From positions 1 to 64,000 of the forward strand of contig JAHJCU010000005.1 in assembly GCA_018812925.1 (NCBI GenBank): a DNA stretch of 64,000 nt, given 5' to 3'. This stretch comes from Candidatus Omnitrophota bacterium. Lineage in GTDB: Bacteria; CAIJMQ01. The position numbers and the translations under genes are program-made. How positions within the stretch are numbered: position 1 is the first letter of the stretch; every line of letters begins with the position of its first letter. The notes under the pieces are model-generated. The model made no database searches. It was not told the DNA's origin and was given only the letters and a program-made list of their open reading frames with translations. Below are positions 1 through 64,000 of the stretch, piece by piece.

Positions 1-1
1 G

Positions 2-487
2 CATGGTTGTCCCTGCGGTTTTTTTACTCACCCGGAAAAAGAATGCAAATGCACACCGTATCAGATACAAAAATACCGTTCCAAGATTTCAGGGCCCTTG
101 CTTGACAGAATAGATATTCATATTGAGGTCCCACCGTTAAAATTCGTAGAAGTTTCGGATAGTAAAGATTCGGAAGAATCCAAAGATATAAGGCAACGCA
201 TTAATAGAGCAAGAGGTGAACAATTTAAGAGGTTCCAACACAAAAAATATTACTGTAATGCCTTTATGAGCAACAAAGATATCAATGCTTACTGTAATGT
301 AGAAGAAGAAGGTAAAAATCTATTGAAGCAGGCTATGGCAAAATTAGGACTAAGCGCAAGGGCATATCACAAGATACTAAAAGTCTCACGAACAATCGCC
401 GATTTGGAAGGTGAAGATAGAATTAAATCTTCACACATTGCCGAAGCAATTCAATATAGAGTGCTTGATAGAAATCTTGAATTATAA
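2..487 (+). CDS. YifB/ComM-family Mg-chelatase-like ATPase, C-terminal part
   Basis: Partial gene that enters from before the window; the frame is open from base 2, so the TTG at 98 is not taken as the start. The product is the end of a YifB/ComM-type AAA+ protein of the magnesium-chelatase-like family; ComM homologues drive branch migration during natural transformation. Visible signs are the cysteine-bearing stretch HGCPCGFF with CKCTP just downstream, the conserved KISGPLLDRIDIHIEVP segment, and the C-terminal Mg_chelatase_C helices with RAYHKILKVSRTIADLEG and a final ISSxIAEAIQYR-like helix. The Walker motifs lie outside the window. It ends with TAA and is followed by a hairpin terminator. 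The family call is firm; the biological role in this host is inferred. Confidence 0.9.
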   Translation, partial: HGCPCGFFTHPEKECKCTPYQIQKYRSKISGPLLDRIDIHIEVPPLKFVEVSDSKDSEESKDIRQRINRARGEQFKRFQHKKYYCNAFMSNKDINAYCNVEEEGKNLLKQAMAKLGLSARAYHKILKVSRTIADLEGEDRIKSSHIAEAIQYRVLDRNLEL

Positions 488-560
488 ATTTTTTTTGTAG
501 AGTTGATTTTTTGAAAAATTTCTTATAACATAGCGTGAAATTTTAAGAAAACAGGTACAT

Positions 561-593
561 AAAAAAACACTCCTGCAAAAGAGTGTGGTTTTT
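561..593 (+). terminator. Hairpin terminator between yifB-like gene and PilZ gene
   Basis: An A-run, the stem ACACTC, loop CTGCAAAA, stem GAGTGT and then a G-interrupted T-run (GGTTTTT). It lies 74 bases after the yifB-like stop and ends 15 bases before the PilZ start, so it would end the upstream transcript. Because the plus-strand T-run is preceded by GG it is not a perfect intrinsic terminator. Confidence 0.55.
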
Positions 594-607
594 CAAGGGG
601 AGAGAAT

Positions 608-946
608 ATGAAAGCAAACGGCCGGGAACGCAGAAGACATGTAAGATTGCGATTGGATCTTCCTATGCATCTTCAGTGGATAAATAAAAACGGCATTGTA
701 TCCAGCAAAAGTTGTAATAGTTCAAATGTGAGCGCGGGAGGCGTCTATTATAAGAGCAAGAAAGAACTTCCTTTAGATACAGATGCTACAGTTGTTTTTA
801 ATTTACCTGTTAATGATTTGGCCAACTTTAGAGTATTGAGGACTCGGGGTAAAGTTATTAGAGTGGAGAAACCTGGGACAGATAGAAAGGGAATAGCTTT
901 GGAATTTTTGGGGGAATTAAAATTCTCTGCCGTTTATAACGATTGA
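608..946 (+). CDS. PilZ-domain protein (predicted c-di-GMP binding)
   Basis: A 112-residue single-domain protein. It has the two halves of the PilZ c-di-GMP site: an N-terminal arginine-rich RERRRHVRL segment (RxxxR, about residues 7-15) and NVSAGGV (about 40-46), the D/NxSxxG motif. The rest fits the six-stranded PilZ barrel, ending with the hydrophobic GIALEFL strand. PilZ proteins bind c-di-GMP and change motility, pilus or exopolysaccharide output through a partner. The gene has a GGGGAGAG ribosome site just before the ATG and stands alone between two hairpins, with a type IV pilin-like gene convergent on the other strand. The partner is not visible here. Confidence 0.88.
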   Translation: MKANGRERRRHVRLRLDLPMHLQWINKNGIVSSKSCNSSNVSAGGVYYKSKKELPLDTDATVVFNLPVNDLANFRVLRTRGKVIRVEKPGTDRKGIALEFLGELKFSAVYND

Positions 947-1003
947 TGTTACATGTAGGTCTTCGATTTTTTTCTATTCTACAATCCAACATTAAATGTC
1001 TCG

Positions 1004-1459
1004 TTATAATCCGCTTGTGGTTATAACTCCTGCTTGATTTATAGATATAGTAATTCCGGATGCATCTCCTGCCCCGATAACGGTAGCTGTAAAAACAGCG
1101 CCACTTCCCGTACCGCTTGCGGTAAGGGTTGGGGGGGCTGAACTGAAGTATTTCTTGTTACTTATTTCAATGTTGCCTTCTATGTCAATCCAATTGGGAG
1201 TGTATTGATTTTTTTCGGCAAAATATATTCTTTGCGCCGTTCTTATGGCCCCGACTAAAGCTTGCCCCTCAGAAGCCATTACTCTTCTTACGCTTTGCCT
1301 AAAGATAGGAATAGCCACAGATGATAAAATCCCTACTACAATTACAACCACAAGAAGTTCTACAAGAGTAAACCCTGTAAGAGACAACTTGTAACATTTT
1401 ATTTTAATCTCCAACGAGGAGAATCCTTGTTTTAGGATAACTTTGTCGATTTTATTCAT
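1004..1459 (-). CDS. Type IV pilin/pseudopilin-like protein
   Basis: A 151-residue protein with a class III prepilin signal: G29 then FTLVELLVVVIVVGILSSVA, with glutamate at +5 of the mature protein, followed by a long hydrophobic helix and QALVGAIRTAQRIYFAEKNQYTP, typical of minor pilins and pseudopilins of Gram-negative and PVC-type bacteria. A prepilin peptidase would cut after G29. The leader as drawn is 28 residues, unusually long; a TTG about six codons before the cleavage site (near 1390) would give a short normal leader and may be the true start. The C-terminal half is a beta-rich, Gly/Ser/Thr-rich globular part without cysteines. It is convergent with the PilZ gene. Confidence 0.85.
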   Translation of the reverse strand: MNKIDKVILKQGFSSLEIKIKCYKLSLTGFTLVELLVVVIVVGILSSVAIPIFRQSVRRVMASEGQALVGAIRTAQRIYFAEKNQYTPNWIDIEGNIEISNKKYFSSAPPTLTASGTGSGAVFTATVIGAGDASGITISINQAGVITTSGL

Positions 1460-1848
1460 TCCAAAGCCAATTATACCTGACTTATATAATAAATTTCAAA
1501 GATTTTCTTTTCATCCTCATCTGTTTGCTTGCGCAACAAGCGGCAGGGATAGTCAGGCAGAGGTTTGACCCCGTAAAGAGATTTAATAAGTTGCGTATCA
1601 GATATTAAATAGTGAGATGATTTTTCATACGGTTAATGAATATTTAACGTTTTTTCAATCTCTATCGGGGGTTGAATATCCTTCTCTTATTCACTATAAT
1701 CTAAATCGGAACGCAGAAATCTTTATTTTTTAAGATGGGATAAATGCGTGACGATTATCCCGCAGAGTATAGGAAAAATATCGAAGAAATTTTTCCTATA
1801 TTTTACGTTGCGGGACTCATCAAATAAAGAAACGATGTGTTCCAGATT
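1460..1848. other. Intergenic region upstream of tRNA-His with a long nested hairpin
   Basis: No protein gene is supported. A nested inverted repeat lies at 1759-1814: outer stem CCCGCA (1759-1764) with TGCGGG (1809-1814), inner stem TATAGGAAAAAT (1768-1779) with ATTTTTCCTATA (1789-1800). Both stems are perfect. The minus-strand frame at 1723-1905 runs into the tRNA and has no protein features. The hairpin may be a terminator or a processed leader ahead of the tRNA. Confidence 0.5.
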
Positions 1849-1923
1849 GGTGGCTATTGTGTAATGGTAGCACAAGAGACTGTGGCTCTCTTTGTACGGG
1901 TTCAAATCCCGTTAGCCACCCCA
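1849..1923 (+). tRNA. tRNA-His (anticodon GTG)
   Basis: The cloverleaf can be drawn by hand. The extra G-1 (1849) faces C73 (1920), the hallmark of tRNA-His. The acceptor stem GTGGCTA (1850-1856) pairs with TAGCCAC (1913-1919). The D arm is GTGT/GCAC. The anticodon stem AGAGA/TCTCT holds the loop CTGTGGC with anticodon GTG, and the T arm is CGGG-TTCAAAT-CCCG. CCA is encoded at 1921-1923. The gene's 3' end is the left edge of a 63-bp repeat also found at 24950-25012, so it is the probable integration site of the neighbouring island. Confidence 0.96.
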
Positions 1924-1980
1924 GTAATCTCTCTCTCGTTTAGAGAGTAGAGAGGATAGAAGCCATAATTGCATCAAGCG
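1918..1980 (+). repeat. Left 63-bp direct repeat (putative attachment site)
   Basis: Begins in the last bases of the tRNA-His gene and runs through a CT-rich and purine-rich tract into the left arm of the tRNA terminator. It is identical to 24950-25012 except for one base (G here, A there). In this copy the terminator is completed by the following ATTATGGCTTTTT; in the right copy it is not. It is read as one junction of the accessory island. Confidence 0.8.
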
Positions 1981-1993
1981 ATTATGGCTTTTT
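1961..1993 (+). terminator. Terminator of tRNA-His
   Basis: Perfect 9-bp stem AGCCATAAT (1961-1969) with ATTATGGCT (1981-1989), an 11-base loop and a T-run. The left arm and loop lie inside the 63-bp repeat; the right arm lies outside it. Confidence 0.8.
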
Positions 1994-1995
1994 AA

Positions 1996-2131
1996 AACTG
2001 CGAGCGGGGTCAAGAGTTAGAGCGTCAATTTCTTCATATTTCCCAACAGTACCAAGCTTTTCTTGGAGTGTGTGTAAAATCGTTCCCCAATGCTCCATAT
2101 CTTCTCCAGAATATCGCCATTTATCTCTGAT
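1996..2131 (-). pseudogene. Dispersed coding fragment, copy 1 (C-terminal end of an unknown protein)
   Basis: About 135 bases that closely match 35725-35860. Read on the minus strand both encode the same peptide end, with the shared pieces RYSGEDM, ILHT and GKYEEIDALTLDPA; nucleotide changes are partly silent, as expected of a decayed coding sequence. I do not recognise the family. Here it lies between the tRNA terminator and the recombinase gene. Beyond it, to 2246, there is a short inverted-repeat-rich stretch (CTGTCACGAAAAT / TCTCGTGACA-like) and nothing else I can support. Confidence 0.5.
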
Positions 2132-2246
2132 CCCATGGCTGTTTCGCGACAGCCTTATTCATGGCCGTACTTGGTAATATTGAGGATTGGAGATTGACTG
2201 TCACGAAAATCTATCTCTCGTGACACTTAGATTTGAGATTGGTTTT

Positions 2247-3851
2247 TTAAGCAGATTTTAGTAGAGAATCCCAGATTTGTTGCTGTTTTTCCCAGTCTAT
2301 CTCGGAGATAATGGGGCGGAGTTTATATTCAGGAATTCTGGATAGATTCTCATCTTGAGAGAATATAATCTCTTCTTGAATCTTGGGTGAGATGTTTAGC
2401 ATATTAGCGATCTCACAAATCTTTGGAAGCGGAATACCTGACCATTGAACGAGTTGTCTTAGACTGCATTTCTTTTCTTTCAAAATCTTTTCTATTTGAT
2501 GTGCAAGGATAAGGTTTCGTCTTATGGCTGGTTCTTTGGTTATCTGTCCATCTTTGCGTTTATGGTGTGGAATTCGTTTCAGTTCATTGAGTTTTACATC
2601 GAAGCTGTGACTTCTACCATCCTTTTGAAATAAAATCTCAAGTGTTCCATTATTCGCATCATAACTTACCTGTTTGACCAATGATTTAATTATCTGGATT
2701 TTCTCCCCTAATGCAAGATTATCCCAAACGGTTGCTTCAAGTTTTGTTTCCTTTTCAATTTGTCTTAAGCATTCAATAAACTTGTTTTCTATCACCTGGG
2801 CTGCAAGAAGCCTTGTAGGACAGCTCTCATATCCTCGTTTCTGTGCATTCATGCAAAGATAATATTGATATCTGTATTTCCCCTTTCTGCTATAGGCCAA
2901 ATACATGCTGCTATTGCATGCCTTACAGTAAAGTATATGGCTTAATAATCCAATATTCTTTGTAGTGCTGTTTATTTTCTTTTCTCGCCGGTTCTCTGTA
3001 AGCATTTCTTGAGCTTGATTAAATATATCATCAGAAATTATTCTTTCCTGTTCGCCATCATATATCTTGCCGTGATAGCTGACCTTGCCAATATAGAATA
3101 CATTCCTTAATATTCGTTGAATACTTGTACTAGTGAATTTAACATTTCCTAGTTTCTCATCTTTCAGTGTAGTGAATGTTTTAGTCTTGCAGCCTTTGTT
3201 ATTTAAATCTATAGCTACAGATAGAAGTGAGCGTTTTTCAATGTAAAGTCTGAAGATTTCTTTTACGAGTTGGGCTTCTTCTTTATTGATTAAGAGCTTA
3301 TGATTAATTCTATCCAAATCATAACCTAAGGGTGGCCTTCCACCAATCCATTTACCTTTCTTCTTGGCAGCACCCATCTTGTCTCGGGTTCGTTCACTGA
3401 TAATCTCTCGCTCAAACTGAGCGAAAGAGAGAAGTATATTCAAAGTAAGTCGTCCCATCGAAGTGTTGGTATTAAATGCTTGGGTTACTGAAACAAATGC
3501 AACATTCTGTTTATCAAAGAATTCTAAGAGCTGGCTGAAATCAAGAAGTGAACGTGAAAGTCTATCAACCTTATATACTAATACACAATTAATCTTACCT
3601 TCTTTGATATCAGTCATGAGTTTCTGCAGGGCAGGACGGTCAGTATTTGCACCTGTATAGCCGGCATCATCGTACTGTTCTGGTAAAATCACCCATCCTT
3701 CTGATTTCTGGCTTTGAATGTAGTTCTCTGCAGATTCTCGCTGGTTATCTAATGAAGTAAACTCCTGCTCCAGCCCTTCAGAAGTAGATACACGTGTATA
3801 TATGGCACAGTTAATCTTTTTCTTTTCTTGTTTGGATTTCTTTTCCATCAA
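2247..3851 (-). CDS. Large serine recombinase (site-specific integrase)
   Basis: 534 residues with the three-part architecture of large serine integrases. The N-terminal resolvase domain has AIYTRVSTS (catalytic serine about residue 22) and YKVDRLSRS. The recombinase domain contains GKWIGGRPPLGYD. A cysteine-bearing zinc ribbon (YCKACNSSMYLAYS, later CPTRLLAA) is followed by a coiled region and an extended HTH-like C-terminal tail with SLRQLVQWSGIPLPKICEIANML. Such enzymes cut both att sites with a 5'-phosphoserine link and integrate or excise elements. It is translated leftward, right next to the left repeat and 8 bases after a DUF2924 gene, the usual pairing in integrative elements. It is most likely the enzyme that moved this island. 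Confidence 0.93.
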   Translation of the reverse strand: MMEKKSKQEKKKINCAIYTRVSTSEGLEQEFTSLDNQRESAENYIQSQKSEGWVILPEQYDDAGYTGANTDRPALQKLMTDIKEGKINCVLVYKVDRLSRSLLDFSQLLEFFDKQNVAFVSVTQAFNTNTSMGRLTLNILLSFAQFEREIISERTRDKMGAAKKKGKWIGGRPPLGYDLDRINHKLLINKEEAQLVKEIFRLYIEKRSLLSVAIDLNNKGCKTKTFTTLKDEKLGNVKFTSTSIQRILRNVFYIGKVSYHGKIYDGEQERIISDDIFNQAQEMLTENRREKKINSTTKNIGLLSHILYCKACNSSMYLAYSRKGKYRYQYYLCMNAQKRGYESCPTRLLAAQVIENKFIECLRQIEKETKLEATVWDNLALGEKIQIIKSLVKQVSYDANNGTLEILFQKDGRSHSFDVKLNELKRIPHHKRKDGQITKEPAIRRNLILAHQIEKILKEKKCSLRQLVQWSGIPLPKICEIANMLNISPKIQEEIIFSQDENLSRIPEYKLRPIISEIDWEKQQQIWDSLLKSA

Positions 3852-3859
3852 ATTTCTCC

Positions 3860-4315
3860 TTATAGATTAAAGAATAAATAGCCATTCCAATGTGCTCCGG
3901 TTATTTCTTCTGCTATCGCTGAAAGTGACTTAAACATCTTGCTGTTAAACTCAAAACCTTTTTCTAAGACCTTTACCTGGTATGTTGTCCCTTTATAGTT
4001 CTTTGTTATAACGGTCCCAGGAATAGGTATTCGTTTGTCTTTTAAACTGGCTACTATAGGCTTATCTGGTTTTAGTGCCTTATTGTTGATAGGGTCATAT
4101 TCTTTAATAAGCTCATTTATCCGATCCTTGGCTTTAGCTGATAAGCTGCCCTTTTCAAGTTCTTGCGGTTTATATGCGATCTTGCGCCAAAGATAGGTCT
4201 TATGGGTTCCAGCAGTATCTTCGCCATATAGCTCCTTATATTTCACAAGGAGTGCTTCGGCTGGGGCGTTTTTAAGCGCTACTATCTGCTGGGAAATAGC
4301 TATTCCTTTTGCCAT
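3860..4315 (-). CDS. DUF2924 family protein, recombinase partner
   Basis: 151 residues matching the DUF2924 pattern. It has an N-terminal helical part with LVKYKELYGEDTAGTHKTYLWRKIAYK, then the signature PIPGTVITKNYKGTTYQVKV, GFEFNSKMFKSLSAIAEEIT and the end GAHWNGYLFF. DUF2924 proteins are found almost only next to serine recombinases in prophages and integrative elements; their biochemical role is not established, and a recombination accessory role is inference. The stop lies 8 bases before the recombinase start, so the two are co-translated. A good AGGAGG ribosome site precedes the start. Confidence 0.88.
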   Translation of the reverse strand: MAKGIAISQQIVALKNAPAEALLVKYKELYGEDTAGTHKTYLWRKIAYKPQELEKGSLSAKAKDRINELIKEYDPINNKALKPDKPIVASLKDKRIPIPGTVITKNYKGTTYQVKVLEKGFEFNSKMFKSLSAIAEEITGAHWNGYLFFNL

Positions 4316-4354
4316 TTTAGCCTCCTTTCTTGCACCTATATAGGGCCATAAAAC

Positions 4355-4385
4355 GAGAGGTATATCAAGGCAAATAGAGAGGTAT
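4355..4385. promoter_or_regulatory. Direct-repeat operator candidate upstream of the recombinase operon
   Basis: Two copies of GAGAGGTAT (4355-4363 and 4377-4385), start-to-start 22 bases or two helical turns, upstream of the DUF2924-recombinase operon. A symmetric GTTCC/GGAAC pair lies near 4399-4412. On the minus strand a TTGATA and a TATATA box flank this region. A repressor of the integrase is a natural candidate ligand; this is inference. Confidence 0.35.
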
Positions 4386-4564
4386 TTGGGGTTGACTTGT
4401 TCCAGTGGGAACGAAAGTTAGGATCAAGCCTCATCCTTTAAGGCTGGGAGGTTAATAAAATAACTCAATAGGTAAAGATCAAAAATTCTGACTTCTCTTT
4501 GTCAATCATTTGTTAGGGGAATATAATAAAAAATATTATTGCGAGAATTTAGGTAGATTTTTAT

Positions 4565-4837
4565 TTAACTAAATTTACGAAATGTTAATGTATACTCCTT
4601 TTTTTTACCATTGCTTCTTTCTTTACGTATATGCACAAAAAATCCAGCCTCTACCCAAGCAAATGCCTGAGAGTGCCCACTTTCTGGAGAGTTTGACCAC
4701 CATGAATGAATCTTTGCACTAGACGGCAAAGAAAAGCCAAGTATTCTGTCTATATCTTCCTTTCTCAATTCGATGATATTCTTTTCTGATTTTTTAAAAT
4801 ATTGATACAACTTGAAATATTTATGTTCATTTTTCAT
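4565..4837 (-). CDS. Small DUF7662-like protein downstream of the methyltransferase
   Basis: 90 residues. The centre has the pattern RILGFSLPSSAKIHSWWSN followed by SHSQAFAW-type residues (here GHSQAFAWVEAGFFV), resembling the small DUF7662-type domain often found encoded beside nucleases and restriction genes. Function is unknown; a DNA-binding or specificity role would be a guess. It is translated leftward 17 bases after the C5-methyltransferase stop and is therefore probably in the same operon. The start at 4837 follows an AT-rich stretch with no strong ribosome site, consistent with coupling to the upstream gene. Confidence 0.6.
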   Translation of the reverse strand: MKNEHKYFKLYQYFKKSEKNIIELRKEDIDRILGFSLPSSAKIHSWWSNSPESGHSQAFAWVEAGFFVHIRKERSNGKKKEYTLTFRKFS

Positions 4838-4854
4838 TTTTAAATAATATTTTA

Positions 4855-6078
4855 TTAGATCGGAAGAGAAATTTGAATTTCATTATTTACTTCTACCCTT
4901 TCCTTAGCCTGGCATTCTATCTTTAGTAAACGCGAGGCAAAAAATTTAATAACTTCGACGTTAATCGAATTGCCCATTTGCTTATAGATAGTTTTTTCAT
5001 TCACATTAAACCTAAAGTCATCTGGAAAACTCTGGAGACGCGCAACTTCTCTAGGAGTTAATCTTCTACGCAACTTTCCAACAATAGACGTTTGAGTAAT
5101 CGCTACCAAGCCTGGGAAATATGTCGGCCTTTTTACTCTAATCCCTGACGGCCTTATTTGGATAATCAGTTTCCACAAGTCTCGCTCTGAATCCTGTGCC
5201 TGCCACTCGAAACTTCTTCTGCTAGGCTTAATGTTTTGAAGGTTATGATGTTTTTTAAGCCATCGATCAATAAAATTCTTATTGCGTATATAAAATTCCC
5301 GGTTTTTCCGCAGAAATTCTTGTTTCCATTTTGGCAAGTCTGAGTAATCATATTCACCCTTAAATTCATCTGCCCAAATAGGAAAGCCAGGCAAAGGCCC
5401 TTTTATTCCTTGAGCAAACTCATTCCAAGTATCAATCAATTTGATTTCATCCTTAGAAAGTGCATAAGGAGCCAAATTTACATTTTCGCCTTTCTTATGC
5501 AATATATCTTCTATGTTACAGGACACTGAGCGCGATAAGCCCTTAAAGTATATCCCACTATTTGGCGGTAGGTCTTTTCTTTGGGCCAAAATGATAACTC
5601 TCTCTCTAAATTGAGGAATGCCTAAAAGATGTGGACTAAAAATAATGGGGGGATTCTGGAAAGAATACCCTAAGTGATTAAGGTTATCTGAAATAACTCT
5701 CCAAGTATTTCCCTTGTCATGCCCAATCAAATTTCTAACGTTTTCAAGAATAAGATATGATGGGCGGCATTCCTTTATAATCCTTACGATATCTAAAAAA
5801 AGAGTTCCTCGTGTATCATCTAACCCTAGACGATCTCCAGCTTTTGAGAAAGACTGGCAAGGAAAGCCCGCGCACAAAACATCGTGACCAGGGATATCTC
5901 TTTCGTTTATTTTAGTGATATCTCCGTATGGCTCCATACCAAAGTTATCTTTATAAACCGCTCGACACGAATCATCAATATCGCATGCAAATACACACTC
6001 ACCTCCCAATGAACTAAGTGCTAAGTGAAATCCACCAACACCACAGAAAAGGTCAATAAATTTAAACTTTCTTAACAT
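4855..6078 (-). CDS. DNA (cytosine-5-)-methyltransferase
   Basis: 407 residues with the ordered motifs of the C5 family. Motif I is FIDLFCGVGGFHLAL (residues 7-21). Motif IV is GFPCQSFS with catalytic C74. Motif VI is LENVRNL, VIII is QFRERVIILA. A variable target-recognition region follows, then motif IX RRLTPREVARLQSFPDDF and motif X KQMGNSINVEVI. It would transfer a methyl group from SAM to cytosine C5 at a specific site. It lies in a leftward operon with Vsr, a candidate nuclease and a HTH controller, so it is the modification half of a type II restriction-modification system. The recognition sequence cannot be read from the protein. Full length, no missing motif. Confidence 0.95.
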   Translation of the reverse strand: MLRKFKFIDLFCGVGGFHLALSSLGGECVFACDIDDSCRAVYKDNFGMEPYGDITKINERDIPGHDVLCAGFPCQSFSKAGDRLGLDDTRGTLFLDIVRIIKECRPSYLILENVRNLIGHDKGNTWRVISDNLNHLGYSFQNPPIIFSPHLLGIPQFRERVIILAQRKDLPPNSGIYFKGLSRSVSCNIEDILHKKGENVNLAPYALSKDEIKLIDTWNEFAQGIKGPLPGFPIWADEFKGEYDYSDLPKWKQEFLRKNREFYIRNKNFIDRWLKKHHNLQNIKPSRRSFEWQAQDSERDLWKLIIQIRPSGIRVKRPTYFPGLVAITQTSIVGKLRRRLTPREVARLQSFPDDFRFNVNEKTIYKQMGNSINVEVIKFFASRLLKIECQAKERVEVNNEIQISLPI

Positions 6079-6146
6079 AATATTTTTTATCCATTATATA
6101 CAATTTTACTATACCAATTTGAAGATGCCAATTCCCAAAAGCAATA

Positions 6147-6575
6147 TCATTGCGGTTGATTTAACTTATTTAACCTTTTTATTACTAAATTGGCTTGCTT
6201 TGTAGGATTACTTAATATGTCTATATCCCAAATACGTAATACTTTCCAGCCCATTTTTCTCAGTATCTTATTATTTTTAGAATCCCGTTTTTTGTTTCCT
6301 TGAATCTTTTTATCCCAATATGCTCCCTTAGAGCCTAACTTAAAATACTTAGGATGGCCGTGCCACCAAACCCCATCAACAAAAATTGCTAGTTTATTTC
6401 GCTTAAAAGCCAAATCTGGCTTACCCGGCAAATTTACAACATGACAACGCCATCCCCTAACTCCCATCGACCAAAGAGTTTTTCTAAAAATAATTTCTGG
6501 CTTTGTATTTACACTTTTAATACTCGACATTACTCTATATCTAGTTTCTGGATCTAGTTTGTGCTTTTTTACCAT
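6147..6575 (-). CDS. vsr: Very short patch repair endonuclease (Vsr)
   Basis: 142 residues, normal family length. The Vsr core is clear: MSSIKSVNTKPEIIFRKTLW, then GKPDLAFKRNKLAIFVDGVWWHGHP (catalytic Asp about residue 54, zinc/metal and wedge histidines following), KRDSKNNKILRKMGWKVLRIWD. Vsr nicks beside T:G mismatches produced by deamination of 5-methylcytosine, protecting the genome from the mutagenic effect of the neighbouring methyltransferase. It lies upstream of dcm in the same leftward operon. Presence of Vsr is good evidence that the neighbouring enzyme really is a C5 modifier. Confidence 0.93.
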   Translation of the reverse strand: MVKKHKLDPETRYRVMSSIKSVNTKPEIIFRKTLWSMGVRGWRCHVVNLPGKPDLAFKRNKLAIFVDGVWWHGHPKYFKLGSKGAYWDKKIQGNKKRDSKNNKILRKMGWKVLRIWDIDILSNPTKQANLVIKRLNKLNQPQ

Positions 6576-6683
6576 AATATATTTTAGCAGGCATTTATCT
6601 AAAATATAAATTTCCTGGGGATATTGATATGTTATCGGCGAGAATTAAAAATAAAAAATCCAAAGATATTGCCTTTTAGCACC

Positions 6684-7424
6684 TTATTTAGAGATTATTT
6701 CCCATCCCACAACTCTTCCTTTTCCACCAGCAGGATGACGATACGCTCCATCAAATAAACAATGAATGCCGGAGCCTTTTACCCAATTTTTGCGACTAAG
6801 AAAGTCGTCAAGCATCTCAACAATTGGCTCAAGTGAATAAGTGCCATTTACTGGGTCAACGCTTTCGCAAACTTTTTTTACTTCTTGAACAATAGTAGGC
6901 GTAATACCTTGCTGAAAACATTTTTTTTCAGCAATTGCACAAGTATTAAAGTCATACTCAAAACCATATAAAATAACTGCCTTTTCTTGAGCAAATTTAC
7001 TTTCCCTAAGCCTTTCAACATCATGTATCAGGCTTCTGTCTTTTAAGTAGGGCGATAGTGCCTTTGCTAAACCATAATCATTGTTCTTTCCGTTATTTCC
7101 AACTAGACCGATATATTTATATTCAATTGCCCACTCATAATTTTCAGTGCGCTTAGAATTGTTTGTATTAAAGACAACATCACAATGACCTTTTAGAGTA
7201 TCGTAAGGATAATGTAAAACATAATCACTCTTATTTTGAAAGTCTTCTGGAAAAGTCTTGTCCCACCAATCAAACAATTCCTTAATAAATTGGACTTCAC
7301 CAATAGTTTTGACGCCCGGCAAATATGTTTCATGTGTTCTCCGATTTGACTTAACCGTTTTAGTTATAGAGTCAACAGCAACCAAGCCCTCAGTTGTTTT
7401 TTTTACTATTTCCGCAAGATCCAT
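6684..7424 (-). CDS. Putative type II restriction endonuclease, PD-(D/E)xK-like
   Basis: 246 residues with no family that I can name. A plausible PD-(D/E)xK site is visible: D82 in KGHCDVVF and E101-Y-K103 in EWAIEYKYI, separated by about 19 residues, with further polar helices downstream. Position is the main evidence: it sits between the vsr-dcm genes and a small HTH gene, all leftward, where the restriction enzyme of a type II system is expected. Nothing suggests truncation. Alternatives are another DNA-binding subunit or an unrelated nuclease. Confidence is good for a nuclease and moderate for cognate restriction. Confidence 0.6.
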   Translation of the reverse strand: MDLAEIVKKTTEGLVAVDSITKTVKSNRRTHETYLPGVKTIGEVQFIKELFDWWDKTFPEDFQNKSDYVLHYPYDTLKGHCDVVFNTNNSKRTENYEWAIEYKYIGLVGNNGKNNDYGLAKALSPYLKDRSLIHDVERLRESKFAQEKAVILYGFEYDFNTCAIAEKKCFQQGITPTIVQEVKKVCESVDPVNGTYSLEPIVEMLDDFLSRKNWVKGSGIHCLFDGAYRHPAGGKGRVVGWEIISK

Positions 7425-7456
7425 AGAATCTCCTCAATTTGCATTTATCTATATAA

Positions 7457-7687
7457 TTAATTTTTATTATCACCTTCAATGGAAGGCAGAATTTTATGAA
7501 CACTTATATTTAGTACCTTCGCAATCTTATAAAGATTTCTTATGCCAATATTCTTTTCTCCTCTTTCGATTTGCCCTATATAGGCACGATGAAAGCCTGC
7601 CTTTAAGGCAAACTGTTCTTGTGTCCACCCCTTTTTTGTGCGTAATTCCCTAATATTAATTCCTAATTCCTGATTTATTCCTTTCAT
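7457..7687 (-). CDS. XRE-family HTH regulator, controller (C) protein-like
   Basis: About 76 residues from the ATG at 7687 (the frame opens at 7699). It is a single HTH_3 domain: NIRELRTKKGWTQEQFALKAGFHRAYIGQIERGEKNIGIRNLYKIAKVLNISV. Small lone XRE proteins in front of restriction genes are controller proteins that delay restriction until DNA is modified. It is the first gene of the leftward nuclease-vsr-dcm run. A TATAAT-like box lies only about 14-20 bases before the ATG and no clear ribosome site is seen, so the message may be nearly leaderless, as in several C genes. An inverted repeat upstream is a candidate operator. Confidence 0.82.
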   Translation of the reverse strand: MKGINQELGINIRELRTKKGWTQEQFALKAGFHRAYIGQIERGEKNIGIRNLYKIAKVLNISVHKILPSIEGDNKN

Positions 7688-7712
7688 TACAGCCACCAAA
7701 CAATATTATATA

Positions 7713-7751
7713 CAATACTACTTATGAGTCGACTGCCTAAAGGTAGTATTG
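7713..7751. promoter_or_regulatory. Candidate operator of the controller protein
   Basis: Inverted repeat CAATACTAC (7713-7721) and GTAGTATTG (7743-7751), perfect over 9 bases, with 21 bases between. It lies directly upstream of the XRE gene's TATAAT-like box. Spacing of two turns fits a dimeric repressor/activator. The rest of the stretch to 8072 holds no gene; it contains a short inverted repeat near 7817-7838 and AT-rich DNA. Confidence 0.45.
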
Positions 7752-8072
7752 ATCTGTTGATATCTCTATTATTTATTGGTAGCATAATAAAAATAAACTA
7801 ATATAGTCGCATCTTGCCTACCAGCGGCGGGCAGGCATCAACACATTAAGAGATGATAGCTAATTACAAAAGAGTGAACAGAAGTGTATTATTGAAAGAC
7901 CTTATCCTGTTGATAACTTAAATAGTAAACCGAACACCAAGTTTTTATTGTTTGCTAATCCACTATTGGGGGAATATAAGAGATTTTAACAGAAAAGTGG
8001 TTATTGGAAGAGTTGGTTCCAGTTCTCTAATAGAGCTTCTTGTGGTAACATTATCCTAATGACAATTTGGCA

Positions 8073-8078
8073 TATAAT
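8073..8078 (+). promoter_or_regulatory. Possible -10 box of the ABC-3C operon
   Basis: TATAAT 35 bases before the SMEK gene ATG. The best upstream -35 (ATTATC or TTATCC, 16-17 bases away) is weak, so the promoter may depend on an activator or be only a chance match. Confidence 0.35.
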
Positions 8079-8112
8079 TTTTGCATGAAATTTAAAAAGA
8101 GACCTTGGGAAA

Positions 8113-9081
8113 ATGAACCGCACCTTATATTTCAATTATATTGAAGAAAAGCTTAGTACACTTGCTTGTAGAATTGATTCAAGAGGTAAATTAAATATTT
8201 TAGATCTACATGTTCACTCTGAGAATTTCTATCGAGATTTCTTCAACAAATTGTTTGGGTGGCAATTAGACAACTTAAACAAAAAATTGCAAAATGTAGA
8301 AGCTATTGACCTGGTTGATCATGTTAATAAATTAGTCATTCAAGTTTCAGCAACCAACACCGAAACTAAAATAGAATCTGCTCTAGCCAAAGGGATAATC
8401 AAAAAATACCATGATTATACTTTTAAGTTTATTTCAATTTCTAAAGACGCTAGCAACTTAAGAAAAAAGACATACACAAATCCTCATAGTATTAATTTTA
8501 TTCCCCTAAGCGATATCTTTGATACCAAATCAATACTAGATAAGATATTTTCATTGACTGTTAATGAACAAAGGAATATCTATTCTTTTATAAGAGAAGA
8601 ATTGGGTGGAGACGTCGATGTTGTTAAGTTAGATTCGAATCTTGCTACAATCATAAATATTTTGTCAAAAGAAGATTGGGACAACCAGGGACAATCTATT
8701 TCAATAAACAGTTTTGAAATTGATCGCAAGATTACATATAACAATTTGAATGCTGCGAGGTATATAATAGACGATTATAAAATTCATTACAGCCGGGTTG
8801 ATAAGAAATATACCGAATTTGATGCTTCAGGTGTAAATAAAAGTAGTTCTGTCTTAGCAGTAATAAGAAAAGAATACATTGAAAATTTTGATGTAAAAAG
8901 TGCGGATGAACTTTTTCTTATTGTCAGAGACAACATTTATAAAAAGATACTTGAAAGTGCTAATTATGTTCCAATACCAACTGAAGAATTGGAGCTTTGT
9001 GTAAATATTCTTGTCGTAGATGCTTTTATAAGATGTAAAATTTTTGAAGATCCTAAAAATTACAATTATGCTGCTACCTGA
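8113..9081 (+). CDS. SMEK-domain protein, effector component of an ABC-3C system
   Basis: 322 residues. The N-terminal half matches the SMEK domain: a helix YFNYIEEKLSTLACRIDSRG, LNILDLHVHSENFYRDFFNKLFGW, then LVDHVNKLVIQVSATNTETKIESAL and an alpha/beta part with KFISISKDA. The C-terminal part is mostly helical, as in ABC-3C C-terminal domains. SMEK proteins occur as the effector of predicted three-component ABC ATPase conflict systems; the activity of SMEK is not established, and nuclease-like action is inference in the literature. It overlaps the next gene by 14 bases, and that one overlaps the ATPase by 10, so all three are translationally coupled. Confidence 0.82.
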   Translation: MNRTLYFNYIEEKLSTLACRIDSRGKLNILDLHVHSENFYRDFFNKLFGWQLDNLNKKLQNVEAIDLVDHVNKLVIQVSATNTETKIESALAKGIIKKYHDYTFKFISISKDASNLRKKTYTNPHSINFIPLSDIFDTKSILDKIFSLTVNEQRNIYSFIREELGGDVDVVKLDSNLATIINILSKEDWDNQGQSISINSFEIDRKITYNNLNAARYIIDDYKIHYSRVDKKYTEFDASGVNKSSSVLAVIRKEYIENFDVKSADELFLIVRDNIYKKILESANYVPIPTEELELCVNILVVDAFIRCKIFEDPKNYNYAAT

Positions 9082-9295
9082 TAATATACATCCCGAACAT
9101 AGTATTTATTATAATGGCGCAATTGTTTTACAAGTTTTGCAAGATCAGACAAAACAAAACCTATTAGACTTATATCAGAATGTAAAACAAAAGCGGGATA
9201 TGACATTTTCTGTTTTTGTATTGAGTTTAGATTGGTTGTTTTTATTAAATGTTGCAGTAATAAACAATAATGGAAAGGTTGAATTATGCTCTTGA
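9068..9295 (+). CDS. ABC-3C middle component, MC6-like
   Basis: 75 residues from the ATG at 9068 (MLLPDNIHPEHSIYYNGA). This start is preferred over the earlier one at 9044 because the family begins with LPxxxHP-like residues. The C-terminal half has RDMTFSVFVLSLDWLFLLNVA, matching the small middle components (MC6 type) of ABC-3C systems, which bridge ATPase and effector. It sits between the SMEK gene and the ATPase with overlaps on both sides. Its small size makes the family call depend partly on context. Confidence 0.78.
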   Translation: MLLPDNIHPEHSIYYNGAIVLQVLQDQTKQNLLDLYQNVKQKRDMTFSVFVLSLDWLFLLNVAVINNNGKVELCS

Positions 9296-11010
9296 AATCA
9301 TTAACTATATCAAGTGATGATAAAATAATTCGCAATATTACTTTCCGAAAGGGAATTAATTTGATTGTTGATGAAAGTAAAGGACAAATAACTGGTAATA
9401 ACGTTGGCAAAACAACGATTTTAACGTTAGTAGATTTTTGTTTAGGTGCAGATCCAAAGGATATTTATGTTGACCCTGAAACAAAGAAGGATGAATATCT
9501 ATTGGTAAAAGAATTTCTCATAGAAAACGAGGTTTTAATTACACTTGTTCTCTCTGAGAATTTAGATAATGAAAAATCTAATAAAATTATAATTGAAAGA
9601 AATTTCTTATCCAACAAAGATTTAATTCGTAGAATAAATGGGAAAAATTTCACGGAAGAAGAATTTGAAATAGAACTCCAAAAATTAATATTTCCAGATT
9701 ATCTTGCTAAAAAACCTACATTTAGACAAATTATATCTCATAACATTCGCTACAAAGACTTAAATATTAATAATACTTTGAGAACGCTTGATAGGTATAC
9801 CTCTTACGCAGAATATGAGACTTTATATTTGTTTTTATTGGGGTGTGAATTCAATGAAGGGCATTCCAAACAGGGAATTTTATCAAAATTAAAACGGGAA
9901 GATACTTATAAAAGCAGGCTTGAAAAACATCAAACAAAAACAGCTTATCAAACTGCACTTACTATTATTGAAAGCGAGATTCTTGAACTTAATAAACAGA
10001 AAGCTAACTTAAATTTAAATGAGAATTTTGAAGCTAATTTAGATGAATTAAATAAACTTAGATATAAGATTAATAAAACAAGTTCCGAACTTAGTAAATT
10101 AAATATTAGAAGGGATATTATTCTTGATGCTAAAAAAGAATTGGATTCCAGTAAATCGGAGATAGACTTACAGCAATTAAAATTAATTTATCAGCAAGCA
10201 ACTAATCGGATTAGCGGAATTCAAAAGACATTTGAGGAATTGGTTAACTATCATAATCAGATGATTGTCGAAAAAGTAAAATTTATTACAAAAGAATTAC
10301 CTAGTTTAGAAAAGGATATCCAAAGCAGAAAGGAATTTTTAATGAAGTTGTTGTCAGAGGAAAAATCTTTGACTTCTGTCATTAGTAAGAGTGATTCATT
10401 TGAAGATTTGGAAAACTTAATTAGTAAATTGAATGGAAAATTCAGACAAAAAGGAGAGTATGAAAATATCATTCGACAATTAGAAGAAGTAGAGGGCAAT
10501 ATTAAAGAACTAAACAATCAGCTAAATGAGATTGATAATGAGTTGTTTTCAGACAATTTTGAACAGATAGTAAAGACTCAGATTAATAAGTTTAACAAAC
10601 ATTTTGCTTCTATTTCTAATGATTTATATGGAGAGAAGTATGCATTAAAGTATGATATTGTTACTAATAAAAAAAATCAACGCTTGTATAAATTTAGTGC
10701 TTTCAATGCAAATATTGGCTCAGGAAAGAAACAAGGCGAAATTTCCTGTTTTGATATTGCATATACACTATTTGCAGATGAAGAAAACATTCCCTGTTTA
10801 CATTTCTTGTTAAATGACAAAAAAGAATTAATGCATGATAATCAGTTGGTTAAAATTGCAGAACTTGTTAACCAAAATAAAATCCAATTTGTTGCTTCCA
10901 TTCTAAAAGATAAACTTCCCGAAGAATTAAATAATGAGGATTATTTTGTAGTTAAACTTTCCCAAAAAGATAAGCTATTTAGGATAGAAAATTATTCAGA
11001 ACTAAGTTGA
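9286..11010 (+). CDS. DUF2326-type ABC-3C ATPase
   Basis: 574 residues of SMC/RecN-like layout. The N-terminal half-ATPase has Walker A GNNVGKTT near residue 40. Next come two long coiled-coil arms (about 210-450) rich in Lys, Glu, Leu and Asn. The C-terminal half has GSGKKQGEISCFDIAY in place of a canonical signature and FLLNDKKE as a Walker B-like strand. This is the ATPase of ABC-three-component systems, thought to sense nucleoprotein or phage structures and license the effector. It is third in the coupled SMEK-MC6-ATPase operon. The FLLND form differs from the more usual FLxHD of relatives. Complete and unbroken. Confidence 0.87.
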   Translation: MLLKSLTISSDDKIIRNITFRKGINLIVDESKGQITGNNVGKTTILTLVDFCLGADPKDIYVDPETKKDEYLLVKEFLIENEVLITLVLSENLDNEKSNKIIIERNFLSNKDLIRRINGKNFTEEEFEIELQKLIFPDYLAKKPTFRQIISHNIRYKDLNINNTLRTLDRYTSYAEYETLYLFLLGCEFNEGHSKQGILSKLKREDTYKSRLEKHQTKTAYQTALTIIESEILELNKQKANLNLNENFEANLDELNKLRYKINKTSSELSKLNIRRDIILDAKKELDSSKSEIDLQQLKLIYQQATNRISGIQKTFEELVNYHNQMIVEKVKFITKELPSLEKDIQSRKEFLMKLLSEEKSLTSVISKSDSFEDLENLISKLNGKFRQKGEYENIIRQLEEVEGNIKELNNQLNEIDNELFSDNFEQIVKTQINKFNKHFASISNDLYGEKYALKYDIVTNKKNQRLYKFSAFNANIGSGKKQGEISCFDIAYTLFADEENIPCLHFLLNDKKELMHDNQLVKIAELVNQNKIQFVASILKDKLPEELNNEDYFVVKLSQKDKLFRIENYSELS

Positions 11011-11142
11011 AAAAACTATATAGAGATCACATACAGTATAACCAATAAAAGTTTCAGCATACTCAAACTCAAAACAGGATCACATCTTACATTAACACAT
11101 TAAGAGATGGTACCGGATTAAAAAATGAGGAAATGGTGACAA

Positions 11143-12906
11143 ATGACAATGATTGTAGGTTGTCATTTTAAAGATGGCGCTGTAATAGTTGCTGATTCAA
11201 GAGTAACATCAAAGGAATTCCCAGCTGGCAAAAAGATTTTAAGCGATACAGCTCAAAAGATTATTCCTTTAGGCCTTAAATTAGCAATCGCTTTTGCTGG
11301 GGATGTCCCCTTAGCAAATGACATTATTTTTCAGATAAGAAAGCGTATTACAAAAAACAAACGTTTAAGAATACCTTCGAAAATTGCAACTGATCTGCCT
11401 AGAGTGGCACAATATTGTTATAGAAAATATAAAGAGACTAATAAGAATAGAGAATGGTCTGTAAGTTTACTTCTAGGAGCAATAAATCCCAATGGCACGA
11501 TATTATTATGGGCATATGAATCACCTTCTTTTAATATAAAGATAATTAGAGATGATTTCGTTGTTCTTGGGTCGGGGGCAGTAGTTTTCTCATATTTGAA
11601 AGAAAACTACCCAAGAATTAGTAAGACACCCAATGTTCTTAAAGACAGGGCCAATCAATTGATGATAGGGTTAGATTCTGAATTACAAAAACATGGTATT
11701 GATACTGTTGGAGGTCTTTTCCAAATCATATTACTTACGACTCAAGGTATAAGCCCAATGACTCATGGGTTTATGGATCTAGATCCGAGAAGCCCTGGTT
11801 ATGCAAAGGAAATAACAATCCAAAAAGGGAGATGGGTTCAAACTGATCTTAAGACAGCAACAGAAATTAAGTTATTTTCACCCTTAGAAATTACAAGGAT
11901 CACACAAAAAGAAGAACGGTTTTATGATTATGAAATGCCCAAAGGGGGCAAAAAAGAGCCCTTTTGGTATCTTAACTATTTCATAACATGTCTTAAAACT
12001 GAGAGAGATGTTCTAAAAACAGAATTTGAGGGAGTTTTTGCCCAGTCTGCAGCTGTCAATTACCCTATCTCTATACCGATAACGGCTTCCCTAGGTTTTT
12101 GGGGTTCTGCTGGAGATCATGAGTTACTATTTCGCTTGGATAGTAGCACAGAAATTACGACTATCCATAAAAAAGCTATTCACATAGAATATATGCCAGA
12201 ACAGTTTGAAATAGATAGTGTGCTGATGTTGAAGATTAGTGAGCCAGGTCCTGTTTTTCTTGAATGTTTAATCGATGGACAATTCCTTGGTCGTAAGGCC
12301 CTTTACTTTGGCAAATTAGCACAGTTGTCATTTAAAAATGAAAAAGAATCTTCTCTTTTCATCGAGCAATCTTTGAAAGAATTTATAGAAGAACATCGAA
12401 AATGTAATGATAGTATTCTCAATAATAGGAAAGCGATTCTTGATTTTTATGTATTATGCGAAGACTGTAATTGTGTGGGGACAAAATACACATTTCTGAA
12501 AGAAATTAAGGCTGTTTATTGGAAATCATATCCTCTATCTTTAAAATTATTCATAGCAACTGCATTAAGATCATGTAAGGGTGAGCATTCTATTCATATA
12601 GACCTGGTTAATGCAGCAACAAGGGAAACATCAAAAGTAACATCCACACATTTTACTTCTACTTCAGACTGTATTGTAACTCCAATTCTAGGGGAATCAA
12701 TTGTCAAAATCCCTAACCCAGGATTATATTTTTTAAATATTCACGTTGATGATGAATTTGTTGGGAGCATTATACTCCCTGCTGAAAACGATAAACCAAA
12801 GTATTCTTATTCTTTACTGAAAGAAGATCTTTCTCGTATTCAATCAGGAGAACTTTTGGCTTTATTAAAAAGGGCTCCCTTAAAAGGCGAAAAGTCTTTA
12901 AAATAG
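11143..12906 (+). CDS. Proteasome-beta-like Ntn hydrolase fused to DUF6941-like domains
   Basis: 587 residues. After removal of the first Met, the chain starts T-M-I-V-G and continues KDGAVIVADSR. With that Thr as 1, Asp17 falls in ADSR exactly as in proteasome beta subunits. A lysine in SDTAQKII aligns with Lys33 after a 5-residue insertion, so the Thr-Asp-Lys triad looks intact. LAIAFAGD follows as the usual Gly strand. The Ntn domain runs to about residue 230. The rest looks like two beta-sandwich repeats of DUF6941 type, marked by EPGPVFLECLIDGQFLGR and NPGLYFLNIHVDDEFVGS. No signal peptide, so cytosolic. It follows the ABC-3C operon by 132 bases, in its own unit. Substrate unknown. Confidence 0.72.
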   Translation: MTMIVGCHFKDGAVIVADSRVTSKEFPAGKKILSDTAQKIIPLGLKLAIAFAGDVPLANDIIFQIRKRITKNKRLRIPSKIATDLPRVAQYCYRKYKETNKNREWSVSLLLGAINPNGTILLWAYESPSFNIKIIRDDFVVLGSGAVVFSYLKENYPRISKTPNVLKDRANQLMIGLDSELQKHGIDTVGGLFQIILLTTQGISPMTHGFMDLDPRSPGYAKEITIQKGRWVQTDLKTATEIKLFSPLEITRITQKEERFYDYEMPKGGKKEPFWYLNYFITCLKTERDVLKTEFEGVFAQSAAVNYPISIPITASLGFWGSAGDHELLFRLDSSTEITTIHKKAIHIEYMPEQFEIDSVLMLKISEPGPVFLECLIDGQFLGRKALYFGKLAQLSFKNEKESSLFIEQSLKEFIEEHRKCNDSILNNRKAILDFYVLCEDCNCVGTKYTFLKEIKAVYWKSYPLSLKLFIATALRSCKGEHSIHIDLVNAATRETSKVTSTHFTSTSDCIVTPILGESIVKIPNPGLYFLNIHVDDEFVGSIILPAENDKPKYSYSLLKEDLSRIQSGELLALLKRAPLKGEKSLK

Positions 12907-13076
12907 TAGGATTATTCTTGGATTAACCCCCGTTAGAATTTTTATCTTCTTACGAGTAAAATAAACATTCATAAGTTTCAATTACCAATTAGGTATACTC
13001 TAGGATGAAAAGTTAAAATTGCTTCTGATTTTGGGAAAAATAGAAAGGATTCTAGTCTTTATAAAGCATTTCTTAT

Positions 13077-14549
13077 ATGAGAAATAAACTCCTCACAAAA
13101 TCCAATTATGTAATCGGTCTACAGTGCCCTAAATACCTGTGGACTAAGCTTTACGAAAAAGAAAAAATCCCCCCTTATGATGCTTCTACATTGCATAGGT
13201 TTGAAGAAGGACATTTGGTTGATAAATTCTCAAGAGACTTCTTCCCTGCGGGTACTGATATTCCTACTGAGGATTTTATGGGTAATATCAAGCAAACCAA
13301 GGAACTTCTTGCCCAACGTAAATTAATATTTCAGGCAGGTATTCTACACGACCCGATCTATTCAAGAATCGATATCCTAAATCCCACTCACCATAACGTA
13401 TGGGATATTATCGAAGTTAAAAGTTCGACTAAAGTAAAACCCGAGCATTTGGAAGATGTTTCTTTTCAGAAATATTGTTGCGAGAAGTCAGGATTAAAGA
13501 TTGGAAGATGTTTTCTTATGCATGTAAATAATGAGTATATTAAACAAGGCGAAATTAACCCTAAGGATTTTTTTAATTTAGAAGACATTACTGCTGAAGT
13601 TAATGCAGCAATGCTAGGGATAGAACAAAGAATCGATAATATGCTTAAGACTATTGGTTCCGAACAATCTCCTGACATATCTATAGGCAAACATTGCAAT
13701 AACCCATATGAGTGCCCTTTGAAAGGATCTTGTTGGAATTTTCTACCCCCAGGGCATATTTTTGAATTATATTATGGTGGTAGCAAATCATTACAATTGT
13801 TTGGAAAAGGCATTCATTCTATAAAAGATATTCCAGCAAATGTTCCCTTAACTGAGCGACAAATGATCCAAAAAGAATGTGAATCAACCGGAAAACCTTA
13901 TATTTCTGAGATCAATATTAAAACATTTGTGGATGGACTGGATTACCCATTACATTATTTAGATTTTGAAACTTTTGACCCCTGTATACCAATTTTTGAT
14001 GGTACAAGACCATATCAGAAAATTCCCTTTCAGTTTTCATTACATATAGTGGCAGATGAAAACTCTAAACCCCGGCACTATTATTTTTTAGCTGATGGCG
14101 TTAGTGATCCAAGACCTAAATTTTTATCTTCATTAAAAGATGTACTTGGTAATTCGGGAAGCATAATTGTTTATAACCAGGTCTTTGAGAAAACCATCCT
14201 AAAAGAGCTTGGAGAAGCTTTCCCGGATTATAAAGAATGGGTAGGGGATGTTTCCGATAGGATTAAAGATTTGTTAGATGTTTTTAAATCTTTTGATTAT
14301 TATCATCCTAACCAAAGAGGCTCAGCTTCCATTAAGAGCGTATTACCTGCATTAACCCAAATAAGCTATGAAGGAATGAATATATCCGACGGTGAATATG
14401 CCAGCCTTTCTTTCTTAGAAATGGCTTATAGTAATATTACCAAAGAACAAAAAGATAAAATTAGAGAAGATTTAAGCCAGTACTGCAGTTTAGATACAGA
14501 GGGTATGCTTTTGATTGTTAAGAAACTAAAAGAATTAACAGAAAAATAG
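13077..14549 (+). CDS. DUF2779 protein: Cas4/RecB-like nuclease plus DEDD exonuclease
   Basis: 490 residues. The N-terminal part is Cas4/RecB-like: C17 in GLQCPKYLW, D99 in SRIDIL, E113-V-K115 in IIEVKSS, and a cysteine trio in CNNPYECPLKGSCW around residues 206-218. C17 plus these three give the usual 4Fe-4S staple. The C-terminal DUF2779 part starts LHYLDFETFDP (about residue 294) with the D-x-E of RNase H-fold 3'-5' exonucleases; YNQVFEKTIL and LDTEGM supply later acidic/His positions. It would cut or trim nucleic acid. The downstream PD-(D/E)xK gene follows after 10 bases. It lies among defence genes, so a defence role is likely but unproven. Confidence 0.82.
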   Translation: MRNKLLTKSNYVIGLQCPKYLWTKLYEKEKIPPYDASTLHRFEEGHLVDKFSRDFFPAGTDIPTEDFMGNIKQTKELLAQRKLIFQAGILHDPIYSRIDILNPTHHNVWDIIEVKSSTKVKPEHLEDVSFQKYCCEKSGLKIGRCFLMHVNNEYIKQGEINPKDFFNLEDITAEVNAAMLGIEQRIDNMLKTIGSEQSPDISIGKHCNNPYECPLKGSCWNFLPPGHIFELYYGGSKSLQLFGKGIHSIKDIPANVPLTERQMIQKECESTGKPYISEINIKTFVDGLDYPLHYLDFETFDPCIPIFDGTRPYQKIPFQFSLHIVADENSKPRHYYFLADGVSDPRPKFLSSLKDVLGNSGSIIVYNQVFEKTILKELGEAFPDYKEWVGDVSDRIKDLLDVFKSFDYYHPNQRGSASIKSVLPALTQISYEGMNISDGEYASLSFLEMAYSNITKEQKDKIREDLSQYCSLDTEGMLLIVKKLKELTEK

Positions 14550-14559
14550 AAGGTATATT

Positions 14560-15246
14560 ATGTCAAAGAGTAAAATAGGTAATGGATATGGTAGTGAATG
14601 TCATCTACTTCGATATTTAGGGAGACATCGTTGTCTTCTGGAGAAATACATTCTTGAAGAAATCAATTATGAAACAATAAACTGGCTTGATTTCAATTTC
14701 GATTGTCATGCTGAATGGAAAGATGCAGAGCTAAAGGGTATGGATTTCTTGGGGGATGATCTCTCAATTCAGAAGGATTGGTCTAATTTTTGGCCCCAGA
14801 GTAGAGGAATTCACAACTGGGATGCAGTTGGCAAAATCACAATTAAAGGTAATAAGGAATGGCTACTTGTGGAAGCGAAATCCCACATTGAGGAAATAGA
14901 ATCTTCCTGCGGTGCACATAATGAGGGAAGTATACAAAAAATAAAAAACGCTTTTACCCAAACCCAAAAGGCATTAGGAGTATCAGAGGAACATGATTGG
15001 CTTAATGGATATTATCAATACGCAAACCGTTTGGCAGTATTATATTTCTTGGTTTCACATGGGATTAAAGCTCAATTGCTTTTCATCTATTTCCTCGGCG
15101 ACAAATTTACTGGACGTAAATGTCCAAAGACTAAAGATGGGTGGAAATTGGCTCTCAATAAGCAAAAACAAGCTATAGGTTTGCCTGAACGTCATATGCT
15201 TAACGACTACATTCACGAATTGTTTATTCCTGTCTGTTTAAGCTAA
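14560..15246 (+). CDS. PD-(D/E)xK-superfamily protein of unknown role
   Basis: 228 residues. A nuclease-like core is visible: D88 in HNWDAVGKI and E105-A-K107 in EWLLVEAKSH, then a helix-rich region with NAFTQTQKALG and a hydrophobic strand QLLFIYFLGD. No family name recognised. It is separated from the DUF2779 gene by 10 bases and has a GAAGG ribosome site in the gap, so both should be made together and might act as a pair. No transmembrane segment or signal peptide. Could also be a non-catalytic DNA-binding relative of the fold. Confidence 0.6.
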   Translation: MSKSKIGNGYGSECHLLRYLGRHRCLLEKYILEEINYETINWLDFNFDCHAEWKDAELKGMDFLGDDLSIQKDWSNFWPQSRGIHNWDAVGKITIKGNKEWLLVEAKSHIEEIESSCGAHNEGSIQKIKNAFTQTQKALGVSEEHDWLNGYYQYANRLAVLYFLVSHGIKAQLLFIYFLGDKFTGRKCPKTKDGWKLALNKQKQAIGLPERHMLNDYIHELFIPVCLS

Positions 15247-15693
15247 ATAAACTCTACAAATTTTTTCATACCAAATCTCCAATCTAGTATAAAATCTTTT
15301 TCTTCTGCCTTAAAATACCCCTATTTTTGATCCTCGCCCCCTTTAAAATTCAAAAATTCGGAGAAAATTTTTAGCGTCTCTGCAACTTGATTTTCCTCAA
15401 TAATGAATTATCACTTACTATGATTTGGGTATGTTTTTTCTACTCATTTTTCAATCGTCTTTTCCGTGTTTTTACTGGTTTTAGTGGCTACGCAATTCGG
15501 TTTTCGCTCTAAAAATAGGTTTTAACGTGGACTGTAAATAGGCTATTTTTACCAAGTTAAACCTCCCTAAAGTGCCTCAATGTACAGCGTCTGGGCATTT
15601 ATAGGCCAAATAAAACGACTCTACATATGAATATTTGGGTAGGAAATGGGTTTGAAATTAAAAATGGAAACTTAAAATAAAAAGGAGGGGAAG
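15247..15693. other. Noncoding gap before the ParB-methyltransferase/terminase genes
   Basis: 447 bases without a supportable gene. It contains an inverted pair AAAAATAG ... CTATTTTT around 15512-15550 and T-rich tracts. In phages the packaging start (cos/pac) often lies by the terminase genes, so this gap and the one inside the trio are places to look for one; no specific site is recognised. A strong AAAGGAGGGG ribosome site precedes 15694. Confidence 0.4.
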
Positions 15694-16956
15694 ATGGAAA
15701 TAAGAAAAGTGGGTATTTCTGAAATACGGCCAGCGGCACACAATCCACGCAAGGATCTTCAGCCGACCGACCAAGAATATAGGCAGATCGAGGCAAGTAT
15801 TGAAGGGTATGGACTTGTAGAGCCCTTAATCTGGAATAAAAGGACTAAGAATCTTGTGGGAGGTCATCAAAGATTCAAAATCCTTGTGCGTAAAGGTTAT
15901 AAAGAAATAGAAGTAAGTGTAGTCGACCTTGATTTAGAGAGAGAAAAGGCACTGTCAATAGCTCTCAATAAGGTGCAAGGAAAATGGAACATGGATAAAC
16001 TATCAGTTTTAGTGGATGAGCTGACTAAAATCCCTGATTTTAATATTGAATCAATCGGTTTCAGTCCTTCGGAAATCAGCCAACTATTCGATAGATATTT
16101 AGAGCCTAAAGACGCAGACGATTTCGATTTTGAAGGAGCTCTTAATTCTATAAAAGAGCCTGTTACCAAGAAGGGTGATTTAATAGAACTAGGCTCGCAT
16201 AGGATTCTTTGTGATGATTCTTCTAATCCAGAAAACCTAAAACTATTACTAGCAGATCAGCAAGTTAGCCTTTTAAATACCGATTTTCCGTATAACGTCG
16301 ACTACTATGGAGGTAACCGTCCGCATGCTAAAGGTCGCCCTAAAAAATCTCGCCAATGGGAACGCATCTATTCCGACAACATGCAACAGGATGAATATGA
16401 GGCTTGGATGCGTAAAGTACTCGAAGGTGTCAAAGCGCATCTTAAGCCAGGTGTTGCAATATATATTTGGCAGGGTCATCGACAGATACCCCCAACATAT
16501 CAAATATTACTTGAGCTTGGGTTTCACATTTCTTCAATAGTGTGTTGGCTCAAAGAATCTGCAGCCATTTCATACGGCGACTACTCATTCAGGACGGAAC
16601 ATGCACTTTATGGCTGGCTAGAGGGCGCGTCACATTACTTTGCCGGTAAACCGGGTGAATGTAACGTCTGGGAAGTAAAACGAGACCTGACCAAGAATTA
16701 CCAGCACCCAACTCAGAAACCGGTCGAGCTTGCCCAACGCGCAATAAGCAACAGCTCTCAACGTAAAGATATAGTTTTAGATACTTTTTTGGGATCGGGT
16801 TCAAGCTTGATTGCAGCCGAGAGTTTAGATAGGTATTGTTACGGTCTTGAAATAGACTCTCGCTATTGCGATGTAATTGTTAAACGCTATATTGCCTATG
16901 TCGGCAAGGATAAAGTTCCCAGCGATCTCGTAAAACGTTATATGAAGGAGGATTAA
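15694..16956 (+). CDS. ParB-domain/DNA adenine or N4-cytosine methyltransferase fusion
   Basis: 420 residues. Residues 1-130 are a ParB/Srx domain: VGISEIRPAAHNPRK, IEASIEGYGLVEPLIWN, LVGGHQRFKIL. From about 180 comes an amino-methyltransferase: motif IV NTDFPYNVDY, later YQHPTQKP, and the SAM motif I VLDTFLGSGSSLIAAE followed by YGLEIDSRYCDVIVKRY. Such fusions are common in phages and prophage-like elements and methylate host or phage DNA. Motif IV reads DFPY in place of the expected DPPY, which is unusual for a catalytic loop. Two bases separate it from the next gene, which is followed by terminase, so the three are one operon. Confidence 0.88.
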   Translation: MEIRKVGISEIRPAAHNPRKDLQPTDQEYRQIEASIEGYGLVEPLIWNKRTKNLVGGHQRFKILVRKGYKEIEVSVVDLDLEREKALSIALNKVQGKWNMDKLSVLVDELTKIPDFNIESIGFSPSEISQLFDRYLEPKDADDFDFEGALNSIKEPVTKKGDLIELGSHRILCDDSSNPENLKLLLADQQVSLLNTDFPYNVDYYGGNRPHAKGRPKKSRQWERIYSDNMQQDEYEAWMRKVLEGVKAHLKPGVAIYIWQGHRQIPPTYQILLELGFHISSIVCWLKESAAISYGDYSFRTEHALYGWLEGASHYFAGKPGECNVWEVKRDLTKNYQHPTQKPVELAQRAISNSSQRKDIVLDTFLGSGSSLIAAESLDRYCYGLEIDSRYCDVIVKRYIAYVGKDKVPSDLVKRYMKED

Positions 16957-16958
16957 CA

Positions 16959-17636
16959 ATGAATACTACCAATAATAACAAATCTGAAAATTCGGCTCTG
17001 CAACTACTTCAAGATATTAAATCAGGTACTACCGATCCAAAACTACTTGATAAACAGACCCGTCAACAATGTATAGAAACCCTTTTGGGAGAGGGTTACA
17101 GCTGTTCCCAGATAGCACAAATATTTAAACGTAGCGAAAAAACTATTTCCCGCGACCTTGGAGACATACGACAAAAAAATTCACTGTCACCTAATATTCA
17201 GTTCGCAAAAGAGACAGTCGGTGAATTAGCGACTAAAGCACGCATACATTCCAGTTATCTCATGCGTCTTGCACGTGACAAAGATTCACCAACTGGCAGT
17301 AAGGCAGAAGCGGAGTTTCTTGCATGGCGAGTAGTGAAAGAACTTGTAGAGAAACTCCAAACGCTTGGTTTTCTACCACTTAAACCACAAGAGATATCGG
17401 GTGATATTTATCATCATATCGGTATAGACGAAAGCAGTGAGTCACTGGAAGAAGCAAAGAAGATGCTCTCTGAAATAGAGCTCGTTGCAAAAGACACAAA
17501 CACTTTCAGCCCAGAGCTTGCCGAGAATATAAAAGCCCTCAGTGAACGTATCGAAAAAGCAGAGATTGTCTCTGATGTAAAGAAGGTTGTTGAAAAACAA
17601 AAAGAAACACAAGAGGAGAAAATCAAAAATGAATAA
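16959..17636 (+). CDS. Small-terminase-like HTH protein
   Basis: 225 residues. The N-terminal region has a helix-turn-helix: TLLGEGYSCSQIAQIFKRSEKTISRDLGDIR (about residues 43-75). The middle is helical, and the last 60 residues are acidic/basic coiled coil (EEAKKMLSEIELVAKD, IEKAEIVSDVKKVVEKQKE). A HTH plus oligomerising helices, encoded directly before a large terminase with an 8-base overlap, is the layout of phage small terminase subunits that recognise packaging DNA. Sequence similarity to a known TerS is not obvious to me, so the call rests on architecture and position. Confidence 0.68.
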   Translation: MNTTNNNKSENSALQLLQDIKSGTTDPKLLDKQTRQQCIETLLGEGYSCSQIAQIFKRSEKTISRDLGDIRQKNSLSPNIQFAKETVGELATKARIHSSYLMRLARDKDSPTGSKAEAEFLAWRVVKELVEKLQTLGFLPLKPQEISGDIYHHIGIDESSESLEEAKKMLSEIELVAKDTNTFSPELAENIKALSERIEKAEIVSDVKKVVEKQKETQEEKIKNE

Positions 17637-19263
17637 TCTATCTAAAGATATAATTTCACTAAGACGAAACGAAGCTGAAACTTCTATATATGCTTTTGCA
17701 AAGTTGTATCTTCCCGACCATTTAAAAATTAAACCCTCCAAAGCACATCTTGAAGTGTATGATTTGCTACTGCAGGCTACTCGTGAAAAGAGTAAGAAGA
17801 TAGCTATAGCTGCACCGCGTGATTTCGGCAAATCCACCATGATAACTCTCATCTATGCGATTTACCTTATCTGTTATAACAAAGAGCGTTTCATAGTGAT
17901 TATTTCCAACGTAGAGTCTCAAGCGCAGAAAACACTTGAGAATATCCGCAAGGAACTGACAGAAAATGAGAGATTACAGGAGGATTTCCCCGAGATATTC
18001 GAAAACGAAGGAAGACCAAAACCGCCACGCTGGACACAAAGCGATATCATCACTAGAAACAATATTGAAATACTGGCCCTTGGCTATAACCAGAAAATCC
18101 GGGGAAGGAGACACGGTGCATATCGCCCCGGGCTCATAATATTAGACGATCTTGAACCGGATGCCGGCTGGTCTTCACCCGAGATGGCATCCAAGATGAA
18201 AGACTGGCTAAATAAAGCTGTTTTCAAGGCGGGATCCGAGACTACAAATTACATATTTATGGGAACAATATCACATTGGATTTCAGTGCTCGGGGAATAT
18301 TTACAAGAAGATTCTAACCCCACATGGATCAAACGCAAATATAAGGCTTTGATAGAATGGCCTTCTCATATGAATTTCTGGGCTAGATTCTTCAATATAA
18401 GAGACTCCAAGGAACAGTACAAAGGTAAAAAAGGCATTGAAGGAGCAAATCATTTTTACAATGACAACAAACACATCATGGATGAAGGTGCTGTACTTCT
18501 TTGGCCCGAGAAATGGGACCTTTTAAACCTCATGCAGATGTATGACGATAATAAATTCAGCTTTGCCAGCGAAATGCAGAACGACCCATATAATTTGAGT
18601 GAGATTACATTTGATGTAGATAACTTTAGTTATTGGACTGATGAGTATCCTACAGTGGATGTTCTGTTAAAATTCTTAGGCAGAGATGTCCGATTCTATG
18701 GCGCATGCGATCCTGCTACAGGTAAGAGCAGATTTACAGGCGATTACTCGGCTATAATTATACTGGCCTGTAAGGGTGGATTTTATTATGTAATTGTGGC
18801 TGACATTGCCCGAAGAACTCCTGACAGACTCACCAAGGATATAATCGCTTACGCAAAGCGTTACCCGTTTAGCAAGTTCATAGTAGAATCGAATAATTTT
18901 CAGGAGCTTATGGTGCAATCAGTCGAGAAAGAAGCTAAAGATGCAAGGGTCTCCCCACGAATAGAACGGAAAAATAATAATACAAGAAAGACAGACAGGA
19001 TATTCTCTCTGTATGATTGGGTCAAAAACGGCACTATAAAATTTTCAAAGAATGACAGGTTGCTCTTAGACCAATTCCGTGCATTTCCACAGCAGGGCAA
19101 GAGCGACGATGGCCCTGATGCGCTTGAGATGGCGTTTAAACATGCTCAGAAAAGCCCCCAGATTGATACAAGGGGTCTGTCTATATTAACTCCCATAGTC
19201 AACAACTGGACACCGAGGAACGATGGTATGACTCCAGCGTGGCTTTTAAAGGACTATAAATAA
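17629..19263 (+). CDS. Phage terminase large subunit
   Basis: 544 residues from the ATG at 17629, chosen because AGAGGAG lies just before it and upstream codons are Lys/Arg junk overlapping the previous gene. ATPase: Walker A AAPRDFGKST (61-70), Walker B GLIILDDLE (about 168-175), coupling motif YIFMGTISH. RNase H-fold nuclease: GACDPATGKSRFTGDYSA with its first Asp, FIVESNNF with Glu, and DDGPDALEMA with the last Asp. All catalytic elements are present, so it should be an active packaging motor/nuclease. No portal, protease, capsid or tail gene follows; the next genes are small DNA-binding proteins. It may package with structural proteins of a helper phage, or have another role. Confidence 0.9.
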   Translation: MNNLSKDIISLRRNEAETSIYAFAKLYLPDHLKIKPSKAHLEVYDLLLQATREKSKKIAIAAPRDFGKSTMITLIYAIYLICYNKERFIVIISNVESQAQKTLENIRKELTENERLQEDFPEIFENEGRPKPPRWTQSDIITRNNIEILALGYNQKIRGRRHGAYRPGLIILDDLEPDAGWSSPEMASKMKDWLNKAVFKAGSETTNYIFMGTISHWISVLGEYLQEDSNPTWIKRKYKALIEWPSHMNFWARFFNIRDSKEQYKGKKGIEGANHFYNDNKHIMDEGAVLLWPEKWDLLNLMQMYDDNKFSFASEMQNDPYNLSEITFDVDNFSYWTDEYPTVDVLLKFLGRDVRFYGACDPATGKSRFTGDYSAIIILACKGGFYYVIVADIARRTPDRLTKDIIAYAKRYPFSKFIVESNNFQELMVQSVEKEAKDARVSPRIERKNNNTRKTDRIFSLYDWVKNGTIKFSKNDRLLLDQFRAFPQQGKSDDGPDALEMAFKHAQKSPQIDTRGLSILTPIVNNWTPRNDGMTPAWLLKDYK

Positions 19264-19342
19264 ACCTTGCTATTAGATGATATCTATGGCTATATATAGG
19301 ACAAAAGGAACCTGAACCAGTGGTTTATAGACACCTTATAAA

Positions 19343-19371
19343 TTGACAAATATGCCATATGCTATTAATAT
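19343..19371 (+). promoter_or_regulatory. Sigma-70-type promoter before the small DNA-binding genes
   Basis: TTGACA (19343-19348), 17-base spacer, TAATAT (19366-19371), 36 bases before the ATG at 19407. The spacer includes the palindrome CATATG, a possible site for autoregulation by the following ribbon-helix-helix-like proteins. Confidence 0.55.
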
Positions 19372-19406
19372 GAATACAGTTTTCGGTAGAATTGCAAAAA
19401 AGAGCT

Positions 19407-19658
19407 ATGGCAAAATTCAGGAGCGAAGTACCAAAAGGGTTATTTAGAGTTCCCATATCCATAACGAAAGATATGGAGAAATGGTTTCAGAGTTTAAGTA
19501 CGAAGATGAAATCATCAGGGGGCTATAAACTACCCAGGTCCTATATTGTAAGGGCAATTTTAGATGCTGCCATGAAGCTTGATATAGATGTGTCAAATAT
19601 AAAAACAGAAGAAGAGCTTGTTAAAAGAATTCTTAAGGCAATAAAAAAGAAGAAATAA
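19407..19658 (+). CDS. Small ribbon-helix-helix-like protein, paralogue A
   Basis: 83 residues from the ATG at 19407 (a TTG 15 bases earlier opens the same frame). The pattern is one short strand, FRVPISITKDMEKWFQSLS, then helices with YKLPRSYIVRAILDAA, MKLDIDVSNIKTEEELVKRI and a Lys-rich tail. This resembles ribbon-helix-helix DNA-binding domains. It is clearly paralogous to the next gene: RAIL-x-AA-x-KLDIDVS-x-IKTE-x-EL is shared. Probably a regulator of the island; the target is unknown. The promoter just upstream is AT-rich with a palindromic spacer. Confidence 0.6.
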   Translation: MAKFRSEVPKGLFRVPISITKDMEKWFQSLSTKMKSSGGYKLPRSYIVRAILDAAMKLDIDVSNIKTEEELVKRILKAIKKKK

Positions 19659-19727
19659 ACAATTATAAATGAGGTTATTTATTTTTTTTAAATATATGAA
19701 AGGCACAATTGGACAATACAGGGGATA

Positions 19728-19961
19728 ATGATGACTAAAAAAGAGTGGACAACAGTCAACTTAAATAAAAGGCAAATATGTTTTCTTGACGAAATATCCA
19801 AAAAGTCTAAATTCTCAGGAGGAAGGAAGTTATCCAGGACTGCGATATTAAGAGCAATTTTGAAAGCAGCAAATAAGCTTGATATTGATGTAAGTGGCAT
19901 AAAAACGGAAAAGGAACTGAAAGAAAGGCTGCTTGAATCTTTTAAAAGGAGGGGAAAATGA
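19728..19961 (+). CDS. Small ribbon-helix-helix-like protein, paralogue B
   Basis: 77 residues (ATG doublet at 19728/19731). It has a strand WTTVNLNKRQICFLDEIS, then KLSRTAILRAILKAANKLDIDVSGIKTEKELKERLLE, matching paralogue A over the C-terminal two thirds. It ends in an ATGA overlap with the next gene. Tandem paralogues of this kind can arise by local duplication and may form heterodimers; that is inference. A GGGG ribosome site lies before the start. Confidence 0.6.
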   Translation: MMTKKEWTTVNLNKRQICFLDEISKKSKFSGGRKLSRTAILRAILKAANKLDIDVSGIKTEKELKERLLESFKRRGK

Positions 19962-20257
19962 TTAATAGATACCAAATAATCTATAAAGGTAAAGTAGTTG
20001 CGTTTAGTTATATACACGACCATCACTTTTTAAAAGACCATTCAACTGCTGTAGTAGTTCCGATTACATATAAGGGGAAATGGGAAGATGCAACTCTTAA
20101 AGTGACCTATAAGGACTTAATACATGATATGTTTCCTAACAGTGTCAAAGAAGAAGACCAGATAAAGAATCTTCTTGGGCGATACCGTGCTGAATGGGGG
20201 AAAAGCGCAACAATGAAAGAAGTCGATGAATGGGGGCACATAAGGCCACACAACTAA
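19958..20257 (+). CDS. Hypothetical protein of 99 residues
   Basis: Not recognised. Starts in the stop of the preceding gene (ATGA), with AGGAGGGG just upstream, so it is co-translated with the ribbon-helix-helix-like pair. Beta-rich N-terminal half (YQIIYKGKVVAFSYIH, AVVVPITYKGKWEDATLKVTY), then a helix KEEDQIKNLLGRYRAEWGK. No signal peptide or membrane segment. Could be a small partner of the DNA-binding proteins. Confidence 0.6.
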   Translation: MINRYQIIYKGKVVAFSYIHDHHFLKDHSTAVVVPITYKGKWEDATLKVTYKDLIHDMFPNSVKEEDQIKNLLGRYRAEWGKSATMKEVDEWGHIRPHN

Positions 20258-20287
20258 AACCTTTAATTATTTTCTCTTAGAGCTAAT

Positions 20288-21619
20288 ATGAAAACAGAAA
20301 AATGGTTTTTGAGGTTTTTACCCATTTTCCTATTTTGCTTTGTCCTTTCTTCTTTATCACTGGTGCATGGGAAAGTGCCAGTGGATAATAAATCCGCAGA
20401 AGGACTTTACTCTATAGGACTTTCTTATTCTAAAGTGGGGAACTATGCGGAAGCTCTTCCTTATTTTGAAAAGGCAGTTAAAAAAAATCCTAACTATGCG
20501 GATGGGTATTCCCAAATTGGATATTGCAATCAAAAACTCGGCTATTACACGAAAGCTGTTGAAGCATATAAACAGGCGATACGTATCAATCCTGATGATG
20601 CTGATACGCGCTATAATCTAGGTTTAATTAATTACAAGTTTAATCGTTATACAGAAGCCAGTGAAGCATATAAACAGGCGATACGTGTCAAACCTGAGTT
20701 TGCTGAAGCATACAACAATCTGGGTATGGCTTATGACAAACTTGCCTGGCGTACAGAAGCTATTGAATCCTTTAAGCAGGCAATACGCATCAAACCCGAT
20801 TATGCTGAAGCGTATAACAATTTGGGTTTTGATTATGACAATCTAAGCCGTCACACAGAAGCAATCGAATCTTTTAAGCAAGCGATAAGTGTCAATCCTA
20901 ACTACGCTGAAGCGTATTACAATATGGGTTGGACTTATGAGAAACTCGGCAATTACACAGAAGCCAGTGAAGCATATAAGCAGGCGATACATATAAACCC
21001 TGGGTATACTACTATGGCGCAAAATCATATTGAGCAAATCATCCATTACACAGAAACCAGTGAACTCCCCCAGAAAAATGAAAGTCCTCAAGTAACAGCT
21101 GTTGAAAGAATCGGAGATGCTGAGATTGCTCAAGTTGCACAACCAGTGCCTGTTAAAAAAGTTGGAAAGATCGAGATTGCCCAAGTTGCGCAACAGAAAG
21201 AAGTAAGTGGTTTTCAAGATAAGGATAAAATCAAAAATCCGAGGCTTCTTGAAGAACCGAAAACAAAAAATCAGACTCCTGAACAAGTGATAAGTATCAA
21301 TCCTGATTCTACTGAGGCACAAAACAATTCAAACTTAGATATGGTGTGGTTTATTGTGATCGCGTGTGTAATTGTATTACTAGTATTTGCAGGGAATCTT
21401 GCTTGGTATCAAGAGAAAGGGTGCAAGATTGATTTCTGGGTCGTTGTAAAATCATTGGGTAGAGCTCTGTTGCAAATTGCTGCAGTATTAACAGTAATAT
21501 TCTTGATTATAGCATTTATATCATGTTTGATAGATCAAGAAGAGCAAAAGAAGAAGAAAAAAGAAAAAGAGAAGGAAGCCATATTGAAAGAATATGTTAA
21601 GGGGACTGCCAAGAGATAG
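20288..21619 (+). CDS. TPR-repeat protein with signal peptide and C-terminal membrane segments
   Basis: 443 residues. An N-terminal signal or anchor (FLPIFLFCFVLSSLSLVHG) is followed by about six 34-residue tetratricopeptide repeats (residues about 38-245), each with the pattern A-x-x-Y-x-x-x-(G/A)-x-x-Y-x-x-x-x-x-x-(Y/F)-K-Q-A-I-x-x-x-P. A Pro/Gln/Lys-rich linker follows, then two hydrophobic helices (MVWFIVIACVIVLLVFAGNLAW and LLQIAAVLTVIFLIIAFIS) and a strongly basic coil. TPRs mediate protein contacts; here they would face outside the cytoplasm. The repeats are nearly identical at DNA level in places, so the repeat number may vary. No link to its neighbours is visible. Confidence 0.8.
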   Translation: MKTEKWFLRFLPIFLFCFVLSSLSLVHGKVPVDNKSAEGLYSIGLSYSKVGNYAEALPYFEKAVKKNPNYADGYSQIGYCNQKLGYYTKAVEAYKQAIRINPDDADTRYNLGLINYKFNRYTEASEAYKQAIRVKPEFAEAYNNLGMAYDKLAWRTEAIESFKQAIRIKPDYAEAYNNLGFDYDNLSRHTEAIESFKQAISVNPNYAEAYYNMGWTYEKLGNYTEASEAYKQAIHINPGYTTMAQNHIEQIIHYTETSELPQKNESPQVTAVERIGDAEIAQVAQPVPVKKVGKIEIAQVAQQKEVSGFQDKDKIKNPRLLEEPKTKNQTPEQVISINPDSTEAQNNSNLDMVWFIVIACVIVLLVFAGNLAWYQEKGCKIDFWVVVKSLGRALLQIAAVLTVIFLIIAFISCLIDQEEQKKKKKEKEKEAILKEYVKGTAKR

Positions 21620-21860
21620 AGAATCTGCTTAAACTCCTAAAATACAATCTTATCGTTGTTTTCCCTAATCATCATGCAGCAAATCTGTCCTAGACTCTTC
21701 ATACACAGGATAATGGCCTGATTTGATAATTTTGCTTCACAATTATATTTTACATCTTTTGAGGAAGTTAGAGTAAAGGATTAAGCTAAAGATCGTGGTA
21801 CAATATTTCTTAATAGGAATGGAAATGAAAGATAGTTAAAAGAAAACCACTTCTAACTAA

Positions 21861-22753
21861 ATGTCCCAATGTCCTGTGGAACAAAACATTTTTGTTGCTT
21901 TATCTAAATATAATTCTGCAGTTGATGAGAATTATCTTACGGAGTCATTCGTATTCCTGCTTAACTCTTTATTAAAGCATGATCCTTCAGCCTGTTTGGA
22001 TATTCTGCGAAAACTTTGCGTAGAAAACAATGAATTTAATTTTTATGATGATGAAGCTATTTCTATAACTACCCAAAAATCAACCGAGAAAGGAAGGCCA
22101 GATATTACGATATCTGCACCTGGGAAAAAGATCTACATAGAAGTTAAGCATGATTCAGGGTTAGGTTATCAGCAAATAGAACGTTATAAAGCTGCACTTG
22201 AGCAATCAAAAGCATCAATAAGGAAGGTAATTTTATTAACAAGATTTGCTATTGATCTTGATGAAGAACAAGGGAAACCAGATAAACATGTTAGATGGTT
22301 TGAAATTTACAACTGGCTTTTAAAAGTCAAAGTAGATAGTTCAATAAATAAATATCTAATTGAAAATTTTTTAAAATTTTTGGAGGTGAAAAAGATGAGT
22401 ATGCAAAAAATTACGTCGGAGTATATAAATGGAATACCTGTTTTTAGGAACCTTATAAATATGCTTGGTGTAGCCATAGAATCACAAAAGTTAAAAGTTG
22501 AGGCATCTGGTGGGTGGAGATGGATGGGGTTTTATTTTGATAAAAATAACGAAAATTTTTGTGGTGTTTATTATGATAATCTATCGAGAATTGAATTTGA
22601 TTATCATTGTAAGAAGAAAGATGTGCGAAAATTTTATCTTAATCTGGAAGAATTACATTTTTTTCTTTAAATAAGGATGAACAACTAGAGCAAATAACTA
22701 AATTTATAAAGGAATGCTATAGTAAAGTAAATTCTCTATCGCAAACTAATTAA
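21861..22753 (+). pseudogene. PD-(D/E)xK nuclease-family protein, frameshifted near its end
   Basis: The intact frame 21861-22670 gives 269 residues. Its core has GRPDITISAPG with D81 and IYIEVKHDSG with E94-V-K96, followed by a QxxRY-like YQQIERYKAAL, the layout of PD-(D/E)xK nucleases. The frame stops after a run of seven T (22658-22664). Reading on in the -1 frame gives SLNKDEQLEQITKFIKECYS and ends at TAA 22751-22753, a natural-looking C-terminus. One missing T, whether mutation or sequencing error, would explain this; T-TTT-TTT is also a slippery heptamer, so programmed -1 shifting cannot be excluded. Typed pseudogene only because of the break. Confidence 0.6.
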
Positions 22754-22768
22754 GAGAAAGGAGAATTC

Positions 22769-23608
22769 ATGAGTGCAAGCATAGGATTAGGTGTTGCAAG
22801 TCTAGTTCTAGGTATATTGGCGTGTTTAACCTGTTGGATTCCCTTCTTAGGTATTTTGGGAATCCCTTTGGCCCTAATAGGTATTTTATTGGGGGCAATA
22901 GGTGTCTTGGTTGGTTTTGTCCAAAAAACCGGGAAAGGGTTACCATTTAGCGGAATTATTGTATCAATAGTGTCTATCATCATTGCTTTTAGTGTCATTG
23001 GTAAAACAACAGAAATAATCACAGCCTCAATCAAGGAATCAAAACAGACCAAACAAGAAATAATTCCTATGGGAAAAGATGAAAAAGCAGAAGTTGATAA
23101 TATTCAAACGACAGAGAATGATACTCCTAAAAATGAACCACAAATAGAATGGGCTCCTTATAATGTATCTGTTAAACAAAGTGATGTATCAGTCAGAGTT
23201 ACTAGTGCCCAGATAGGTAAAATAAAAATTAAAGGTTTATTTGAAACAAAAGAATCAAAAGATGTACTATTAAGTATTGAACTTGAAATTACAAATACAT
23301 CTGATGTGAAAAAATGTGAATACAAAACGTGGAATGGCATGGAAATGTCATTCGAGAGGGATTATGGTTCCTTACAAGACGAATATGGTAATACATATAA
23401 ACGAATTACCTTTGGTATGATGGAGCGTCCAGAAGGTCAAATATTCCAGGAATCAATATATCCAGAAAAATCGATTAAAGATATACTAATTTTTCAGGTT
23501 CCAGTTGAAAAAGCAAAAGAGATAAGATTAGAATTGCCTGCTAATAATATTGGAGGCGAAGGATATTTCAGAATTGCAATTCCAACAAGTTTTATCAAAC
23601 ATCAGTAG
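22769..23608 (+). CDS. DUF4190-type membrane protein with DUF4352-like extracytoplasmic domain
   Basis: 279 residues. Two hydrophobic segments near the N-terminus with many Gly residues (SLVLGILACLTCWIPFLGIL, then GIIVSIVSIIIAFSVIG) match DUF4190-like anchors. An acidic linker follows, then a beta-rich domain about 130-279 with VRVTSAQIGKIKIKG, LLSIELEITNTSDVKKCEYK and a closing EGYFRIAIP, resembling DUF4352-type immunoglobulin-like domains. Good GAAAGGAG ribosome site before ATG 22769. Role unknown; probably an envelope protein. It is 15 bases after the frameshifted nuclease's extended stop. Confidence 0.65.
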   Translation: MSASIGLGVASLVLGILACLTCWIPFLGILGIPLALIGILLGAIGVLVGFVQKTGKGLPFSGIIVSIVSIIIAFSVIGKTTEIITASIKESKQTKQEIIPMGKDEKAEVDNIQTTENDTPKNEPQIEWAPYNVSVKQSDVSVRVTSAQIGKIKIKGLFETKESKDVLLSIELEITNTSDVKKCEYKTWNGMEMSFERDYGSLQDEYGNTYKRITFGMMERPEGQIFQESIYPEKSIKDILIFQVPVEKAKEIRLELPANNIGGEGYFRIAIPTSFIKHQ

Positions 23609-23614
23609 TCATAT

Positions 23615-23680
23615 ATGATTGCTATAGTGATAACCGTTATTTTTGTAATCACTGCAATTGCTGGTATTTTAGGGTTCTAG
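23615..23680 (+). CDS. Possible 21-residue hydrophobic peptide
   Basis: ATG at 23615, 6 bases after the preceding stop, encodes one uninterrupted hydrophobic helix (IAIVITVIFVITAIAGIL) and ends TAG. It is too short for normal gene calling, has no clear ribosome site, and would depend on re-initiation. Single-helix peptides of this type exist, but chance is a fair explanation. Confidence 0.25.
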   Translation: MIAIVITVIFVITAIAGILGF

Positions 23681-23727
23681 TTTAGTCCTATAGGAGAGCG
23701 CTTTCGGAAGTGATGTTCATATCGCCC

Positions 23728-23747
23728 GGTGCAAAAATTATACACGT
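23728..23747 (+). repeat. Solo IS terminal repeat
   Basis: GGTGCAAAAATTATACACG, the same end as the IS at 27965 and the MITE at 56505. No matching second end or transposase is nearby, so this is a remnant. It lies between the DUF4190-type gene and the convergent HTH gene. Confidence 0.6.
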
Positions 23748-23821
23748 GCTTTTATTGGGTCCATCTCTTAAGAATGGAACCAACTTCATCTTTTGTGCTC
23801 CTGCTCTTTTTTAGAGATTTT

Positions 23822-24016
23822 TTACCATTCTCTTTCTTTAATTGTCTTATTCTCTAACCATTTATCTATTTCCCTCAAATCAAACCTCACTAATCTTCCA
23901 AGCTTTATGTAAGGTATTCGTTTCTGGCTCACCCAAGAATAGAGAGTGCTCACCCGAATGCCTAAATATTCAGCCATTTCAGTTATACTTAACAGCTTGT
24001 TTTCTACCATTATCAT
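23822..24016 (-). CDS. HTH excisionase/MerR-like DNA-binding protein
   Basis: 64 residues: LLSITEMAEYLGIRVSTLYSWVSQKRIPYIKLGRLVRFDLREIDKWLENK. This is the HTH_17 excisionase-type winged helix, complete with the typical RFDLREIDKWL wing. Such proteins act as recombination directionality factors or small repressors. It lies near the right end of the island, leftward, 15 bases after a zinc-finger-like gene. It could be the excision factor for the serine recombinase at the other end; that link is inference. The start may be the second Met (24010). Confidence 0.85.
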   Translation of the reverse strand: MIMVENKLLSITEMAEYLGIRVSTLYSWVSQKRIPYIKLGRLVRFDLREIDKWLENKTIKEREW

Positions 24017-24031
24017 GACTTGGGGACTATT

Positions 24032-24730
24032 CTATATCTTTTGAGATGATTTTTTAGATTCTTCGCCATGGGTTACCTTAAGATAATCCATAATTTTATA
24101 GCCCTTTAAATGCTTGAGAGGATCAACAAATTTATACCAAGGTTCCAAGTGATACCAATCCTTGCCATCTATCGTTTTTTTGACCATATGGGACTCTGTT
24201 AGTTTCTTTGGCGGCAAAATATCTTTATTGTCTTTGATAAGGAAAATTTGAACATGCGGTTTTCCTGTTTGGCTTGGAACGATCCGGGGCTTCAAGATGC
24301 CTTGTTTGACGAACTGTGTTAATAATCGTTTATTAATATTGAAGCAACTTTCTAAATCGTATTTTGAATACCAGCCATCTTTGTGCTTTGCGGCGCTTGC
24401 CGGGATAATTTTTTTATCAATCGCTTTTTGGCATATAGGACATTTGATGCCATACTTGTCGTACCATGCCTGTTTATCGGAAATCGACTGACTGCAAATA
24501 AAACAAGTATATCCGGCGCCTTCTAAATAAAAACCTTTCGGATTTTCTTTAAGTTTATTTTGTCTTTGTTGTTCTTTAATGTCACAGTCAAATAGGACCT
24601 CAGCAAACCTAAGCAAATTATAGGCTCCTTCTGAAGCCTCTTGCCAAGAGACTTCTTTGCCGGTCTTTTTCTCCAAGATGTCTTTAAATTCTTGAATTAA
24701 TTCTTTAGATAGGGTTGCCATAATTCTCAT
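24032..24730 (-). CDS. Cysteine-rich DNA-binding-like protein of unknown role
   Basis: 232 residues (or 229 from the Met at 24721). N-terminal helix LIQEFKDILEKKTGKEVSWQEASEGAYNLLRFAEVLFD. A four-cysteine zinc site follows: CFICSQSIS and CPICQKAI (residues about 75-105). Then comes a HTH-like region ESCFNINKRLLTQFVKQGIL and a C-terminal wing with DWYHLEPWYKFV. It reads like a plasmid/ICE accessory protein, but I do not recognise it. Leftward, directly upstream of the HTH gene and likely co-transcribed. A TATAAT-like box sits only about 10-20 bases before the start. Confidence 0.6.
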   Translation of the reverse strand: MRIMATLSKELIQEFKDILEKKTGKEVSWQEASEGAYNLLRFAEVLFDCDIKEQQRQNKLKENPKGFYLEGAGYTCFICSQSISDKQAWYDKYGIKCPICQKAIDKKIIPASAAKHKDGWYSKYDLESCFNINKRLLTQFVKQGILKPRIVPSQTGKPHVQIFLIKDNKDILPPKKLTESHMVKKTIDGKDWYHLEPWYKFVDPLKHLKGYKIMDYLKVTHGEESKKSSQKI

Positions 24731-24760
24731 TATATTATACCAATGTCCAGGTGTAGAACA

Positions 24761-24954
24761 GTGGACATTCCTATCTCTTTATTTCTACGATAGTTACGCA
24801 TTTTTCAGCCAAAAAACACAGGACAATTAGGACAAATTAAGCGAGTAAATACCTCTCAAAATAGCCAAATTCTTGATAATTCCTATATAATAGTTATAAT
24901 AACAAATACTAAATAAAAGAGAGGATTCCCTTATTGCTTAATCAGTGGGACCCC
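24761..24954 (+). repeat. Promoter-bearing dispersed repeat, copy 1
   Basis: About 190 bases closely matching 59434-59627 (shared landmarks: CTATCTCTTTATTTC, GGACAATTA, GACAAATTAAGCGAG, CAAAATAGCCAAAT, AAAAGAGAGGATTCCC, TTGCTTAATCAGTGGGACC). It contains TTGATA (24873-24878), a 16-base spacer and TATAAT (24895-24900) pointing right. The copy ends in the first bases of the right 63-bp repeat, so island integration or recombination cut it off from what followed. Confidence 0.8.
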
Positions 24955-25012
24955 AGTAATCTCTCTCTCATTTAGAGAGTAGAGAGGATAGAAGCCATAA
25001 TTGCATCAAGCG
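24950..25012 (+). repeat. Right 63-bp direct repeat (putative attachment site)
   Basis: Matches 1918-1980 with a single G/A difference. The sequence diverges exactly after GCATCAAGCG; the terminator arm seen at the left copy is replaced by an Rhs coding fragment. Marks the right boundary of the island. Confidence 0.8.
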
Positions 25013-25811
25013 TTACGATGGTGACGGCAACAGAATCGGTAAAACAGTGGATGGAGCGAAAACAAAATATATCAACGATGTTGGGCTTGGGCTTGTTCAG
25101 GTGCTGATGGAAACAACTGATGAAGATACGGTTTTGGCTACTTATAATTATGGAAACGATTTGATTTCTTCCATAAACCATACACTATCAACCATAAACT
25201 ATTTTCACTATGATGGTTTGGGAACAGTGCGCCAATTAACCGATGACGCAGAGGCGGTTGTGGCGGAATATACTTATGAAGCATTCGGAACATTAATTGC
25301 AAGCACAGGTGCTACAACCAATGCCTACGGCTTCACAGGGGAACAGCAGTTTGGAGAGGCGGATAACTTGGTATTCTTGAGAGCGAGGTATTATGATTCG
25401 AGGATAGGGAGGTTTATATCAAGAGATCCGATTGGGTATCGAGGAGGTATTAATCTATATGTATATTGTGATAACAACCCAATAAATTTAATAGATCCAT
25501 ACGGCAAAATGGGAGTAGTTGGGAGTATTATTTCTATTCCTCCAGGAGTAAGTAAATGGTTAAAGGGGGTTCAATTATTTGCATGTTCTGGTTGTTTAGG
25601 ATGTTTAGCGGGGACAGAAATTGGGTGTATAGGAACTCCAAATTGGGATGAGTGCGTAAGAGATACACTAAAAGATTATTGGGATGATGTACAAGAAGCA
25701 TCTAGCAACCCAGGATGTGCTACGGGAAAGAATTATCATAGCCTTGCGTGTGTAGGACTTTGCGCTGCTTGTATACCAAACCTATTTCCAACTTTCCCCG
25801 GATTATTATAA
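25011..25811 (+). pseudogene. Orphan Rhs C-terminal cassette 1
   Basis: In frame from the repeat boundary: RYDGDGNRIGKTVDG, YHYDGLG-like FHYDGLGTVRQLTDD, EYTYEAFG, GFTGEQQ, and the end-of-core motif RARYYDSRIGRFISRDPIGYRGGINLYVYCDNNPINLIDPYG. About 100 residues of variable tip follow, rich in Cys and Gly and without a motif I can name. The N-terminal shell-forming part of the Rhs protein is missing, so this is an orphan tip cassette, not a working toxin by itself. An internal ATG at 25047 could start translation. It is followed by a small membrane protein, the expected immunity position, and by a second cassette sharing about 370 bases. Confidence 0.8.
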
Positions 25812-25816
25812 ATATC

Positions 25817-26143
25817 ATGAAAGAATCTAATCCTCTGAAAGCTAACCACATGTCACCGAGCGAAAAAGGTAAATCACTTTCATCGTTAGTAAATCTGTTT
25901 TTTGGTTTTTTATTTATCATTCTAGGTATGCTTACTATATTATTCAAATATCCTCTATTGCCTAAAATGCCAGCAGAAGGTAGCTTTCTTTTCTTTATCG
26001 CTAATTTTTTACTTATAACAGGATTAATTGCTGAGATATTAGAGAAAGTAATACTAAAGTCTTTCTCTTGGTGGAATTTGACTAAAATTATTACAGGTAT
26101 AGTATTACTTGAAATTTGGATATATATGTTTGGTATAAAATAG
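25817..26143 (+). CDS. Small membrane protein, candidate immunity protein 1
   Basis: 108 residues from the ATG at 25817; upstream codons in the same frame lie inside the Rhs tip and are ignored. Three hydrophobic helices: NLFFGFLFIILGMLTILF, GSFLFFIANFLLITGLIAEI and KIITGIVLLEIWIYMF. It lies 5 bases after the Rhs tip 1 stop and before cassette 2, exactly where immunity genes stand in Rhs arrays. A membrane immunity protein suggests a membrane-acting toxin tip, but the tip itself is unclassified. Confidence 0.65.
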   Translation: MKESNPLKANHMSPSEKGKSLSSLVNLFFGFLFIILGMLTILFKYPLLPKMPAEGSFLFFIANFLLITGLIAEILEKVILKSFSWWNLTKIITGIVLLEIWIYMFGIK

Positions 26144-26146
26144 ATA

Positions 26147-26957
26147 TATAAACGATGTCGGGCTTGGGCTTGTTCAGGTGCTGATGGAAACTGACGACAC
26201 CGGGGATGCCGTTCTGGCTACTTATAATTATGGAAACGATTTGATTTCAGCTATAAACCATACACTATCAACCATAATAAACTATTATCATTACGATGGA
26301 TTGGGCAGTGTGAGACAGCTAACCGATGACACAGAAGCGGTAGCTGCAGAATATACTTATGATGCTTTTGGCAACTTAATCGCTTCTTCGGGTAGTGGAG
26401 AAAATTCCTACGGCTTTACTGGGGAACAGCAGTTTAATGAGGCGGATAATTTGATTTTCTTACGCCATCGTTATTATAGTCCATCTATTGGTAGATTCAT
26501 AAGTAGAGACCCATTTCATGGGTGTATCGTATCACCAATAACACGCAATCGATATCCTTATTGTATGAATAATCCTGTAAATTTTATAGATCCCGCAGGA
26601 TTGCTTGCAACACATGGTAATTGGTGTGGCCCTGGTCACAGTGCAGGCGAAAGTGGAAAACCATCAGAAAGTGATTGGACAGCTAATAATGCTGTTGATT
26701 GGCTTGATCAGATATGCAAAGAGCATGATGCATGCTTTCAAGGAGTTGACCCAGCGACTGGTAAAAGTGAATGTACAGACGACAAAAAGAATAAGAATAA
26801 ATGCAATGAAGAAATGTGTGGTAAGTTATTGAGTCCTGTGAATATAGTCCGTGGTGCAACTGGATGGGGTTTAGAAAACAAGCTTACAGGTAGAACAACT
26901 TATACAGCAGCAATTGCCGCATTTTGTTTCCCGGGAGGAATAACGCCTTTTTGGTAA
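26147..26957 (+). pseudogene. Orphan Rhs C-terminal cassette 2 with phospholipase A2-like tip
   Basis: Repeats the Rhs end of cassette 1 at DNA level from about 26147 (NDVGLGLVQVLMET ... HRYYSPSIGRFISRDPF ... YCMNNPVNFIDPAG). The tip then differs: GNWCGPGHSAG, and DWLDQICKEHDACFQG about 35 residues later. WCGPG and CxxHDxC are the calcium loop and His-Asp catalytic site of phospholipase A2-like domains; later paired cysteines (ECTDDKK, KCNEEMC) fit its disulfides. It would attack membrane lipids. ATG at 26178 opens the frame. As in cassette 1 the N-terminal Rhs part is absent, so expression probably needs recombination into a complete rhs gene. Confidence 0.8.
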
Positions 26958-26963
26958 ATAGGA

Positions 26964-27707
26964 ATGATGAAAAAAGCTAGATTGGGAATTTTAATTTTGG
27001 CAATACTTGCAGGACCAATTCTGTTTTTGTTGCAAGGTAAATGGCAATTGCTTATTGTCTATGAGATTGGAGGCTTTTTAGGTTGTATTATTAGTCACAA
27101 TTCAGTTAAGAGATACTGGCATGCTGTTTGGGTATCAATCCTTCTTGCAACAATTCTATCCTTCATTGGTGTTTATATCTATAACTTTGTCATTTCGGGG
27201 AATCATACAAGACTTATAACAGCATCTTTATTAACATTGCCCTTTTTAATATTTTTATTAATTTCTATTTTGCCGTTTACATTTGTAATAACTTTTCCAA
27301 TGTCTTTGTTGGTTGGCGATATATCCAACAAGAAAATCAGAGAGGAAGTCCAAGCAACAAAACATAGAAACAAAATATTCTTACGAAAACTTGAGATTAA
27401 GACAGGACTTAAAATTTTTGGGGGTTCTGTTGGTATTCTTTTTGTTGAGTTTGTATGTTTTTTTATGTGGGCTATGGCTTGTCAAGGATTTATTGGGGAA
27501 TGGATTAGTGTAGTTGAGTCTATAGTTAAACATATTATGATACTTACAATTGGCATTGGGCTAATTGGATTTATATCTGCTCTTTTAGATAAAATATATA
27601 AGTCTAAAAACATTGGTTGGATAATATTTATATTTCTTCTATCAGTAATTATTACTTGGAATATATTCAATATAATAATGGTAATAATAAGATATATTTT
27701 GCATTAA
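26964..27707 (+). CDS. Polytopic membrane protein, candidate immunity protein 2
   Basis: 247 residues, 6 bases after the phospholipase-like Rhs tip. About six to seven hydrophobic helices, for example LGILILAILAGPILFLL, VWVSILLATILSFIGVYIY, LTLPFLIFLLISILPFTFVITF, ILFVEFVCFFMWAMAC, IMILTIGIGLIGFISALL and WIIFIFLLSVIITWNIF. No known family recognised. Position and strand suggest an immunity protein protecting the inner membrane against the phospholipase tip; this is inference from context. Confidence 0.65.
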   Translation: MMKKARLGILILAILAGPILFLLQGKWQLLIVYEIGGFLGCIISHNSVKRYWHAVWVSILLATILSFIGVYIYNFVISGNHTRLITASLLTLPFLIFLLISILPFTFVITFPMSLLVGDISNKKIREEVQATKHRNKIFLRKLEIKTGLKIFGGSVGILFVEFVCFFMWAMACQGFIGEWISVVESIVKHIMILTIGIGLIGFISALLDKIYKSKNIGWIIFIFLLSVIITWNIFNIIMVIIRYILH

Positions 27708-27785
27708 CAATAAATAGGGACAGCTGTACTAGCTCAGTAATTCGGTAACTTTTTGGCATGATAGAATAAACCAAAGGAGGTCCTA

Positions 27786-27828
27786 ATGCAATACTCTCAG
27801 CAGATTGTTATAAAACGTTGGATCGGCC
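27786..27828 (+). pseudogene. Start of a truncated gene cut by an IS end
   Basis: AAAGGAGGTCCTA followed by ATG and MQYSQQIVIKRWI, an N-terminus in good translation context that runs straight into the IS terminal repeat at 27829. It looks like the beginning of a gene destroyed by IS insertion. Sequence 27708-27785 contains nothing else supportable. Confidence 0.4.
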
Positions 27829-27848
27829 GGTGCAAAAATTATACACGT
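27829..27848 (+). repeat. Second IS-type terminal repeat
   Basis: GGTGCAAAAATTATACACG, identical to the left end at 27965 and in the same orientation, 136 bases upstream of it. Suggests nested or successive insertions of the same element family. The 27850-27960 stretch holds a short symmetric stretch around CCACCCATTTAAAATGGAC and no gene. Confidence 0.6.
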
Positions 27849-27964
27849 TCTTTTAACTCGATGATTACCAATGTCCACCCATTTAAAATGGACAATATAT
27901 AAGTGTCTATTTTTAAGGTAGTTAGGAGGTTTATAACCCCCAAAGACTGGACAAATAGGCGCCC

Positions 27965-29347
27965 GGTGCAAAAATTATACACGTTTGTTTTTAAGTGAAA
28001 AAACAGGTATTTTTTAAAGCAGCTATCTTGCTTTTCTTCTGTTAATTAACTTGGTAGTTTTAAGACGTCTATCAAGTTTAACTTTTATGCTTACCAAGAC
28101 AGAATCATACCCGTAAGTTTATCTTCTTTATCTTTACTACTTCATTTCATCCTCGATAATAATGTCTGATTAACCCTCCCAGTTTTGATTTACATCGGAT
28201 ATTTCCACCACTCTTTCTTGGTGTATATTCAAGCGGCATATTATCCATAGAAGAATGTGGACGTGTTGTGTTGTAATAGGTTACATATTCACTTATAAGG
28301 TATCTTAGATGTTGTTCTCCAAATACAATGAAATGATTTAAGCATTCCTTCTTTATAGTTCCTACCCAGCTTTCAGCATAAGAATTCATGTTGGGTGACA
28401 TAAAGGGAATCTTTTGCACGGTAAAGTCATCATTTTTAAACAACTCATCGAATTCTCTTGAGAATTTTGTGTCTCTATCTCTTATTAACAGCTTTTTCCC
28501 ATTTTTGTCACAAGAGAGAAGAGGTAGGATATTTTGAGTCTGTTTATTTACTCATTCCTGGTTAGGATATCCAGTAGCTCCGGTAACGTAGACTCTTCTT
28601 GTTTTGATATTTATAAAGAATAGTACAAAAAACATCTTTGGTTCTAATGACGTTAGCACTTGTTTGGTAAAGAAATCACACGCCCAGAGGGTTTGGAAAT
28701 GCCTTTTGACAAAACTATCCCAGCTATCCCTTGACCTTTCAGGGGCAGGATCAAGGTTATTTTCCTTTAAAATGTTCTTTATGCTGGTTTTTGATAAGCG
28801 GTTAATGCCTAGTTTCTTTAGCTCGCCCAAGATCCTGACATAGCCCCATGCATTCTCCTTGGCCATTTTTACTACTAAGAGCCGAATCTCTCACGGGGTC
28901 TTAGGCCTACCGCGTTTTTTGGTTTTTTCAGAATCCTTTTTCCGTTTATATCTTCTAATCCAAAGTAGAAAGGTCTCATATCTTACAATAGAGATTATAT
29001 TTCTAATATCTTTTCCAAGAGGAGCACCAAATTTTACAAGTTTTCTTCTTTCAATAGGTGTTGGACGTATACTTCTGCCAATACGCTTACGTAATATTTC
29101 ATTCTCAACCTTTAGGTACTGGATTTGACGAGTTAAATTCTCCTGTGTCATTCTGCCCAGAAAAGACAAAAGTTCACTGAATACATTTCTTTGATTAAAC
29201 TCCCAGTAAGAAAGCATAGTTTTCTCCTTATATTATTTGATAAACCTTGTTGAAAACAAGTTGTTCGGGAGTATAATATCACTAGAAAGGTCATTGAAGA
29301 ACGATTGATTTAACTTACCAGAGAAGCGTATATAATTTTTGCACACC
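27965..29347 (-). mobile_element. Decayed insertion sequence, DDE integrase type
   Basis: About 1.38 kb with terminal inverted repeats: GGTGCAAAAATTATACACG at the left and, on the other strand, GGTGTGCAAAAATTATATACG at the right. The inside holds a minus-strand transposase broken by two in-frame TGA codons. An internally deleted relative is at 56505-56768, and single ends are at 23728 and 27829. No target-site duplication is obvious. Confidence 0.75.
28147..29217 (-). pseudogene. Transposase of the IS, interrupted by two TGA stops
   Basis: Three consecutive same-frame pieces. The N-terminal piece (29217-28891) has a leucine-zipper-like helix and RRGRPKTP-like linker KKRGRPKTP. After a TGA comes EIRLLVVK then ENAWGYVRILGELKKLGI and WACDFFTKQVL (first catalytic Asp) to YPNQE. 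After a second TGA comes VNKQTQNILPLL, LLIRDRDTKF (second Asp) and NSYAESWVGTIKKECLNHF (Glu), ending RPHSSMDNMPLEY. This is a rve/IS481- or IS3-like DDE enzyme with all catalytic residues still legible. The stops make it inactive. The second TGA sits where relatives have Trp, consistent with a TGG to TGA point mutation. Confidence 0.8.
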
Positions 29348-29430
29348 GTGCGCAATCCATTCACCAATCTGCTTTAAAGTACAGTTTCTTTCAGCTATAA
29401 TGGTTTTTGTTGAAAGGGGGTTCTGATAAA

Positions 29431-31290
29431 TTGAACGAGAATCAACCTATACGACGGGGTGATAAATCCTTGGCGGTCTTCCTATCGGTTATGAAGAGAA
29501 CGGCCACGGTATTTAAGAATGTCTTCCATAGTTTCCCTTTGCACAGCCTGTCTATAATTTTCTTTACCCTCGTCACCGGCCTCCTGCCGGTTGTTAATCT
29601 CTGGATTTCCAAGCTGCTTTTAGACAACATTGTGGCCTATCTTTCTGCCTCCGGCAAAAGCGAATTATTAGAACCAGTGCTGCTTATGCTGGGATTGCAA
29701 GTGGGAGTGGGAGTGACGACCATACTCCTCACCCAGGCAGATTCTTATATCTCCACAAAGCTATCGCAGCTAATCACCTTTAAAATGGAGCAGGAGATTT
29801 ACCAGCATTGCTTATCCATGGATTATGAGTTTTTTGAAACACCCAAACAGCAAGATAAGCTTTTCCGGACCCAAGCACAGTCTGCAGGAGCATCAAACAG
29901 TCTTTTCAGCACCGTCATCTCTATCGTCAGAAAGATAGTGACCATTATTTCTTCGGGCGTGGTTTTATTCCTGTTTAGTCCTCTTCTGTGTCTCGTCGCC
30001 GTTAGCATAGCCATTCCCAATCTTATTTTAAATATTAAATTAGCCTTTGAAAATTATGAACTCATAGAAAAACGCTCCGAACGAATCCGTAAGACAGGCT
30101 ATGTTGCTTCTTTATTATTGTACAAGAATTATGCCAGAGATAATATATTGTTCGGAATTGGAAATCATTTCTTTAATATGTGGAAAAGCCTTCAAAAAAA
30201 GACCTTATCCGAAGACTTAACTATACAATTGAGGAGAAATAAGTTCGGCGGTATAGGCGATATCATAAGCCATATTGCTTATTTTGGTTCATATATTTAC
30301 ATAGTATGGGCAACAGCAAAAGAAGCAACGGGCACTATCGGTTCGGTGGTGATGAACGTGGGGCTTTTTGTCAATGCCCAGGGACACATCCAGGGAATTG
30401 CCGACGACTTCGCCAATTTATATAGCAATTCTATTTTCCTCAATGATTATTATAATCTTCAGCAGGTGGAATCTAAAATTGAACGGCAGAAAACTGGCCT
30501 TCCCCTTAAGGGCAGGGTTGATTCCATAAAATTTGAAAACGTCTCCTTCAAGTATCCCCAGTCCGAAAGATACGCCTTAAAGGATATCTCCTTTGAGATT
30601 AACTTGGGAGAGTGTGTATGTCTTGTTGGCGGCAACGGGGCGGGAAAGTCAACCATCATTAAGCTAATCCTGCGCTTATACGATCCTACCTCGGGGAACA
30701 TATCGATTAACGGGAGAAATATTAAGGATTATTCAACCGATGAGCTGAGAAGGATATTCGGAGTGCTTATGCAGGATTTTAGCCTTTATCTACTCTCCGT
30801 AAAGGAGAATATCATTGTCGGCGATATAAAAAAAGCGGATAATGAAGCGGAGCTACACAGGGCTATCGATTGTGCCGGACTCGGAGAAACAGTTAAGGCT
30901 TTACCCCACGGAGAGGCTACGATATTGGGGAAAATGTTTGGAAATGGTGAGGATTTATCCATTGGGGAATGGCAAAGGTTGGGCTTGGCAAGAATCTTCT
31001 TCCGTAATGCCCCCCTTATCATCCTGGACGAGCCCACCAGTGCCCTCGACCCCCAAATGGAATCCACTGTCCTGGAGCATTTCCGCAAAATGACTGTGGG
31101 AAAGCTATCCATTATTGTATCGCATAGGTTCTCCAGCGCAAGAATTGCCGATAGAATAATTGTTGTTGATTCCGGTAAGGTAGTGGAAACCGGGACCCAC
31201 GCCGAATTAATGAAAGAGAATGGTCTTTATTCCCGGTTGTTCCGCATTCAAAGGAAGAGATATGTAGGGGACGAGCCCAACGAGGATTAA
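29431..31290 (+). CDS. ABC exporter (permease-ATPase fusion), probable peptide exporter
   Basis: 619 residues from the TTG at 29431, preferred because GAAAGGGGG lies about 10 bases upstream; an earlier TTG (29407) opens the frame. N-terminal exporter domain with about six helices, for example LSIIFFTLVTGLLPVVNLWI, VLLMLGLQVGVGVTTILL and IISSGVVLFLFSPLLCLVAV. C-terminal ATPase: Walker A GGNGAGKST, Q-loop LMQDFSL, signature LSIGEWQRLGLAR (Ile for the usual Gly), Walker B LIILDEPTSALD, and SHRFSSAR. No C39 peptidase domain, so any leader removal needs another protease. It lies upstream of two cysteine-rich peptide genes and two radical-SAM maturases and has similar, more GC-rich base use, so it is probably their exporter. 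Confidence 0.85.
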   Translation: MNENQPIRRGDKSLAVFLSVMKRTATVFKNVFHSFPLHSLSIIFFTLVTGLLPVVNLWISKLLLDNIVAYLSASGKSELLEPVLLMLGLQVGVGVTTILLTQADSYISTKLSQLITFKMEQEIYQHCLSMDYEFFETPKQQDKLFRTQAQSAGASNSLFSTVISIVRKIVTIISSGVVLFLFSPLLCLVAVSIAIPNLILNIKLAFENYELIEKRSERIRKTGYVASLLLYKNYARDNILFGIGNHFFNMWKSLQKKTLSEDLTIQLRRNKFGGIGDIISHIAYFGSYIYIVWATAKEATGTIGSVVMNVGLFVNAQGHIQGIADDFANLYSNSIFLNDYYNLQQVESKIERQKTGLPLKGRVDSIKFENVSFKYPQSERYALKDISFEINLGECVCLVGGNGAGKSTIIKLILRLYDPTSGNISINGRNIKDYSTDELRRIFGVLMQDFSLYLLSVKENIIVGDIKKADNEAELHRAIDCAGLGETVKALPHGEATILGKMFGNGEDLSIGEWQRLGLARIFFRNAPLIILDEPTSALDPQMESTVLEHFRKMTVGKLSIIVSHRFSSARIADRIIVVDSGKVVETGTHAELMKENGLYSRLFRIQRKRYVGDEPNED

Positions 31291-31291
31291 A

Positions 31292-31468
31292 TCTCTGCCC
31301 AGGGAAAGTGTTGCCTATGTGGTCAGCCAGCACATTGAGATGACATTGCGCTACGCTCATGCTACTATGGAGAAGAAGAGATGGTACATAGAGATTCTCA
31401 ATATGGACACCAAGCCCCAGATGGCTACCGGTCCGGCCCAAGGTAATGAAGAAGCCATCTCCGGATAG
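31292..31468 (+). pseudogene. Tyrosine recombinase C-terminal remnant
   Basis: Open frame with VSQHIEMTLRYAHATMEKKR, matching the box II end of XerD-like recombinases where the Tyr in MTLRYAH is the nucleophile. No start, no box I. It contains direct repeat A (31314-31336). The following stretch to 31580 has another fragment with GEIVRIEVKIDEEDIAVRLLD that I do not recognise. Confidence 0.55.
31314..31336 (+). repeat. Direct repeat A, left copy
   Basis: 23 bases, CCTATGTGGTCAGCC followed by AGCACATT, identical at 35577-35599. The two copies bracket the peptide cassette. Confidence 0.75.
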
Positions 31469-31606
31469 CTCCCGCAGGGGAGAAATTGTCAGAATTGAGG
31501 TGAAGATTGACGAGGAAGATATTGCCGTCAGGCTCCTGGACATTATCCGGGAGGAAACCAAGGTAGTTATTGACCTATAGGAGGTAGAGATTATCACCTC
31601 CAAAGC

Positions 31607-31852
31607 TATCCGCATCATCCCCAGTCTAATGTAGTAGTAGAAAGGTTTAACAGAACCATTCAGGAAGAGTTCGTATATTGGAATGAAGAATTGTTAAATG
31701 ATAATATTGCTTTTAATAAAAAACTTATGGAGTATCTGACTTTTTATAATTTGGAAAGAGGACATAAATCCTTGAATTACCAGACACCTTTAAAATACCT
31801 CATTAATCACTGCGGTTTTTCCAATATGTTATGGACTCTTACAACTACTTGA
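31607..31852 (+). pseudogene. DDE transposase C-terminal remnant
   Basis: Open frame YPHHPQSNVVVERFNRTIQEE, then EYLTFYNLERGHKSLNYQTP and LKYLINHCGFSN, the end of an IS481/IS3-type integrase core. Upstream catalytic parts are missing. Its TGA stop overlaps the -35 box of the peptide promoter, so the promoter may have been formed or captured at an IS boundary. Confidence 0.65.
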
Positions 31853-31865
31853 CAAGAATAAAGGA
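31848..31865 (+). repeat. Direct repeat B, left copy
   Basis: CTTGACAAGAATAAAGGA, identical at 35602-35619. It includes the -35 box of the peptide promoter. Confidence 0.7.
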
Positions 31866-31877
31866 TTGAGGTATAAT
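31849..31877 (+). promoter_or_regulatory. Strong sigma-70-type promoter of the peptide cassette
   Basis: Perfect consensus TTGACA (31849-31854), 17-base spacer, TATAAT (31872-31877). The first precursor gene starts 29 bases later with an AGGAGGTG ribosome site. A copy of the -35 region (18 bases) recurs at 35602-35619. Confidence 0.8.
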
Positions 31878-31906
31878 AGACAAACCAAAGAGGAGGTGGG
31901 ATAAAT

Positions 31907-32140
31907 ATGATTAGGTCTATAGATAGGCAGATGGCTTCTTTAGAAGTGTCAGTGTCAGGGTGTAGTTGCGCCTGCGCTTGTAGTTGCTCTTGTAGCTGCG
32001 ACTGCAGCGGTCTTCTCAACATCTCTTTTATAACCGAGGCAGCTTGCAGCAGTGCTGACGCTTCTGGAAGTAGAGCATATCCACGTATGAGGAACAGCGG
32101 CACAGTCCGTGAGGCGCATGGGACAACAGTCCTTGAATAA
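31907..32140 (+). CDS. Cysteine-rich RiPP precursor A
   Basis: 77 residues. Eight cysteines alternate with Ser, Ala or Asp at positions 19, 21, 23, 25, 27, 29, 31 and 33 (CSCACACSCSCSCDC), with one more at 47. Ahead is a short 18-residue leader-like segment; after the Cys block comes SGLLNIS and a 35-residue Ser/Ala/Arg-rich tail. It has a consensus promoter and an ideal ribosome site, and lies upstream of two radical-SAM/SPASM proteins and downstream of an exporter. This is the layout of radical-SAM-modified (thioether/ranthipeptide-like) peptides of the Clo7bot/SCIFF kind, but the strict every-second-residue pattern is not a family I know. A metal-binding peptide is the main alternative. 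Confidence 0.75.
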   Translation: MIRSIDRQMASLEVSVSGCSCACACSCSCSCDCSGLLNISFITEAACSSADASGSRAYPRMRNSGTVREAHGTTVLE

Positions 32141-32191
32141 TAGTAAAGAAAAGAGATAAAAATAAATAAGCCAAAGAGGGGGTGAGAAAGA

Positions 32192-32419
32192 ATGCTAAAG
32201 ATTGTACCTACTACTCAGCCTACTACTCAGCCTGCGGTGATAACGTGCGGGTGCGGCTGTCAGGGTAGTTGCTATGGTGCCTGCGACTGTAGCGGTTTGT
32301 TCGTCATCTCCACTATAAGGTGCGCTGCTGTAGGAAGTATGGCAGAGAGCGGTGTCGATAGCAGTACCGGTAGCAGCAACCGCAGAGCTTATGGTGGCGG
32401 GACCCGCCCTTGGATATAA
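32192..32419 (+). CDS. Cysteine-rich RiPP precursor B
   Basis: 75 residues. Cysteines at 19, 21, 23, 27, 31, 33 and 44 (CGCGCQGSCYGACDC). C19, C21, C23, C27, C31 and C33 fall at exactly the same positions as in precursor A, and both continue with CDCSGL at 31-36 and IS at 39-40, without any gap. The leader differs and has a tandem TTQPTTQP. The tail is Ser/Gly/Arg-rich and ends RPWI; both tails contain RAY. GAGGGGGTGA ribosome site. Conserved cysteines and CDCSGL with unrelated leaders suggest that the maturase recognises the core or follower rather than the leader. Confidence 0.75.
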   Translation: MLKIVPTTQPTTQPAVITCGCGCQGSCYGACDCSGLFVISTIRCAAVGSMAESGVDSSTGSSNRRAYGGGTRPWI

Positions 32420-32569
32420 GTGAGGAAGAGAGATAACAGTGGATAAGAGGACAATGTTTTATTTCCCCCTTATCCGGCCCATTAGGGCGTAGCAAATAAG
32501 CAAAAGCAGGAAAGCTTCCCACAAGAATAGGGTCTGTCGTCCCTGACAGGATAGGAGATTACACGCAAA

Positions 32570-34024
32570 ATGCCTTTTATTCACAAATTTGAAACTGAGA
32601 AGGCAAAATACATCTACGATGCTCCTACCTCCCAGATTTTAGAGGTAGATAAGGTGACCTTTGCCATCATTGACGATATTGATATCCTATCCGAAGATGA
32701 AATCATAGCCAAATACGCTCCCCACTATCCTCGCCACCTTCTCTTACAAGCTCTGAGAGACTTGCAAAAGGCGCGGTCTGAGCAGAATCTATTCTTGGAC
32801 CATCATTACCAATCAGTATCCGATATACCCCTCTACGCGGACTATACTCCTCATCCTAAAATGCTTGTTCTTCAATTGACAGAAAAGTGTAATCTGAGAT
32901 GCTGTTATTGCCTTAGCTCTTATCGAGAAAATTCATCTCTGGATATGACTTTTGCAACCGCAGCCGCGGCAGTCACTTACTTTGCAGAGATTGCTAATGG
33001 GGATAAGTTAGCGATACTTTTCGGCGGCGGTGAACCCCTCCTTAAATTTCCGCTAATCAAAAAAATAGTTGCCCATCTTGAGAATCTAAGACCGGGGAAG
33101 TCAAAGCTATATTACCTGAGCACAAACTTGGTGAATCTTACCGAGGAAATGATTGATTTTTTCCTTGAACATGATTTTATGCTTCAGGTTAGCCTGGATG
33201 GGCCCAAGGCTAAGCACGATCGCTATCGAGTTACTCCGGATGGCCAGGGAACATATGAGACGGTGGTAGGCAACCTCATGAAGCTGAAAAAGAGGTCAGC
33301 GGATTATATCCGCTCCAAGGTAAAATACAGTTGTGTGGTAGCTCCTCCCTATGACCCGGCTGAGATTATCCAATTTTTCTCTTCTTTTGAAAGACCATGG
33401 GCTTACAATATCAACATGGTTTCGGGAGCGGGAACAACCTTCTTCCGGGATTACTGTCGCTCTACGGATAGTGTATCGCTTTCAGCAATTCCCTTTACCG
33501 AAAAGCTGAGGGAGGTCTTGGGAAAGCATGACGGGCGCGGAGAAGAGGACATTTTATACGGTATGGTTAGCGATATGCATGGCGGATGGTTGGCGCGTTT
33601 GCACGAGCGACGAATCTTGAGTCACCCTGTTCTCTGGACGAACCATTCCGGCCAGTGTCGGATAGCCACCGAAAAACTCTGCGTTGATGTCAAGGGACGT
33701 TTTTTCCCCTGCGAGAGGCTTATTTTCAATAGGGATTATATCATCGGGGATGTTGACAAGGGGGTGGAGAACGAGAGCATCATTAAGGTCTGTGAGAAGT
33801 TTGATAAATTACGTTCGCACCGGTGTCGAACCTGCTGGGCCGTGAGGCTCTGCCCTTTTTGCTTACAGGATTTAATGTTTTATGAGGATGACCAGAAAAA
33901 ACTTGATGCTATCTGCGATGAAGTGATGAAGCCCTTAGTGCATGAGCGGTTGCGGTTGTACTGTTCCCTTCTGGAGGAGAACCCCAAGGCTTTTGATAAA
34001 CTCAGTTCCAGTGGCGATTTATGA
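32570..34024 (+). CDS. Radical SAM/SPASM peptide maturase 1
   Basis: 484 residues. N-terminal RRE-like segment FIHKFETEKAKYIYDAPTSQ-like (about 1-75). Radical SAM core with C107, C111 and C114 in EKCNLRCCYC, GGGEPLLKF as the SAM-binding GGE, and VSLDGPKAKHD. C-terminal SPASM region (about 365-450) with GQCRIA, KGRFFPCERL, and CRTCWAVRLCPFC to hold auxiliary Fe-S clusters. The layout is that of CcpM/SCIFF-type maturases that form thioether or C-C links on cysteine-rich peptides. It starts 150 bases after precursor B and stops in an ATGA overlap region with the second maturase gene. Target residues on the precursors are unknown. Confidence 0.87.
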   Translation: MPFIHKFETEKAKYIYDAPTSQILEVDKVTFAIIDDIDILSEDEIIAKYAPHYPRHLLLQALRDLQKARSEQNLFLDHHYQSVSDIPLYADYTPHPKMLVLQLTEKCNLRCCYCLSSYRENSSLDMTFATAAAAVTYFAEIANGDKLAILFGGGEPLLKFPLIKKIVAHLENLRPGKSKLYYLSTNLVNLTEEMIDFFLEHDFMLQVSLDGPKAKHDRYRVTPDGQGTYETVVGNLMKLKKRSADYIRSKVKYSCVVAPPYDPAEIIQFFSSFERPWAYNINMVSGAGTTFFRDYCRSTDSVSLSAIPFTEKLREVLGKHDGRGEEDILYGMVSDMHGGWLARLHERRILSHPVLWTNHSGQCRIATEKLCVDVKGRFFPCERLIFNRDYIIGDVDKGVENESIIKVCEKFDKLRSHRCRTCWAVRLCPFCLQDLMFYEDDQKKLDAICDEVMKPLVHERLRLYCSLLEENPKAFDKLSSSGDL

Positions 34025-34035
34025 GGGAGGCGGGA

Positions 34036-35574
34036 ATGTTAATCCATAAGTTTGAAACGCAGGATAAGAAGTACATATATGACGCAGCTACCAACCGTAT
34101 CCTTGAGGTTGACGAAGTAATTTATGAATTGATTGAGGATTACGGATCACTGTCATCGGAGGAGATGATAGCCAAATACGGGAGCAAATACGATTCCCAG
34201 CTCATCTCCAAGAGGTTCGCCGAAATAGAAAGTATCCGCAGGAAGCAGGGTTGCTTCTCTTTATCCGGGCCTGATGTGGGGTTCCTCATGACGCGCCCAG
34301 CGGCGGCCCAAAAGCTGGAAAGCACCTGCTCCACAATGGCAATTGAAGTTACGGAGCAGTGTAACTTACGGTGTACATATTGTGTCTTTTCCGGCGGATA
34401 TCTGGAAGGGAGGGCGCATTCATCTCGCAAGATGAGCTTTGAGATAGCCAAGGAGGCGATAGATTACCTTGTTGAGCACTCTTACCAAAGCGGAGACGAT
34501 TTTCTTTCCTTGAACTTCTATGGCGGTGAGCCCTTGTTGAATTTCCAGCTAATAAAGAAATGCGTGAACTACTGCGAATCCCTCAAGACCAAGAAACCCT
34601 GGCTTTTTGGCTTTACCACCAATCTTACTATATTAAATCCCGAAATCCTGAAATTCTGTATAAAACACGGCATCGCCATCACGGTAAGTTTGGACGGGCC
34701 CCGGACCGTACACGACCGTTGCCGAGTAGACAGCAACGGCAAGGGCAGTTTCGATAAAGTAATGCAAAATCTGGAGATGATAAGGCATTATGATAAAGAA
34801 TACTTCCGGACGAAAATTCTTTTTAATATCGTTCTCTCTTTGCCTGTTAACTGGTTGCAAATAAATGATTTCTTTACCCGGGAACAGGGTCTTGAGGGCA
34901 ATCCTCTAAGTCTTTCAGATGTTGAGGAAGGCAATGAGAGTTATTTTTCTCAGTTCCCTGAAGCAGATTTTGGTTATGATGGATATGATGAGCTGCGGAG
35001 AAAGTTCTATGAGATGGCCATTGCCGGCAAATTGTTTTCCCACGCAACAAAGACAAGAATGCCCAGAAAGGGGACCACGGAAGAAATTCTCTCCTCGGCA
35101 ACGGGAGCGCTAACTTTCTCCCAGTTTACCGCCCCCCTTCTAAAAATGGACAGGCGCCCTATCTTCCCTGGTTGGCCCTCTCACAAAATAGGGCACAGCG
35201 GGCCCTGTCTTCCCGGGGACAGGAAGCTGTTTGTAGATGTGCGGGGTCGGCTCTATCCCTGCGAAAAGGTCCCTTATAATGACCTTTTCTGCATTGGGAA
35301 CGTGAAAACGGGAATGGATACGGATAAGGCCTATGACCTCATCCAACAATTCTACGAACTGAGTGCAGCTGAGTGCAGTCAGTGCTGGGCTTTTCGGTTA
35401 TGCGGTCAATGTATGGTAAGGGCGAGCGAGAAGAATCGTTTCAGCAGGGCTAAGAAATTGGCACGCTGCGGGCAAGAGAAAGCGGGCCTACACCAAAGAT
35501 TAATGCTTTATTGCTCTATCCTGGAAAAAAGGCCAGACGCCCTTGATGACAGGGGAACAGTATCTTTCTCATAA
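34036..35574 (+). CDS. Radical SAM/SPASM peptide maturase 2
   Basis: About 512 residues from the ATG at 34036, chosen because GGGAGGCGG precedes it and MLIHKFET matches the start of maturase 1; an ATG at 34021 overlaps the previous stop. Clear paralogue of maturase 1: N-terminal YIYDAATNRILEVDEV, EQCNLRCTYC (CxxxCxxC), YGGEPLLNF, VSLDGPRTVHD. SPASM part GPCLPGDRKLFVDVRGR, LYPCEKVPY, and CSQCWAFRLCGQCM. It carries a longer insert before the SPASM region (about residues 300-390). Two maturases and two precursors suggest either pairing or sequential modification. Ends 3 bases before direct repeat A. Confidence 0.87.
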   Translation: MLIHKFETQDKKYIYDAATNRILEVDEVIYELIEDYGSLSSEEMIAKYGSKYDSQLISKRFAEIESIRRKQGCFSLSGPDVGFLMTRPAAAQKLESTCSTMAIEVTEQCNLRCTYCVFSGGYLEGRAHSSRKMSFEIAKEAIDYLVEHSYQSGDDFLSLNFYGGEPLLNFQLIKKCVNYCESLKTKKPWLFGFTTNLTILNPEILKFCIKHGIAITVSLDGPRTVHDRCRVDSNGKGSFDKVMQNLEMIRHYDKEYFRTKILFNIVLSLPVNWLQINDFFTREQGLEGNPLSLSDVEEGNESYFSQFPEADFGYDGYDELRRKFYEMAIAGKLFSHATKTRMPRKGTTEEILSSATGALTFSQFTAPLLKMDRRPIFPGWPSHKIGHSGPCLPGDRKLFVDVRGRLYPCEKVPYNDLFCIGNVKTGMDTDKAYDLIQQFYELSAAECSQCWAFRLCGQCMVRASEKNRFSRAKKLARCGQEKAGLHQRLMLYCSILEKRPDALDDRGTVSFS

Positions 35575-35576
35575 AA

Positions 35577-35599
35577 CCTATGTGGTCAGCCAGCACATT
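35577..35599 (+). repeat. Direct repeat A, right copy
   Basis: Identical to 31314-31336. Here it is immediately followed by repeat B, whereas the left copies of A and B are 511 bases apart. Confidence 0.75.
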
Positions 35600-35601
35600 T
35601 T

Positions 35602-35619
35602 CTTGACAAGAATAAAGGA
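35602..35619 (+). repeat. Direct repeat B, right copy
   Basis: Identical to 31848-31865 and includes TTGACA. A TATGGA lies near the -10 position, so this is a weakened version of the peptide promoter. Confidence 0.7.
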
Positions 35620-35669
35620 AAGCCGGTATGGATACTCTTCAGAACCAAAAGGGAGGTGAATAAGGTAAT

Positions 35670-35744
35670 ATGGACATAGAGAGAGAGATTGAAGAAGTTT
35701 GTAAAGAAAAATGGGTTAAAGCTGCAAGCAGGGTCAAGAGTTAG
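35670..35744 (+). CDS. Short ORF behind the second promoter copy
   Basis: GGGAGGTG, 11 bases, then ATG and MDIEREIEEVCKEKWVKAAS to a TAG within the next dispersed fragment: 24 residues, helical and charged. It could be the leader of a lost third precursor or the truncated start of another gene; nothing proves it is expressed. Confidence 0.3.
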   Translation: MDIEREIEEVCKEKWVKAASRVKS

Positions 35745-35860
35745 AGCATCAATTTCTTCGTATTTCCCAACGGAATCAAGATTTTTAGGGACTGTGTGTA
35801 AAATCGCTCCCCAAGACTTCATATCTTCTCCAGAATATCGCAATCTATCTCTGATATAGT
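35725..35860 (-). pseudogene. Dispersed coding fragment, copy 2
   Basis: Matches 1996-2131. On the minus strand it encodes RYSGEDMKSWGAILHT and GKYEEIDALTLDPA. Same unknown protein end as copy 1. It separates the peptide locus from the maltodextrin locus. Confidence 0.5.
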
Positions 35861-35884
35861 CATTATATCTTACAAACACTTAAA

Positions 35885-38185
35885 TTAATCATTGGAACTT
35901 ATATCCATTTCCAGAAATTTGCTTTTTGAAATTTGATATTTTTTACCATAAACTTCTATTAATATATTATCCCCGGATTCCAGCTTAATATGTAATTTAT
36001 CTCTGGTAATTGTTAAAAGAAAACGACGCTTTCTGGCATTGATTCTAAACGACAGCCTTTTCCATGCTTTTGGCATACGTGGATTAAAGCTGATTATTCC
36101 GTCATATATCCTAACCCCCCCGAAACCCATAATAACAGGTATTAAAGAACCGCCCATGGCAGTAATATGCAAGCCATGAATAGTATCATTATTATAATCA
36201 TTTAAATCTAACCTCGATGCTCTTTCATATAAATTATAGGCCTTATCACCATAGCCTATTTCTGATGCAATAATTGAATATATACATGCAGATAATGAAG
36301 ATTCATGCATTGTCCGAGGTTCGTAAAAATCGAAATTATCTTTTTTCTCTTTAAGAGTAAAAACATCATCAAATAAAAATAAACCCAATACGACATCTGC
36401 TTGTTTAATCATACAGGAGCGGTTTATTCTATCCCATGACCAATGCTGTACAATAGGAAGCATTTTCTTAGCAATTTTGCTTGCAAGAATATCTTCCATT
36501 TCAAGATACCCGTCAAACTGTATATATACATCTAATTCTTCATTTTTGTTTATATATAATTTCTTTGAGATATTCTCCCAATCATCAAATTCTTCTTCCG
36601 TAAAATTATATTTTTTACAGATTTCCTTATACTTCTGCCTGTTATAACCCTTAAGCCAACCTGCCTGTTTATAAGCGTAATCCAATACCCATTTTGCCAT
36701 AAAATTCGTATACCAATCATTATTGACATTATTATGAAACTCATCGGGACCCGTTACTCCAAGTATTACATAAATATCTCTATCTTTCTTATAAGTAACC
36801 CTATCGGCCCAGAACCTCGCAACATTCCCAATTACTTCAAATCCATAATCCGCCATATAATCATAATCATCCGTTGAACGAATGTAGTTATAAATCGCAT
36901 AAACCATAGCGGAGTTCCTATGAATTTCCATTAGAGTAATTTCCCATTCTGCATGCCCTTCGCTGCCATCCAAAGTTATCATAGGATATAAAGCACCCTT
37001 CAGTCCCAAAAGTTTCGCATTTTCAATTGCTTTCTGTAAATGATTATACCTGTATAAAAGTAGATTTTTTACTACTTCCGGTTCAGTATGAAGAAGATAC
37101 GGAATACAAAAAATCTCCGTATCCCAATATGTTGAACCGCCGTACTTTTCGCCGCTAAATCCTTTGGGACTTATATTTAGTTTTTTATCCTCTCCGGTGA
37201 AAGTAGAATTTAGCATAAACAGATTATACCGGGTCGCTTGTTGCGCAGATACATCTCCGTCTATCTCTATATCCATTTCATCCCATTTTTTCCTCCATAA
37301 CTTCTCTGAAACAGATAACAAATCATTAAAGCCGTAACTGGTAACACTCTCTAAATTTTCTTTTGACTTCATCGCTACTTCCGATTTTAAAGTGTTCAGG
37401 GAGTTATAACATGAAACATATTTTTCAATCTCTAATGTCTTCCCTTCTTTTACATTCATTTCAAAACGATGACCAATGTAACGGTCCTTTATTACCGGTA
37501 TTAAAGGAACATCCTTTAACTTCTTATTCTCATATATTTTTACATTCATGGAACTTGCCAGATGAAATTCTGTCTTCTTTGTTTTAACAACTAAAGTCCT
37601 GTCGTCCTTGCTGACCTCCTCCCATAATGTCTCTTCTTTACCCTGTGCATCTTCATTCTTTATAAGACAATTCATGTAGGGTTCCGATCCAATGTGAGCT
37701 TCATGATTTAGAGGAGTTAGACTGTAAGAAATTGCCAGTAAGTTTTTATTATGGATTGAAAGAAAACGTTTCACTTTAACAATGATCTCACGCTTTAACT
37801 CATCAATAATTAAAAAAGATCTTTCCAGCAAACCATTTTTCATATTCAGAACCATTTTGAAATTCTTAAAATTAGTATGGGCTAAATCCAACTTATTTCC
37901 ATTAATAAATATTTTTATCCCAATAATATCGGTAGAATTTATTACCACATTATTTATTTTGGGATATCCTATTTTATACCAGCCATACAGGGATTTATCC
38001 GGGTAATATATCCCAGCATGAAAGAACGATCTTAAGGTTTTTCCACTATACCCTTCCTCAAAATTTCCGCGCCCTCCCATGTATCCATTAGATAAGCTGA
38101 AAATACTTTCGGTAAATAAATTATCTTCAGGATAAAATCCATTCTGTACTATATTCCATTCATCGCCTTCCATAATGTTCTTCAT
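35885..38185 (-). CDS. Glycoside hydrolase family 65, maltose phosphorylase-like
   Basis: 766 residues, normal GH65 length. N-terminal beta-sandwich (WNIVQNGFYPEDNLFTESIFSLSNGYMGGRGNFEEG), (alpha/alpha)6 barrel with YGGSTYWDTEIFCIPYLL, LDGSEGHAEWEITLMEIH and the catalytic acid Glu in GVTGPDEFHNNVNNDWYTN, then a small C-terminal domain. GH65 enzymes phosphorolyse alpha-glucosides to beta-glucose 1-phosphate. The neighbouring beta-phosphoglucomutase, overlapping by 4 bases, uses that product, so maltose is the likeliest substrate; kojibiose or trehalose phosphorylase cannot be fully excluded. Cytoplasmic, no signal. It is the last gene of the leftward maltodextrin group. Confidence 0.88.
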   Translation of the reverse strand: MKNIMEGDEWNIVQNGFYPEDNLFTESIFSLSNGYMGGRGNFEEGYSGKTLRSFFHAGIYYPDKSLYGWYKIGYPKINNVVINSTDIIGIKIFINGNKLDLAHTNFKNFKMVLNMKNGLLERSFLIIDELKREIIVKVKRFLSIHNKNLLAISYSLTPLNHEAHIGSEPYMNCLIKNEDAQGKEETLWEEVSKDDRTLVVKTKKTEFHLASSMNVKIYENKKLKDVPLIPVIKDRYIGHRFEMNVKEGKTLEIEKYVSCYNSLNTLKSEVAMKSKENLESVTSYGFNDLLSVSEKLWRKKWDEMDIEIDGDVSAQQATRYNLFMLNSTFTGEDKKLNISPKGFSGEKYGGSTYWDTEIFCIPYLLHTEPEVVKNLLLYRYNHLQKAIENAKLLGLKGALYPMITLDGSEGHAEWEITLMEIHRNSAMVYAIYNYIRSTDDYDYMADYGFEVIGNVARFWADRVTYKKDRDIYVILGVTGPDEFHNNVNNDWYTNFMAKWVLDYAYKQAGWLKGYNRQKYKEICKKYNFTEEEFDDWENISKKLYINKNEELDVYIQFDGYLEMEDILASKIAKKMLPIVQHWSWDRINRSCMIKQADVVLGLFLFDDVFTLKEKKDNFDFYEPRTMHESSLSACIYSIIASEIGYGDKAYNLYERASRLDLNDYNNDTIHGLHITAMGGSLIPVIMGFGGVRIYDGIISFNPRMPKAWKRLSFRINARKRRFLLTITRDKLHIKLESGDNILIEVYGKKYQISKSKFLEMDISSND

Positions 38186-38847
38186 GAAAAACCTCCGACT
38201 AAACTGATTTCTTTTATATTAAATTCTGTAAGATCTTTTATACAGATATCAGCTTTATATAATTCCTTTTTATTTCCAATACCTACCGAAAACATATTGC
38301 AGGCATTAATAGCTAATATACCTGCTATCGAGTCTTCGACTCCCACACAGTTTATGATTGCAGCATTTATACTTTCTGCTGCTTTAATAAATATTTCAGG
38401 ATCCGGCTTACTCTTTAAAATACTTCTGCTATCGACCATATAATCGAAATATTTTTCAACTTTTAAATTTCTAATTACATATAAAGAATTCTTACTTGCT
38501 GAAGCCAATACTATTTTTATATTATTGTTCTTAAGAACTTCAAAACATCTTATCGCCCCCGGAAGCAAATCGGACGGTGTCATTTTACGTACAAGTTCAA
38601 GATAATATCTATTTTTTTCATCAGCCAGTTCGATCTTTTTCTCTTCTGAAAATTTCTTCTTAGTTAGAGTTAGTATTAAATCCAGAGACTCCATCCTGCT
38701 TACACCTTTTAATTTTTCATTAAATTCATACGTTAAATTTATTCCTATTCCAGAAGCTATTTTTTTCCAAGACTGATAATGAAACCTGGCCGTGTCAGTT
38801 ATAACACCGTCTAGATCAAAAATTACTGCTTTTAATTCTCTTGCCAT
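38182..38847 (-). CDS. pgmB: Beta-phosphoglucomutase
   Basis: 221 residues, HAD superfamily. Nucleophile motif AVIFDLDGVITDTARFH at the N-terminus, cap helices with GVSRMESLDLILTL, motif II VLASASKNS, motif III Lys in SKPDPEIFIKAAE, motif IV GVEDSIAGILAINAC. GVSRMESL in the cap and DLDGVITD are characteristic of beta-PGM. It converts beta-glucose 1-phosphate to glucose 6-phosphate, feeding glycolysis. Overlaps the GH65 start by 4 bases, hence co-translated with the enzyme that makes its substrate. Confidence 0.92.
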   Translation of the reverse strand: MARELKAVIFDLDGVITDTARFHYQSWKKIASGIGINLTYEFNEKLKGVSRMESLDLILTLTKKKFSEEKKIELADEKNRYYLELVRKMTPSDLLPGAIRCFEVLKNNNIKIVLASASKNSLYVIRNLKVEKYFDYMVDSRSILKSKPDPEIFIKAAESINAAIINCVGVEDSIAGILAINACNMFSVGIGNKKELYKADICIKDLTEFNIKEISLVGGFS

Positions 38848-38971
38848 AATCTAACTCTCTTAAAAATAATATTTACCATTTTAAAGTTGATTAGCTTTAC
38901 AGCTAAAGCCTAACATCTCTCACAATTATAATCTTTGTTAAAAGCCAGGGATAGTCTATATTTATCTGATA

Positions 38972-39016
38972 AATAAGAGAGTAAGCACGATTAACTCTTG
39001 TGCTTACTCTCTTATT
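38972..39016 (-). terminator. Terminator after the MalK-type gene
   Basis: Long perfect stem AATAAGAGAGTAAGCAC (38972-38988) with GTGCTTACTCTCTTATT (39000-39016), 11-base loop. On the minus strand it lies 45 bases after the malK stop, between malK and pgmB, so pgmB-GH65 need their own promoter or read-through. Confidence 0.8.
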
Positions 39017-39060
39017 CTTTTTATTGCCCAAAAAACTGCTTTATAAAAAAACATCAATTA

Positions 39061-40158
39061 TTATATATAAACTTTCTCTGTGTTCTTATCAAACACATGT
39101 ATTTTATTAATATCCACATATAAGGTTGCCTTCCCACCACTCCTTAATATGGATCTGGGGTTAACTCTAGCTGTTACCAGTACTCCCTCAATATCAACAT
39201 ATACATAGATTTCCGAACCCATAGGCTCTGTAACTTCAACATTTGCAGTAATCGTATTATTCGCAGGGATATTCTGTACAAAATAACTATCTTCTAAATC
39301 TTCGGGTCTGATTCCTATTACTATTTCTTTTCCTATGAGATTATTATCTTTAATTATTTTCCTAACCTTATCAGTTGTGTTAAGTTCAAATATGCCGCCC
39401 TTTAATGTCATTCGGTCAGTTATAGTAGCATACAGGAAGTTCATTGCGGGACTTCCTATAAATCCAGCTACAAACATATTGTTTGGATAGTCATATACTT
39501 CCTGGGGTTTACCAGTCTGCTGCACTATTCCATTTTTCATAATAATTATCTTATCTGCCATGGTCATAGCCTCGGTCTGGTCGTGGGTTACATATATTAT
39601 AGTGGCATTAAGTCTCTCGTGAAGTTTTACAATTTCTGTTCTCATCTGGACTCTAAGTTTTGCATCAAGATTGGATAACGGCTCATCCATTAAAAATACT
39701 TTAGGGTTTCTTACAATTGCTCTTCCTAAAGCAACTCTCTGTCTTTGTCCTCCGGAAAGCTGTTTGGGTTTTCTCTTTAATAGATCTTCAATTTTTAAAA
39801 TTTTTGCCGCTTCATGTACCATTTTATCAATTTCCGGTTTTGGTGTTTTTCGCAGTCTTAATCCAAAAGCCATATTGTCATAGACATTAAAATGAGGATA
39901 GAGAGCATAGTTCTGGAAAACCATTGCTATATCTCTGTCTTTTGGAGCAACATTATTGATTAACCTGTCTCCGATGTAAATTTCACCTTCCGTTACCTCT
40001 TCCAGTCCTGCAATCATACGCAACATGGTAGTTTTTCCACAACCTGATGGTCCTACCAGAACCGCGAATTCCCTGTCTTCAACGATGCTATTCATGTTAT
40101 TAACAGCAACTACATCATCAAATTTTTTTGTTAGATTCTTTACGACAACCTTCGCCAT
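39061..40158 (-). CDS. MalK/MsmX/UgpC-type sugar ABC transporter ATPase
   Basis: 365 residues. Walker A GPSGCGKTT, Q-loop VFQNYALYPH, signature LSGGQRQRVALGRAI, Walker B FLMDEPLSNLD, H-loop VTHDQTEAMTMAD, then the TOBE/MalK-type C-terminal domain with IGIRPEDL and VEVTEPMGSEIYVY. Energises sugar uptake with the two permeases encoded upstream. Leftward; 133 bases lie between the MalG-like stop and this start. MalK-type ATPases of this kind often serve several sugar transporters. Confidence 0.93.
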   Translation of the reverse strand: MAKVVVKNLTKKFDDVVAVNNMNSIVEDREFAVLVGPSGCGKTTMLRMIAGLEEVTEGEIYIGDRLINNVAPKDRDIAMVFQNYALYPHFNVYDNMAFGLRLRKTPKPEIDKMVHEAAKILKIEDLLKRKPKQLSGGQRQRVALGRAIVRNPKVFLMDEPLSNLDAKLRVQMRTEIVKLHERLNATIIYVTHDQTEAMTMADKIIIMKNGIVQQTGKPQEVYDYPNNMFVAGFIGSPAMNFLYATITDRMTLKGGIFELNTTDKVRKIIKDNNLIGKEIVIGIRPEDLEDSYFVQNIPANNTITANVEVTEPMGSEIYVYVDIEGVLVTARVNPRSILRSGGKATLYVDINKIHVFDKNTEKVYI

Positions 40159-40291
40159 TTTCTCTCCCTTTTTAATTTAATTGTTAATCAATAAAAGAAT
40201 TTATTTCGTTTAAACACAAAGTATGAACGTAACACAGATATTTGCTTTATTGTTCTTTAACTCACTATAAAACAATAGACTATAGTATTTA

Positions 40292-42043
40292 TTACTCCTT
40301 TAGCCCACCTAGTGTAAGTCCGCCGACGAGAAATCTTGATAGGGCTATAAAAAGCAGGACAACGGGTATACAGGTTATAAGAGCTGCGGCTGAATATACA
40401 CCCCATTTCGTAAGGAATTCCCCCTGTAAATATACCAATCCAACAGGTAAAGTCATTTTATCTGACTGAGATACGATAATTCTTGCAATAATAAATTCTG
40501 ACCATGCAGCCATAAAAGAAAACAGCGCTGCTATAGCTAAAGCCGGTTTGGCCAAAGGTAGAACTATTTTTATAAATGTATTAAAGAGCGAACACCCATC
40601 TATATAAGCACTTTCCTCAAGAGACCTCGGTATGGTATCAAAATATCCCTTAAGCAGCCATATGCAGAACGGTACTGCTGTCGCAACATATGGGAACAAT
40701 AAGCCTGTCAAACGGTCCTTCAAACCCATCTTATAGAGTATTACATAGGTTGGCAGCAGCAACATAGGTGCCGGAAACATCTGTGTAATCAGCACAACAA
40801 TCATACCAGGCTTACGACCATAAAATTTAAACCTTGAAAATGCATATGCAGCAGATGCAGAAAATATTACACCAATTACTGAAGTCGCTGAAGCTACAAT
40901 GAAACTATTTTTAATCCAAATCAGTAAATCATTACTAACAAATGCTTCTTTATAATTAGCAAAAGTCCAATCTTTTGGAATAATCCTGAAACTTGTCGAA
41001 AACAGATTATTAGCCGGCCTAAGAGATATCGAAAAAACATTCAGCAAAGGATAGAGAGTTGCAATACAGAATAGTAATAAAATAAAATATGTGATTCCTA
41101 TAAAAGCAAGCGAATCGTCACGTTCAAAATAATTATTTTTCCAAACTCTAACCCGACGAAATCTTTGAGTTTTCACTTTATAAACAATCAATCTTTGAAT
41201 ACCAATCAGAATCAGCAGCCCAAGAATACCTGCTCCCATATAGAGTATAATATAAAATCTTGAAACTCTGGCTTCCTTGAATATAAAATCATTTAAGGAA
41301 GCATATGTATCGATCTGGATGTTATTTTCACTTATGATGCTATCTACGATTTCTTCTCTTTTTATTAAAAGTTTATAGCCTTTAACATCTGTTCCTTTGA
41401 TTTCCCTATCAACAATTTCCGCTTTGATTGATTTAATATCTTGCTCTAATGCTGCCACTTGCTCTGAGTCTGCTTCTTCAGCCTCTAAAAGTGCAGTAAG
41501 TTCCTTTCCCTGATTTTCCAATTGTGTTCTTAGATCACTGACATCAACACGCTTATCAATATAACCATGCATTTCATCAAAAATATACTTTTCAAGTTGA
41601 ATGACAGTTTCATAATCTTCTTCCATTTTAAGAGTAATACCAGTCTCGCCATATTCACTTATATAACTTTGTATAGCTTCCAAGTCTGAAATCTCTGCTT
41701 CAAGTTGAATAAGTTCTATTTTATTAAGTTTAATTACACCTTTATCATATTGAACTTTTTGAAATTCTTTTTCCTTCAATATGTCTTCAAAATTTTCAGT
41801 GCTATATTTATTATATGTCTCTGAAATACTGCTTAATTCCTTACTTTTACGCCTAAAGGAATCTCCGATCTCTAAAGCGTAATTAATTGTTCTCCCAGTA
41901 TTGACGCTGCCTTCGAAATAATAAACAATGGGCACCGGTTTACCTGTATATTTCAAATCAGGCCGATAAACCATACCGAGTATTAACCCTATAATTATTC
42001 CGAACAATATGATTCCAATCCAAGATTTCTTATTTTTAAACAT
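40292..42043 (-). CDS. MalG-type sugar permease with long coiled-coil N-terminal extension
   Basis: 583 residues, about twice the normal MalG size. Residues about 300-583 are the ordinary permease: helices from SLAFIGITYFILLLFCIATL, then the EAA loop EESAYIDGCSLFNTFIKIVLPLAKP and the C-terminal TLGGLKE. The N-terminal 260 residues are extra: a helix SWIGIILFGIIIGLILGMVY, a long extracytoplasmic, Glu/Lys/Gln-rich coiled coil (KLNKIELIQLEAEISDLEAI, LENQGKELTALLEAEEADS), and a second helix FYIILYMGAGILGLLILIGI. The extension may bind the substrate protein or stabilise the complex; its role is unknown. Its start overlaps the MalF-type stop by one base. Confidence 0.88.
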   Translation of the reverse strand: MFKNKKSWIGIILFGIIIGLILGMVYRPDLKYTGKPVPIVYYFEGSVNTGRTINYALEIGDSFRRKSKELSSISETYNKYSTENFEDILKEKEFQKVQYDKGVIKLNKIELIQLEAEISDLEAIQSYISEYGETGITLKMEEDYETVIQLEKYIFDEMHGYIDKRVDVSDLRTQLENQGKELTALLEAEEADSEQVAALEQDIKSIKAEIVDREIKGTDVKGYKLLIKREEIVDSIISENNIQIDTYASLNDFIFKEARVSRFYIILYMGAGILGLLILIGIQRLIVYKVKTQRFRRVRVWKNNYFERDDSLAFIGITYFILLLFCIATLYPLLNVFSISLRPANNLFSTSFRIIPKDWTFANYKEAFVSNDLLIWIKNSFIVASATSVIGVIFSASAAYAFSRFKFYGRKPGMIVVLITQMFPAPMLLLPTYVILYKMGLKDRLTGLLFPYVATAVPFCIWLLKGYFDTIPRSLEESAYIDGCSLFNTFIKIVLPLAKPALAIAALFSFMAAWSEFIIARIIVSQSDKMTLPVGLVYLQGEFLTKWGVYSAAALITCIPVVLLFIALSRFLVGGLTLGGLKE

Positions 42044-43083
42044 TATTGCACACTCTCAGTTCCCCGGATAAACCTCATAAATGAAATTAAGAAAGCCAGT
42101 AATATTAAAAAGACCAACACCGAATATGCTGATGCATAGCCGTATCTATAAAAATTAAAACCTTGCCGGTAAACTTCTGTTACCAGTATTTGAGATGCTT
42201 CATTTCCGTATCCGCCTCCTACGCTACCTGCTAATATTAAGATGACATTTAACATATTAAAGGTCCAAACTACACCTAAAACAATAGCAGGTGCCAGTAT
42301 AGGTTTTAACATAGGCACAGTAATATTTTTAAATTTTTGCCATCCTGTCGCACCGTCCAGATTTGCAGCTTCATAATAAGAATTCGGAATAGACTGAAGC
42401 CCGCCTAATACTATCATCATCATAAAAGGAAACCCTAACCAAATATTGGTAATGATCGCTCCTTTAAAAAGCCAGGCAGGATCTGTTAACCAGGGAATTG
42501 GATATTGATTGATAATACCTGCAAAAAATAATTCTCTTCCAATTCCTGTTTTGTCCAATAGTATACTTATTGCTCCGAAATTTATATTAAACATCCCTCG
42601 CCATGTTAATGCCGCAATGTACTGCGGCATTGCCCAGGGAATAATTAAAAATATTCTGAAAATTGCTTTTCCAGGAAGTTTACGATTCAACAAAACTGCC
42701 AATGCGACTCCAATCACCACATGGAATGTAACATTTAATACAGTCCATATTACCGTTCGCCATAAGGTTTTAAGGAAAGCCATATCCTTGAATATCTGTA
42801 GGTAATTCTGAATTCCTATAAACACAGGATTCTTAAAAGTACCTAAACTCATATTTGTTAAAGATAACCAAAATCCATAACCTAATGGGAAAAAGGATAT
42901 TAATACAATCGCAATAAATGCGGGCAATAGATACAAATAAGGCTGATATTTCAAGGCTGAAAAGAAATCAAACCCTCTTCCTCTATCTATGTTATTAGGA
43001 TTATTGGAACGGCTTGACTTCCTTCTAATTTTACCAATACTAATATTTTTTTTATTAATGGTATTCACTTTTCTTCTCTTCAA
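42043..43083 (-). CDS. MalF-type sugar ABC transporter permease
   Basis: 346 residues. A basic cytoplasmic N-terminus, then about six helices (YLYLLPAFIAIVLISFFPLG, WTVLNVTFHVVIGVALAVLL, IFRIFLIIPWAMPQYIAAL and others). The EAA motif is YYEAANLDGATGWQKFKNITVPMLKP, followed by WTFNMLNVILILAGSVG. Forms the inner-membrane channel with the MalG-type partner. It follows the binding-protein gene across a hairpin that probably reduces read-through, so binding protein would be made in excess of permease. Confidence 0.92.
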   Translation of the reverse strand: MKRRKVNTINKKNISIGKIRRKSSRSNNPNNIDRGRGFDFFSALKYQPYLYLLPAFIAIVLISFFPLGYGFWLSLTNMSLGTFKNPVFIGIQNYLQIFKDMAFLKTLWRTVIWTVLNVTFHVVIGVALAVLLNRKLPGKAIFRIFLIIPWAMPQYIAALTWRGMFNINFGAISILLDKTGIGRELFFAGIINQYPIPWLTDPAWLFKGAIITNIWLGFPFMMMIVLGGLQSIPNSYYEAANLDGATGWQKFKNITVPMLKPILAPAIVLGVVWTFNMLNVILILAGSVGGGYGNEASQILVTEVYRQGFNFYRYGYASAYSVLVFLILLAFLISFMRFIRGTESVQ

Positions 43084-43107
43084 TTTAAAGTGTTTGCATC
43101 TTATATG

Positions 43108-43145
43108 AAATTTCAGAGAGATATTTATTTGTCTCTCTGAAATTT
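43108..43145 (-). terminator. Attenuating hairpin between binding-protein and permease genes
   Basis: Perfect 14-bp stem AAATTTCAGAGAGA (43108-43121) with TCTCTCTGAAATTT (43132-43145), 10-base loop. Placed after the binding-protein stop and before the MalF-type start, as often seen in sugar ABC operons where it sets expression ratios. Confidence 0.75.
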
Positions 43146-43168
43146 TTTAAAATCTAATGTTTAACCAA

Positions 43169-44458
43169 TTATTTCTCTGCTGGAACTTTTACTCTAATTG
43201 TAGCAATAGCTTCTTCAGCTCTTTTCTGCATCGCTGTTGCAGCTTTAGCTGGATCTTTCCCCGAATATATAACTGCTTCCAGTTCCGGTCTAATAGCATC
43301 CCATATGCCTCTCGTTTCAGCAACGATTGGCATTGGTACTGTGTTCTGGATGGTTGAAATTGTTGCTTGTTGTAGCACATTGCTTTTAATCTCATCCAAT
43401 TCTAAAGCTGCTTTGTTTGTAGGTGCTTGAGAATTAGCTAAAGCGAATTTGGCATTGTTTTCTGCTGTTCCTACAAAGAAGTCAAAGAATAGCTTTAATG
43501 CATTTACTTTGTCCACATCTGTAAGATCTACATCTTTTGATACACTATAGCCTTTTGTTGAAGCATAGAATGTCATGTTATTCCCACCGGGCAAAACTGG
43601 GCCTGGTGCGATGCCAAGATCAATTCCTGCATCTGTATAACTAGTCCACGACCATGCGCCATTTAAAATAAATACTGCATTTCCTTCTTTAAAGGCTGCA
43701 TCTGTAGTATCATAATCCATTCCTTCAACACCAACTCCGTCTACTTCCCTGATATCCAATGCAAACTGTAAAGCTTTTACCATTGCTTCATTGTCAAGTG
43801 TTGGGTTGTTTTCGTCATCCATTACATCTCCTCCATACCCATTAAAGAACCCTACGAACCAGTATGGTTCTTTTTCATTGTACATAAAGCCATATAGTCC
43901 GTTGTCAACATCCTGAGTTGCAGTAGCAACTTCAACTAATTCTTCCCAAGTTGCCGGTGCTTCTTGAACATAAGCTTTATTGTAGAGCAATGCAATTTGA
44001 TTACCATGGATATCTGGAATAGACCAATTTTTACCATTTACTTCACCATCTGCTAAAGCATTTGCAGCTATTTTAGCCAGAAATTCATCGGAAACAATTC
44101 CAGTCACAGCCTGTATAACATCTGCTGTCAGGAAAATACCAATGTTATCACTTGGTCCGTATACTATATCTGGACCACCGCTTGCTATAGCAGAATTTAA
44201 GTAATTCGTTCTTAAGTCTTCTGTAGCGTAATGTGTACGTTTGATTGTAATTAGTGGATACTCTGCTTCAAAGTCTGCTTGAACTGCATCAAAAACTTTT
44301 TGAGCAGCGGGTTCCATTTGTTCCCACACCTTGATTGTAACTGGATTTTCTGCAGGAGCTTCTTCAACTGCTGGAGTTTTATATCTTATCAGATATCCTA
44401 CCATAGAAAAGACTACAATCATTGATACAACTAGTATCCACAAAAGTATTTTCTTCAT
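43169..44458 (-). CDS. MalE-type maltodextrin-binding protein
   Basis: 429 residues. N-terminal signal/anchor (ILLWILVVSMIVVFSMVGYLI) without a clear lipobox cysteine, then NPVTIKVWEQMEPAAQKVFDAV, GPDIVYGPSDNIGIF, GVDVEG-like EVDGVGVEGMDYD, FILNGAWSW and a C-terminal lobe with LQQATISTIQNTVPMPIVAETRGIWDA. Typical of extracytoplasmic binding proteins for oligosaccharides (SBP_bac_1). It would bring maltodextrins to the MalFG-type permease. Follows the pullulanase gene by 39 bases with a good AGGAGG site, probably same operon. Confidence 0.9.
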   Translation of the reverse strand: MKKILLWILVVSMIVVFSMVGYLIRYKTPAVEEAPAENPVTIKVWEQMEPAAQKVFDAVQADFEAEYPLITIKRTHYATEDLRTNYLNSAIASGGPDIVYGPSDNIGIFLTADVIQAVTGIVSDEFLAKIAANALADGEVNGKNWSIPDIHGNQIALLYNKAYVQEAPATWEELVEVATATQDVDNGLYGFMYNEKEPYWFVGFFNGYGGDVMDDENNPTLDNEAMVKALQFALDIREVDGVGVEGMDYDTTDAAFKEGNAVFILNGAWSWTSYTDAGIDLGIAPGPVLPGGNNMTFYASTKGYSVSKDVDLTDVDKVNALKLFFDFFVGTAENNAKFALANSQAPTNKAALELDEIKSNVLQQATISTIQNTVPMPIVAETRGIWDAIRPELEAVIYSGKDPAKAATAMQKRAEEAIATIRVKVPAEK

Positions 44459-44497
44459 TTTCGTATCCTCCTTTTAATCGTCTATTTTTTAATAAAA

Positions 44498-46996
44498 TTA
44501 TTTAGCGTAAATCGCAAAGGATTTTGGAGGAACAGCATCGCTAGTCATATCAGCGCCCACTACAACACTTCCGGAACTGACGTCAATCTTTTTATAAGTG
44601 TCTCCAAAAACCTGATCATAGGTACCTTCCGTTGCATTGAAAATTACTATTATGTCCCGCCATCCGGCAACTTCGGTATTATCCTGAATACGGTAAATTG
44701 TAATACCTGCTGTAGAAGCACAGGTTACTTTTGAGTTGATATCTTCTGCCGTTTGCAAACGAAATGCTTTTCTTGCCTTCCTTAATTCAATCAACCCTTT
44801 ATACACATTTTTTACATCCGAAAAAGTAGTTATATAAGAATAATTTATACCATTTACGGTGTCATCGGAGGAATAACTGTTTTCATCTCCACTCTTGGTT
44901 CTCATAAATTCCTGTCCGCCGTTAAAAAATGGGATGCCCTGTGCAAGAAGAACAAATGCGCCACAAAGTTTTACCTGTGCTTTCACCAGATTTTGTTGTG
45001 CTGGTATCAGTTCTGCCCAAGCTACCCAGGATGCACCACTTGTACCTACGACTGCGCAAATATCCAGTTTATCAAAAAGAGTATAGTTATCATGAGATTC
45101 AACATAATTGATGGTTTCATTCGGTGAAGTTGTAAAATCATCAATGGAACCCATTAACCCTTTTACGATTGCTGCGTCCTTGTATACCCCCTGTACATGA
45201 CCTGATTCAAAACCACCGAATTCTGCACCTTTTATGGTATTTCGAAAATTATCGTTAAATACCGCCATACCGGTTCCTTTAACTTTTGATTTTTCATTCA
45301 ACCCATTTATAACTTCACTTGTTCCGCCAGTCCAGGGTTCGCCATAAATGAGTATTTGCGGATCAATTGCCTTTAGGGAATCTGTAATTTCAGTAAGAGT
45401 CTCTACTTCATGCAAACCTGCGAGGTCAAATCTGAAACCATTGATATGGTATTCATTAACCCACCACTTTAAGGAATCCAGCATAAATCTTTTAAACATT
45501 TTTCGGTTGGAAGCTGTTTCATTTCCGCAACCGGATCCGCTGGAGTAGCTGCCGGTTGTAGAACTCATCCGATAGTAGTAATAAGGTACGGTCATGTCAA
45601 AAAGAGAATTGGCCCCGGTACCTGCGGTATGATTATAGACAACATCCATAACAACAGCGATGCCTTCATCATGTAATTTATTGATTAATTCTTTAAACTG
45701 TTTCACTGCCTCTTTTCCATCGGTTTCATTACCTACTACATAACGCCCCTCGGGAACATTGTACTGATAAGGATTATAACCCCAGTTATAATTAGTATTT
45801 GAATCCGTTTCGGCATAATCAAAAACAGGCAGCAGCTGGACATGGGTAACGCCCATATCTTTCAAGTGATTGATGAATGTATCCGATATTGCAAGACCTC
45901 TGAACTTCCCTTCATTCAGAGGTGATGATAAATCGGGATTATAAACGCAAAAATCCCGTATGTGCAACTCATAAATTACCGCATCAACCGGATCACCGGT
46001 AAACGGATTGGTATAATTAACTTCCCATGATGCCGGATCAACGGCACTATCAGTCCAATCGACTATTTGACCGGCGCGGGAATCGGCACTGGCGCATTTT
46101 GCGTAAATATCGCAAACCTCATAAGTCTCACCGAGGTTTGTAATTTGATATTTATAATATTTATTGAGTAAATCACCTTTTACGGTAACCGCCCAGACAC
46201 CTGTTGCTGTATTTTTTGTCATGGTAGTTGTTGTCCCATTGGCATCATTTAATGCATTTGCTTGAGTATCAAAGATGATAACACTGACACTTGTGGCAAT
46301 AGGAGACCACACACGGAATTCCGTACCGGCAGCCGAATAGATATTTCCTAATTCATAAGTGTCATCAGGAGTTGTCGCATCCAGCAGGTCGCTTGCTATA
46401 ACAGCCCTCTCTCCTTCAAATGCAATTGCAACTTCGATTTTCGGATTATAAGGTTGTCCGTAGACATAAGTTCTCGTATCGCCTGAGATAATGACAAATT
46501 CATTGTAGTTTATCGTATCGATTTCACGGTTCAGTTCCCCGTCTTTTGTCCAGCCGCTGTCCATTCTTGGTATCACACTTGACCCTTTCGCACCTACAAG
46601 CGTTGTATCTGATCTTGTGAATTTTTTATAACCCACACCATTGGTTTCATCCAAATCTTTTGTCATAATGCCGTTTTCCCAGTTAAGTGCCCCGTCTCCA
46701 CCAGGGAACGCCCAGAGCCAAAAGCCCCATGAACCGTAATCACCATCCGGTCTGTAATAGTATATGACTATTTCATCTTCACCTAGCGTAGGTGCCAGTT
46801 CATCATGAGCCGGAGTTATATTGTCCAGAGCGGGATTGGACAGCTGCTCTATGGTACCGTGTTCTACTTCACCTGTAAAATTGACGTCTGCGCCGGATAT
46901 TTCTTCATTTGTCAAATCACTGCTTTTAGAAGTGCAACCTGTAGTAGTCATCAATAAAATAAAAATGATAACATAAACATAATATTTTTTAGACAT
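44498..46996 (-). CDS. Type I pullulanase, secreted lipoprotein
   Basis: 832 residues. Signal peptide with lipobox TTGC. A CBM41-like module (IVIYYYRPDGDYGSWGFWLW), a CBM48 (TEFRVWSPIATSVSVIIFD), then the GH13_14 barrel: YNWGYNPYQYNVPEG, VVMDVVYNHT, GFRFDLAGLHE (nucleophile Asp), ILIYGEPWTGG (acid Glu), NYVESHDNYTLFDKL (Asp). Small C-terminal beta domain. It hydrolyses alpha-1,6 links in pullulan and starch at the cell surface. First gene of the leftward operon, divergent from the phosphorylase operon. YNWGYNP is the pullulanase hallmark. Confidence 0.94.
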   Translation of the reverse strand: MSKKYYVYVIIFILLMTTTGCTSKSSDLTNEEISGADVNFTGEVEHGTIEQLSNPALDNITPAHDELAPTLGEDEIVIYYYRPDGDYGSWGFWLWAFPGGDGALNWENGIMTKDLDETNGVGYKKFTRSDTTLVGAKGSSVIPRMDSGWTKDGELNREIDTINYNEFVIISGDTRTYVYGQPYNPKIEVAIAFEGERAVIASDLLDATTPDDTYELGNIYSAAGTEFRVWSPIATSVSVIIFDTQANALNDANGTTTTMTKNTATGVWAVTVKGDLLNKYYKYQITNLGETYEVCDIYAKCASADSRAGQIVDWTDSAVDPASWEVNYTNPFTGDPVDAVIYELHIRDFCVYNPDLSSPLNEGKFRGLAISDTFINHLKDMGVTHVQLLPVFDYAETDSNTNYNWGYNPYQYNVPEGRYVVGNETDGKEAVKQFKELINKLHDEGIAVVMDVVYNHTAGTGANSLFDMTVPYYYYRMSSTTGSYSSGSGCGNETASNRKMFKRFMLDSLKWWVNEYHINGFRFDLAGLHEVETLTEITDSLKAIDPQILIYGEPWTGGTSEVINGLNEKSKVKGTGMAVFNDNFRNTIKGAEFGGFESGHVQGVYKDAAIVKGLMGSIDDFTTSPNETINYVESHDNYTLFDKLDICAVVGTSGASWVAWAELIPAQQNLVKAQVKLCGAFVLLAQGIPFFNGGQEFMRTKSGDENSYSSDDTVNGINYSYITTFSDVKNVYKGLIELRKARKAFRLQTAEDINSKVTCASTAGITIYRIQDNTEVAGWRDIIVIFNATEGTYDQVFGDTYKKIDVSSGSVVVGADMTSDAVPPKSFAIYAK

Positions 46997-47425
46997 TTTA
47001 AGTTTTAAGCCCCTTTTTTCAAAAAATTATTCATAGTTTATCATCAACTTAGTATGAGTGAATTAAATCAGACTATATATTCAAACAAAATGTCGAACAG
47101 CAGATATATAAAAAAACCAATGTAACAAGAAATTAACTAAAAACAACTGCTGAAAACTTCATTTTATCGGTTAAAATGGTTTATAATAGTGCTATATTAT
47201 AGTATAAGTAAATATTAAGCAAACACCCGCATATAGCTGAGGTGAACACGGCAATAATAACTGGTATGCAGTTAATCATTTATATTATGACCAAACTCTA
47301 TCCAATATTTATTCGGACATAAATAAATATATAAAATTAAAATTCACAGAAATAAAGTTTAGTTATATAATGCAGTAATTGTTGAATTAATATAATTTAA
47401 TAATAATTCAGAGGAGGTATGTTTT
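46997..47425. promoter_or_regulatory. Divergent control region of the maltodextrin locus
   Basis: 429 AT-rich bases between the divergent pullulanase and glucan phosphorylase genes. No coding frame is supported. TATAAT-like boxes occur (for example TATAATAG near 47191 and TATAATTTAATAAT near 47391), but no convincing full promoter pair or operator palindrome could be picked by eye. GAGGAGG precedes the phosphorylase ATG. No regulator gene is present in the locus. Confidence 0.5.
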
Positions 47426-49027
47426 ATGGATAAATTGCCTAAAGTAGCTTATTTTTGTATGGAATTCGGGCTGCACGAAGACTTTAAAATTTACGCAGGA
47501 GGACTTGGAATTCTAGCCGGCGATCTATTGAAGACGGCCAAGGATTGCAAATTCCCTCTGGTGGGTGTGGGAATTTTATGGAGACAGGGCTATACCAAAC
47601 AGTTAATAGGTAAAAATGGTAAACCCTGTGATTGTTATCCCGAATATTCCTATGACTTTTTAGAAGATACAGGTGTTACCATAAATGTCAGAATACGCGG
47701 AAGACAGGTAAAATGCAAAATTTGGAAATGCACGTGTTTTAATAATGTTTCTCTATACCTTTTAGATACCAATATTCCGGAAAACAATGAACCTTGTCTT
47801 ACAGGTCAGCTTTACGGATGGTTCCCCGAAGAAAGAGTTGCACAGGAAATGATACTTAGTATAGGTGGTGTTAGGGCTCTAAAAGCTTTAAAAATAGATG
47901 TTGACGTCTACCATTTTAATGACAGCCATCCTGTTCCAGCAGGCATTGAATTAATCAGAGAAAAGATGAAAAAGGATGGGATGAACTTTAAAGACGCATG
48001 GAAAGAAACCAGAAAACAAATAGTATTTACAACACATACACCTGTTATAGAAGGAAATGAAGTCCATGATCATAAACTTCTTAAGTACATGGGAATGTAT
48101 AACGGTCTCACTTATAACCAGATGTCTCAGATTGGAGGGGACCCATTCAGCATGACTGCTGCGGGATTGAGGCTTTCAAGAAAAGCCAATGCTGTTGGCA
48201 AGCTCCATGGAGTTACGGCAAAAAAAATGTGGGCCAATATCCAGGGTGCATCGGAAATTATATCAATAACAAATGGTGTACACAATGGAACCTGGCAGGA
48301 TAAACGGATATTGAAGGCATATTCTGATAAATCGGACCTGCGGGAGACTCATTTATTGCTAAAAAAGGAAATGCTTGAAGAGATATATAATAGGAACAAT
48401 ATCAGGCTTAAAGAAAATACATTAACAATAGGATTTGCAAGAAGAGCTGCGCCTTATAAAAGAAGTGACCTGATATTTAAAAGACCAGAGATAATCGAAC
48501 TTTTATTGAAAGGCGGAAAACTGCAGTTAATATTTTCGGGAAAGGCATATCCAAACGATTTAACAGGGAAAAAGATAGTTGCCAATTTATACAGTATGAC
48601 AAAGCTCTATCCTAAGAATATAGTATTTCTGCAGGACTATGATATCAAGATTGGTAAAATCCTTACAAGAGGATGTGATGTATGGCTCAATAATCCCATA
48701 AGACCCATGGAAGCAAGCGGAACATCAGGCATGAAAGCAGCAATGAACGGGGTTTTGAATCTAAGCGTTCTTGACGGTTGGTGGCCGGAAGGCTGTAAAC
48801 ATGGCGTAAATGGCTGGCAGATAGGTAACGGTTACGAAGGAGAGGATCATGAAAGGAACGACTCAGAATCACTATATAAAGTTCTGCTTGAAGAAGTAAT
48901 CCCGACATATTATGACAAAAAGGATAAATGGGTCAGTATGATGCGTTCGAGTATAGAGATGTCGAGTTTCCAGTTTTCCGCAGAAAGGATGTTAAAAGAG
49001 TACTATAATCTGATGTATATTCAATAG
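47426..49027 (+). CDS. Alpha-glucan phosphorylase, short GT35 form
   Basis: 533 residues, the short GT35 type (classical enzymes exceed 750). N-terminal KVAYFCMEFGLHEDFKIYAGGLGILAGD, then HFNDSHPVPAGIELI, TTHTPVIEGNEVHDH, GFARRAAPYKRSDLIF, and the PLP-binding EASGTSGMKAAMNGVLN with its Lys, ending LDGWWPEGCKHGVNGWQIG. It would cut the ends of maltodextrin with phosphate to alpha-glucose 1-phosphate. Cytoplasmic. First gene of the rightward group of starch genes. The second half is better conserved than the first, as usual in short forms. Confidence 0.92.
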   Translation: MDKLPKVAYFCMEFGLHEDFKIYAGGLGILAGDLLKTAKDCKFPLVGVGILWRQGYTKQLIGKNGKPCDCYPEYSYDFLEDTGVTINVRIRGRQVKCKIWKCTCFNNVSLYLLDTNIPENNEPCLTGQLYGWFPEERVAQEMILSIGGVRALKALKIDVDVYHFNDSHPVPAGIELIREKMKKDGMNFKDAWKETRKQIVFTTHTPVIEGNEVHDHKLLKYMGMYNGLTYNQMSQIGGDPFSMTAAGLRLSRKANAVGKLHGVTAKKMWANIQGASEIISITNGVHNGTWQDKRILKAYSDKSDLRETHLLLKKEMLEEIYNRNNIRLKENTLTIGFARRAAPYKRSDLIFKRPEIIELLLKGGKLQLIFSGKAYPNDLTGKKIVANLYSMTKLYPKNIVFLQDYDIKIGKILTRGCDVWLNNPIRPMEASGTSGMKAAMNGVLNLSVLDGWWPEGCKHGVNGWQIGNGYEGEDHERNDSESLYKVLLEEVIPTYYDKKDKWVSMMRSSIEMSSFQFSAERMLKEYYNLMYIQ

Positions 49028-49100
49028 ATAATGGATATCATACAATTCAACAACATCAGTAAAATATATAAGGTTAAAATAAAAAAAGAGGTGGTTATTA

Positions 49101-50432
49101 ATGGCAAAAGATACTATTAAAGAATTACGAAACAAAATTATTTATGAAGTTTATGTTAGAAATCATGGAAAAACCGGTACGTTTAAAGATGTTTCAAAAG
49201 ATTTGAACAGGATTAAAGAATTAGGTGTAGATATCATATGGTTTATGCCCATTCATCCAATTGGTAAAGTGAACCGGAAAGGGAATTTAGGATGTCCATA
49301 TTCCATAAGTGATTATGCGAAGGTTAATCCTGAATATGGGACGGAAAATGAATTTAAAAAACTGATAGAAGAAATACATAATCATGATATGAAAGTTATG
49401 ATTGATGTAGTTTATAACCATACTTCTTATGATTCAATATATCGTGATAATCATCCTGAATTTTTTTATAAAACATTAGAAGGTAATTTTGGTAATAAGG
49501 TTAATGAATGGCTTGATGTTATTGATTTGGATTATTCAAATACTGATTTATGGAAAGAACAAATTAAGACACTCAAAAAATGGGTAAAAATGGGTATCGA
49601 TGGGTTCAGATGTGATGTTGCTTCATTGGTACCGGTTGAGTTTTGGGTTGAGGCAAGAAAACAAATCAAAGAAGTCAATCCTGATATAATATTGCTTGCC
49701 GAAACGGTTCATCCTAAATTTTTAAAGCGTCTCAAGGATTGCGGTTTTTATGCGGCCTCGGACTGTGAAGTTTATAAGGCATTCGATATAACTTATGACT
49801 ATGATACACATGATGAGTTTTTGGATTATTTTAACGGAGCAGGTTCTTTAGATAAGCTTTTAGAGAGAAAAAGAATTCAAGAATATATTTATCCTGAAAA
49901 TTATGTCAAATTGAGATTTTTAGAAAATCATGATAACCCTCGAGCAAAATCAATAATTCCAAATGATGAGTTGCTTAATGTATGGACCGGCTTTTTTTTC
50001 TTTGAAAAAGGTTCTGTTTTACTATATGCAGGTCAGGAAGCAAAAGATTCAAATGCTCCTTCTTTATTTGATGTGGATAAAGTAAATTGGGAAAACCTTT
50101 CCGGTGATTATGTTGAATTGATTAAAAAATTATCTATTATTAAGAAAGAAAAAATTTTTGCATATGGAAATTACAGGATCCATAAACCCAATGTAAACGG
50201 AGTTATTTATGCAACATACACATATGAAAATAAAATTATGATTGGTGTTTTTAATGTTGAAAGTAAAGTAGGCGAGCTTGACTTGACAGCAGAACCTATT
50301 GAAAAACCAGGAGTATTAAAGATTAAAGATGGCAGGTATGTAAATGAAATAGATGGATATGCTTTTGAAGTTAATAATAATAAAGTAAAATTAATATCAA
50401 AACCAATAATATTTAGTGTAGAAAATAAATAA
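49101..50432 (+). CDS. Cytoplasmic GH13 alpha-amylase/alpha-glucosidase family enzyme
   Basis: 443 residues, no signal peptide. GH13 regions: DVVYNHT (region I), GIDGFRCDVASLVP (nucleophile Asp), IILLAETVH (acid Glu), FLENHDNPRA (Asp). Early KIIYEVYVRNHGKTGTFKDVSKDL and GCPYSISDY are typical of intracellular maltogenic/oligosaccharide-hydrolysing members. The C-terminal beta domain is short (VIYATYTYENKIMIGVFNVE). Substrate is probably imported maltodextrin. It is 73 bases after the phosphorylase gene, with AAAGAGGTGG as ribosome site; likely the same operon. Confidence 0.9.
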   Translation: MAKDTIKELRNKIIYEVYVRNHGKTGTFKDVSKDLNRIKELGVDIIWFMPIHPIGKVNRKGNLGCPYSISDYAKVNPEYGTENEFKKLIEEIHNHDMKVMIDVVYNHTSYDSIYRDNHPEFFYKTLEGNFGNKVNEWLDVIDLDYSNTDLWKEQIKTLKKWVKMGIDGFRCDVASLVPVEFWVEARKQIKEVNPDIILLAETVHPKFLKRLKDCGFYAASDCEVYKAFDITYDYDTHDEFLDYFNGAGSLDKLLERKRIQEYIYPENYVKLRFLENHDNPRAKSIIPNDELLNVWTGFFFFEKGSVLLYAGQEAKDSNAPSLFDVDKVNWENLSGDYVELIKKLSIIKKEKIFAYGNYRIHKPNVNGVIYATYTYENKIMIGVFNVESKVGELDLTAEPIEKPGVLKIKDGRYVNEIDGYAFEVNNNKVKLISKPIIFSVENK

Positions 50433-50584
50433 AATAATCTTAAATTACTCAACTAGTGTTAGATAGTACGGAGTGAATATATCATAGATAAATTAATTTA
50501 TTTGCATTATAATTTCAACTAAACCATAACTTCGCATGATAGTTTCTTGTCATCTATAACAGCGAACATGTGTTAGGACGGAAC

Positions 50585-50692
50585 ATATGATAATAAAACT
50601 GCCGGAAATAAAATTTATTCTATGCTAGTAATTTTTAATAAAAATGACTTGAAAGTATATTTTGCTTTTAATAATAGTAATTCAATATGAAC
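50585..50692 (+). pseudogene. Decayed duplicate of the following lipoprotein gene
   Basis: Reads AGNKIYSMLVIFNKNDLKVYFAF, matching AGDGIYSILMIFEKSDSKVYFAF in the next gene (51300-51370), and diverges on both sides. The rest of 50433-50716 is AT-rich with no gene. Evidence of tandem duplication followed by decay. Confidence 0.6.
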
Positions 50693-50716
50693 CACATTAA
50701 TTATTAAGGAGATGAT

Positions 50717-51553
50717 ATGAAAACGAATAAATTGTTATCAATAATTAAAGTAATTTTAGCGTTACCAATAATATTAATGCTTTGCAGCTGCTCATCTAAT
50801 GACGTTTCTGTTAAAGATGTATCCTCTGCTAAATTCAAATCAAGTTCAGACAGTGTCGAGGCTGGACAAATACTAGAACTTTCATGCAAAGTTGATCTGC
50901 CAAAGGGAATAATCCCTGAATTTAAATGGAGCGCCAGCAAGGGTGAAATATTAGAGACTCAAATTAACGGCGAAGCGGATTTTGTTGCTCTGGAAGAAGT
51001 AGGAAATGTAATAGTAAATGTTACTGTTACAGACGGCGAGAATACTATTACCAGGTCAAAGATTATTAGTATCCTGGAAGTAGGAGCAATGGAAACAACT
51101 GCAGATGTCCTAATTGAAGTCGATACCAATACTCTAAGGGGCGTATGGGTAGATAAAGAGCATCCAGAAGAAAATTTTGTTCCACCATTAAGAATTAAAG
51201 GAACATTTACGTATGATACCGAAACCTTAAGAGCAACAAGCGGGGGCAACTGGCCTAATTACGATATGTATGATGATGGAACTCATGGGGATACAGCTGC
51301 TGGGGATGGAATTTATTCTATATTAATGATTTTTGAAAAAAGTGATTCAAAAGTATATTTTGCTTTCGATGACGGTAATCCATATAGAGTTCAATCGGAA
51401 AGTGCTATTGCCGAAAGATTAAAACTTGCCTGGATTGTATTGGATGAGTTCCCTGATGATAATTCAAATCCGGTATTTACTCCGGATAAAGACAAGGTAG
51501 TAAAATGGGATGAGGAAATGGCTGAAAAAGGCAAAATATATGAACCATATTAA
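50717..51553 (+). CDS. Lipoprotein with PKD/Ig-like and choice-of-anchor X-like domains
   Basis: 278 residues. Signal peptide LSIIKVILALPIILMLCSCSSN with lipobox LMLC. An Ig/PKD-like domain follows (about 30-125: VEAGQILELSCKVDLPKGI, FKWSASKGEIL), then a domain with MYDDGTHGDTAAGDGIYSILM, the DDGxxGDxxAGDGIY pattern of choice-of-anchor X-like surface proteins. No catalytic motif. Its first 100 bases, including the ribosome site, are nearly the same as those of the next gene, a sign of duplication. Probably a surface starch-binding or display protein; this is inference from the locus. Confidence 0.75.
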   Translation: MKTNKLLSIIKVILALPIILMLCSCSSNDVSVKDVSSAKFKSSSDSVEAGQILELSCKVDLPKGIIPEFKWSASKGEILETQINGEADFVALEEVGNVIVNVTVTDGENTITRSKIISILEVGAMETTADVLIEVDTNTLRGVWVDKEHPEENFVPPLRIKGTFTYDTETLRATSGGNWPNYDMYDDGTHGDTAAGDGIYSILMIFEKSDSKVYFAFDDGNPYRVQSESAIAERLKLAWIVLDEFPDDNSNPVFTPDKDKVVKWDEEMAEKGKIYEPY

Positions 51554-51576
51554 TAACTAATTATTAAGGAGACGAT

Positions 51577-54156
51577 ATGAAAACGAATAAATTGATATCA
51601 ATAGCTAAAGTAATTTTAGCATTACCAATGATATTAATGCTTTGCAGCTGCTCATCTAATAAATTACCCGGCACAGCCAGCGGCGGTCTTGCACTTGAAT
51701 TCATTTATAGTGATGGTTCCTCCCTTTATATGAACCCAAAAGAACCTACTGAAAATGATATTGTCACAGTAAAAATAAGAACAAAGAAAGATAATGCAAG
51801 TGAGGTATATCTACATTATGACACTGATGCTGCAAATTTTAAAAGTATAATAATGAGAAAAGGGAAACCGGTTGGTGAATTTGATTATTATTTTGCCCAA
51901 ATACCACCTTCAAAGGATATTGTGTATTATTACTATGAAATTAAACAGTATGCAAATAGAGCTTACTATTCGAGAATAGGCGTTGAGGATAACGCACCGG
52001 AGAGTTCATTCCAGTTCAAAATAATACCAAATTTCAAAACTCCGGATTGGATGAAGGGTGCGGTTTTATACCATATATTTCCGGATAGATTTTTTAACGG
52101 CGATACCAGCAATGATGTTGTTGATAATGAATATATGTACGATAACTGGTCGGCTGTATTTGTTGATGACTGGAATCAGGTACCGGATAGCACCACGCCT
52201 TACGATGAAGGCAGTAATAGGACAAGAGAATTTTATGGCGGTGACCTAGAGGGTGTTATTCAAAAACTTGAGTATTTAAAGGAATTGGGAATAGATGGAA
52301 TTTATTTTAATCCGGTTTTTGTATCTCCATCAAATCATAAATATGATACACAAGATTATGATTATATTGATCCGCATCTCGGAGTTATTGTTAAAGATGG
52401 AGGAGAAGTTATTGACCCTGAAGAAGATCCAAATTATGAAAATGGGGTTATGGAAAATGCTTCAACCGTAAATAAAGATGCCACAAAATACATAATAAGA
52501 ACAACATCAGAAGAAAATCTTGAAGCTAGCAATGAAAAAATGAAGGAACTAATTACCAAAGCTCACGAAATGGGCATAAAAATAATTTTAGATGGTGTCT
52601 TTAATCATTGTGGTTCATTTAATAAATGGATGGATAGAGAGAACATTTATCCTGATAGTGAAGGACCAGGAGCTTATGAATCAGAAGGTTCTCCATTTAT
52701 TGATTATTTTGCGTTCGGTGAGGATACATGGCCGAATAACGAGACATATGAAGCATGGGCAGGCTATAAAACATTGCCAAAATTAAATTTTGAGGGATCA
52801 GATAATCTGGTAGAAAAGATTATGAGTATTGCCGGAATGTGGGTTGGACCAGAGTATAAAGCAGATGGATGGAGAATTGATGTTGCAGCTGAATTAGGAC
52901 ATTCTCCTGCATATAATCATGAATTTTATAAAATGTTAAGAGAAAGAGTAAAAGAAGCCAACCCGGAAGCTGTAATTTTGGGTGAGGTATACGGCAATGC
53001 GTCATCCTGGCTTATGGGTGACGAATGGGATACAATAATGAACTATGATGCCTTTTTTGACCCTATTAGCTGGTATTTAACCGGTCTCGAAAAACACAGT
53101 TACAGTTATGATGGAAATTTACATAACAATGTAGAAGCATTTGAAGCAAGTCTGAGAGAGAGGATGGCAATATTACCCTATCCATCTCTTGAAACAGCTA
53201 TGAACCAGCTTGATAACCATGACCATTCAAGATTTCTAACAAGAACTTCAAGCCAAATAGACGAAGATAGAAACAGAAATAATATATCCCATCCGGGATC
53301 AGCTGACGAAAATATTAATAAGGGTATTCTAAAAGAGGGTGTCATTATGCAAATGACATTACCTGGTGCACCTACTTTATATTATGGCGATGAAGCTGGA
53401 GTTTTTGGCTGGACCGACCCGGATTGCAGAAGAACATATCCATGGGGTAGTGAGGATGAAGAATTATTATCATTCTATAAGGATATAATTTCTATACATA
53501 AAGAATATTCATCAATAAAAACCGCTTCACTGGTTTCTTTATATATGAATTCTGATGAAATTGTATATGCTTATGCAAGGTGGGATTTAGACAATAAAGT
53601 AATTGTTGTTGTTAATAATAATTCAACCGAACAGGAAGTATACATACCTGTATGGCAAATTGGTCTAAAATCAGGAAATACTGTTAAGCAAATCTTTAGT
53701 GCTGATGAAGAAACCCATAGTATGATGAATAAAAATATAAAAGTCATTAATTATAATGATATAGATGGGGTCATTAAGGTTAATGTGCCTCCTTATGGCG
53801 GTGTGATATATGTGGACGGCAGAGGCTCTGAAGAACCACAAGCAATTGTAACTGACGGACCAGTGATAAAAAAAGTATCACCAGCTGATAATTCGAAAAA
53901 TGTATCATTGGATACAATAATCACAATTGAATTTAGTGAGGACATGAATACAAGGGATATATTGGAAGCGTTTACAATAGATCCGGCTATTGAAGGTAAA
54001 TTTGTATGGAGCGGTTCAATTGTTTATTTTATTCCTGAAGATGGTTTCTTATCCAATACTACATATACTATAAAACTTGATAACAACATCGCAGCAGTAA
54101 ACGGGGGAATACTGTTAGAAGAAGAAAAAGAATGGACGTTCACGACAAAGAATTAA
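51577..54156 (+). CDS. Secreted GH13 amylase/neopullulanase-like lipoprotein
   Basis: 859 residues. Lipoprotein signal nearly identical to the preceding gene (LMLCSC). N-terminal CBM34-like domain (LYMNPKEPTENDIVTVKIRTK). GH13_20-like barrel: LYHIFPDRFFNGD, ILDGVFNHCG, DGWRIDVAAELG (nucleophile), AVILGEVYG (acid), NQLDNHDHSRF. Domain C ends at about 750, then a C-terminal SbsA/Big_5 Ig-like domain: PVIKKVSPADNSKNVSLDTI to KEWTFTTK. Cyclomaltodextrinase/neopullulanase-type substrates or amylopectin are likely; the lipid anchor puts it on the cell surface. Terminator follows. Confidence 0.92.
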   Translation: MKTNKLISIAKVILALPMILMLCSCSSNKLPGTASGGLALEFIYSDGSSLYMNPKEPTENDIVTVKIRTKKDNASEVYLHYDTDAANFKSIIMRKGKPVGEFDYYFAQIPPSKDIVYYYYEIKQYANRAYYSRIGVEDNAPESSFQFKIIPNFKTPDWMKGAVLYHIFPDRFFNGDTSNDVVDNEYMYDNWSAVFVDDWNQVPDSTTPYDEGSNRTREFYGGDLEGVIQKLEYLKELGIDGIYFNPVFVSPSNHKYDTQDYDYIDPHLGVIVKDGGEVIDPEEDPNYENGVMENASTVNKDATKYIIRTTSEENLEASNEKMKELITKAHEMGIKIILDGVFNHCGSFNKWMDRENIYPDSEGPGAYESEGSPFIDYFAFGEDTWPNNETYEAWAGYKTLPKLNFEGSDNLVEKIMSIAGMWVGPEYKADGWRIDVAAELGHSPAYNHEFYKMLRERVKEANPEAVILGEVYGNASSWLMGDEWDTIMNYDAFFDPISWYLTGLEKHSYSYDGNLHNNVEAFEASLRERMAILPYPSLETAMNQLDNHDHSRFLTRTSSQIDEDRNRNNISHPGSADENINKGILKEGVIMQMTLPGAPTLYYGDEAGVFGWTDPDCRRTYPWGSEDEELLSFYKDIISIHKEYSSIKTASLVSLYMNSDEIVYAYARWDLDNKVIVVVNNNSTEQEVYIPVWQIGLKSGNTVKQIFSADEETHSMMNKNIKVINYNDIDGVIKVNVPPYGGVIYVDGRGSEEPQAIVTDGPVIKKVSPADNSKNVSLDTIITIEFSEDMNTRDILEAFTIDPAIEGKFVWSGSIVYFIPEDGFLSNTTYTIKLDNNIAAVNGGILLEEEKEWTFTTKN

Positions 54157-54179
54157 CATCCAATAATAATTTATAACAT

Positions 54180-54209
54180 AAAACAGGGGCTTAATACCCC
54201 TGTTTTATT
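54180..54209 (+). terminator. Intrinsic terminator after the amylase gene
   Basis: AAAACAGGGG (54180-54189), loop CTTAATA, CCCCTGTTTT (54197-54206), then AT-rich sequence. Perfect stem, 24 bases after the stop. Confidence 0.85.
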
Positions 54210-54284
54210 TATTGTATCTAATAATTTTTTGCCTTTATGTAGCATAATAAGTATTCCAATTACCCTGTTGAAAGGAGTTCAATA

Positions 54285-56261
54285 ATGAAATTTGGAAAAG
54301 GTTGCTGGAAAACTTTCGAAGAAGGTATCGAAAGAGAATGGGCTGTCACAAACAGTATTGGCGGTTACTGCAACAGTTCTATTATCAATGCCAACACCCG
54401 AAAACACCATGGCTTACTGATTGCAAGTCTACATCCGCCGATCCAAAGAACTCTTATTCTTTCCAGAATAAACGAAATGATTAAATTAGCCAGCCGTTCC
54501 TATGACTTTAATACCACTAAACGTCCGGATTGTCTTGAGGAAGGTCAAAAACATTTACAACGCTTTATTTACGAGGATTATCCTGTCTTTCGATACCAGG
54601 TGGAAGATTTTTTTATGGATAAAACCATTGTCATGGAACCTGGTAAAAATACGGTAGTTATTCAATATAACCTGATCAACGGTCAGTCTGACGCAGAATT
54701 AGTATTTACACCTCTTTTTAATTTCAGAGATCATAATGAATGCATTCGAATAGATCAGCTTAATTTTAAGACTGCTATAGACAATCAAATCCTGAAATTG
54801 GTCCCAAAAGCCAATTCCAACATACAGATTCAATTTTACAGTGAAATCGGCGAGTTCCGGCCCAGGACTAAAATTTTTGATGAAGATATGACCTATCCAA
54901 CCGAAATTGCAACGGGTATGAGCGCTATTGATAATCATTATACTCCTTATGATGTGGAAATAACTCTCAAGCCCTTTGAAAAAATTACCTTTTCAATGAT
55001 TTGCAGTATCGAAAAAGATATGCCGGTCAATGGTACCGCAATTATTAATCAATTTTCAAACCGCATACAAGACTTGATAAAGCTATCAGACCAAAAGGAT
55101 CCTTTTGCTCAACAATTGATTAAAGCTGCCGATCAGTTTATTGTCTATAGAAAATCCACTGGTTTAAAAACAATCTTGGCTGGATTTCCCTGGTTTGCAG
55201 ACTGGGGACGGGATACAATGATTGCTCTTCAGGGTTTGACTCTGGTAACAAAACGGTTTAAAGATGCCAGGGAAATTCTGGCAACCTTTGCTCAATATGT
55301 TCAAAATGGTCTTGTTCCAAATATGTTTCCCGATGATGGAAGCGCCCCTCTCTATAATTCGGCAGATGCTTCCCTGTGGTATTTTAACTCTGTCGATCAA
55401 TACTTAAAATACTGCCCCAAGCCTGAATCTTACGACTTCATTCGAAAAGAAATCTTTTATAGACTCAAGGAAATTATACTGGCTTACGAAAAAGGCACTT
55501 TATTCTCAATCGGTATGGATGAAGATGGGTTAATAAAAGCCGGTTCAGGTTTGGACCAGGTCACCTGGATGGATGTTCGTGTCGATAAATGGGTCGCTAC
55601 ACCTCGACACGGAAAACCTGTTGAAATCAACGCTCTATGGTACAACGCTTTAAAGGTAATGGAGAATCTATCAAATACATATAATGAGGACCCGGCGCAC
55701 TACCGGCTGTTATCGGAAAAAGTAAAAAAGGCGTTTAACCAAAGATTCTGGAACAAATCCACCAATTGCCTGTATGACGTCGTAGATGAAAATGATTCTA
55801 AAATCCGTCCCAATCAAATCTGGGCAGTATCTTTGCCCTATACGATGTTGGATGAAAATCGGTCCAAAAAAGTTGTTCAGACTGTTCTAGCACATCTATA
55901 TGCCAGTTATGGTCTAAGAAGTTTATCTTTTATGGATCCGGAATATAAAGGAATTTATAAGGGCCGATTAATAAATCGGGATAAGGCCTATCATCAGGGA
56001 ACTACCTGGGCCTTCCCTCTTGGAGGTTTGATAACAGCTTATTGTAAAGTTCATCATTATTCAGAGGAAAGTATTGCATTTGCAAAAAGGCTGATTGAAC
56101 CTTTGGAGGACCATCTGCAGGATGGGTGTATTGGTTCTATTGCAGAGATTTTTGATGGAAATGAACCAATCATTTCAAGAGGTTGTTACGCTCAAGCATG
56201 GAGTGTCGGCGAAATACTGCGGGCATATTCCGAAGATATATTAGGAAATAGACCCCGGTAA
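54285..56261 (+). CDS. Glycogen debranching enzyme (amylo-alpha-1,6-glucosidase type)
   Basis: 658 residues. N-terminal GDE_N domain: AVTNSIGGYCNSSIINANTRKHHGLLIA. C-terminal (alpha/alpha)6 barrel: AGFPWFADWGRDTMIALQGLTL, FPDDGSAPLYNSADASLWYF, GSGLDQVTWMDVRVDKW, and QGTTWAFPLGGLITAY. GH133-type archaeal/bacterial GDE that removes alpha-1,6-linked glucose from limit dextrins. Cytoplasmic. Codon use looks less AT-rich than the two genes before it. It has its own gap after the terminator, with AAAGGAG before the ATG, and is followed by another terminator, so it is transcribed alone. Confidence 0.93.
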   Translation: MKFGKGCWKTFEEGIEREWAVTNSIGGYCNSSIINANTRKHHGLLIASLHPPIQRTLILSRINEMIKLASRSYDFNTTKRPDCLEEGQKHLQRFIYEDYPVFRYQVEDFFMDKTIVMEPGKNTVVIQYNLINGQSDAELVFTPLFNFRDHNECIRIDQLNFKTAIDNQILKLVPKANSNIQIQFYSEIGEFRPRTKIFDEDMTYPTEIATGMSAIDNHYTPYDVEITLKPFEKITFSMICSIEKDMPVNGTAIINQFSNRIQDLIKLSDQKDPFAQQLIKAADQFIVYRKSTGLKTILAGFPWFADWGRDTMIALQGLTLVTKRFKDAREILATFAQYVQNGLVPNMFPDDGSAPLYNSADASLWYFNSVDQYLKYCPKPESYDFIRKEIFYRLKEIILAYEKGTLFSIGMDEDGLIKAGSGLDQVTWMDVRVDKWVATPRHGKPVEINALWYNALKVMENLSNTYNEDPAHYRLLSEKVKKAFNQRFWNKSTNCLYDVVDENDSKIRPNQIWAVSLPYTMLDENRSKKVVQTVLAHLYASYGLRSLSFMDPEYKGIYKGRLINRDKAYHQGTTWAFPLGGLITAYCKVHHYSEESIAFAKRLIEPLEDHLQDGCIGSIAEIFDGNEPIISRGCYAQAWSVGEILRAYSEDILGNRPR

Positions 56262-56306
56262 AAAGATTCATCTTTGTATTAGAAAATACAATGAGATGAA
56301 TCTTTT
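56261..56306 (+). terminator. Terminator after the debranching enzyme gene
   Basis: AAAAAGATTCATCT pairs with AGATGAATCTTTTT around an inner TTGTATT/ATACAA pair; ends in a T-run. Confidence 0.8.
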
Positions 56307-56323
56307 TATGTCAGCTCTTAAAA

Positions 56324-56504
56324 TTATTTAAAGATCAAAGTCCTCTGAGCTGGAATCTGAATCCTATCTTCTCCTTTGAAATCCATATTATTGCTTGAAT
56401 AAACAAGCTCTTCAACGGACACCGTAAGCTCTGCCATGGAAAATTCAATGGGCTCTTTAGACGAATTATGAATCACGATTCTTTTTTCATCCTCAGTCTC
56501 GACC
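56324..56504 (-). pseudogene. C-terminal fragment of a gene cut by a MITE
   Basis: Minus-strand frame with DEKRIVIHNSSKEPIEF and VYSSNNMDFKGEDRIQIPAQ, ending LIFK. It looks like the last beta-sandwich of a glycoside hydrolase or similar. The upstream part is lost exactly at the MITE end (56505). The apparent Met start lies inside the MITE and is spurious. Confidence 0.6.
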
Positions 56505-56768
56505 GGTGCAAAAATTATACACATGCTTTTTGAAGTGATAAACCAGGTATTTTTTAAAGCATCAATTTTACTTTTCTGCTGTTAATTCACTTGGTAGCTT
56601 TAAAATTCTGCCCAGAAAAGACAAGAATTCGCTGAATACATTTCTTTGATTAAACTCCCAGTATTTCAGCATCGGTCCCTTCTTAAATTAATTATGAAGC
56701 TTTACCGAAGTTCGTTAAAAACCATATAATTATATGGTACAACAATCGCCAGATATAATATTTGCACC
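56505..56768. mobile_element. MITE: internally deleted copy of the IS at 27965-29347
   Basis: About 264 bases. The left end GGTGCAAAAATTATACAC and next 90 bases follow the IS left end (shared CAGGTATTTTTTAAAGC, CTGTTAATT, ACTTGGTAG). After the deletion, the sequence follows the IS right-hand interior (shared TGAATACATTTCTTTGATTA at IS position about 29180), and ends in a reverse copy of the terminal repeat. No coding capacity. Confidence 0.75.
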
Positions 56769-56849
56769 ATGCGCTTAATTGGCTACCAATATTAAAAATC
56801 AAAATATCAACACCACCGAAAAACTACCATGAAGGGTATAAATTTCATA

Positions 56850-57689
56850 CTATAATAATTTATACCAGACGTTCATGCTCTCAATCTTTCCCGAGATATT
56901 AGTATTGTTAACAAGCGTTCCGCCGAACTGATAATGATGCTTGGCGAAAGTGATATTCATGCCAGCTGATAAAGCCCTGGCGATAGTATAAGCAACCAGA
57001 ACACCTTTAACTACCAAATTCTTTTCCATGTTCTGCAGGAGTCTTTGTGCGATTCCCTGGGACCTGTATGGCGGCAATGTCGCGAAATCAGTCATTTCAG
57101 CGTTCTTTTGCTCTTTGTCAATTTCAGCAGATGATATAGAAATAATCTGCCCCTTTTCACAGGCCACATAATAATCAATATTATCGCTCATGGTGCTTGA
57201 TATATACTCAGGATCAAAAATCGGAAACGGATACGAATCAAATACTTTCTTAAATACAGAACACATCTGGCCAACGTCTTCGGGAATCGCCTTGCGGATT
57301 TCATATTTAAAATCCTCCTTAAAGAAATGAGCTGTACCGGATTTTTCTTTGGCTAATTGGATAATCGCATCGATTTTCTGTGGGGATGACAAAACATCTC
57401 GTCCATTAAAAAACTTGGACATAAAAAACCCGTCTTCTCGACCCTTAAAAAAATTAGGGATATGTGCTTCTTGTTGAAACTCGAAATTTTCAAAATCATG
57501 CCTGCGCTTTTCAGGAACCTTAGCAAAAATTTTTGAATAGGCGTTGTCTTTTACTAAACACTCCAACATCTTAATAATGCCGGGCATGTCTTCCTCGTTC
57601 AGCTTCATCAAATAAACACGATCACTTAATTTTCCATGCTGAACTTTAGACTTTCCGAATACTTCTATTTTGTCCCATTCCATCATCAA
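56850..57689 (-). CDS. ablB: Beta-lysine N6-acetyltransferase
   Basis: 279 residues. N-terminal half with FGKSKVQHGKLSDRVYLM and FKGREDGFFMSKFF. C-terminal GNAT fold (about 140-279) with IRKAIPEDVGQMCSVFKKVF, ATLPPYRSQGIAQRLLQNME (acetyl-CoA loop RSQGIA) and YQFGGTLVNNTNISGKIESM. This is the ablB pattern of putative beta-lysine acetyltransferases. With ablA it makes N-epsilon-acetyl-beta-lysine, an osmolyte. It is 4 bases after the ablA stop, leftward, so the two are one operon. Confidence 0.9.
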   Translation of the reverse strand: MMMEWDKIEVFGKSKVQHGKLSDRVYLMKLNEEDMPGIIKMLECLVKDNAYSKIFAKVPEKRRHDFENFEFQQEAHIPNFFKGREDGFFMSKFFNGRDVLSSPQKIDAIIQLAKEKSGTAHFFKEDFKYEIRKAIPEDVGQMCSVFKKVFDSYPFPIFDPEYISSTMSDNIDYYVACEKGQIISISSAEIDKEQKNAEMTDFATLPPYRSQGIAQRLLQNMEKNLVVKGVLVAYTIARALSAGMNITFAKHHYQFGGTLVNNTNISGKIESMNVWYKLL

Positions 57690-57693
57690 TACT

Positions 57694-59010
57694 TTAAGAT
57701 TTTTTATTACGCCTTTTTATACGTTCTGTACCTTGCGGTGTTAATGAAGTCGTATCGTTATAGTCATCAATCAGTTTACGGATTCCCACAGCCTTATCTT
57801 CATGTGCGCCTTCCAGATTCAACTGTAATTTACAATCATCACATTTGCGATCACAAAAAATCGGCTCATAAGAGTCCGGCTCTTTATACGTACAAATAAC
57901 GCCTTCATAATTTCTCAGAATCACCTTATTTGTTGACCAGGAAATCAGATAATTGGGCATTACCGGGATCTTCCCTCCGCCCCCTGGAGCGTCAATCACA
58001 TACGTTGGCACAGCCATTCCCGTTGTATGACCGATCAAATTTTCCATAATCTCAATCCCTTTACCTATCGGTGTGCGAAAATGCATTAGACCTTCTGAAA
58101 GATCACATTGATATAAATAATAAGGTCGCACCCGATTTATTAGCAATCGCTGAACCAATATCTTCATAATGCGCGGACAATCATTAATACCAGAAAGCAA
58201 TACTGTTTGATTTCCTAGTGGAATTCCGGCATCAGCCAATTTACGCAAAGCTTCTCTCGACGATTCAGTAAGCTCACGAGGGTGATTAAAATGCGTATTA
58301 ATCCATAGAGGATGATATTTTTTCAACATTTTTACCAGGGTGCTTGTGATTCGATATGGAAGCACAACCGGCATACGCGTTCCGATCCTTATAATTTCTA
58401 CATGCGGAATCTTACGCAATTCTGAAAGTATCCATTCCAGATAATCATCCGAAAGCATTAATGGGTCCCCTCCGGATAATAAAACATCCCTGACCTGTTT
58501 TGTGTTACGAATATATGCCAAACCTTTTTTGATCTGCGCTTTATTCGGAATATAATCGCGATCCCCAACCTTGCGTTTACGCGTACAATGCCGACAATAC
58601 ATAGAACATAAATTACTAACTAAAAAAAGCACTCGATCAGGATATCGATGGGTAATTCCTTTTACTGGCGAATCATGATCTTCTTGAAGAGGGTCTGACA
58701 TTTCGCTTGGGCATGAATCCAATTCATGAATTGACGGGAAAGACTGCATGAAAATTGGATCATAATCAACATTTTTAGTATCAATCAGTGATAAATAATA
58801 CGGCGTAATGGCAATTGGAAATTTTTCGACAGTCTTTTTAATCTGCTCCCGACGATCCTTTTTTAATTTCAGGCCCAATAGATTTTCAGCTGTCTCCAAA
58901 TCCCGCACAGTATGCGCAACCTGCCATCTCCAATCAAACCAATTGGATTTTTTCTTCGTTTTTCGGTCAATAAACGCCTCAATACGTTGCCGATTGTTTT
59001 TTTCACGCAT
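57694..59010 (-). CDS. ablA: Lysine 2,3-aminomutase
   Basis: 438 residues. Radical SAM/PLP enzyme of the KamA family: N-terminal [45 protein letters not shown] with CxxxCxx[35 protein letters not shown], and [20 protein letters not shown] with the PLP-Lys. A C-terminal zinc site CDRKCDDC follows. Converts L-alpha-lysine to L-beta-lysine. With ablB it supplies the compatible solute N-acetyl-beta-lysine, suggesting life at changing salinity. A hairpin about 90 bases upstream may attenuate transcription. Confidence 0.95.
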
Positions 59011-59433
59011 AATAACACCCCTTTACATGTAAATTTATGATTAAAATTTATGAACAATCAGATAACAACAATTTTAAGAATTTTTATCCGACTAAAGGCA
59101 GAAAAAACGGCTAATCATTATCAGCCGTTTTTTTTTATTGTTGAATATATAATAAAGTAATTATTGAAATTTGTCAAAACAACAAGCATGTTAGAGGTGC
59201 GGGGATTGAGCCGGAAGAAGACTTCACCGGCTAGCAATATTAAAATATCTCCCAAGGGTAGATATAGTGGAGAATCTGAACAGCTACTCAACCAAATCAA
59301 ACAAAATCAAAAGGCTTAGCCATGGATAAATACAAATAATAGTTTGGAAATTTCTCTACCCTTTCCATATTCTTACCTATTAGTTTATACCTATCTTTCT
59401 CACAGTTAAGCACTAATGTCTAGTTGCAAAGAG
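59011..59433. other. Gap upstream of ablA
   Basis: No protein gene is supported. Apart from the hairpin at 59102-59133 it shows a weak GCCGG/CCGGC pair around 59210-59235 and AT-rich sequence; the promoter-bearing repeat follows at 59434. Confidence 0.4.
59102..59133 (-). terminator. Bidirectional hairpin upstream of ablA
   Basis: Perfect 11-bp stem AAAAAACGGCT (59102-59112) with AGCCGTTTTTT (59123-59133), 10-base loop, T-runs on both strands. On the minus strand it lies about 92 bases before the ablA start, so it either shields ablA from upstream transcription or is an attenuator in its leader. Confidence 0.7.
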
Positions 59434-59627
59434 ATGGACAGTTCTATCTCTTTATTTCCCCGATACTTACGCATTTTTTAGCCAAAAAAGACGGGACAAT
59501 TAAGACAAATTAAGCGAGGAATTACCTTTCAAAATAGCCAAATTTCTTGATAATTCTTATATTATAGTATAATAATAAACAGCGAATAAAAGAGAGGATT
59601 CCCTCATTGCTTAATCAGTGGGACCCT
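59434..59627 (+). repeat. Promoter-bearing dispersed repeat, copy 2
   Basis: Closely matches 24761-24954 over nearly its entire length. TTGATA (59547-59552), 15-base spacer, TATAAT (59568-59573). It ends TTGCTTAATCAGTGGGACC just like copy 1 and is followed by a palindromic element, so it does not drive an adjacent start codon. Confidence 0.8.
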
Positions 59628-59718
59628 GATTTTTTGCCAAAAGCAAAAAATCATCCCCCCTGTTTTGATTTGGAATTTGATGAGGTAAGAGCATAGCAAA
59701 TTTAAAATCAAGGGGGGA
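59628..59718. repeat. Palindromic element between repeat copy 2 and the reductase gene
   Basis: A perfect hairpin GATTTTTTGC / GCAAAAAATC (59628-59637 with 59643-59652, loop CAAAA) is followed by an imperfect inverted repeat, CCCCCC-TGTTTTGATTTGGAATTTG (59655-59679) against CAAATTTAAAATCAAGGGGGG (59697-59717). It may be a small non-autonomous element or a terminator pair. Confidence 0.5.
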
Positions 59719-59762
59719 TTACAAAATACCCAGACATAATATTTATACTGTGCAATTTTTTT

Positions 59763-60905
59763 ATGAAGTACAGAAAATTCGGAAAACTTGATTATCAGAT
59801 ATCTGCGTTGAGTTTAGGCTGTATGCGTCTTCCTACACAAGACAACAAATCTCGTAGCGGTGAAGTAGATGAAAAAGAGGCTGTGCGGCTAATTCGTTCT
59901 GCAATTGATCGCGGCGTGAATTATATTGATACCGCATATCCGTATCACAATGGTAACAGTGAAATCATTACAGGCAAAGCTCTTGGCGATGGATATCGAA
60001 GCAAAGTAAAGCTGGCGACAAAATCACCGTTGTGGTCTGTTAACTCGCCCGGCGACTTTGACAAATTCCTTAACGAACAGTTAAAAAAATTGCAAACCGA
60101 ACATATCGATTTTTATCTACTGCACGGAATTGACAAAAAAAGGTGGGACAATGTCGTGCTCAAATTTGACCTTCTGAAAAAAGCCGAGGCAGCCATAGCA
60201 GACGGAAGGATAGGACACCTCGGGTTTTCGTTCCACGACAATTGCGAATCATTCAAACTAATTGTTGACGGCTACGAGCATTGGGATTTTTGCCTGATTC
60301 AGTATAACTATATGGATATTGAAAATCAGGCAGGCACTAAAGGCCTGCACTATGCCGCATCTAAAGGACTTGCTGTTATTGTCATGGAGCCCTTACTAGG
60401 CGGCAGGCTTGCGAACCCACCTGCTGAAGTGCAGAAAGTGTTTGAAGAATATGGCACTAAGCGTTCTCCTGTACAATGGGCATTACAATGGTTATGGAAT
60501 CAGCCGGAAGTCACCTCAGTGATTAGCGGCATGAGCAGTATGCAGCAGCTTAATGAAAACCTGCAAACAGTCGAATCGCTCAGCACCCAGTCACTGTTAC
60601 CTGAAGACATGGAATTTATCAAGCGAGTACGCTCTGCATTCTTAAAGCGGGCTGTTGCTCCCTGTACGAAATGTGGTTATTGTCTCCTCTGTCCTCAGGG
60701 TGTGGATATCCCCTGGATTCTGGAACTCTATAACAGCGGTATTATATATGACGATATATCCGCCTCTCATTTTGCATACACGCATTTTGTTCCCGAAGCC
60801 AATCGTGCTAATGTCTGCACACAATGCGGTCAATGCGATGAAAAATGTCCTCAGGGAATCAATCCCAGCAAACTGATGCCCGAGATTCATGAAAAATTAA
60901 AATAA
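59763..60905 (+). CDS. Aldo/keto reductase with C-terminal 2[4Fe-4S] ferredoxin domain
   Basis: 380 residues. The AKR barrel has SALSLGCMRLPTQ, GVNYIDTAYPYHNGNSE (catalytic Asp/Tyr), KVKLATKSPLW (Lys), IDFYLLHGIDKKRW (His) and SVISGMSSMQQLNENL. From about residue 300 there is a ferredoxin-like tail: CTKCGYCLLCPQGVDIP and VCTQCGQCDEKCPQGINP, eight cysteines for two clusters. This AKR-ferredoxin fusion is widespread in anaerobes; the substrate is not known. It fits an anaerobic lifestyle. No operon partner close by. Confidence 0.92.
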   Translation: MKYRKFGKLDYQISALSLGCMRLPTQDNKSRSGEVDEKEAVRLIRSAIDRGVNYIDTAYPYHNGNSEIITGKALGDGYRSKVKLATKSPLWSVNSPGDFDKFLNEQLKKLQTEHIDFYLLHGIDKKRWDNVVLKFDLLKKAEAAIADGRIGHLGFSFHDNCESFKLIVDGYEHWDFCLIQYNYMDIENQAGTKGLHYAASKGLAVIVMEPLLGGRLANPPAEVQKVFEEYGTKRSPVQWALQWLWNQPEVTSVISGMSSMQQLNENLQTVESLSTQSLLPEDMEFIKRVRSAFLKRAVAPCTKCGYCLLCPQGVDIPWILELYNSGIIYDDISASHFAYTHFVPEANRANVCTQCGQCDEKCPQGINPSKLMPEIHEKLK

Positions 60906-61000
60906 TTCCCGTTTAGCGAGAAACTACCCCTTGAAATAGTCAAAGTTCTTGATAATTCCCACATTATAGTTATAATGACAAATACTAAATAAAAGGAGAC
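60905..61000 (+). repeat. Promoter-bearing repeat, diverged copy 3
   Basis: Shares TTGATAATTCC, TATAGTTATAAT, ACAAATACTAAATAAAAG and earlier CAAAG/AAATAG landmarks with copies 1 and 2, but less closely. Unlike them it continues directly into a ribosome site and the DUF2339 ATG, so this is probably the functional parent of the repeat family. Confidence 0.65.
60949..60976 (+). promoter_or_regulatory. Promoter of the DUF2339 gene
   Basis: TTGATA (60949-60954), 16-base spacer, TATAAT (60971-60976); the ATG lies 33 bases downstream with AAAAGGAG as ribosome site. The same box pair is conserved in copies 1 and 2. Confidence 0.7.
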
Positions 61001-61008
61001 TATTTCCC

Positions 61009-63135
61009 ATGAATCCCGAAGATGTTAAAAAACAGTTAGATAATGTTGAAAGTTCATTGTCTAATTTACAGCGGAGAGTGGATAGCTTGGAATCATTAAT
61101 GAGAAAGAAAGAAGTTGTAGAGCCAGCAATCGACATAGCAGAAAAAAATACTGAAAAAACTGAAGCAATTAGCTCTCCGCCGATTAAAGCTCCTCCTATC
61201 AGAAAAGATGAAACAGTTGTTATCGCAAGAAAAACTTCTGATATGGAATTAGATTTTGGGAGGAATTGGCTAAATAAAATAGGCATTGTTGTTTTGACAT
61301 TAGGCATAGGATTTTTGATTAGTTATACCTTTAAGTATTTTGGGCCGTTTCTAAAGATTGCCTTCGGTTATTTAGTAAGCGCTATTTTATTTTCTTTTGG
61401 GTTTAAATTAGAGAACAAAGAAAAATTTATTAATTTTGGTCGCGTTCTTTTGGGAGGCGGATGGGCTTTGGTTTACTTTACAACTTATGCTATGCATCAT
61501 TTCCAAGCTTCTCGGATTATACAGAATCAGATAATGGGGCTGTTTTTATTAGCTCTTGTGGTTATTGGTATGATGATCCATGTTTTAAAGTATAAGTCCG
61601 AAGGGATGATGTCGATAACACTTTTTATTGCGTATTTAACGGCGACCTTAGGACAGATAACTAGTTTCACAGTTATCAGTTGCATGCTATTGGCATTAGT
61701 GATTTTTTTCTTAGTTTATAATTTCAAATGGGTGAAAACCTTCATCTTGGGTATTATCTTGACCTATGGGATTCATTACGTCTGGGTTATGCCAAATATT
61801 GCTGCTTCAACTAGTCAAACTGTTCTTTTCGGTATGGTAACTCCTGACTATAATCTTTTAATGAACTTAATTTTCCTAACAGCATATTGGTTGGTTTTTT
61901 CTGCAGGAGCTCACATTGCAAGAACATTTGAAAAACCAGAATTAAATGAGCTTATTGCTGTGACTAATTTTGGGAATATTGCTTTATATAGCATTCTTGC
62001 CTATCCTTTAATTCTTAAACTATTTTATAACCAACGGTTTGCTCTGGTTCTCAGTGTGGGGGTGGCGTATTTAGTCTCGGCTTTGGTGACGAAGAAAATA
62101 GGGCGCGAAAAGTTGTATTTCAGCGATGTTATCGCCGCCGTTTTTATCATTACAGTTTCAATCCCTTTGAAATTTTTACAAACCTCAACTCTGCTTATAT
62201 GGTTGATAGAAATTCCGTTTTTATTGTTTGTCGGGATACATTTCAAGGAAAAAATATTTCGCTATCTAAGTTATGTTTTATCTGTGTATATAGCTTTCTG
62301 GTTAGTCTTTCTATCATGTTGCGGAAGAATGGCGAATGTGCAATTCTTGGGTTTTATTTGGACATGGTATGAATTTATGTTCCTTTGGGCAACTATTTCG
62401 ATGGCGGCGTGTTTTTGTCTAATGCAACGTACAAAAATAAATTTAGAATTTGACAAAAACGAAGAAGGCATTGACCATATTTTTTCTACGGCTTCATTTA
62501 TTTATCTTACATGTTTGCTTTTATCAATTATAAAACAACCGTGGATAGCTTTGATATTGTCTGTGGAAGGTCTTGTCTTATTAGGTATGAGTGTTATTTT
62601 GCGTCTGAGACGTTTTAGAGTATATGTTTATTTAGTTTTATTGATTGCGGCTGGCGTCTTTATAATAGAAAATATTTGCACTCCTTCAAGTCTTTTAAAA
62701 TGGGGTATCATCGGGGCTAATGTCCTGATGTTTTTTGCGATTTACTTTATTATGAAATATCTTAATAAAAGCAAGAGGATTATTTTGCTCTTTGAAAAGG
62801 AAGAGCATCTTGTTTTCTGGGCGGGAATAATACTGTTGATATATGCAATCTTCCAATATTTTAATCTACAATGGATTTCACTGAGTTTGGGTATTGCAAG
62901 TGTTTTAATAATATTAATAGGAATCCTTGACGAAAATAAAACAGAACGTCTGGGAGGATTATTGATGCTTGCTATAACCTTAAAAAGAGTCATTTTCGTC
63001 GACCTTGGAGGATTGGATGTCATATTTAAGATTATTACTTTTATTGTATTGGGTGTTTTGTTTGTGGGTATTTCTTTTCTCTATAACCGGTCTAGCATAG
63101 GTCAAGGAAAAGACAAAGGGATGTTTGCTCCATAA
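61009..63135 (+). CDS. DUF2339 polytopic membrane protein
   Basis: 708 residues. N-terminal coiled coil (DVKKQLDNVESSLSNLQRRVDSLE), then an acidic linker and the DUF2339 start motif LDFGRNWLNKIGIVVLTLGIGFLISYTFKY. About twenty hydrophobic helices follow, with the family pattern GWALVYFTTYAMHHF and a C-terminal ITLKRVIFVDLGGLD-like segment (KRVIFVDLGGLDVIFK). DUF2339 proteins are large inner-membrane proteins of unknown function. Complete. It carries the best preserved functional version of the promoter seen in the dispersed repeats. Confidence 0.88.
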   Translation: MNPEDVKKQLDNVESSLSNLQRRVDSLESLMRKKEVVEPAIDIAEKNTEKTEAISSPPIKAPPIRKDETVVIARKTSDMELDFGRNWLNKIGIVVLTLGIGFLISYTFKYFGPFLKIAFGYLVSAILFSFGFKLENKEKFINFGRVLLGGGWALVYFTTYAMHHFQASRIIQNQIMGLFLLALVVIGMMIHVLKYKSEGMMSITLFIAYLTATLGQITSFTVISCMLLALVIFFLVYNFKWVKTFILGIILTYGIHYVWVMPNIAASTSQTVLFGMVTPDYNLLMNLIFLTAYWLVFSAGAHIARTFEKPELNELIAVTNFGNIALYSILAYPLILKLFYNQRFALVLSVGVAYLVSALVTKKIGREKLYFSDVIAAVFIITVSIPLKFLQTSTLLIWLIEIPFLLFVGIHFKEKIFRYLSYVLSVYIAFWLVFLSCCGRMANVQFLGFIWTWYEFMFLWATISMAACFCLMQRTKINLEFDKNEEGIDHIFSTASFIYLTCLLLSIIKQPWIALILSVEGLVLLGMSVILRLRRFRVYVYLVLLIAAGVFIIENICTPSSLLKWGIIGANVLMFFAIYFIMKYLNKSKRIILLFEKEEHLVFWAGIILLIYAIFQYFNLQWISLSLGIASVLIILIGILDENKTERLGGLLMLAITLKRVIFVDLGGLDVIFKIITFIVLGVLFVGISFLYNRSSIGQGKDKGMFAP

Positions 63136-63191
63136 CTAAGGACAATTTTATTGAATATTTTAGACGAGAATTTTCTTTTTAATAATTAAAC

Positions 63192-63905
63192 ATGAAAAAA
63201 TCACAAAATCATAAAGAATATCTTATTTCCGGTATAAAATCCTGGCCTGAAGAAGACAGGCCTCGTGAAAGATTATTGAAAGAAGGCGAACATAAATTAT
63301 CCAATACGGAACTTTTGGCAATTTTATTAAGAACAGGGGTAAAGGGAGACAGCGCAATAGATTTGGCAAGAAAGATTTTGAAGAAATTCAAAACTTTCAG
63401 GAACATGTCTCATACCGATATGTCTGCGTGGAAAGAGTTTAAAGGAGTCGGGAAAGCAAAGATATCTCAAATAAGAGCGGCGATAGAAATTGGAAGAAGG
63501 TTTAGAGAAGACGAGGTAAAAGAAACCAGACCCAAAATAAGAACTTCCAAAGATGCGGCGCAGATTCTTATGCCGAGAATGAGGGATTTAAAGTATGAAA
63601 TTTTTAAAGTTCTGCTTCTTGATTCTCAAAATATGATAATAGACATAGCGGAAATCGAACAAGGGACCGTGAACGAAGCAAATCCTATAATAAGAGAGAT
63701 ACTGCATAGAGCTATCGAGAGTTTTGCTTCGTCAATTATATGTTTTCATAATCATCCATCCGGAGACCCAAACCCAAGTGCGGAAGACAAGAATTTTACC
63801 CGTCAGTTTATCCAGGCAAGCAACACCCTTAATATAAAAGCGGTTGACCATATAATAATTGGCGATGACAGGTATTTCAGCTTTGCGGATGAAAAATTAA
63901 TGTAA
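63192..63905 (+). CDS. radC: RadC-family JAMM protein
   Basis: 237 residues, standard RadC length. N-terminal HhH-like UPF0758 part: RPRERLLKEGEHKLSNTELLAILLRTGVKG and FKGVGKAKISQIRAAIEIGRR. C-terminal JAB/MPN+ domain: EIEQGTVNEANPI, CFHNHPSGDPNPSAEDKNFT (the HxHxD metal site with downstream Asp), DHIIIGDDRYFSF. Once described as a DNA-repair gene; its real function is uncertain, with a peptidase/deubiquitinase-like metal site. 56 bases after the DUF2339 gene, possibly co-transcribed. Confidence 0.94.
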   Translation: MKKSQNHKEYLISGIKSWPEEDRPRERLLKEGEHKLSNTELLAILLRTGVKGDSAIDLARKILKKFKTFRNMSHTDMSAWKEFKGVGKAKISQIRAAIEIGRRFREDEVKETRPKIRTSKDAAQILMPRMRDLKYEIFKVLLLDSQNMIIDIAEIEQGTVNEANPIIREILHRAIESFASSIICFHNHPSGDPNPSAEDKNFTRQFIQASNTLNIKAVDHIIIGDDRYFSFADEKLM

Positions 63906-64000
63906 TTTTGCGACGGTAAAACCTATCAAATGTTTGATATCAAAAATTGTTGTTTGTGATATAATCCCGAATATAGAATTTTAAAATATCGCTTCTAAAA
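63906..64000 (+). promoter_or_regulatory. Possible promoter at the end of the window
   Basis: TGTGATATAAT near 63954-63964 (extended -10) lies downstream of radC; the gene it would serve begins after the window. Confidence 0.3.

Follow-up and report, generated by a model that had tools for sequence, protein, structure and literature searches.

How might a self-contained protease choose its substrates without an unfoldase? The question is raised by an ORF of 587 amino acids (positions 11143-12906, + strand, ATG start; ORF listing and translation) in the window, by which we mean the whole stretch of 64,000 nucleotides that was analysed. The protein joins a proteasome beta-like Ntn domain to a C-terminal region of two DUF6941 units and is laid out as follows.

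11143..12906, + strand: proteasome-like Ntn hydrolase with two DUF6941 units, 587 aa (ORF, PF00227 and PF22091, orthologues)
11146..11892, + strand: Ntn (proteasome beta-like) domain, residues 2-250 (AlphaFold pLDDT about 90 over most of it; VIA Z 20.9)
11974..12297, + strand: first DUF6941-like beta-sandwich, residues 278-385 (DUF6941 profile, weak in the window protein and clear in orthologues)
12340..12420, + strand: helix between the sandwiches, residues 400-426, poorly conserved (low-confidence model; 1 of 38 columns invariant among four members)
12445..12771, + strand: second DUF6941 unit, residues 435-543 (Pfam 28.3 bits; profile i-E 6e-10)

The N-terminal part of the protein can be placed in the proteasome family. 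Residues 3-159 match PF00227 (Proteasome) in Pfam with an E-value of 5.8e-11 and 42.8 bits, against a cut-off of 22.4. An AlphaFold model of the full protein, built with 20 alignment rows, gives the Ntn domain a pLDDT of about 90 and predicts helices at residues 55-71, 78-99, 146-161, and 166-183, which correspond to H1-H4, and a further helix at 247-262 after the Ntn core. Foldseek matched the predicted model to 20S beta at E 4.9e-9 (TM to target up to 0.81), and VIA aligned residues 1-214 with 20S beta at Z 20.9 (rmsd 2.3, 178 aligned) and the model with Anbu at Z 20.7 over 198 residues. The predicted model has the four-layer alpha-beta-beta-alpha arrangement (Z 20.9 to 20S beta), in agreement with the Ntn fold that the original prediction proposed. 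Together, the PF00227 score and the fold match to 20S beta and Anbu at Z 20.4-20.9 put the family assignment far beyond chance. Solved structures matched with phmmer were proteasome subunits only, at marginal E-values. The best NCBIfam model was the archaeal proteasome beta model TIGR03634, for which the protein scores 31.4 bits against an equivalog cut-off of 224. PADLOC returned no match for the window protein or for its orthologue at locus L078.

Close relatives of the window protein are rare. We identified five full-length members in four independent loci (the window gene, L203/L078, L199, L237, and L241), with L199 and L203 counted as one locus because they share one 85%-identical block; the other four members are 28-45% identical to the window protein. 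An Omnitrophota bacterium encodes one that is 45% identical over its whole length (L078, the same gene as L203:3450-5195), recovered with a degenerate nucleotide pattern covering the start of the Ntn domain, and the same pattern recovered L151, a single-domain relative in a Wolfebacteria genome. A two-row profile run on 315 Omnitrophota genomes yielded the second orthologue (L199:8037-9788), a profile search of 286 Patescibacteria genomes yielded L237, and a scan of viral contigs yielded L241:4792-6510 (573 aa), whose contig carries a large serine recombinase and flanking genes that by eye look Firmicute-like. The L078 and L237 proteins also exceed the PF00227 cut-off, and the Ntn-DUF6941 gene is present in at least three bacterial phyla.

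No homologue was found in 72,556 plasmids and 50,697 phages by tblastn, in genome contigs and viral contigs by exact 8-mers, or in 386 diverse sampled genomes, where the weak matches that were read belonged to 20S beta or a DUF6941 protein or showed no relationship. When 386 genomes were screened with PF00227, most matches were HslV or had the size of 20S proteins, with few longer frames; in viral contigs, the first pattern returned only AAH-like phage peptidases and a stricter one returned nothing. The six other genomes of the window's phylum also contain no homologue, so the window gene is probably horizontally carried. In a tree of 41 Ntn domains, whose deep support is weak, the fused proteins group with single-domain relatives from Omnitrophota and Patescibacteria.

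The residues expected of a Thr peptidase were located at the following positions.

11146..11148, + strand: Thr1 codon (residue 2, the putative nucleophile after Met removal; T invariant in five full-length members)
11194..11196, + strand: Asp17 equivalent (D18, in ADSR; invariant in the 20-row alignment)
11257..11259, + strand: Lys33 equivalent (K39; invariant in the 20-row alignment)
11299..11301, + strand: Gly47 oxyanion-hole equivalent (G53; alignment)

The triad described in the original prediction (Thr1, Asp17 within ADSR, and a Lys33 displaced by a 5-residue insertion) is present at residues 2, 18, and 39, with K39 falling 5 residues later than in 20S beta. Homologues lacking these positions had been named as evidence against the prediction; all five full-length members keep the triad, and in proteasome numbering T1, D17, K33, G47, and S129 (S144 in the window protein) are invariant in 5/5. 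The Ser169 position is Gly in all five, and the Asp166 position is Asn in L199. Residue 45, which in 20S subunits forms the floor of the S1 pocket, corresponds to F51 in the window protein; the full-length members and their closest relatives have an aromatic residue here, either Phe or Tyr. Single-domain relatives have T or S as the nucleophile in the alignment, two of them carrying Ser1. Judged from these residues, the Thr peptidase active site appears intact and would support catalysis.

An in-frame TGA lies two codons 5' of the ATG of the window gene, which rules out a propeptide for this protein, and none is evident in the Ntn-DUF6941 sequences as a group. A 16-residue upstream extension in L203 and L199 was considered as a propeptide and is unlikely to be one: its sequence diverges strongly between them, the ATG is preceded by an AAGG, and there is a stop there in the window. 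Methionine aminopeptidase, by its established specificity, should trim proteins that start with Met-Thr or Met-Ser.

The C-terminal region is assigned to DUF6941 (PF22091) by sequence profiles. Pfam gives a single match in the window protein (residues 435-545, 28.3 bits against a cut-off of 27) and matches the second unit of the L078 protein at 28.0 bits against the same cut-off. We built a separate profile from stand-alone DUF6941 proteins and ran it as small searches (e.g., 3 sequences). With this profile, the second unit of the window protein scores i-E 6e-10 and the first (278-385) is weak at i-E 0.004. Both units are matched in L203, L199, L237, and L241; they are clear in the L203 protein (276-382 and 429-538), and in the small searches the first unit reaches i-E 7.1e-8 in L203, 9.5e-7 in L199, 7.9e-6 in L237, and 8.9e-7 in L241. 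The original proposal of two DUF6941 units is upheld in this form, with one unit seen by Pfam and both by the stand-alone-derived profile. In the structure models, this part appears as two beta-rich modules and a joining helix, at pLDDT values mostly below 60 whether it was modelled within the full-length protein or separately, and the separate model was of too low confidence for use in a structure search; the assignment of two units therefore rests on sequence.

Both halves of the protein are under purifying selection. Between L203 and L199, dN is 0.056 and dS is 0.56 (dN/dS 0.10), and the two parts, Ntn and C-terminal, have similar ratios. In an alignment of four members, the Ntn domain has 20% invariant columns, the two DUF6941 units have 28% and 26%, and the connecting helix has 3% (1/38); conservation of the DUF6941 units thus equals or exceeds that of the Ntn domain. 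These values indicate that the C-terminal domains are functional and not a decayed tail.

We next consider the genes around the window gene, which include the following.

2247..3851, - strand: large serine recombinase of the island (PF00239/PF07508)
4855..6078, - strand: C5 cytosine methyltransferase (PF00145)
6147..6575, - strand: Vsr endonuclease (PF03852)
8113..9081, + strand: ABC-3C effector, SMEK_N and CTD10 (Pfam)
9044..9295, + strand: ABC-3C middle component MC6, given as the ORF, with the true start probably inside (PF20293, E 1.5e-28)
9286..11010, + strand: ABC-3C ATPase (DUF2326; PADLOC PDC-M68B) (Pfam, PADLOC)
13077..14549, + strand: DUF2779 protein with a Cas4-like nuclease region (Pfam, PADLOC)
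15694..19263, + strand: phage-type ParB-methylase, HTH protein, and terminase large subunit (PHROGs)

The Ntn gene lies 132 bases downstream of the ABC-3C ATPase gene. No AAA+ unfoldase gene was seen in the window and no HslU gene lies beside 11143-12906; the genome's own HslV-HslU pair is on another contig (C11). The description of a defence island without an unfoldase gene therefore holds for the window, given the ABC-3C genes and the methylase and Vsr genes nearby. We considered the Ntn gene as a fourth ABC-3C component and rejected this: the trio of effector, MC6, and ATPase is complete without it, and the other loci compared have no ABC-3C gene in common with the window. The ABC-3C system is probably a separate system.

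Defence genes adjoin the Ntn-DUF6941 gene in three of the four independent loci. In L199, it is preceded by HsdS, PD-Lambda-5 A, PD-Lambda-5 B/D12 methylase, and an HsdR fused to an S24 peptidase domain, and in L203 it is directly downstream of the same HsdR-S24; the HsdR-Ntn pair forms one conserved block in which similarity stops just after the Ntn stop codon. In L237, the genes beside it encode a DUF4365 protein (nuclease), a protein of the MUG113/T5orf172 type, and a PbeA-like ResIII helicase. In L241, it lies in a recombinase island whose neighbours were judged by eye. The neighbouring defence system differs at each locus and no partner is common to all, so no single partner is implied. 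As a control, 20 further proteasome-like loci were examined, and their 101 neighbours yielded few PADLOC hits at 1e-8; the Ntn-DUF6941 loci are few and were inspected by hand. The association with defence genes is suggestive only, and a gene carried on an island may serve other ends than defence. DUF6941 itself was also considered as a defence marker and is not supported as one: no Ntn gene lies near any of 18 stand-alone DUF6941 loci (0/18), and in the four that were read the neighbours are mostly ordinary-looking. The domain by itself thus gives no hint of defence.

Several known systems resemble the window protein in part. The original prediction held that bacterial proteasome relatives are normally single-domain ring formers; the extra domains are not a unique departure from this, since Fuchs et al. 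(2021) described 22 further proteasome-like families of which several have extra C-terminal domains (PMC8665760). Such domains on proteasome-like proteins are thus already known in general. Like the window protein, the homologues of Fuchs, Alva and Lupas (2021) (WPH, PMI-1 to 6, PHD, ACC, DAH, and others) have a beta-like core with Thr1, Asp17, Lys33, and Gly47, no propeptide, and no unfoldase partner, and some share the presence of extra C-terminal domains; compared by description, they differ in that C-terminal DUF6941 is not mentioned there and no suggestive gene contexts are reported, whereas defence genes recur here. For most of the many bacterial proteasome-like families no role is known, and no telling gene contexts are given for the 22 (PMC8665760). 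In the literature consulted, we found no description of a DUF6941 pair on a proteasome-like protein or of its recurrent defence context, the families of Fuchs et al. being compared by description.

Among the classical relatives, Anbu has a core as close to the predicted fold as that of 20S beta (Z 20.7), and the window protein has its C-terminal helix (247-262) after this core; however, Anbu is single-domain and 17% identical or less, whereas tandem sandwiches follow the core in all five members. HslV is likewise a proteasome-like peptidase, but the window protein has no ATPase unfoldase as its partner, and the genome's HslV is encoded separately, next to HslU. Archaeal 20S beta supplies the best NCBIfam model (TIGR03634) and a predicted fold match at Z about 20, but the window protein falls far below the TIGR03634 cut-off and has no propeptide. 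Two-unit stand-alone forms of DUF6941 (PF22091) exist, like the pair seen here; elsewhere DUF6941 proteins are single or tandem and lack an Ntn domain. Two of these tandem proteins (L205:6520-7377 and L206:7266-8111) have an apparent signal peptide, and DUF6941 may therefore also work outside the cytoplasm.

From the fold prediction, the conserved catalytic residues, the two conserved DUF6941 units, the purifying selection, and the repeated defence neighbourhood, we infer catalysis, assembly, substrate capture, and a defence role. Our preferred reading, which we hold tentatively, is that the protein is a catalytically competent, unfoldase-independent Ntn Thr peptidase whose DUF6941 pair recruits the substrate and which serves as an island-carried accessory of defence. 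Methionine aminopeptidase would expose Thr1 with no need for a propeptide or self-cleavage, and Thr1 would then attack with the help of Asp17 and Lys33. Helices H1-H4 would probably mediate assembly of the Ntn domain into a full or partial ring like those of HslV, BPH, or Anbu. The sandwich pair may point outwards, capture particular proteins or peptides in place of an unfoldase, and bring them to the chamber or active site. The recurrent restriction and conflict-system neighbours point to a gene that moves on mobile or defence islands, most likely as an accessory of the defence arsenal; as a targeted protease, it might act during infection by eliminating a protein of the phage or host, or it might control a neighbouring system or nuclease. 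The protease effector suggested in the original prediction is likewise possible. With the defined architecture, intact active site, and recurrent context of this gene, a function for an orphan proteasome homologue becomes directly testable. We regard as doubtful the bolder proposal of an undescribed family of proteasome-type proteases in bacterial immunity, in which a Thr peptidase assembly would be activated in infection, choose its targets through DUF6941 without an ATPase, and be coupled to restriction or ABC-3C; if true, this would give an orphan proteasome homologue a role in defence.

The best-surviving alternative, possible if rather unlikely, is that the gene is ordinary cargo of the islands: it would encode an active proteasome-like peptidase whose role is physiological or of another kind, and would simply hitch-hike on recombinase islands beside restriction genes. 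The change of defence partner from locus to locus would fit this, as would the single-domain relative L151, which by eye lies between ftsW-like and murG-like genes, and the 22 families without telling contexts (PMC8665760). However, restriction or defence genes that were tested are near neighbours at 3/4 independent full-length loci, and in the two Omnitrophota HsdR and the Ntn gene form one conserved block, in which sequence similarity extends only slightly past the Ntn stop.

Regulation of a neighbouring nuclease system, through degradation or maturation of HsdR or of the ABC-3C effector, seems improbable to us. ClpXP degrades HsdR in restriction alleviation, and by analogy the Ntn protein could act on the HsdR-S24 encoded directly upstream of it in L199 and L203, or on the ABC-3C system 132 bases upstream in the window; yet no partner is common to all loci, and the ABC-3C system in the window is already complete.

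Connectase-like activity as a specific protein ligase or transpeptidase, in place of proteolysis, is more improbable still. Connectase shows that a proteasome-like fold can ligate (PMC8665760), and it shares with the window protein the proteasome-like fold, the lack of an unfoldase, and, in some cases, an extra C-terminal domain; binding domains of this kind would suit a ligase's specificity. Connectase, however, is without H1-H2, and two additional helices are inserted between its S3 and S4, whereas the window model has both helices (55-71 and 78-99) and a short insertion of only 5 residues.

A self-processing sensor, as suggested originally, or an inactive domain acting only as a scaffold is very improbable: the Gly at Ser169 and the variable Asp166 would fit it, but Thr1, Asp17, Lys33, and Gly47 are kept across distant members, and self-processing is not needed in a protein without a propeptide whose Thr1 ordinary methionine aminopeptidase would expose.

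We record several further observations on these loci and their relatives. The type I HsdR of L199:4362-7952 and L203:49-3351, directly upstream of the Ntn-DUF6941 gene, carries its S24 (LexA-type) peptidase domain at the C terminus. At L241:1-2023, by eye, the serine recombinase lies a short way into a truncated spore-coat-catalase-like (CotJC-like) gene, an arrangement expected if the island integrates there. The ParB-methylase, HTH, and terminase triad of the window (15694-19263) recurs at L201:4047-7705 with 54, 42, and 43% identity, there directly before a Ser1 Ntn gene. Two similar adjacent ORFs at window positions 25047-26957 contain Rhs/YD-type repeats ('YDGLGTVRQLTDD...') and by eye look like Rhs-like gene fragments.

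Single-domain proteasome-like genes from distant phyla (L092:2811-3380, L103:4802-5290, L132:5544-6008, L139:6384-6956, and L077:3638-4147) have a winged-helix/Panacea-like gene of 150-190 aa directly upstream, often touching, and the two may form a conserved two-gene module; the three such neighbours examined with PADLOC all gave weak matches to PDC-M19A (E 9e-10 to 6e-12). The L200:8323-9033 protein combines just the N-terminal half of an Ntn domain (1-132, 44% identity), triad included, with an unrelated C terminus; its gene lies beside a nucleotidyltransferase-HEPN pair. In two Patescibacteria genomes, a 130-aa family (L238:9210-9602 and L239:7858-8250, 62% identity) adjoins Ntn genes, and L238 also has an AbiV-type HEPN gene nearby.

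What the first reader, a model, noticed from the sequence alone, without database searches (positions are those of the whole stretch)
31849..35574. RiPP cassette with alternating-cysteine precursors and two radical-SAM maturases
Two short peptides have their six shared cysteines at exactly the same positions (19, 21, 23, 27, 31, 33), followed by identical CDCSGL and IS, although leaders and tails are otherwise unrelated. Precursor A has cysteine at every second residue over 15 positions. A consensus promoter, two paralogous radical SAM/SPASM proteins and an exporter surround them. Established: such proteins form thioether or C-C links on cysteine-rich peptides (SCIFF, Clo7bot/CcpM, ranthipeptides). 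Not matched: the C-x-C-x ladder and the long follower after the core. This may be an undescribed class of modified peptide.
Basis: partly seen in the sequence, partly recalled or inferred. Interest (0 to 1): 0.82.

Follow-up and report, generated by a model that had tools for sequence, protein, structure and literature searches.

The report
Two-peptide cysteine-ladder radical-SAM peptide cluster
A small bacterium from a little-sampled lineage carries a horizontally acquired gene cassette that probably makes two cysteine-rich, thioether-crosslinked peptides, using two sister radical-SAM enzymes related to known peptide-antibiotic maturases; one peptide has cysteine at every second residue over 15 positions, the longest such ladder found here beside an enzyme of this family.

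Summary
Precursors A (31907-32140) and B (32192-32419) share six cysteine positions (19, 21, 23, 27, 31, 33) and CDCSGL. A 12/12 sigma-70 promoter, two RRE/radical-SAM/SPASM proteins overlapping by 4 bases, and an upstream ABC exporter complete the cassette, a 44-47% GC island in ~35% GC DNA among insertion-sequence debris.

Both enzymes score best against CcpM, then the RumMC sactipeptide maturase, but below every cut-off. Their SPASM cysteine spacing matches RumMC's within one residue and differs from SCIFF enzymes. The precursors match no family. The closest relative found (a distant genome, G462) has the same peptide-maturase-ABC order and a shorter ladder (CRCACSC). A second genome (G748) has CICYCTCICTC beside a related enzyme. 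A long tail after the cysteines is normal in this group.

Best reading: a two-component sactipeptide-like RiPP. The enzymes act as a pair, as in thuricin CD, and link ladder cysteines to the C-terminal tail, giving a nested hairpin. RiPP nature is well supported; bond chemistry and activity are inferred. New variant of a known kind, not a new class.

The parts
29407..31290 (+). ABC exporter (MsbA-like, no C39 peptidase domain); probable peptide exporter, separate transcription unit; true start may lie downstream of this TTG
   Evidence: Pfam ABC_tran 1.8e-30 and ABC_membrane. Best matches among fetched loci are exporters of RiPP clusters: G462 cassette 32% over 595 aa, lachnocin cluster 28% over 576 aa
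31314..31336 (+). 23-bp direct repeat, first copy (upstream edge of the island)
   Evidence: exact second copy at 35577-35599; only these two in the whole genome with up to 3 mismatches
31849..31877 (+). consensus sigma-70 promoter TTGACA-17-TATAAT
   Evidence: 12 of 12 matches, the only such site in 29-36.5 kb
31907..32140 (+). precursor peptide A (77 aa): 18-aa leader, ladder C19-C33 (8 Cys, every second residue), CDCSGL, 44-aa C-terminal part with one more Cys (47)
   Evidence: no match in NCBIfam, Pfam or PDB
32192..32419 (+). precursor peptide B (75 aa): 18-aa leader, Cys 19, 21, 23, 27, 31, 33, CDCSGL, C-terminal part with Cys 44; tandem paralogue of A
   Evidence: no match in NCBIfam, Pfam or PDB
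32570..34024 (+). radical SAM/SPASM maturase 1 (484 aa): N-terminal RRE, C107-x3-C-x2-C, full SPASM cysteine set
   Evidence: TIGR04068 247 bits (cut-off 500), NF035951 207 bits (cut-off 720); CteB 5WGG 1e-29 including the RRE; motifs; RRE-like b3a3 N-terminus in a low-confidence model
34021..35574 (+). radical SAM/SPASM maturase 2 (517 aa): RRE, C114-x3-C-x2-C, full SPASM; start overlaps the stop of maturase 1 (ATGA), so probably translationally coupled
   Evidence: TIGR04068 366 bits (cut-off 500); CteB 5WGG 3e-38; G462 maturase 36% over 507 aa, E 6e-116; RRE residues 10-75 pLDDT 59-91
35577..35619 (+). second copy of the 23-bp repeat followed directly by a second copy of the promoter -35 region (CTTGACAAGAATAAAGGA); downstream edge of the island

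Best explanation
This is a horizontally acquired RiPP cassette of the sactipeptide-like CcpM/RumMC kind that makes a two-component pair of thioether-crosslinked peptides. Proposed steps. (1) A and B are co-transcribed with both maturases from the consensus promoter (inferred from layout and overlapping genes). (2) The 18-residue leaders are bound by the N-terminal RRE domains of the maturases (domain shown, binding inferred). (3) Maturases 1 and 2, made from overlapping genes, act together on both precursors, as TrnC/TrnD do on TrnA/TrnB of thuricin CD (inferred by analogy). (4) Each removes a hydrogen from backbone alpha-carbons in the tail beyond CDCSGL. The alternating cysteines, all on one face of an extended strand, each close a thioether to the opposite strand; SGL forms the turn and the result is a nested, zipper-like hairpin (inferred). 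What looks like a 'follower' is then the acceptor strand of the mature peptide. (5) The peptides leave through the ABC exporter; the leader is removed by a protease not encoded in the cassette (inferred). (6) The likeliest role is a two-peptide bacteriocin (inferred, weakest step).
For: Maturases: best family CcpM, second RumMC for both. RRE-like N-terminus in the alignment to CteB and in the models (residues 1-75). Intact CX3CX2C and SPASM: rSAM2 CX12GX4CX37CX2CX5CX2CX18C, rSAM1 the same with X17. The published RumMC1/2 hallmark is CX13GX4CX36CX2CX5CX2CX18C (PMC8188230). SCIFF enzymes in the same set have CX2CX5CX3C. The first tree puts both enzymes on the CcpM/Apre_1838/huazacin side, split from SCIFF at 99/99. 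Conserved cassette: in G462, precursor + maturase + peptidase-less ABC, where maturase (36%, 6e-116) and ABC (32%, 3e-90) are each the best match to the window proteins, and the precursor has CRCACSC. In G748 a 54-aa peptide with CICYCTCICTC sits directly upstream of a related maturase. Among 3,519 ORFs in the fetched non-viral loci (own-genome copies left out), ladders of four or more alternating Cys occur only in these two peptide genes and in one ORF antisense to the G748 peptide. Architecture: first Cys at residue 19 here, 20-22 in CLI_3235, Apre_1838 and RumC2 (PMC8188230, PMC8172795). In RumC2 a CxC pair (C22, C24) forms nested bridges to N35 and E31 (PMC8172795). Thuricin CD: two precursors, two rSAMs in one complex (PMC12093266).
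Against: No curated maturase or precursor cut-off is reached. No known sactipeptide has an 8-Cys ladder (own knowledge plus the papers read), and eight nested bridges may be sterically impossible; some Cys may stay free, form disulfides or bind metal. The tails of A and B have little conserved beyond I39, S40, I42, A45, A46, S49, S53 and G54, so acceptors cannot be named. No immunity gene or leader protease is adjacent. The second tree does not resolve where the two enzymes sit among the subfamilies and places rSAM2 beside the SCIFF branch with weak support, 69/81. Substrate linkage rests on adjacency only.
Confidence: 0.6

Rival explanations
1. Ranthipeptide rather than sactipeptide: the same cassette, but the enzymes link Cys to beta- or gamma-carbons (as SCIFF or PapB enzymes do), with small local rings instead of a long hairpin.
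For: The closest solved structure by sequence is CteB, a SCIFF thioether synthase. PapB and SCIFF models also score. CDC offers an Asp acceptor.
Against: SPASM spacing is CX5CX2C as in RumMC, not CX5CX3C as in SCIFF. SCIFF and PapB scores are below cut-off and below CcpM and RumMC. Only one Asp lies in the core (D32). The first tree separates the SCIFF clade at 99/99.
Confidence: 0.2
2. The peptides are metal-binding (metallothionein-like CxC arrays) or metallophore precursors; the radical SAM enzymes modify only a few residues, and the free ladder thiols bind metal.
For: Alternating CxC is the classic metallothionein pattern (own knowledge). A has more ladder Cys (8) than any characterised sactipeptide has bridges.
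Against: Two intact maturases with RRE domains sit directly downstream, the ladder-plus-related-maturase pairing recurs in two distant genomes, and an exporter is associated.
Confidence: 0.1
3. Each maturase is dedicated to one precursor (rSAM1 to one, rSAM2 to the other), giving two independent peptides rather than one cooperative pair.
For: The two enzymes are only about 33% identical and not resolved as sisters (p-AU for a clade 0.33). RumMC1 and RumMC2 are highly homologous and can each modify the precursor peptides (PMC8188230).
Against: The genes overlap by 4 bases, suggesting equal and coupled synthesis. A and B share the whole core pattern. In thuricin CD neither enzyme works effectively alone (PMC12093266).
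Confidence: 0.3
4. A decaying, recently imported island that is no longer functional.
For: GC 44-47% against about 35% around. IS and tyrosine-recombinase fragments, duplicated edges and a truncated ORF at 35672. No hit of comparable strength in the two congeneric genomes.
Against: All five genes are intact, with RBSs, a perfect promoter and all catalytic cysteines; the core retains synonymous differences between A and B.
Confidence: 0.12

Closest known systems
CcpM / CLI_3235 system (TIGR04068 + TIGR04065; e.g. SacP23 of Paenibacillus polymyxa)
   Same: Best-scoring maturase family for both enzymes; short Cys-rich precursor with an 18-20-aa leader, CxC motifs and a long C-terminal tail; ABC transporter beside it
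   Different: Scores 247 and 366 bits against a cut-off of 500; precursors do not match TIGR04065 and lack its leader; no TIGR04066, TIGR04069 or S8 protease partners; two precursors and two maturases instead of one
Ruminococcin C (RumC; RumMC1/RumMC2, NF035951)
   Same: Second-best family; SPASM cysteine spacing within one residue; two maturases in the cluster; CxC near the leader end
   Different: Scores 207 and 270 against 720; RumC has two separate two-Cys hairpins, not an eight-Cys ladder
Thuricin CD (TrnA/TrnB + TrnC/TrnD)
   Same: Two precursors and two radical SAM enzymes in one cluster; [quoted passage not shown]
   Different: Three Cys per peptide (5, 9, 13) against 8 or 6 in the cores here; TrnC/TrnD were not compared here by sequence
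   Same: Same gene order precursor-maturase-peptidase-less ABC; best match of both maturase and ABC; CRCACSC ladder
   Different: One precursor and one maturase; no CDCSGL; shorter ladder
SCIFF / CteB ranthipeptides (TIGR03974)
   Same: RRE + radical SAM + SPASM; thioether chemistry; closest solved structure (5WGG)
   Different: CX5CX3C SPASM ending, separate clade in the first tree, score below cut-off, unrelated precursor

Membership tests
RiPP cassette (general) | Short precursor with leader beside a modifying enzyme that carries an RRE | tested here: met
   A, B and both maturases on one strand; RRE region aligned to CteB and b3a3 fold in the models
RiPP cassette (general) | Modified, cleaved product | not testable with these tools
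   needs expression and mass spectrometry
CcpM / CLI_3235 | Maturase above TIGR04068 cut-off (500 bits) | tested here: not met
   247 and 366 bits
CcpM / CLI_3235 | Precursor matches TIGR04065 | tested here: not met
   no hit at E <= 1, while four CLI_3235 precursors from other loci hit at 1e-7 to 1e-8
CcpM / CLI_3235 | TIGR04066, TIGR04069 and S8 protease partners in the cluster (PMC4573289) | tested here: not met
   none among the neighbouring proteins scanned with Pfam or NCBIfam
RumMC / ruminococcin C | Maturase above NF035951 cut-off (720 bits) | tested here: not met
   207 and 270 bits
RumMC / ruminococcin C | SPASM hallmark CX13GX4CX36CX2CX5CX2CX18C | tested here: met
   CX12GX4CX37CX2CX5CX2CX17-18C, within one residue; the same CX5CX2C ending is shared by CcpM, Apre_1838 and huazacin enzymes, so it marks the group, not the family
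Sactipeptide | Cys to alpha-carbon thioether | not testable with these tools
   inferred from enzyme kinship only
SCIFF / ranthipeptide | Above TIGR03974 (425) or NF047865 PapB (340) cut-off | tested here: not met
   rSAM1 142 and 152 bits, rSAM2 175 and 196 bits
SCIFF / ranthipeptide | CX2CX5CX3C SPASM ending as in SCIFF enzymes | tested here: not met
   both window enzymes CX2CX5CX2C; all SCIFF rows CX2CX5CX3C
Two-component sactibiotic (thuricin CD type) | Two precursors and two radical SAM maturases in one cluster | tested here: met
Two-component sactibiotic (thuricin CD type) | The two enzymes form a complex and act jointly; the two peptides act in synergy | not testable with these tools
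   4-bp gene overlap is only suggestive

The most novel reading that the evidence does not exclude
The C-x ladder defines a distinct, widely scattered subclass of radical-SAM peptides, present in at least three unrelated lineages here, in which up to eight alternating cysteines are stitched to an opposing tail strand in one continuous thioether zipper. Two non-identical maturases divide the work (inner and outer rungs, or the two peptides).
Probability: 0.25. Interest if true: 0.75.

Novelty: new variant of a known kind. Interest (0 to 1): 0.5.

Why it matters
Known sactipeptides carry few bridges (three per thuricin CD peptide, four in RumC). A ladder of eight alternating Cys with a matching C-terminal strand would test how far these enzymes can iterate and how ring order is set. 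It would also be a second two-peptide/two-maturase case beside thuricin CD. The G462 and G748 loci show that the ladder recurs beside related enzymes in distant genomes, so it can be mined for. Peptides that no curated model finds mark a gap in current precursor libraries.

Tried and rejected
Viral-contig scans with A, B and rSAM2 and with a CDCSGL-x2-IS pattern: no relatives. tblastn of A and B in plasmids at E <= 10: chance hits only. A loose CxCxC...CDC pattern in viral contigs gave 120 loci, mostly low-complexity; three with a radical SAM gene are a different system. The four CxxxCDCSG matches in Bacillota are chance hits, not in small Cys-rich ORFs. AlphaFold models of both maturases had low confidence (mean pLDDT 44 and 42), so no fold search was run. 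TIGR04065 in Bacillota (2 of 349 genomes) gave two CLI_3235 comparators, neither with a long ladder. The source phylum could not be named: genome handles are anonymous and only six other genomes of its class were in the samples. SCIFF membership was rejected on SPASM spacing and the first tree. 'Undescribed class' was rejected because tails and short ladders are normal in the group.
Full report
WHAT IS THERE. The window carries, all on the + strand, an ABC exporter (29407-31290), a perfect sigma-70 promoter (31849-31877, 12 of 12), two small Cys-rich genes A (31907-32140) and B (32192-32419), and two radical SAM/SPASM genes (32570-34024 and 34021-35574) that overlap by four bases. A has Cys at 19, 21, 23, 25, 27, 29, 31, 33 and 47; B at 19, 21, 23, 27, 31, 33 and 44.

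IS IT CHANCE? No. A against B scores 96, with a maximum of 64 in 2000 shuffles. The pattern CxxxCDCSG(L) has two matches in the own genome, A and B, and none in 192 other genomes. In 399 Bacillota genomes it has four stray matches, none in a small Cys-rich ORF. The ladder uses mixed Cys and Ser codons, and four of the eleven identical residues at core positions 19-36 are encoded by synonymous codons, so it is a protein-level pattern, not a microsatellite. A and B are tandem duplicates: core DNA 70% identical over 74 nt at spacing 285, RBS regions 81% at spacing 286. The tails keep marginal similarity (35 of 2000 shuffles for residues 34 onward, 257 of 2000 for 39 onward); the leaders have diverged beyond recognition.

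ORIGIN. The cassette is 44-47% GC in a genome region of about 35%. Integrase-core (rve) fragments lie on the upstream side at 28147-28443 and 31691-31852. A 23-bp sequence found nowhere else in the genome occurs at both edges (31314 and 35577), and the promoter -35 region is repeated at 35602. The two congeneric genomes held have no match to rSAM1 at E <= 0.001 and none to rSAM2 at E <= 1e-35. This points to horizontal acquisition. The genome (1.47 Mb, 14 contigs) belongs to a lineage of which only six other genomes of the same class appeared in the samples.

THE MATURASES. Both score best against TIGR04068 (CcpM; 247 and 366 bits, cut-off 500) and next against NF035951 (RumMC; 207 and 270, cut-off 720); PapB and SCIFF score lower. 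By sequence the nearest solved structure is CteB, 5WGG (E 1e-29 and 3e-38), with the RRE included in the match. The AlphaFold models are poor overall, but residues 1-75 of both form the b3a3 pattern of an RRE with moderate to good confidence. The radical SAM and SPASM cysteines are complete. Spacing is CX12GX4CX37CX2CX5CX2CX18C in rSAM2 and the same with X17 in rSAM1, against CX13GX4CX36CX2CX5CX2CX18C published for RumMC1/2 (PMC8188230). Every SCIFF enzyme in the same set ends CX5CX3C. In the first tree both window enzymes fall with CcpM, Apre_1838, lachnocin and huazacin enzymes, split from SCIFF at 99/99. In the second tree, with G462 and G748 added, their exact place is not resolved: rSAM2 sits beside the SCIFF branch with weak support (69/81), and a rSAM1+rSAM2 clade is neither shown nor rejected (p-AU 0.33).

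RELATIVES. The best relative found is in G462, a 5.0-Mb single-contig genome of another lineage. Its maturase is 36% identical to rSAM2 over 507 aa (E 6e-116), is preceded by a 66-aa peptide MSEVMDWGECSIDSIYASKCDSNACKSGCRCACSCPPGVNSARNSDATSASNTVSVYATYKETETH with an RBS, and is followed by a peptidase-less ABC that is also the best match to the window exporter (32% over 595 aa, E 3e-90). G748 has MNIATYDEVVEGPDGCICYCTCICTCSLDTASQATVGKQGAVAGGAIGALITRG upstream of a related maturase, a SPASM protein and an ABC. In 3,519 ORFs of the fetched non-viral loci (own-genome copies left out), ladders of four or more alternating Cys occur only in these two peptide genes and in one ORF antisense to the G748 peptide. 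CLI_3235 peptides (L016, L017, L026, L028) and Apre_1838 peptides (L029, L031, L032) show the same plan: about 19-20 leader residues, CxC motifs, long tail.

HOW IT PROBABLY WORKS. Established in relatives: RumMC2 abstracts an alpha-carbon hydrogen and forms Cys-alpha-carbon thioethers (PMC8188230); in RumC2 a CxC pair, C22/C24, is joined to N35/E31 as nested bridges (PMC8172795); in thuricin CD two enzymes form a complex and jointly modify two precursors (PMC12093266); SacP23 keeps 42 residues after a 19-residue leader (PMC10731318). Applied here by inference: the leader is bound by the RRE; alternating Cys on one face of a strand are joined to the strand after the SGL turn; the so-called follower is the acceptor strand; and the coupled enzymes act as a pair. 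Export by the ABC protein and a bacteriocin role are plausible but untested. No leader protease or immunity gene was recognised nearby.

KNOWN OR NEW. No membership cut-off is met for CcpM, RumMC, SCIFF, PapB or any precursor family, so it should not be filed as a member of any of them. It works like a sactipeptide system of the CcpM/RumMC group. What is new is the length and regularity of the ladder, the shared CDCSGL, the two-peptide/two-enzyme layout outside the thuricin lineage, and the recurrence of ladders beside related enzymes in distant genomes. That is a new variant of a known kind. The literature searches returned no paper that could be recognised as describing such ladder precursors, but the library holds open-licence papers only.

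Noticed in passing
L134 6665-10441, L085 2898-6114, L179 1-1717 (IMG/VR viral contigs, - strand): Three related viral contigs encode a protein ending in a long Cys ladder (ECECTCTCTCTC...CSECDCGD) directly next to a radical SAM/SPASM enzyme closest to PapB (201 bits, cut-off 340); in L085 and L134 a B12-type radical SAM protein follows. Possibly a phage that crosslinks its own structural protein.
   Followed up: partly
L095 4164-4760, L142 7657-8154, L079 6655-7143 (viral contigs): Other viral ORFs carry long CxC ladders, two of them at or near the C-terminus (...CNCNCACACQCACDCGNG); no radical SAM gene related to the window maturases was detected in these fetched loci.
   Followed up: no
L205 (G748 contig 49) 482-5073: A separate ladder-peptide cluster: CICYCTCICTC peptide, maturase in the huazacin-like clade, a SPASM protein distantly like TIGR04193, and an ABC.
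   Followed up: partly
L195 8423-10203 (G031 contig 24): High-GC genome with an rSAM1-like maturase (521 aa) followed by an 80-aa ORF containing PCNCPC; possible further relative.
   Followed up: partly
35577-35750: After rSAM2 the 23-bp repeat, a promoter -35 copy, an RBS and a 24-codon ORF (MDIEREIEEVCKEKWVKAASRVKS) end abruptly: a truncated second gene copy or the insertion scar of the island.
   Followed up: partly
31298-31470 and 31691-31852: Debris between exporter and promoter: a fragment that reads like a tyrosine-recombinase C-terminus (VSQHIEMTLRYAHATMEKKR; by eye, no Pfam hit) and an integrase-core (rve_3) fragment.
   Followed up: partly
25047-25811 and 26178-26957: Two tandem RHS-core fragments upstream of the island with near-repeated starts.
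   Followed up: no
56850-59010: Lysine 2,3-aminomutase AblA (769 bits, above cut-off 525) followed by a possible acetyltransferase gene: likely N-acetyl-beta-lysine osmolyte synthesis.
   Followed up: no
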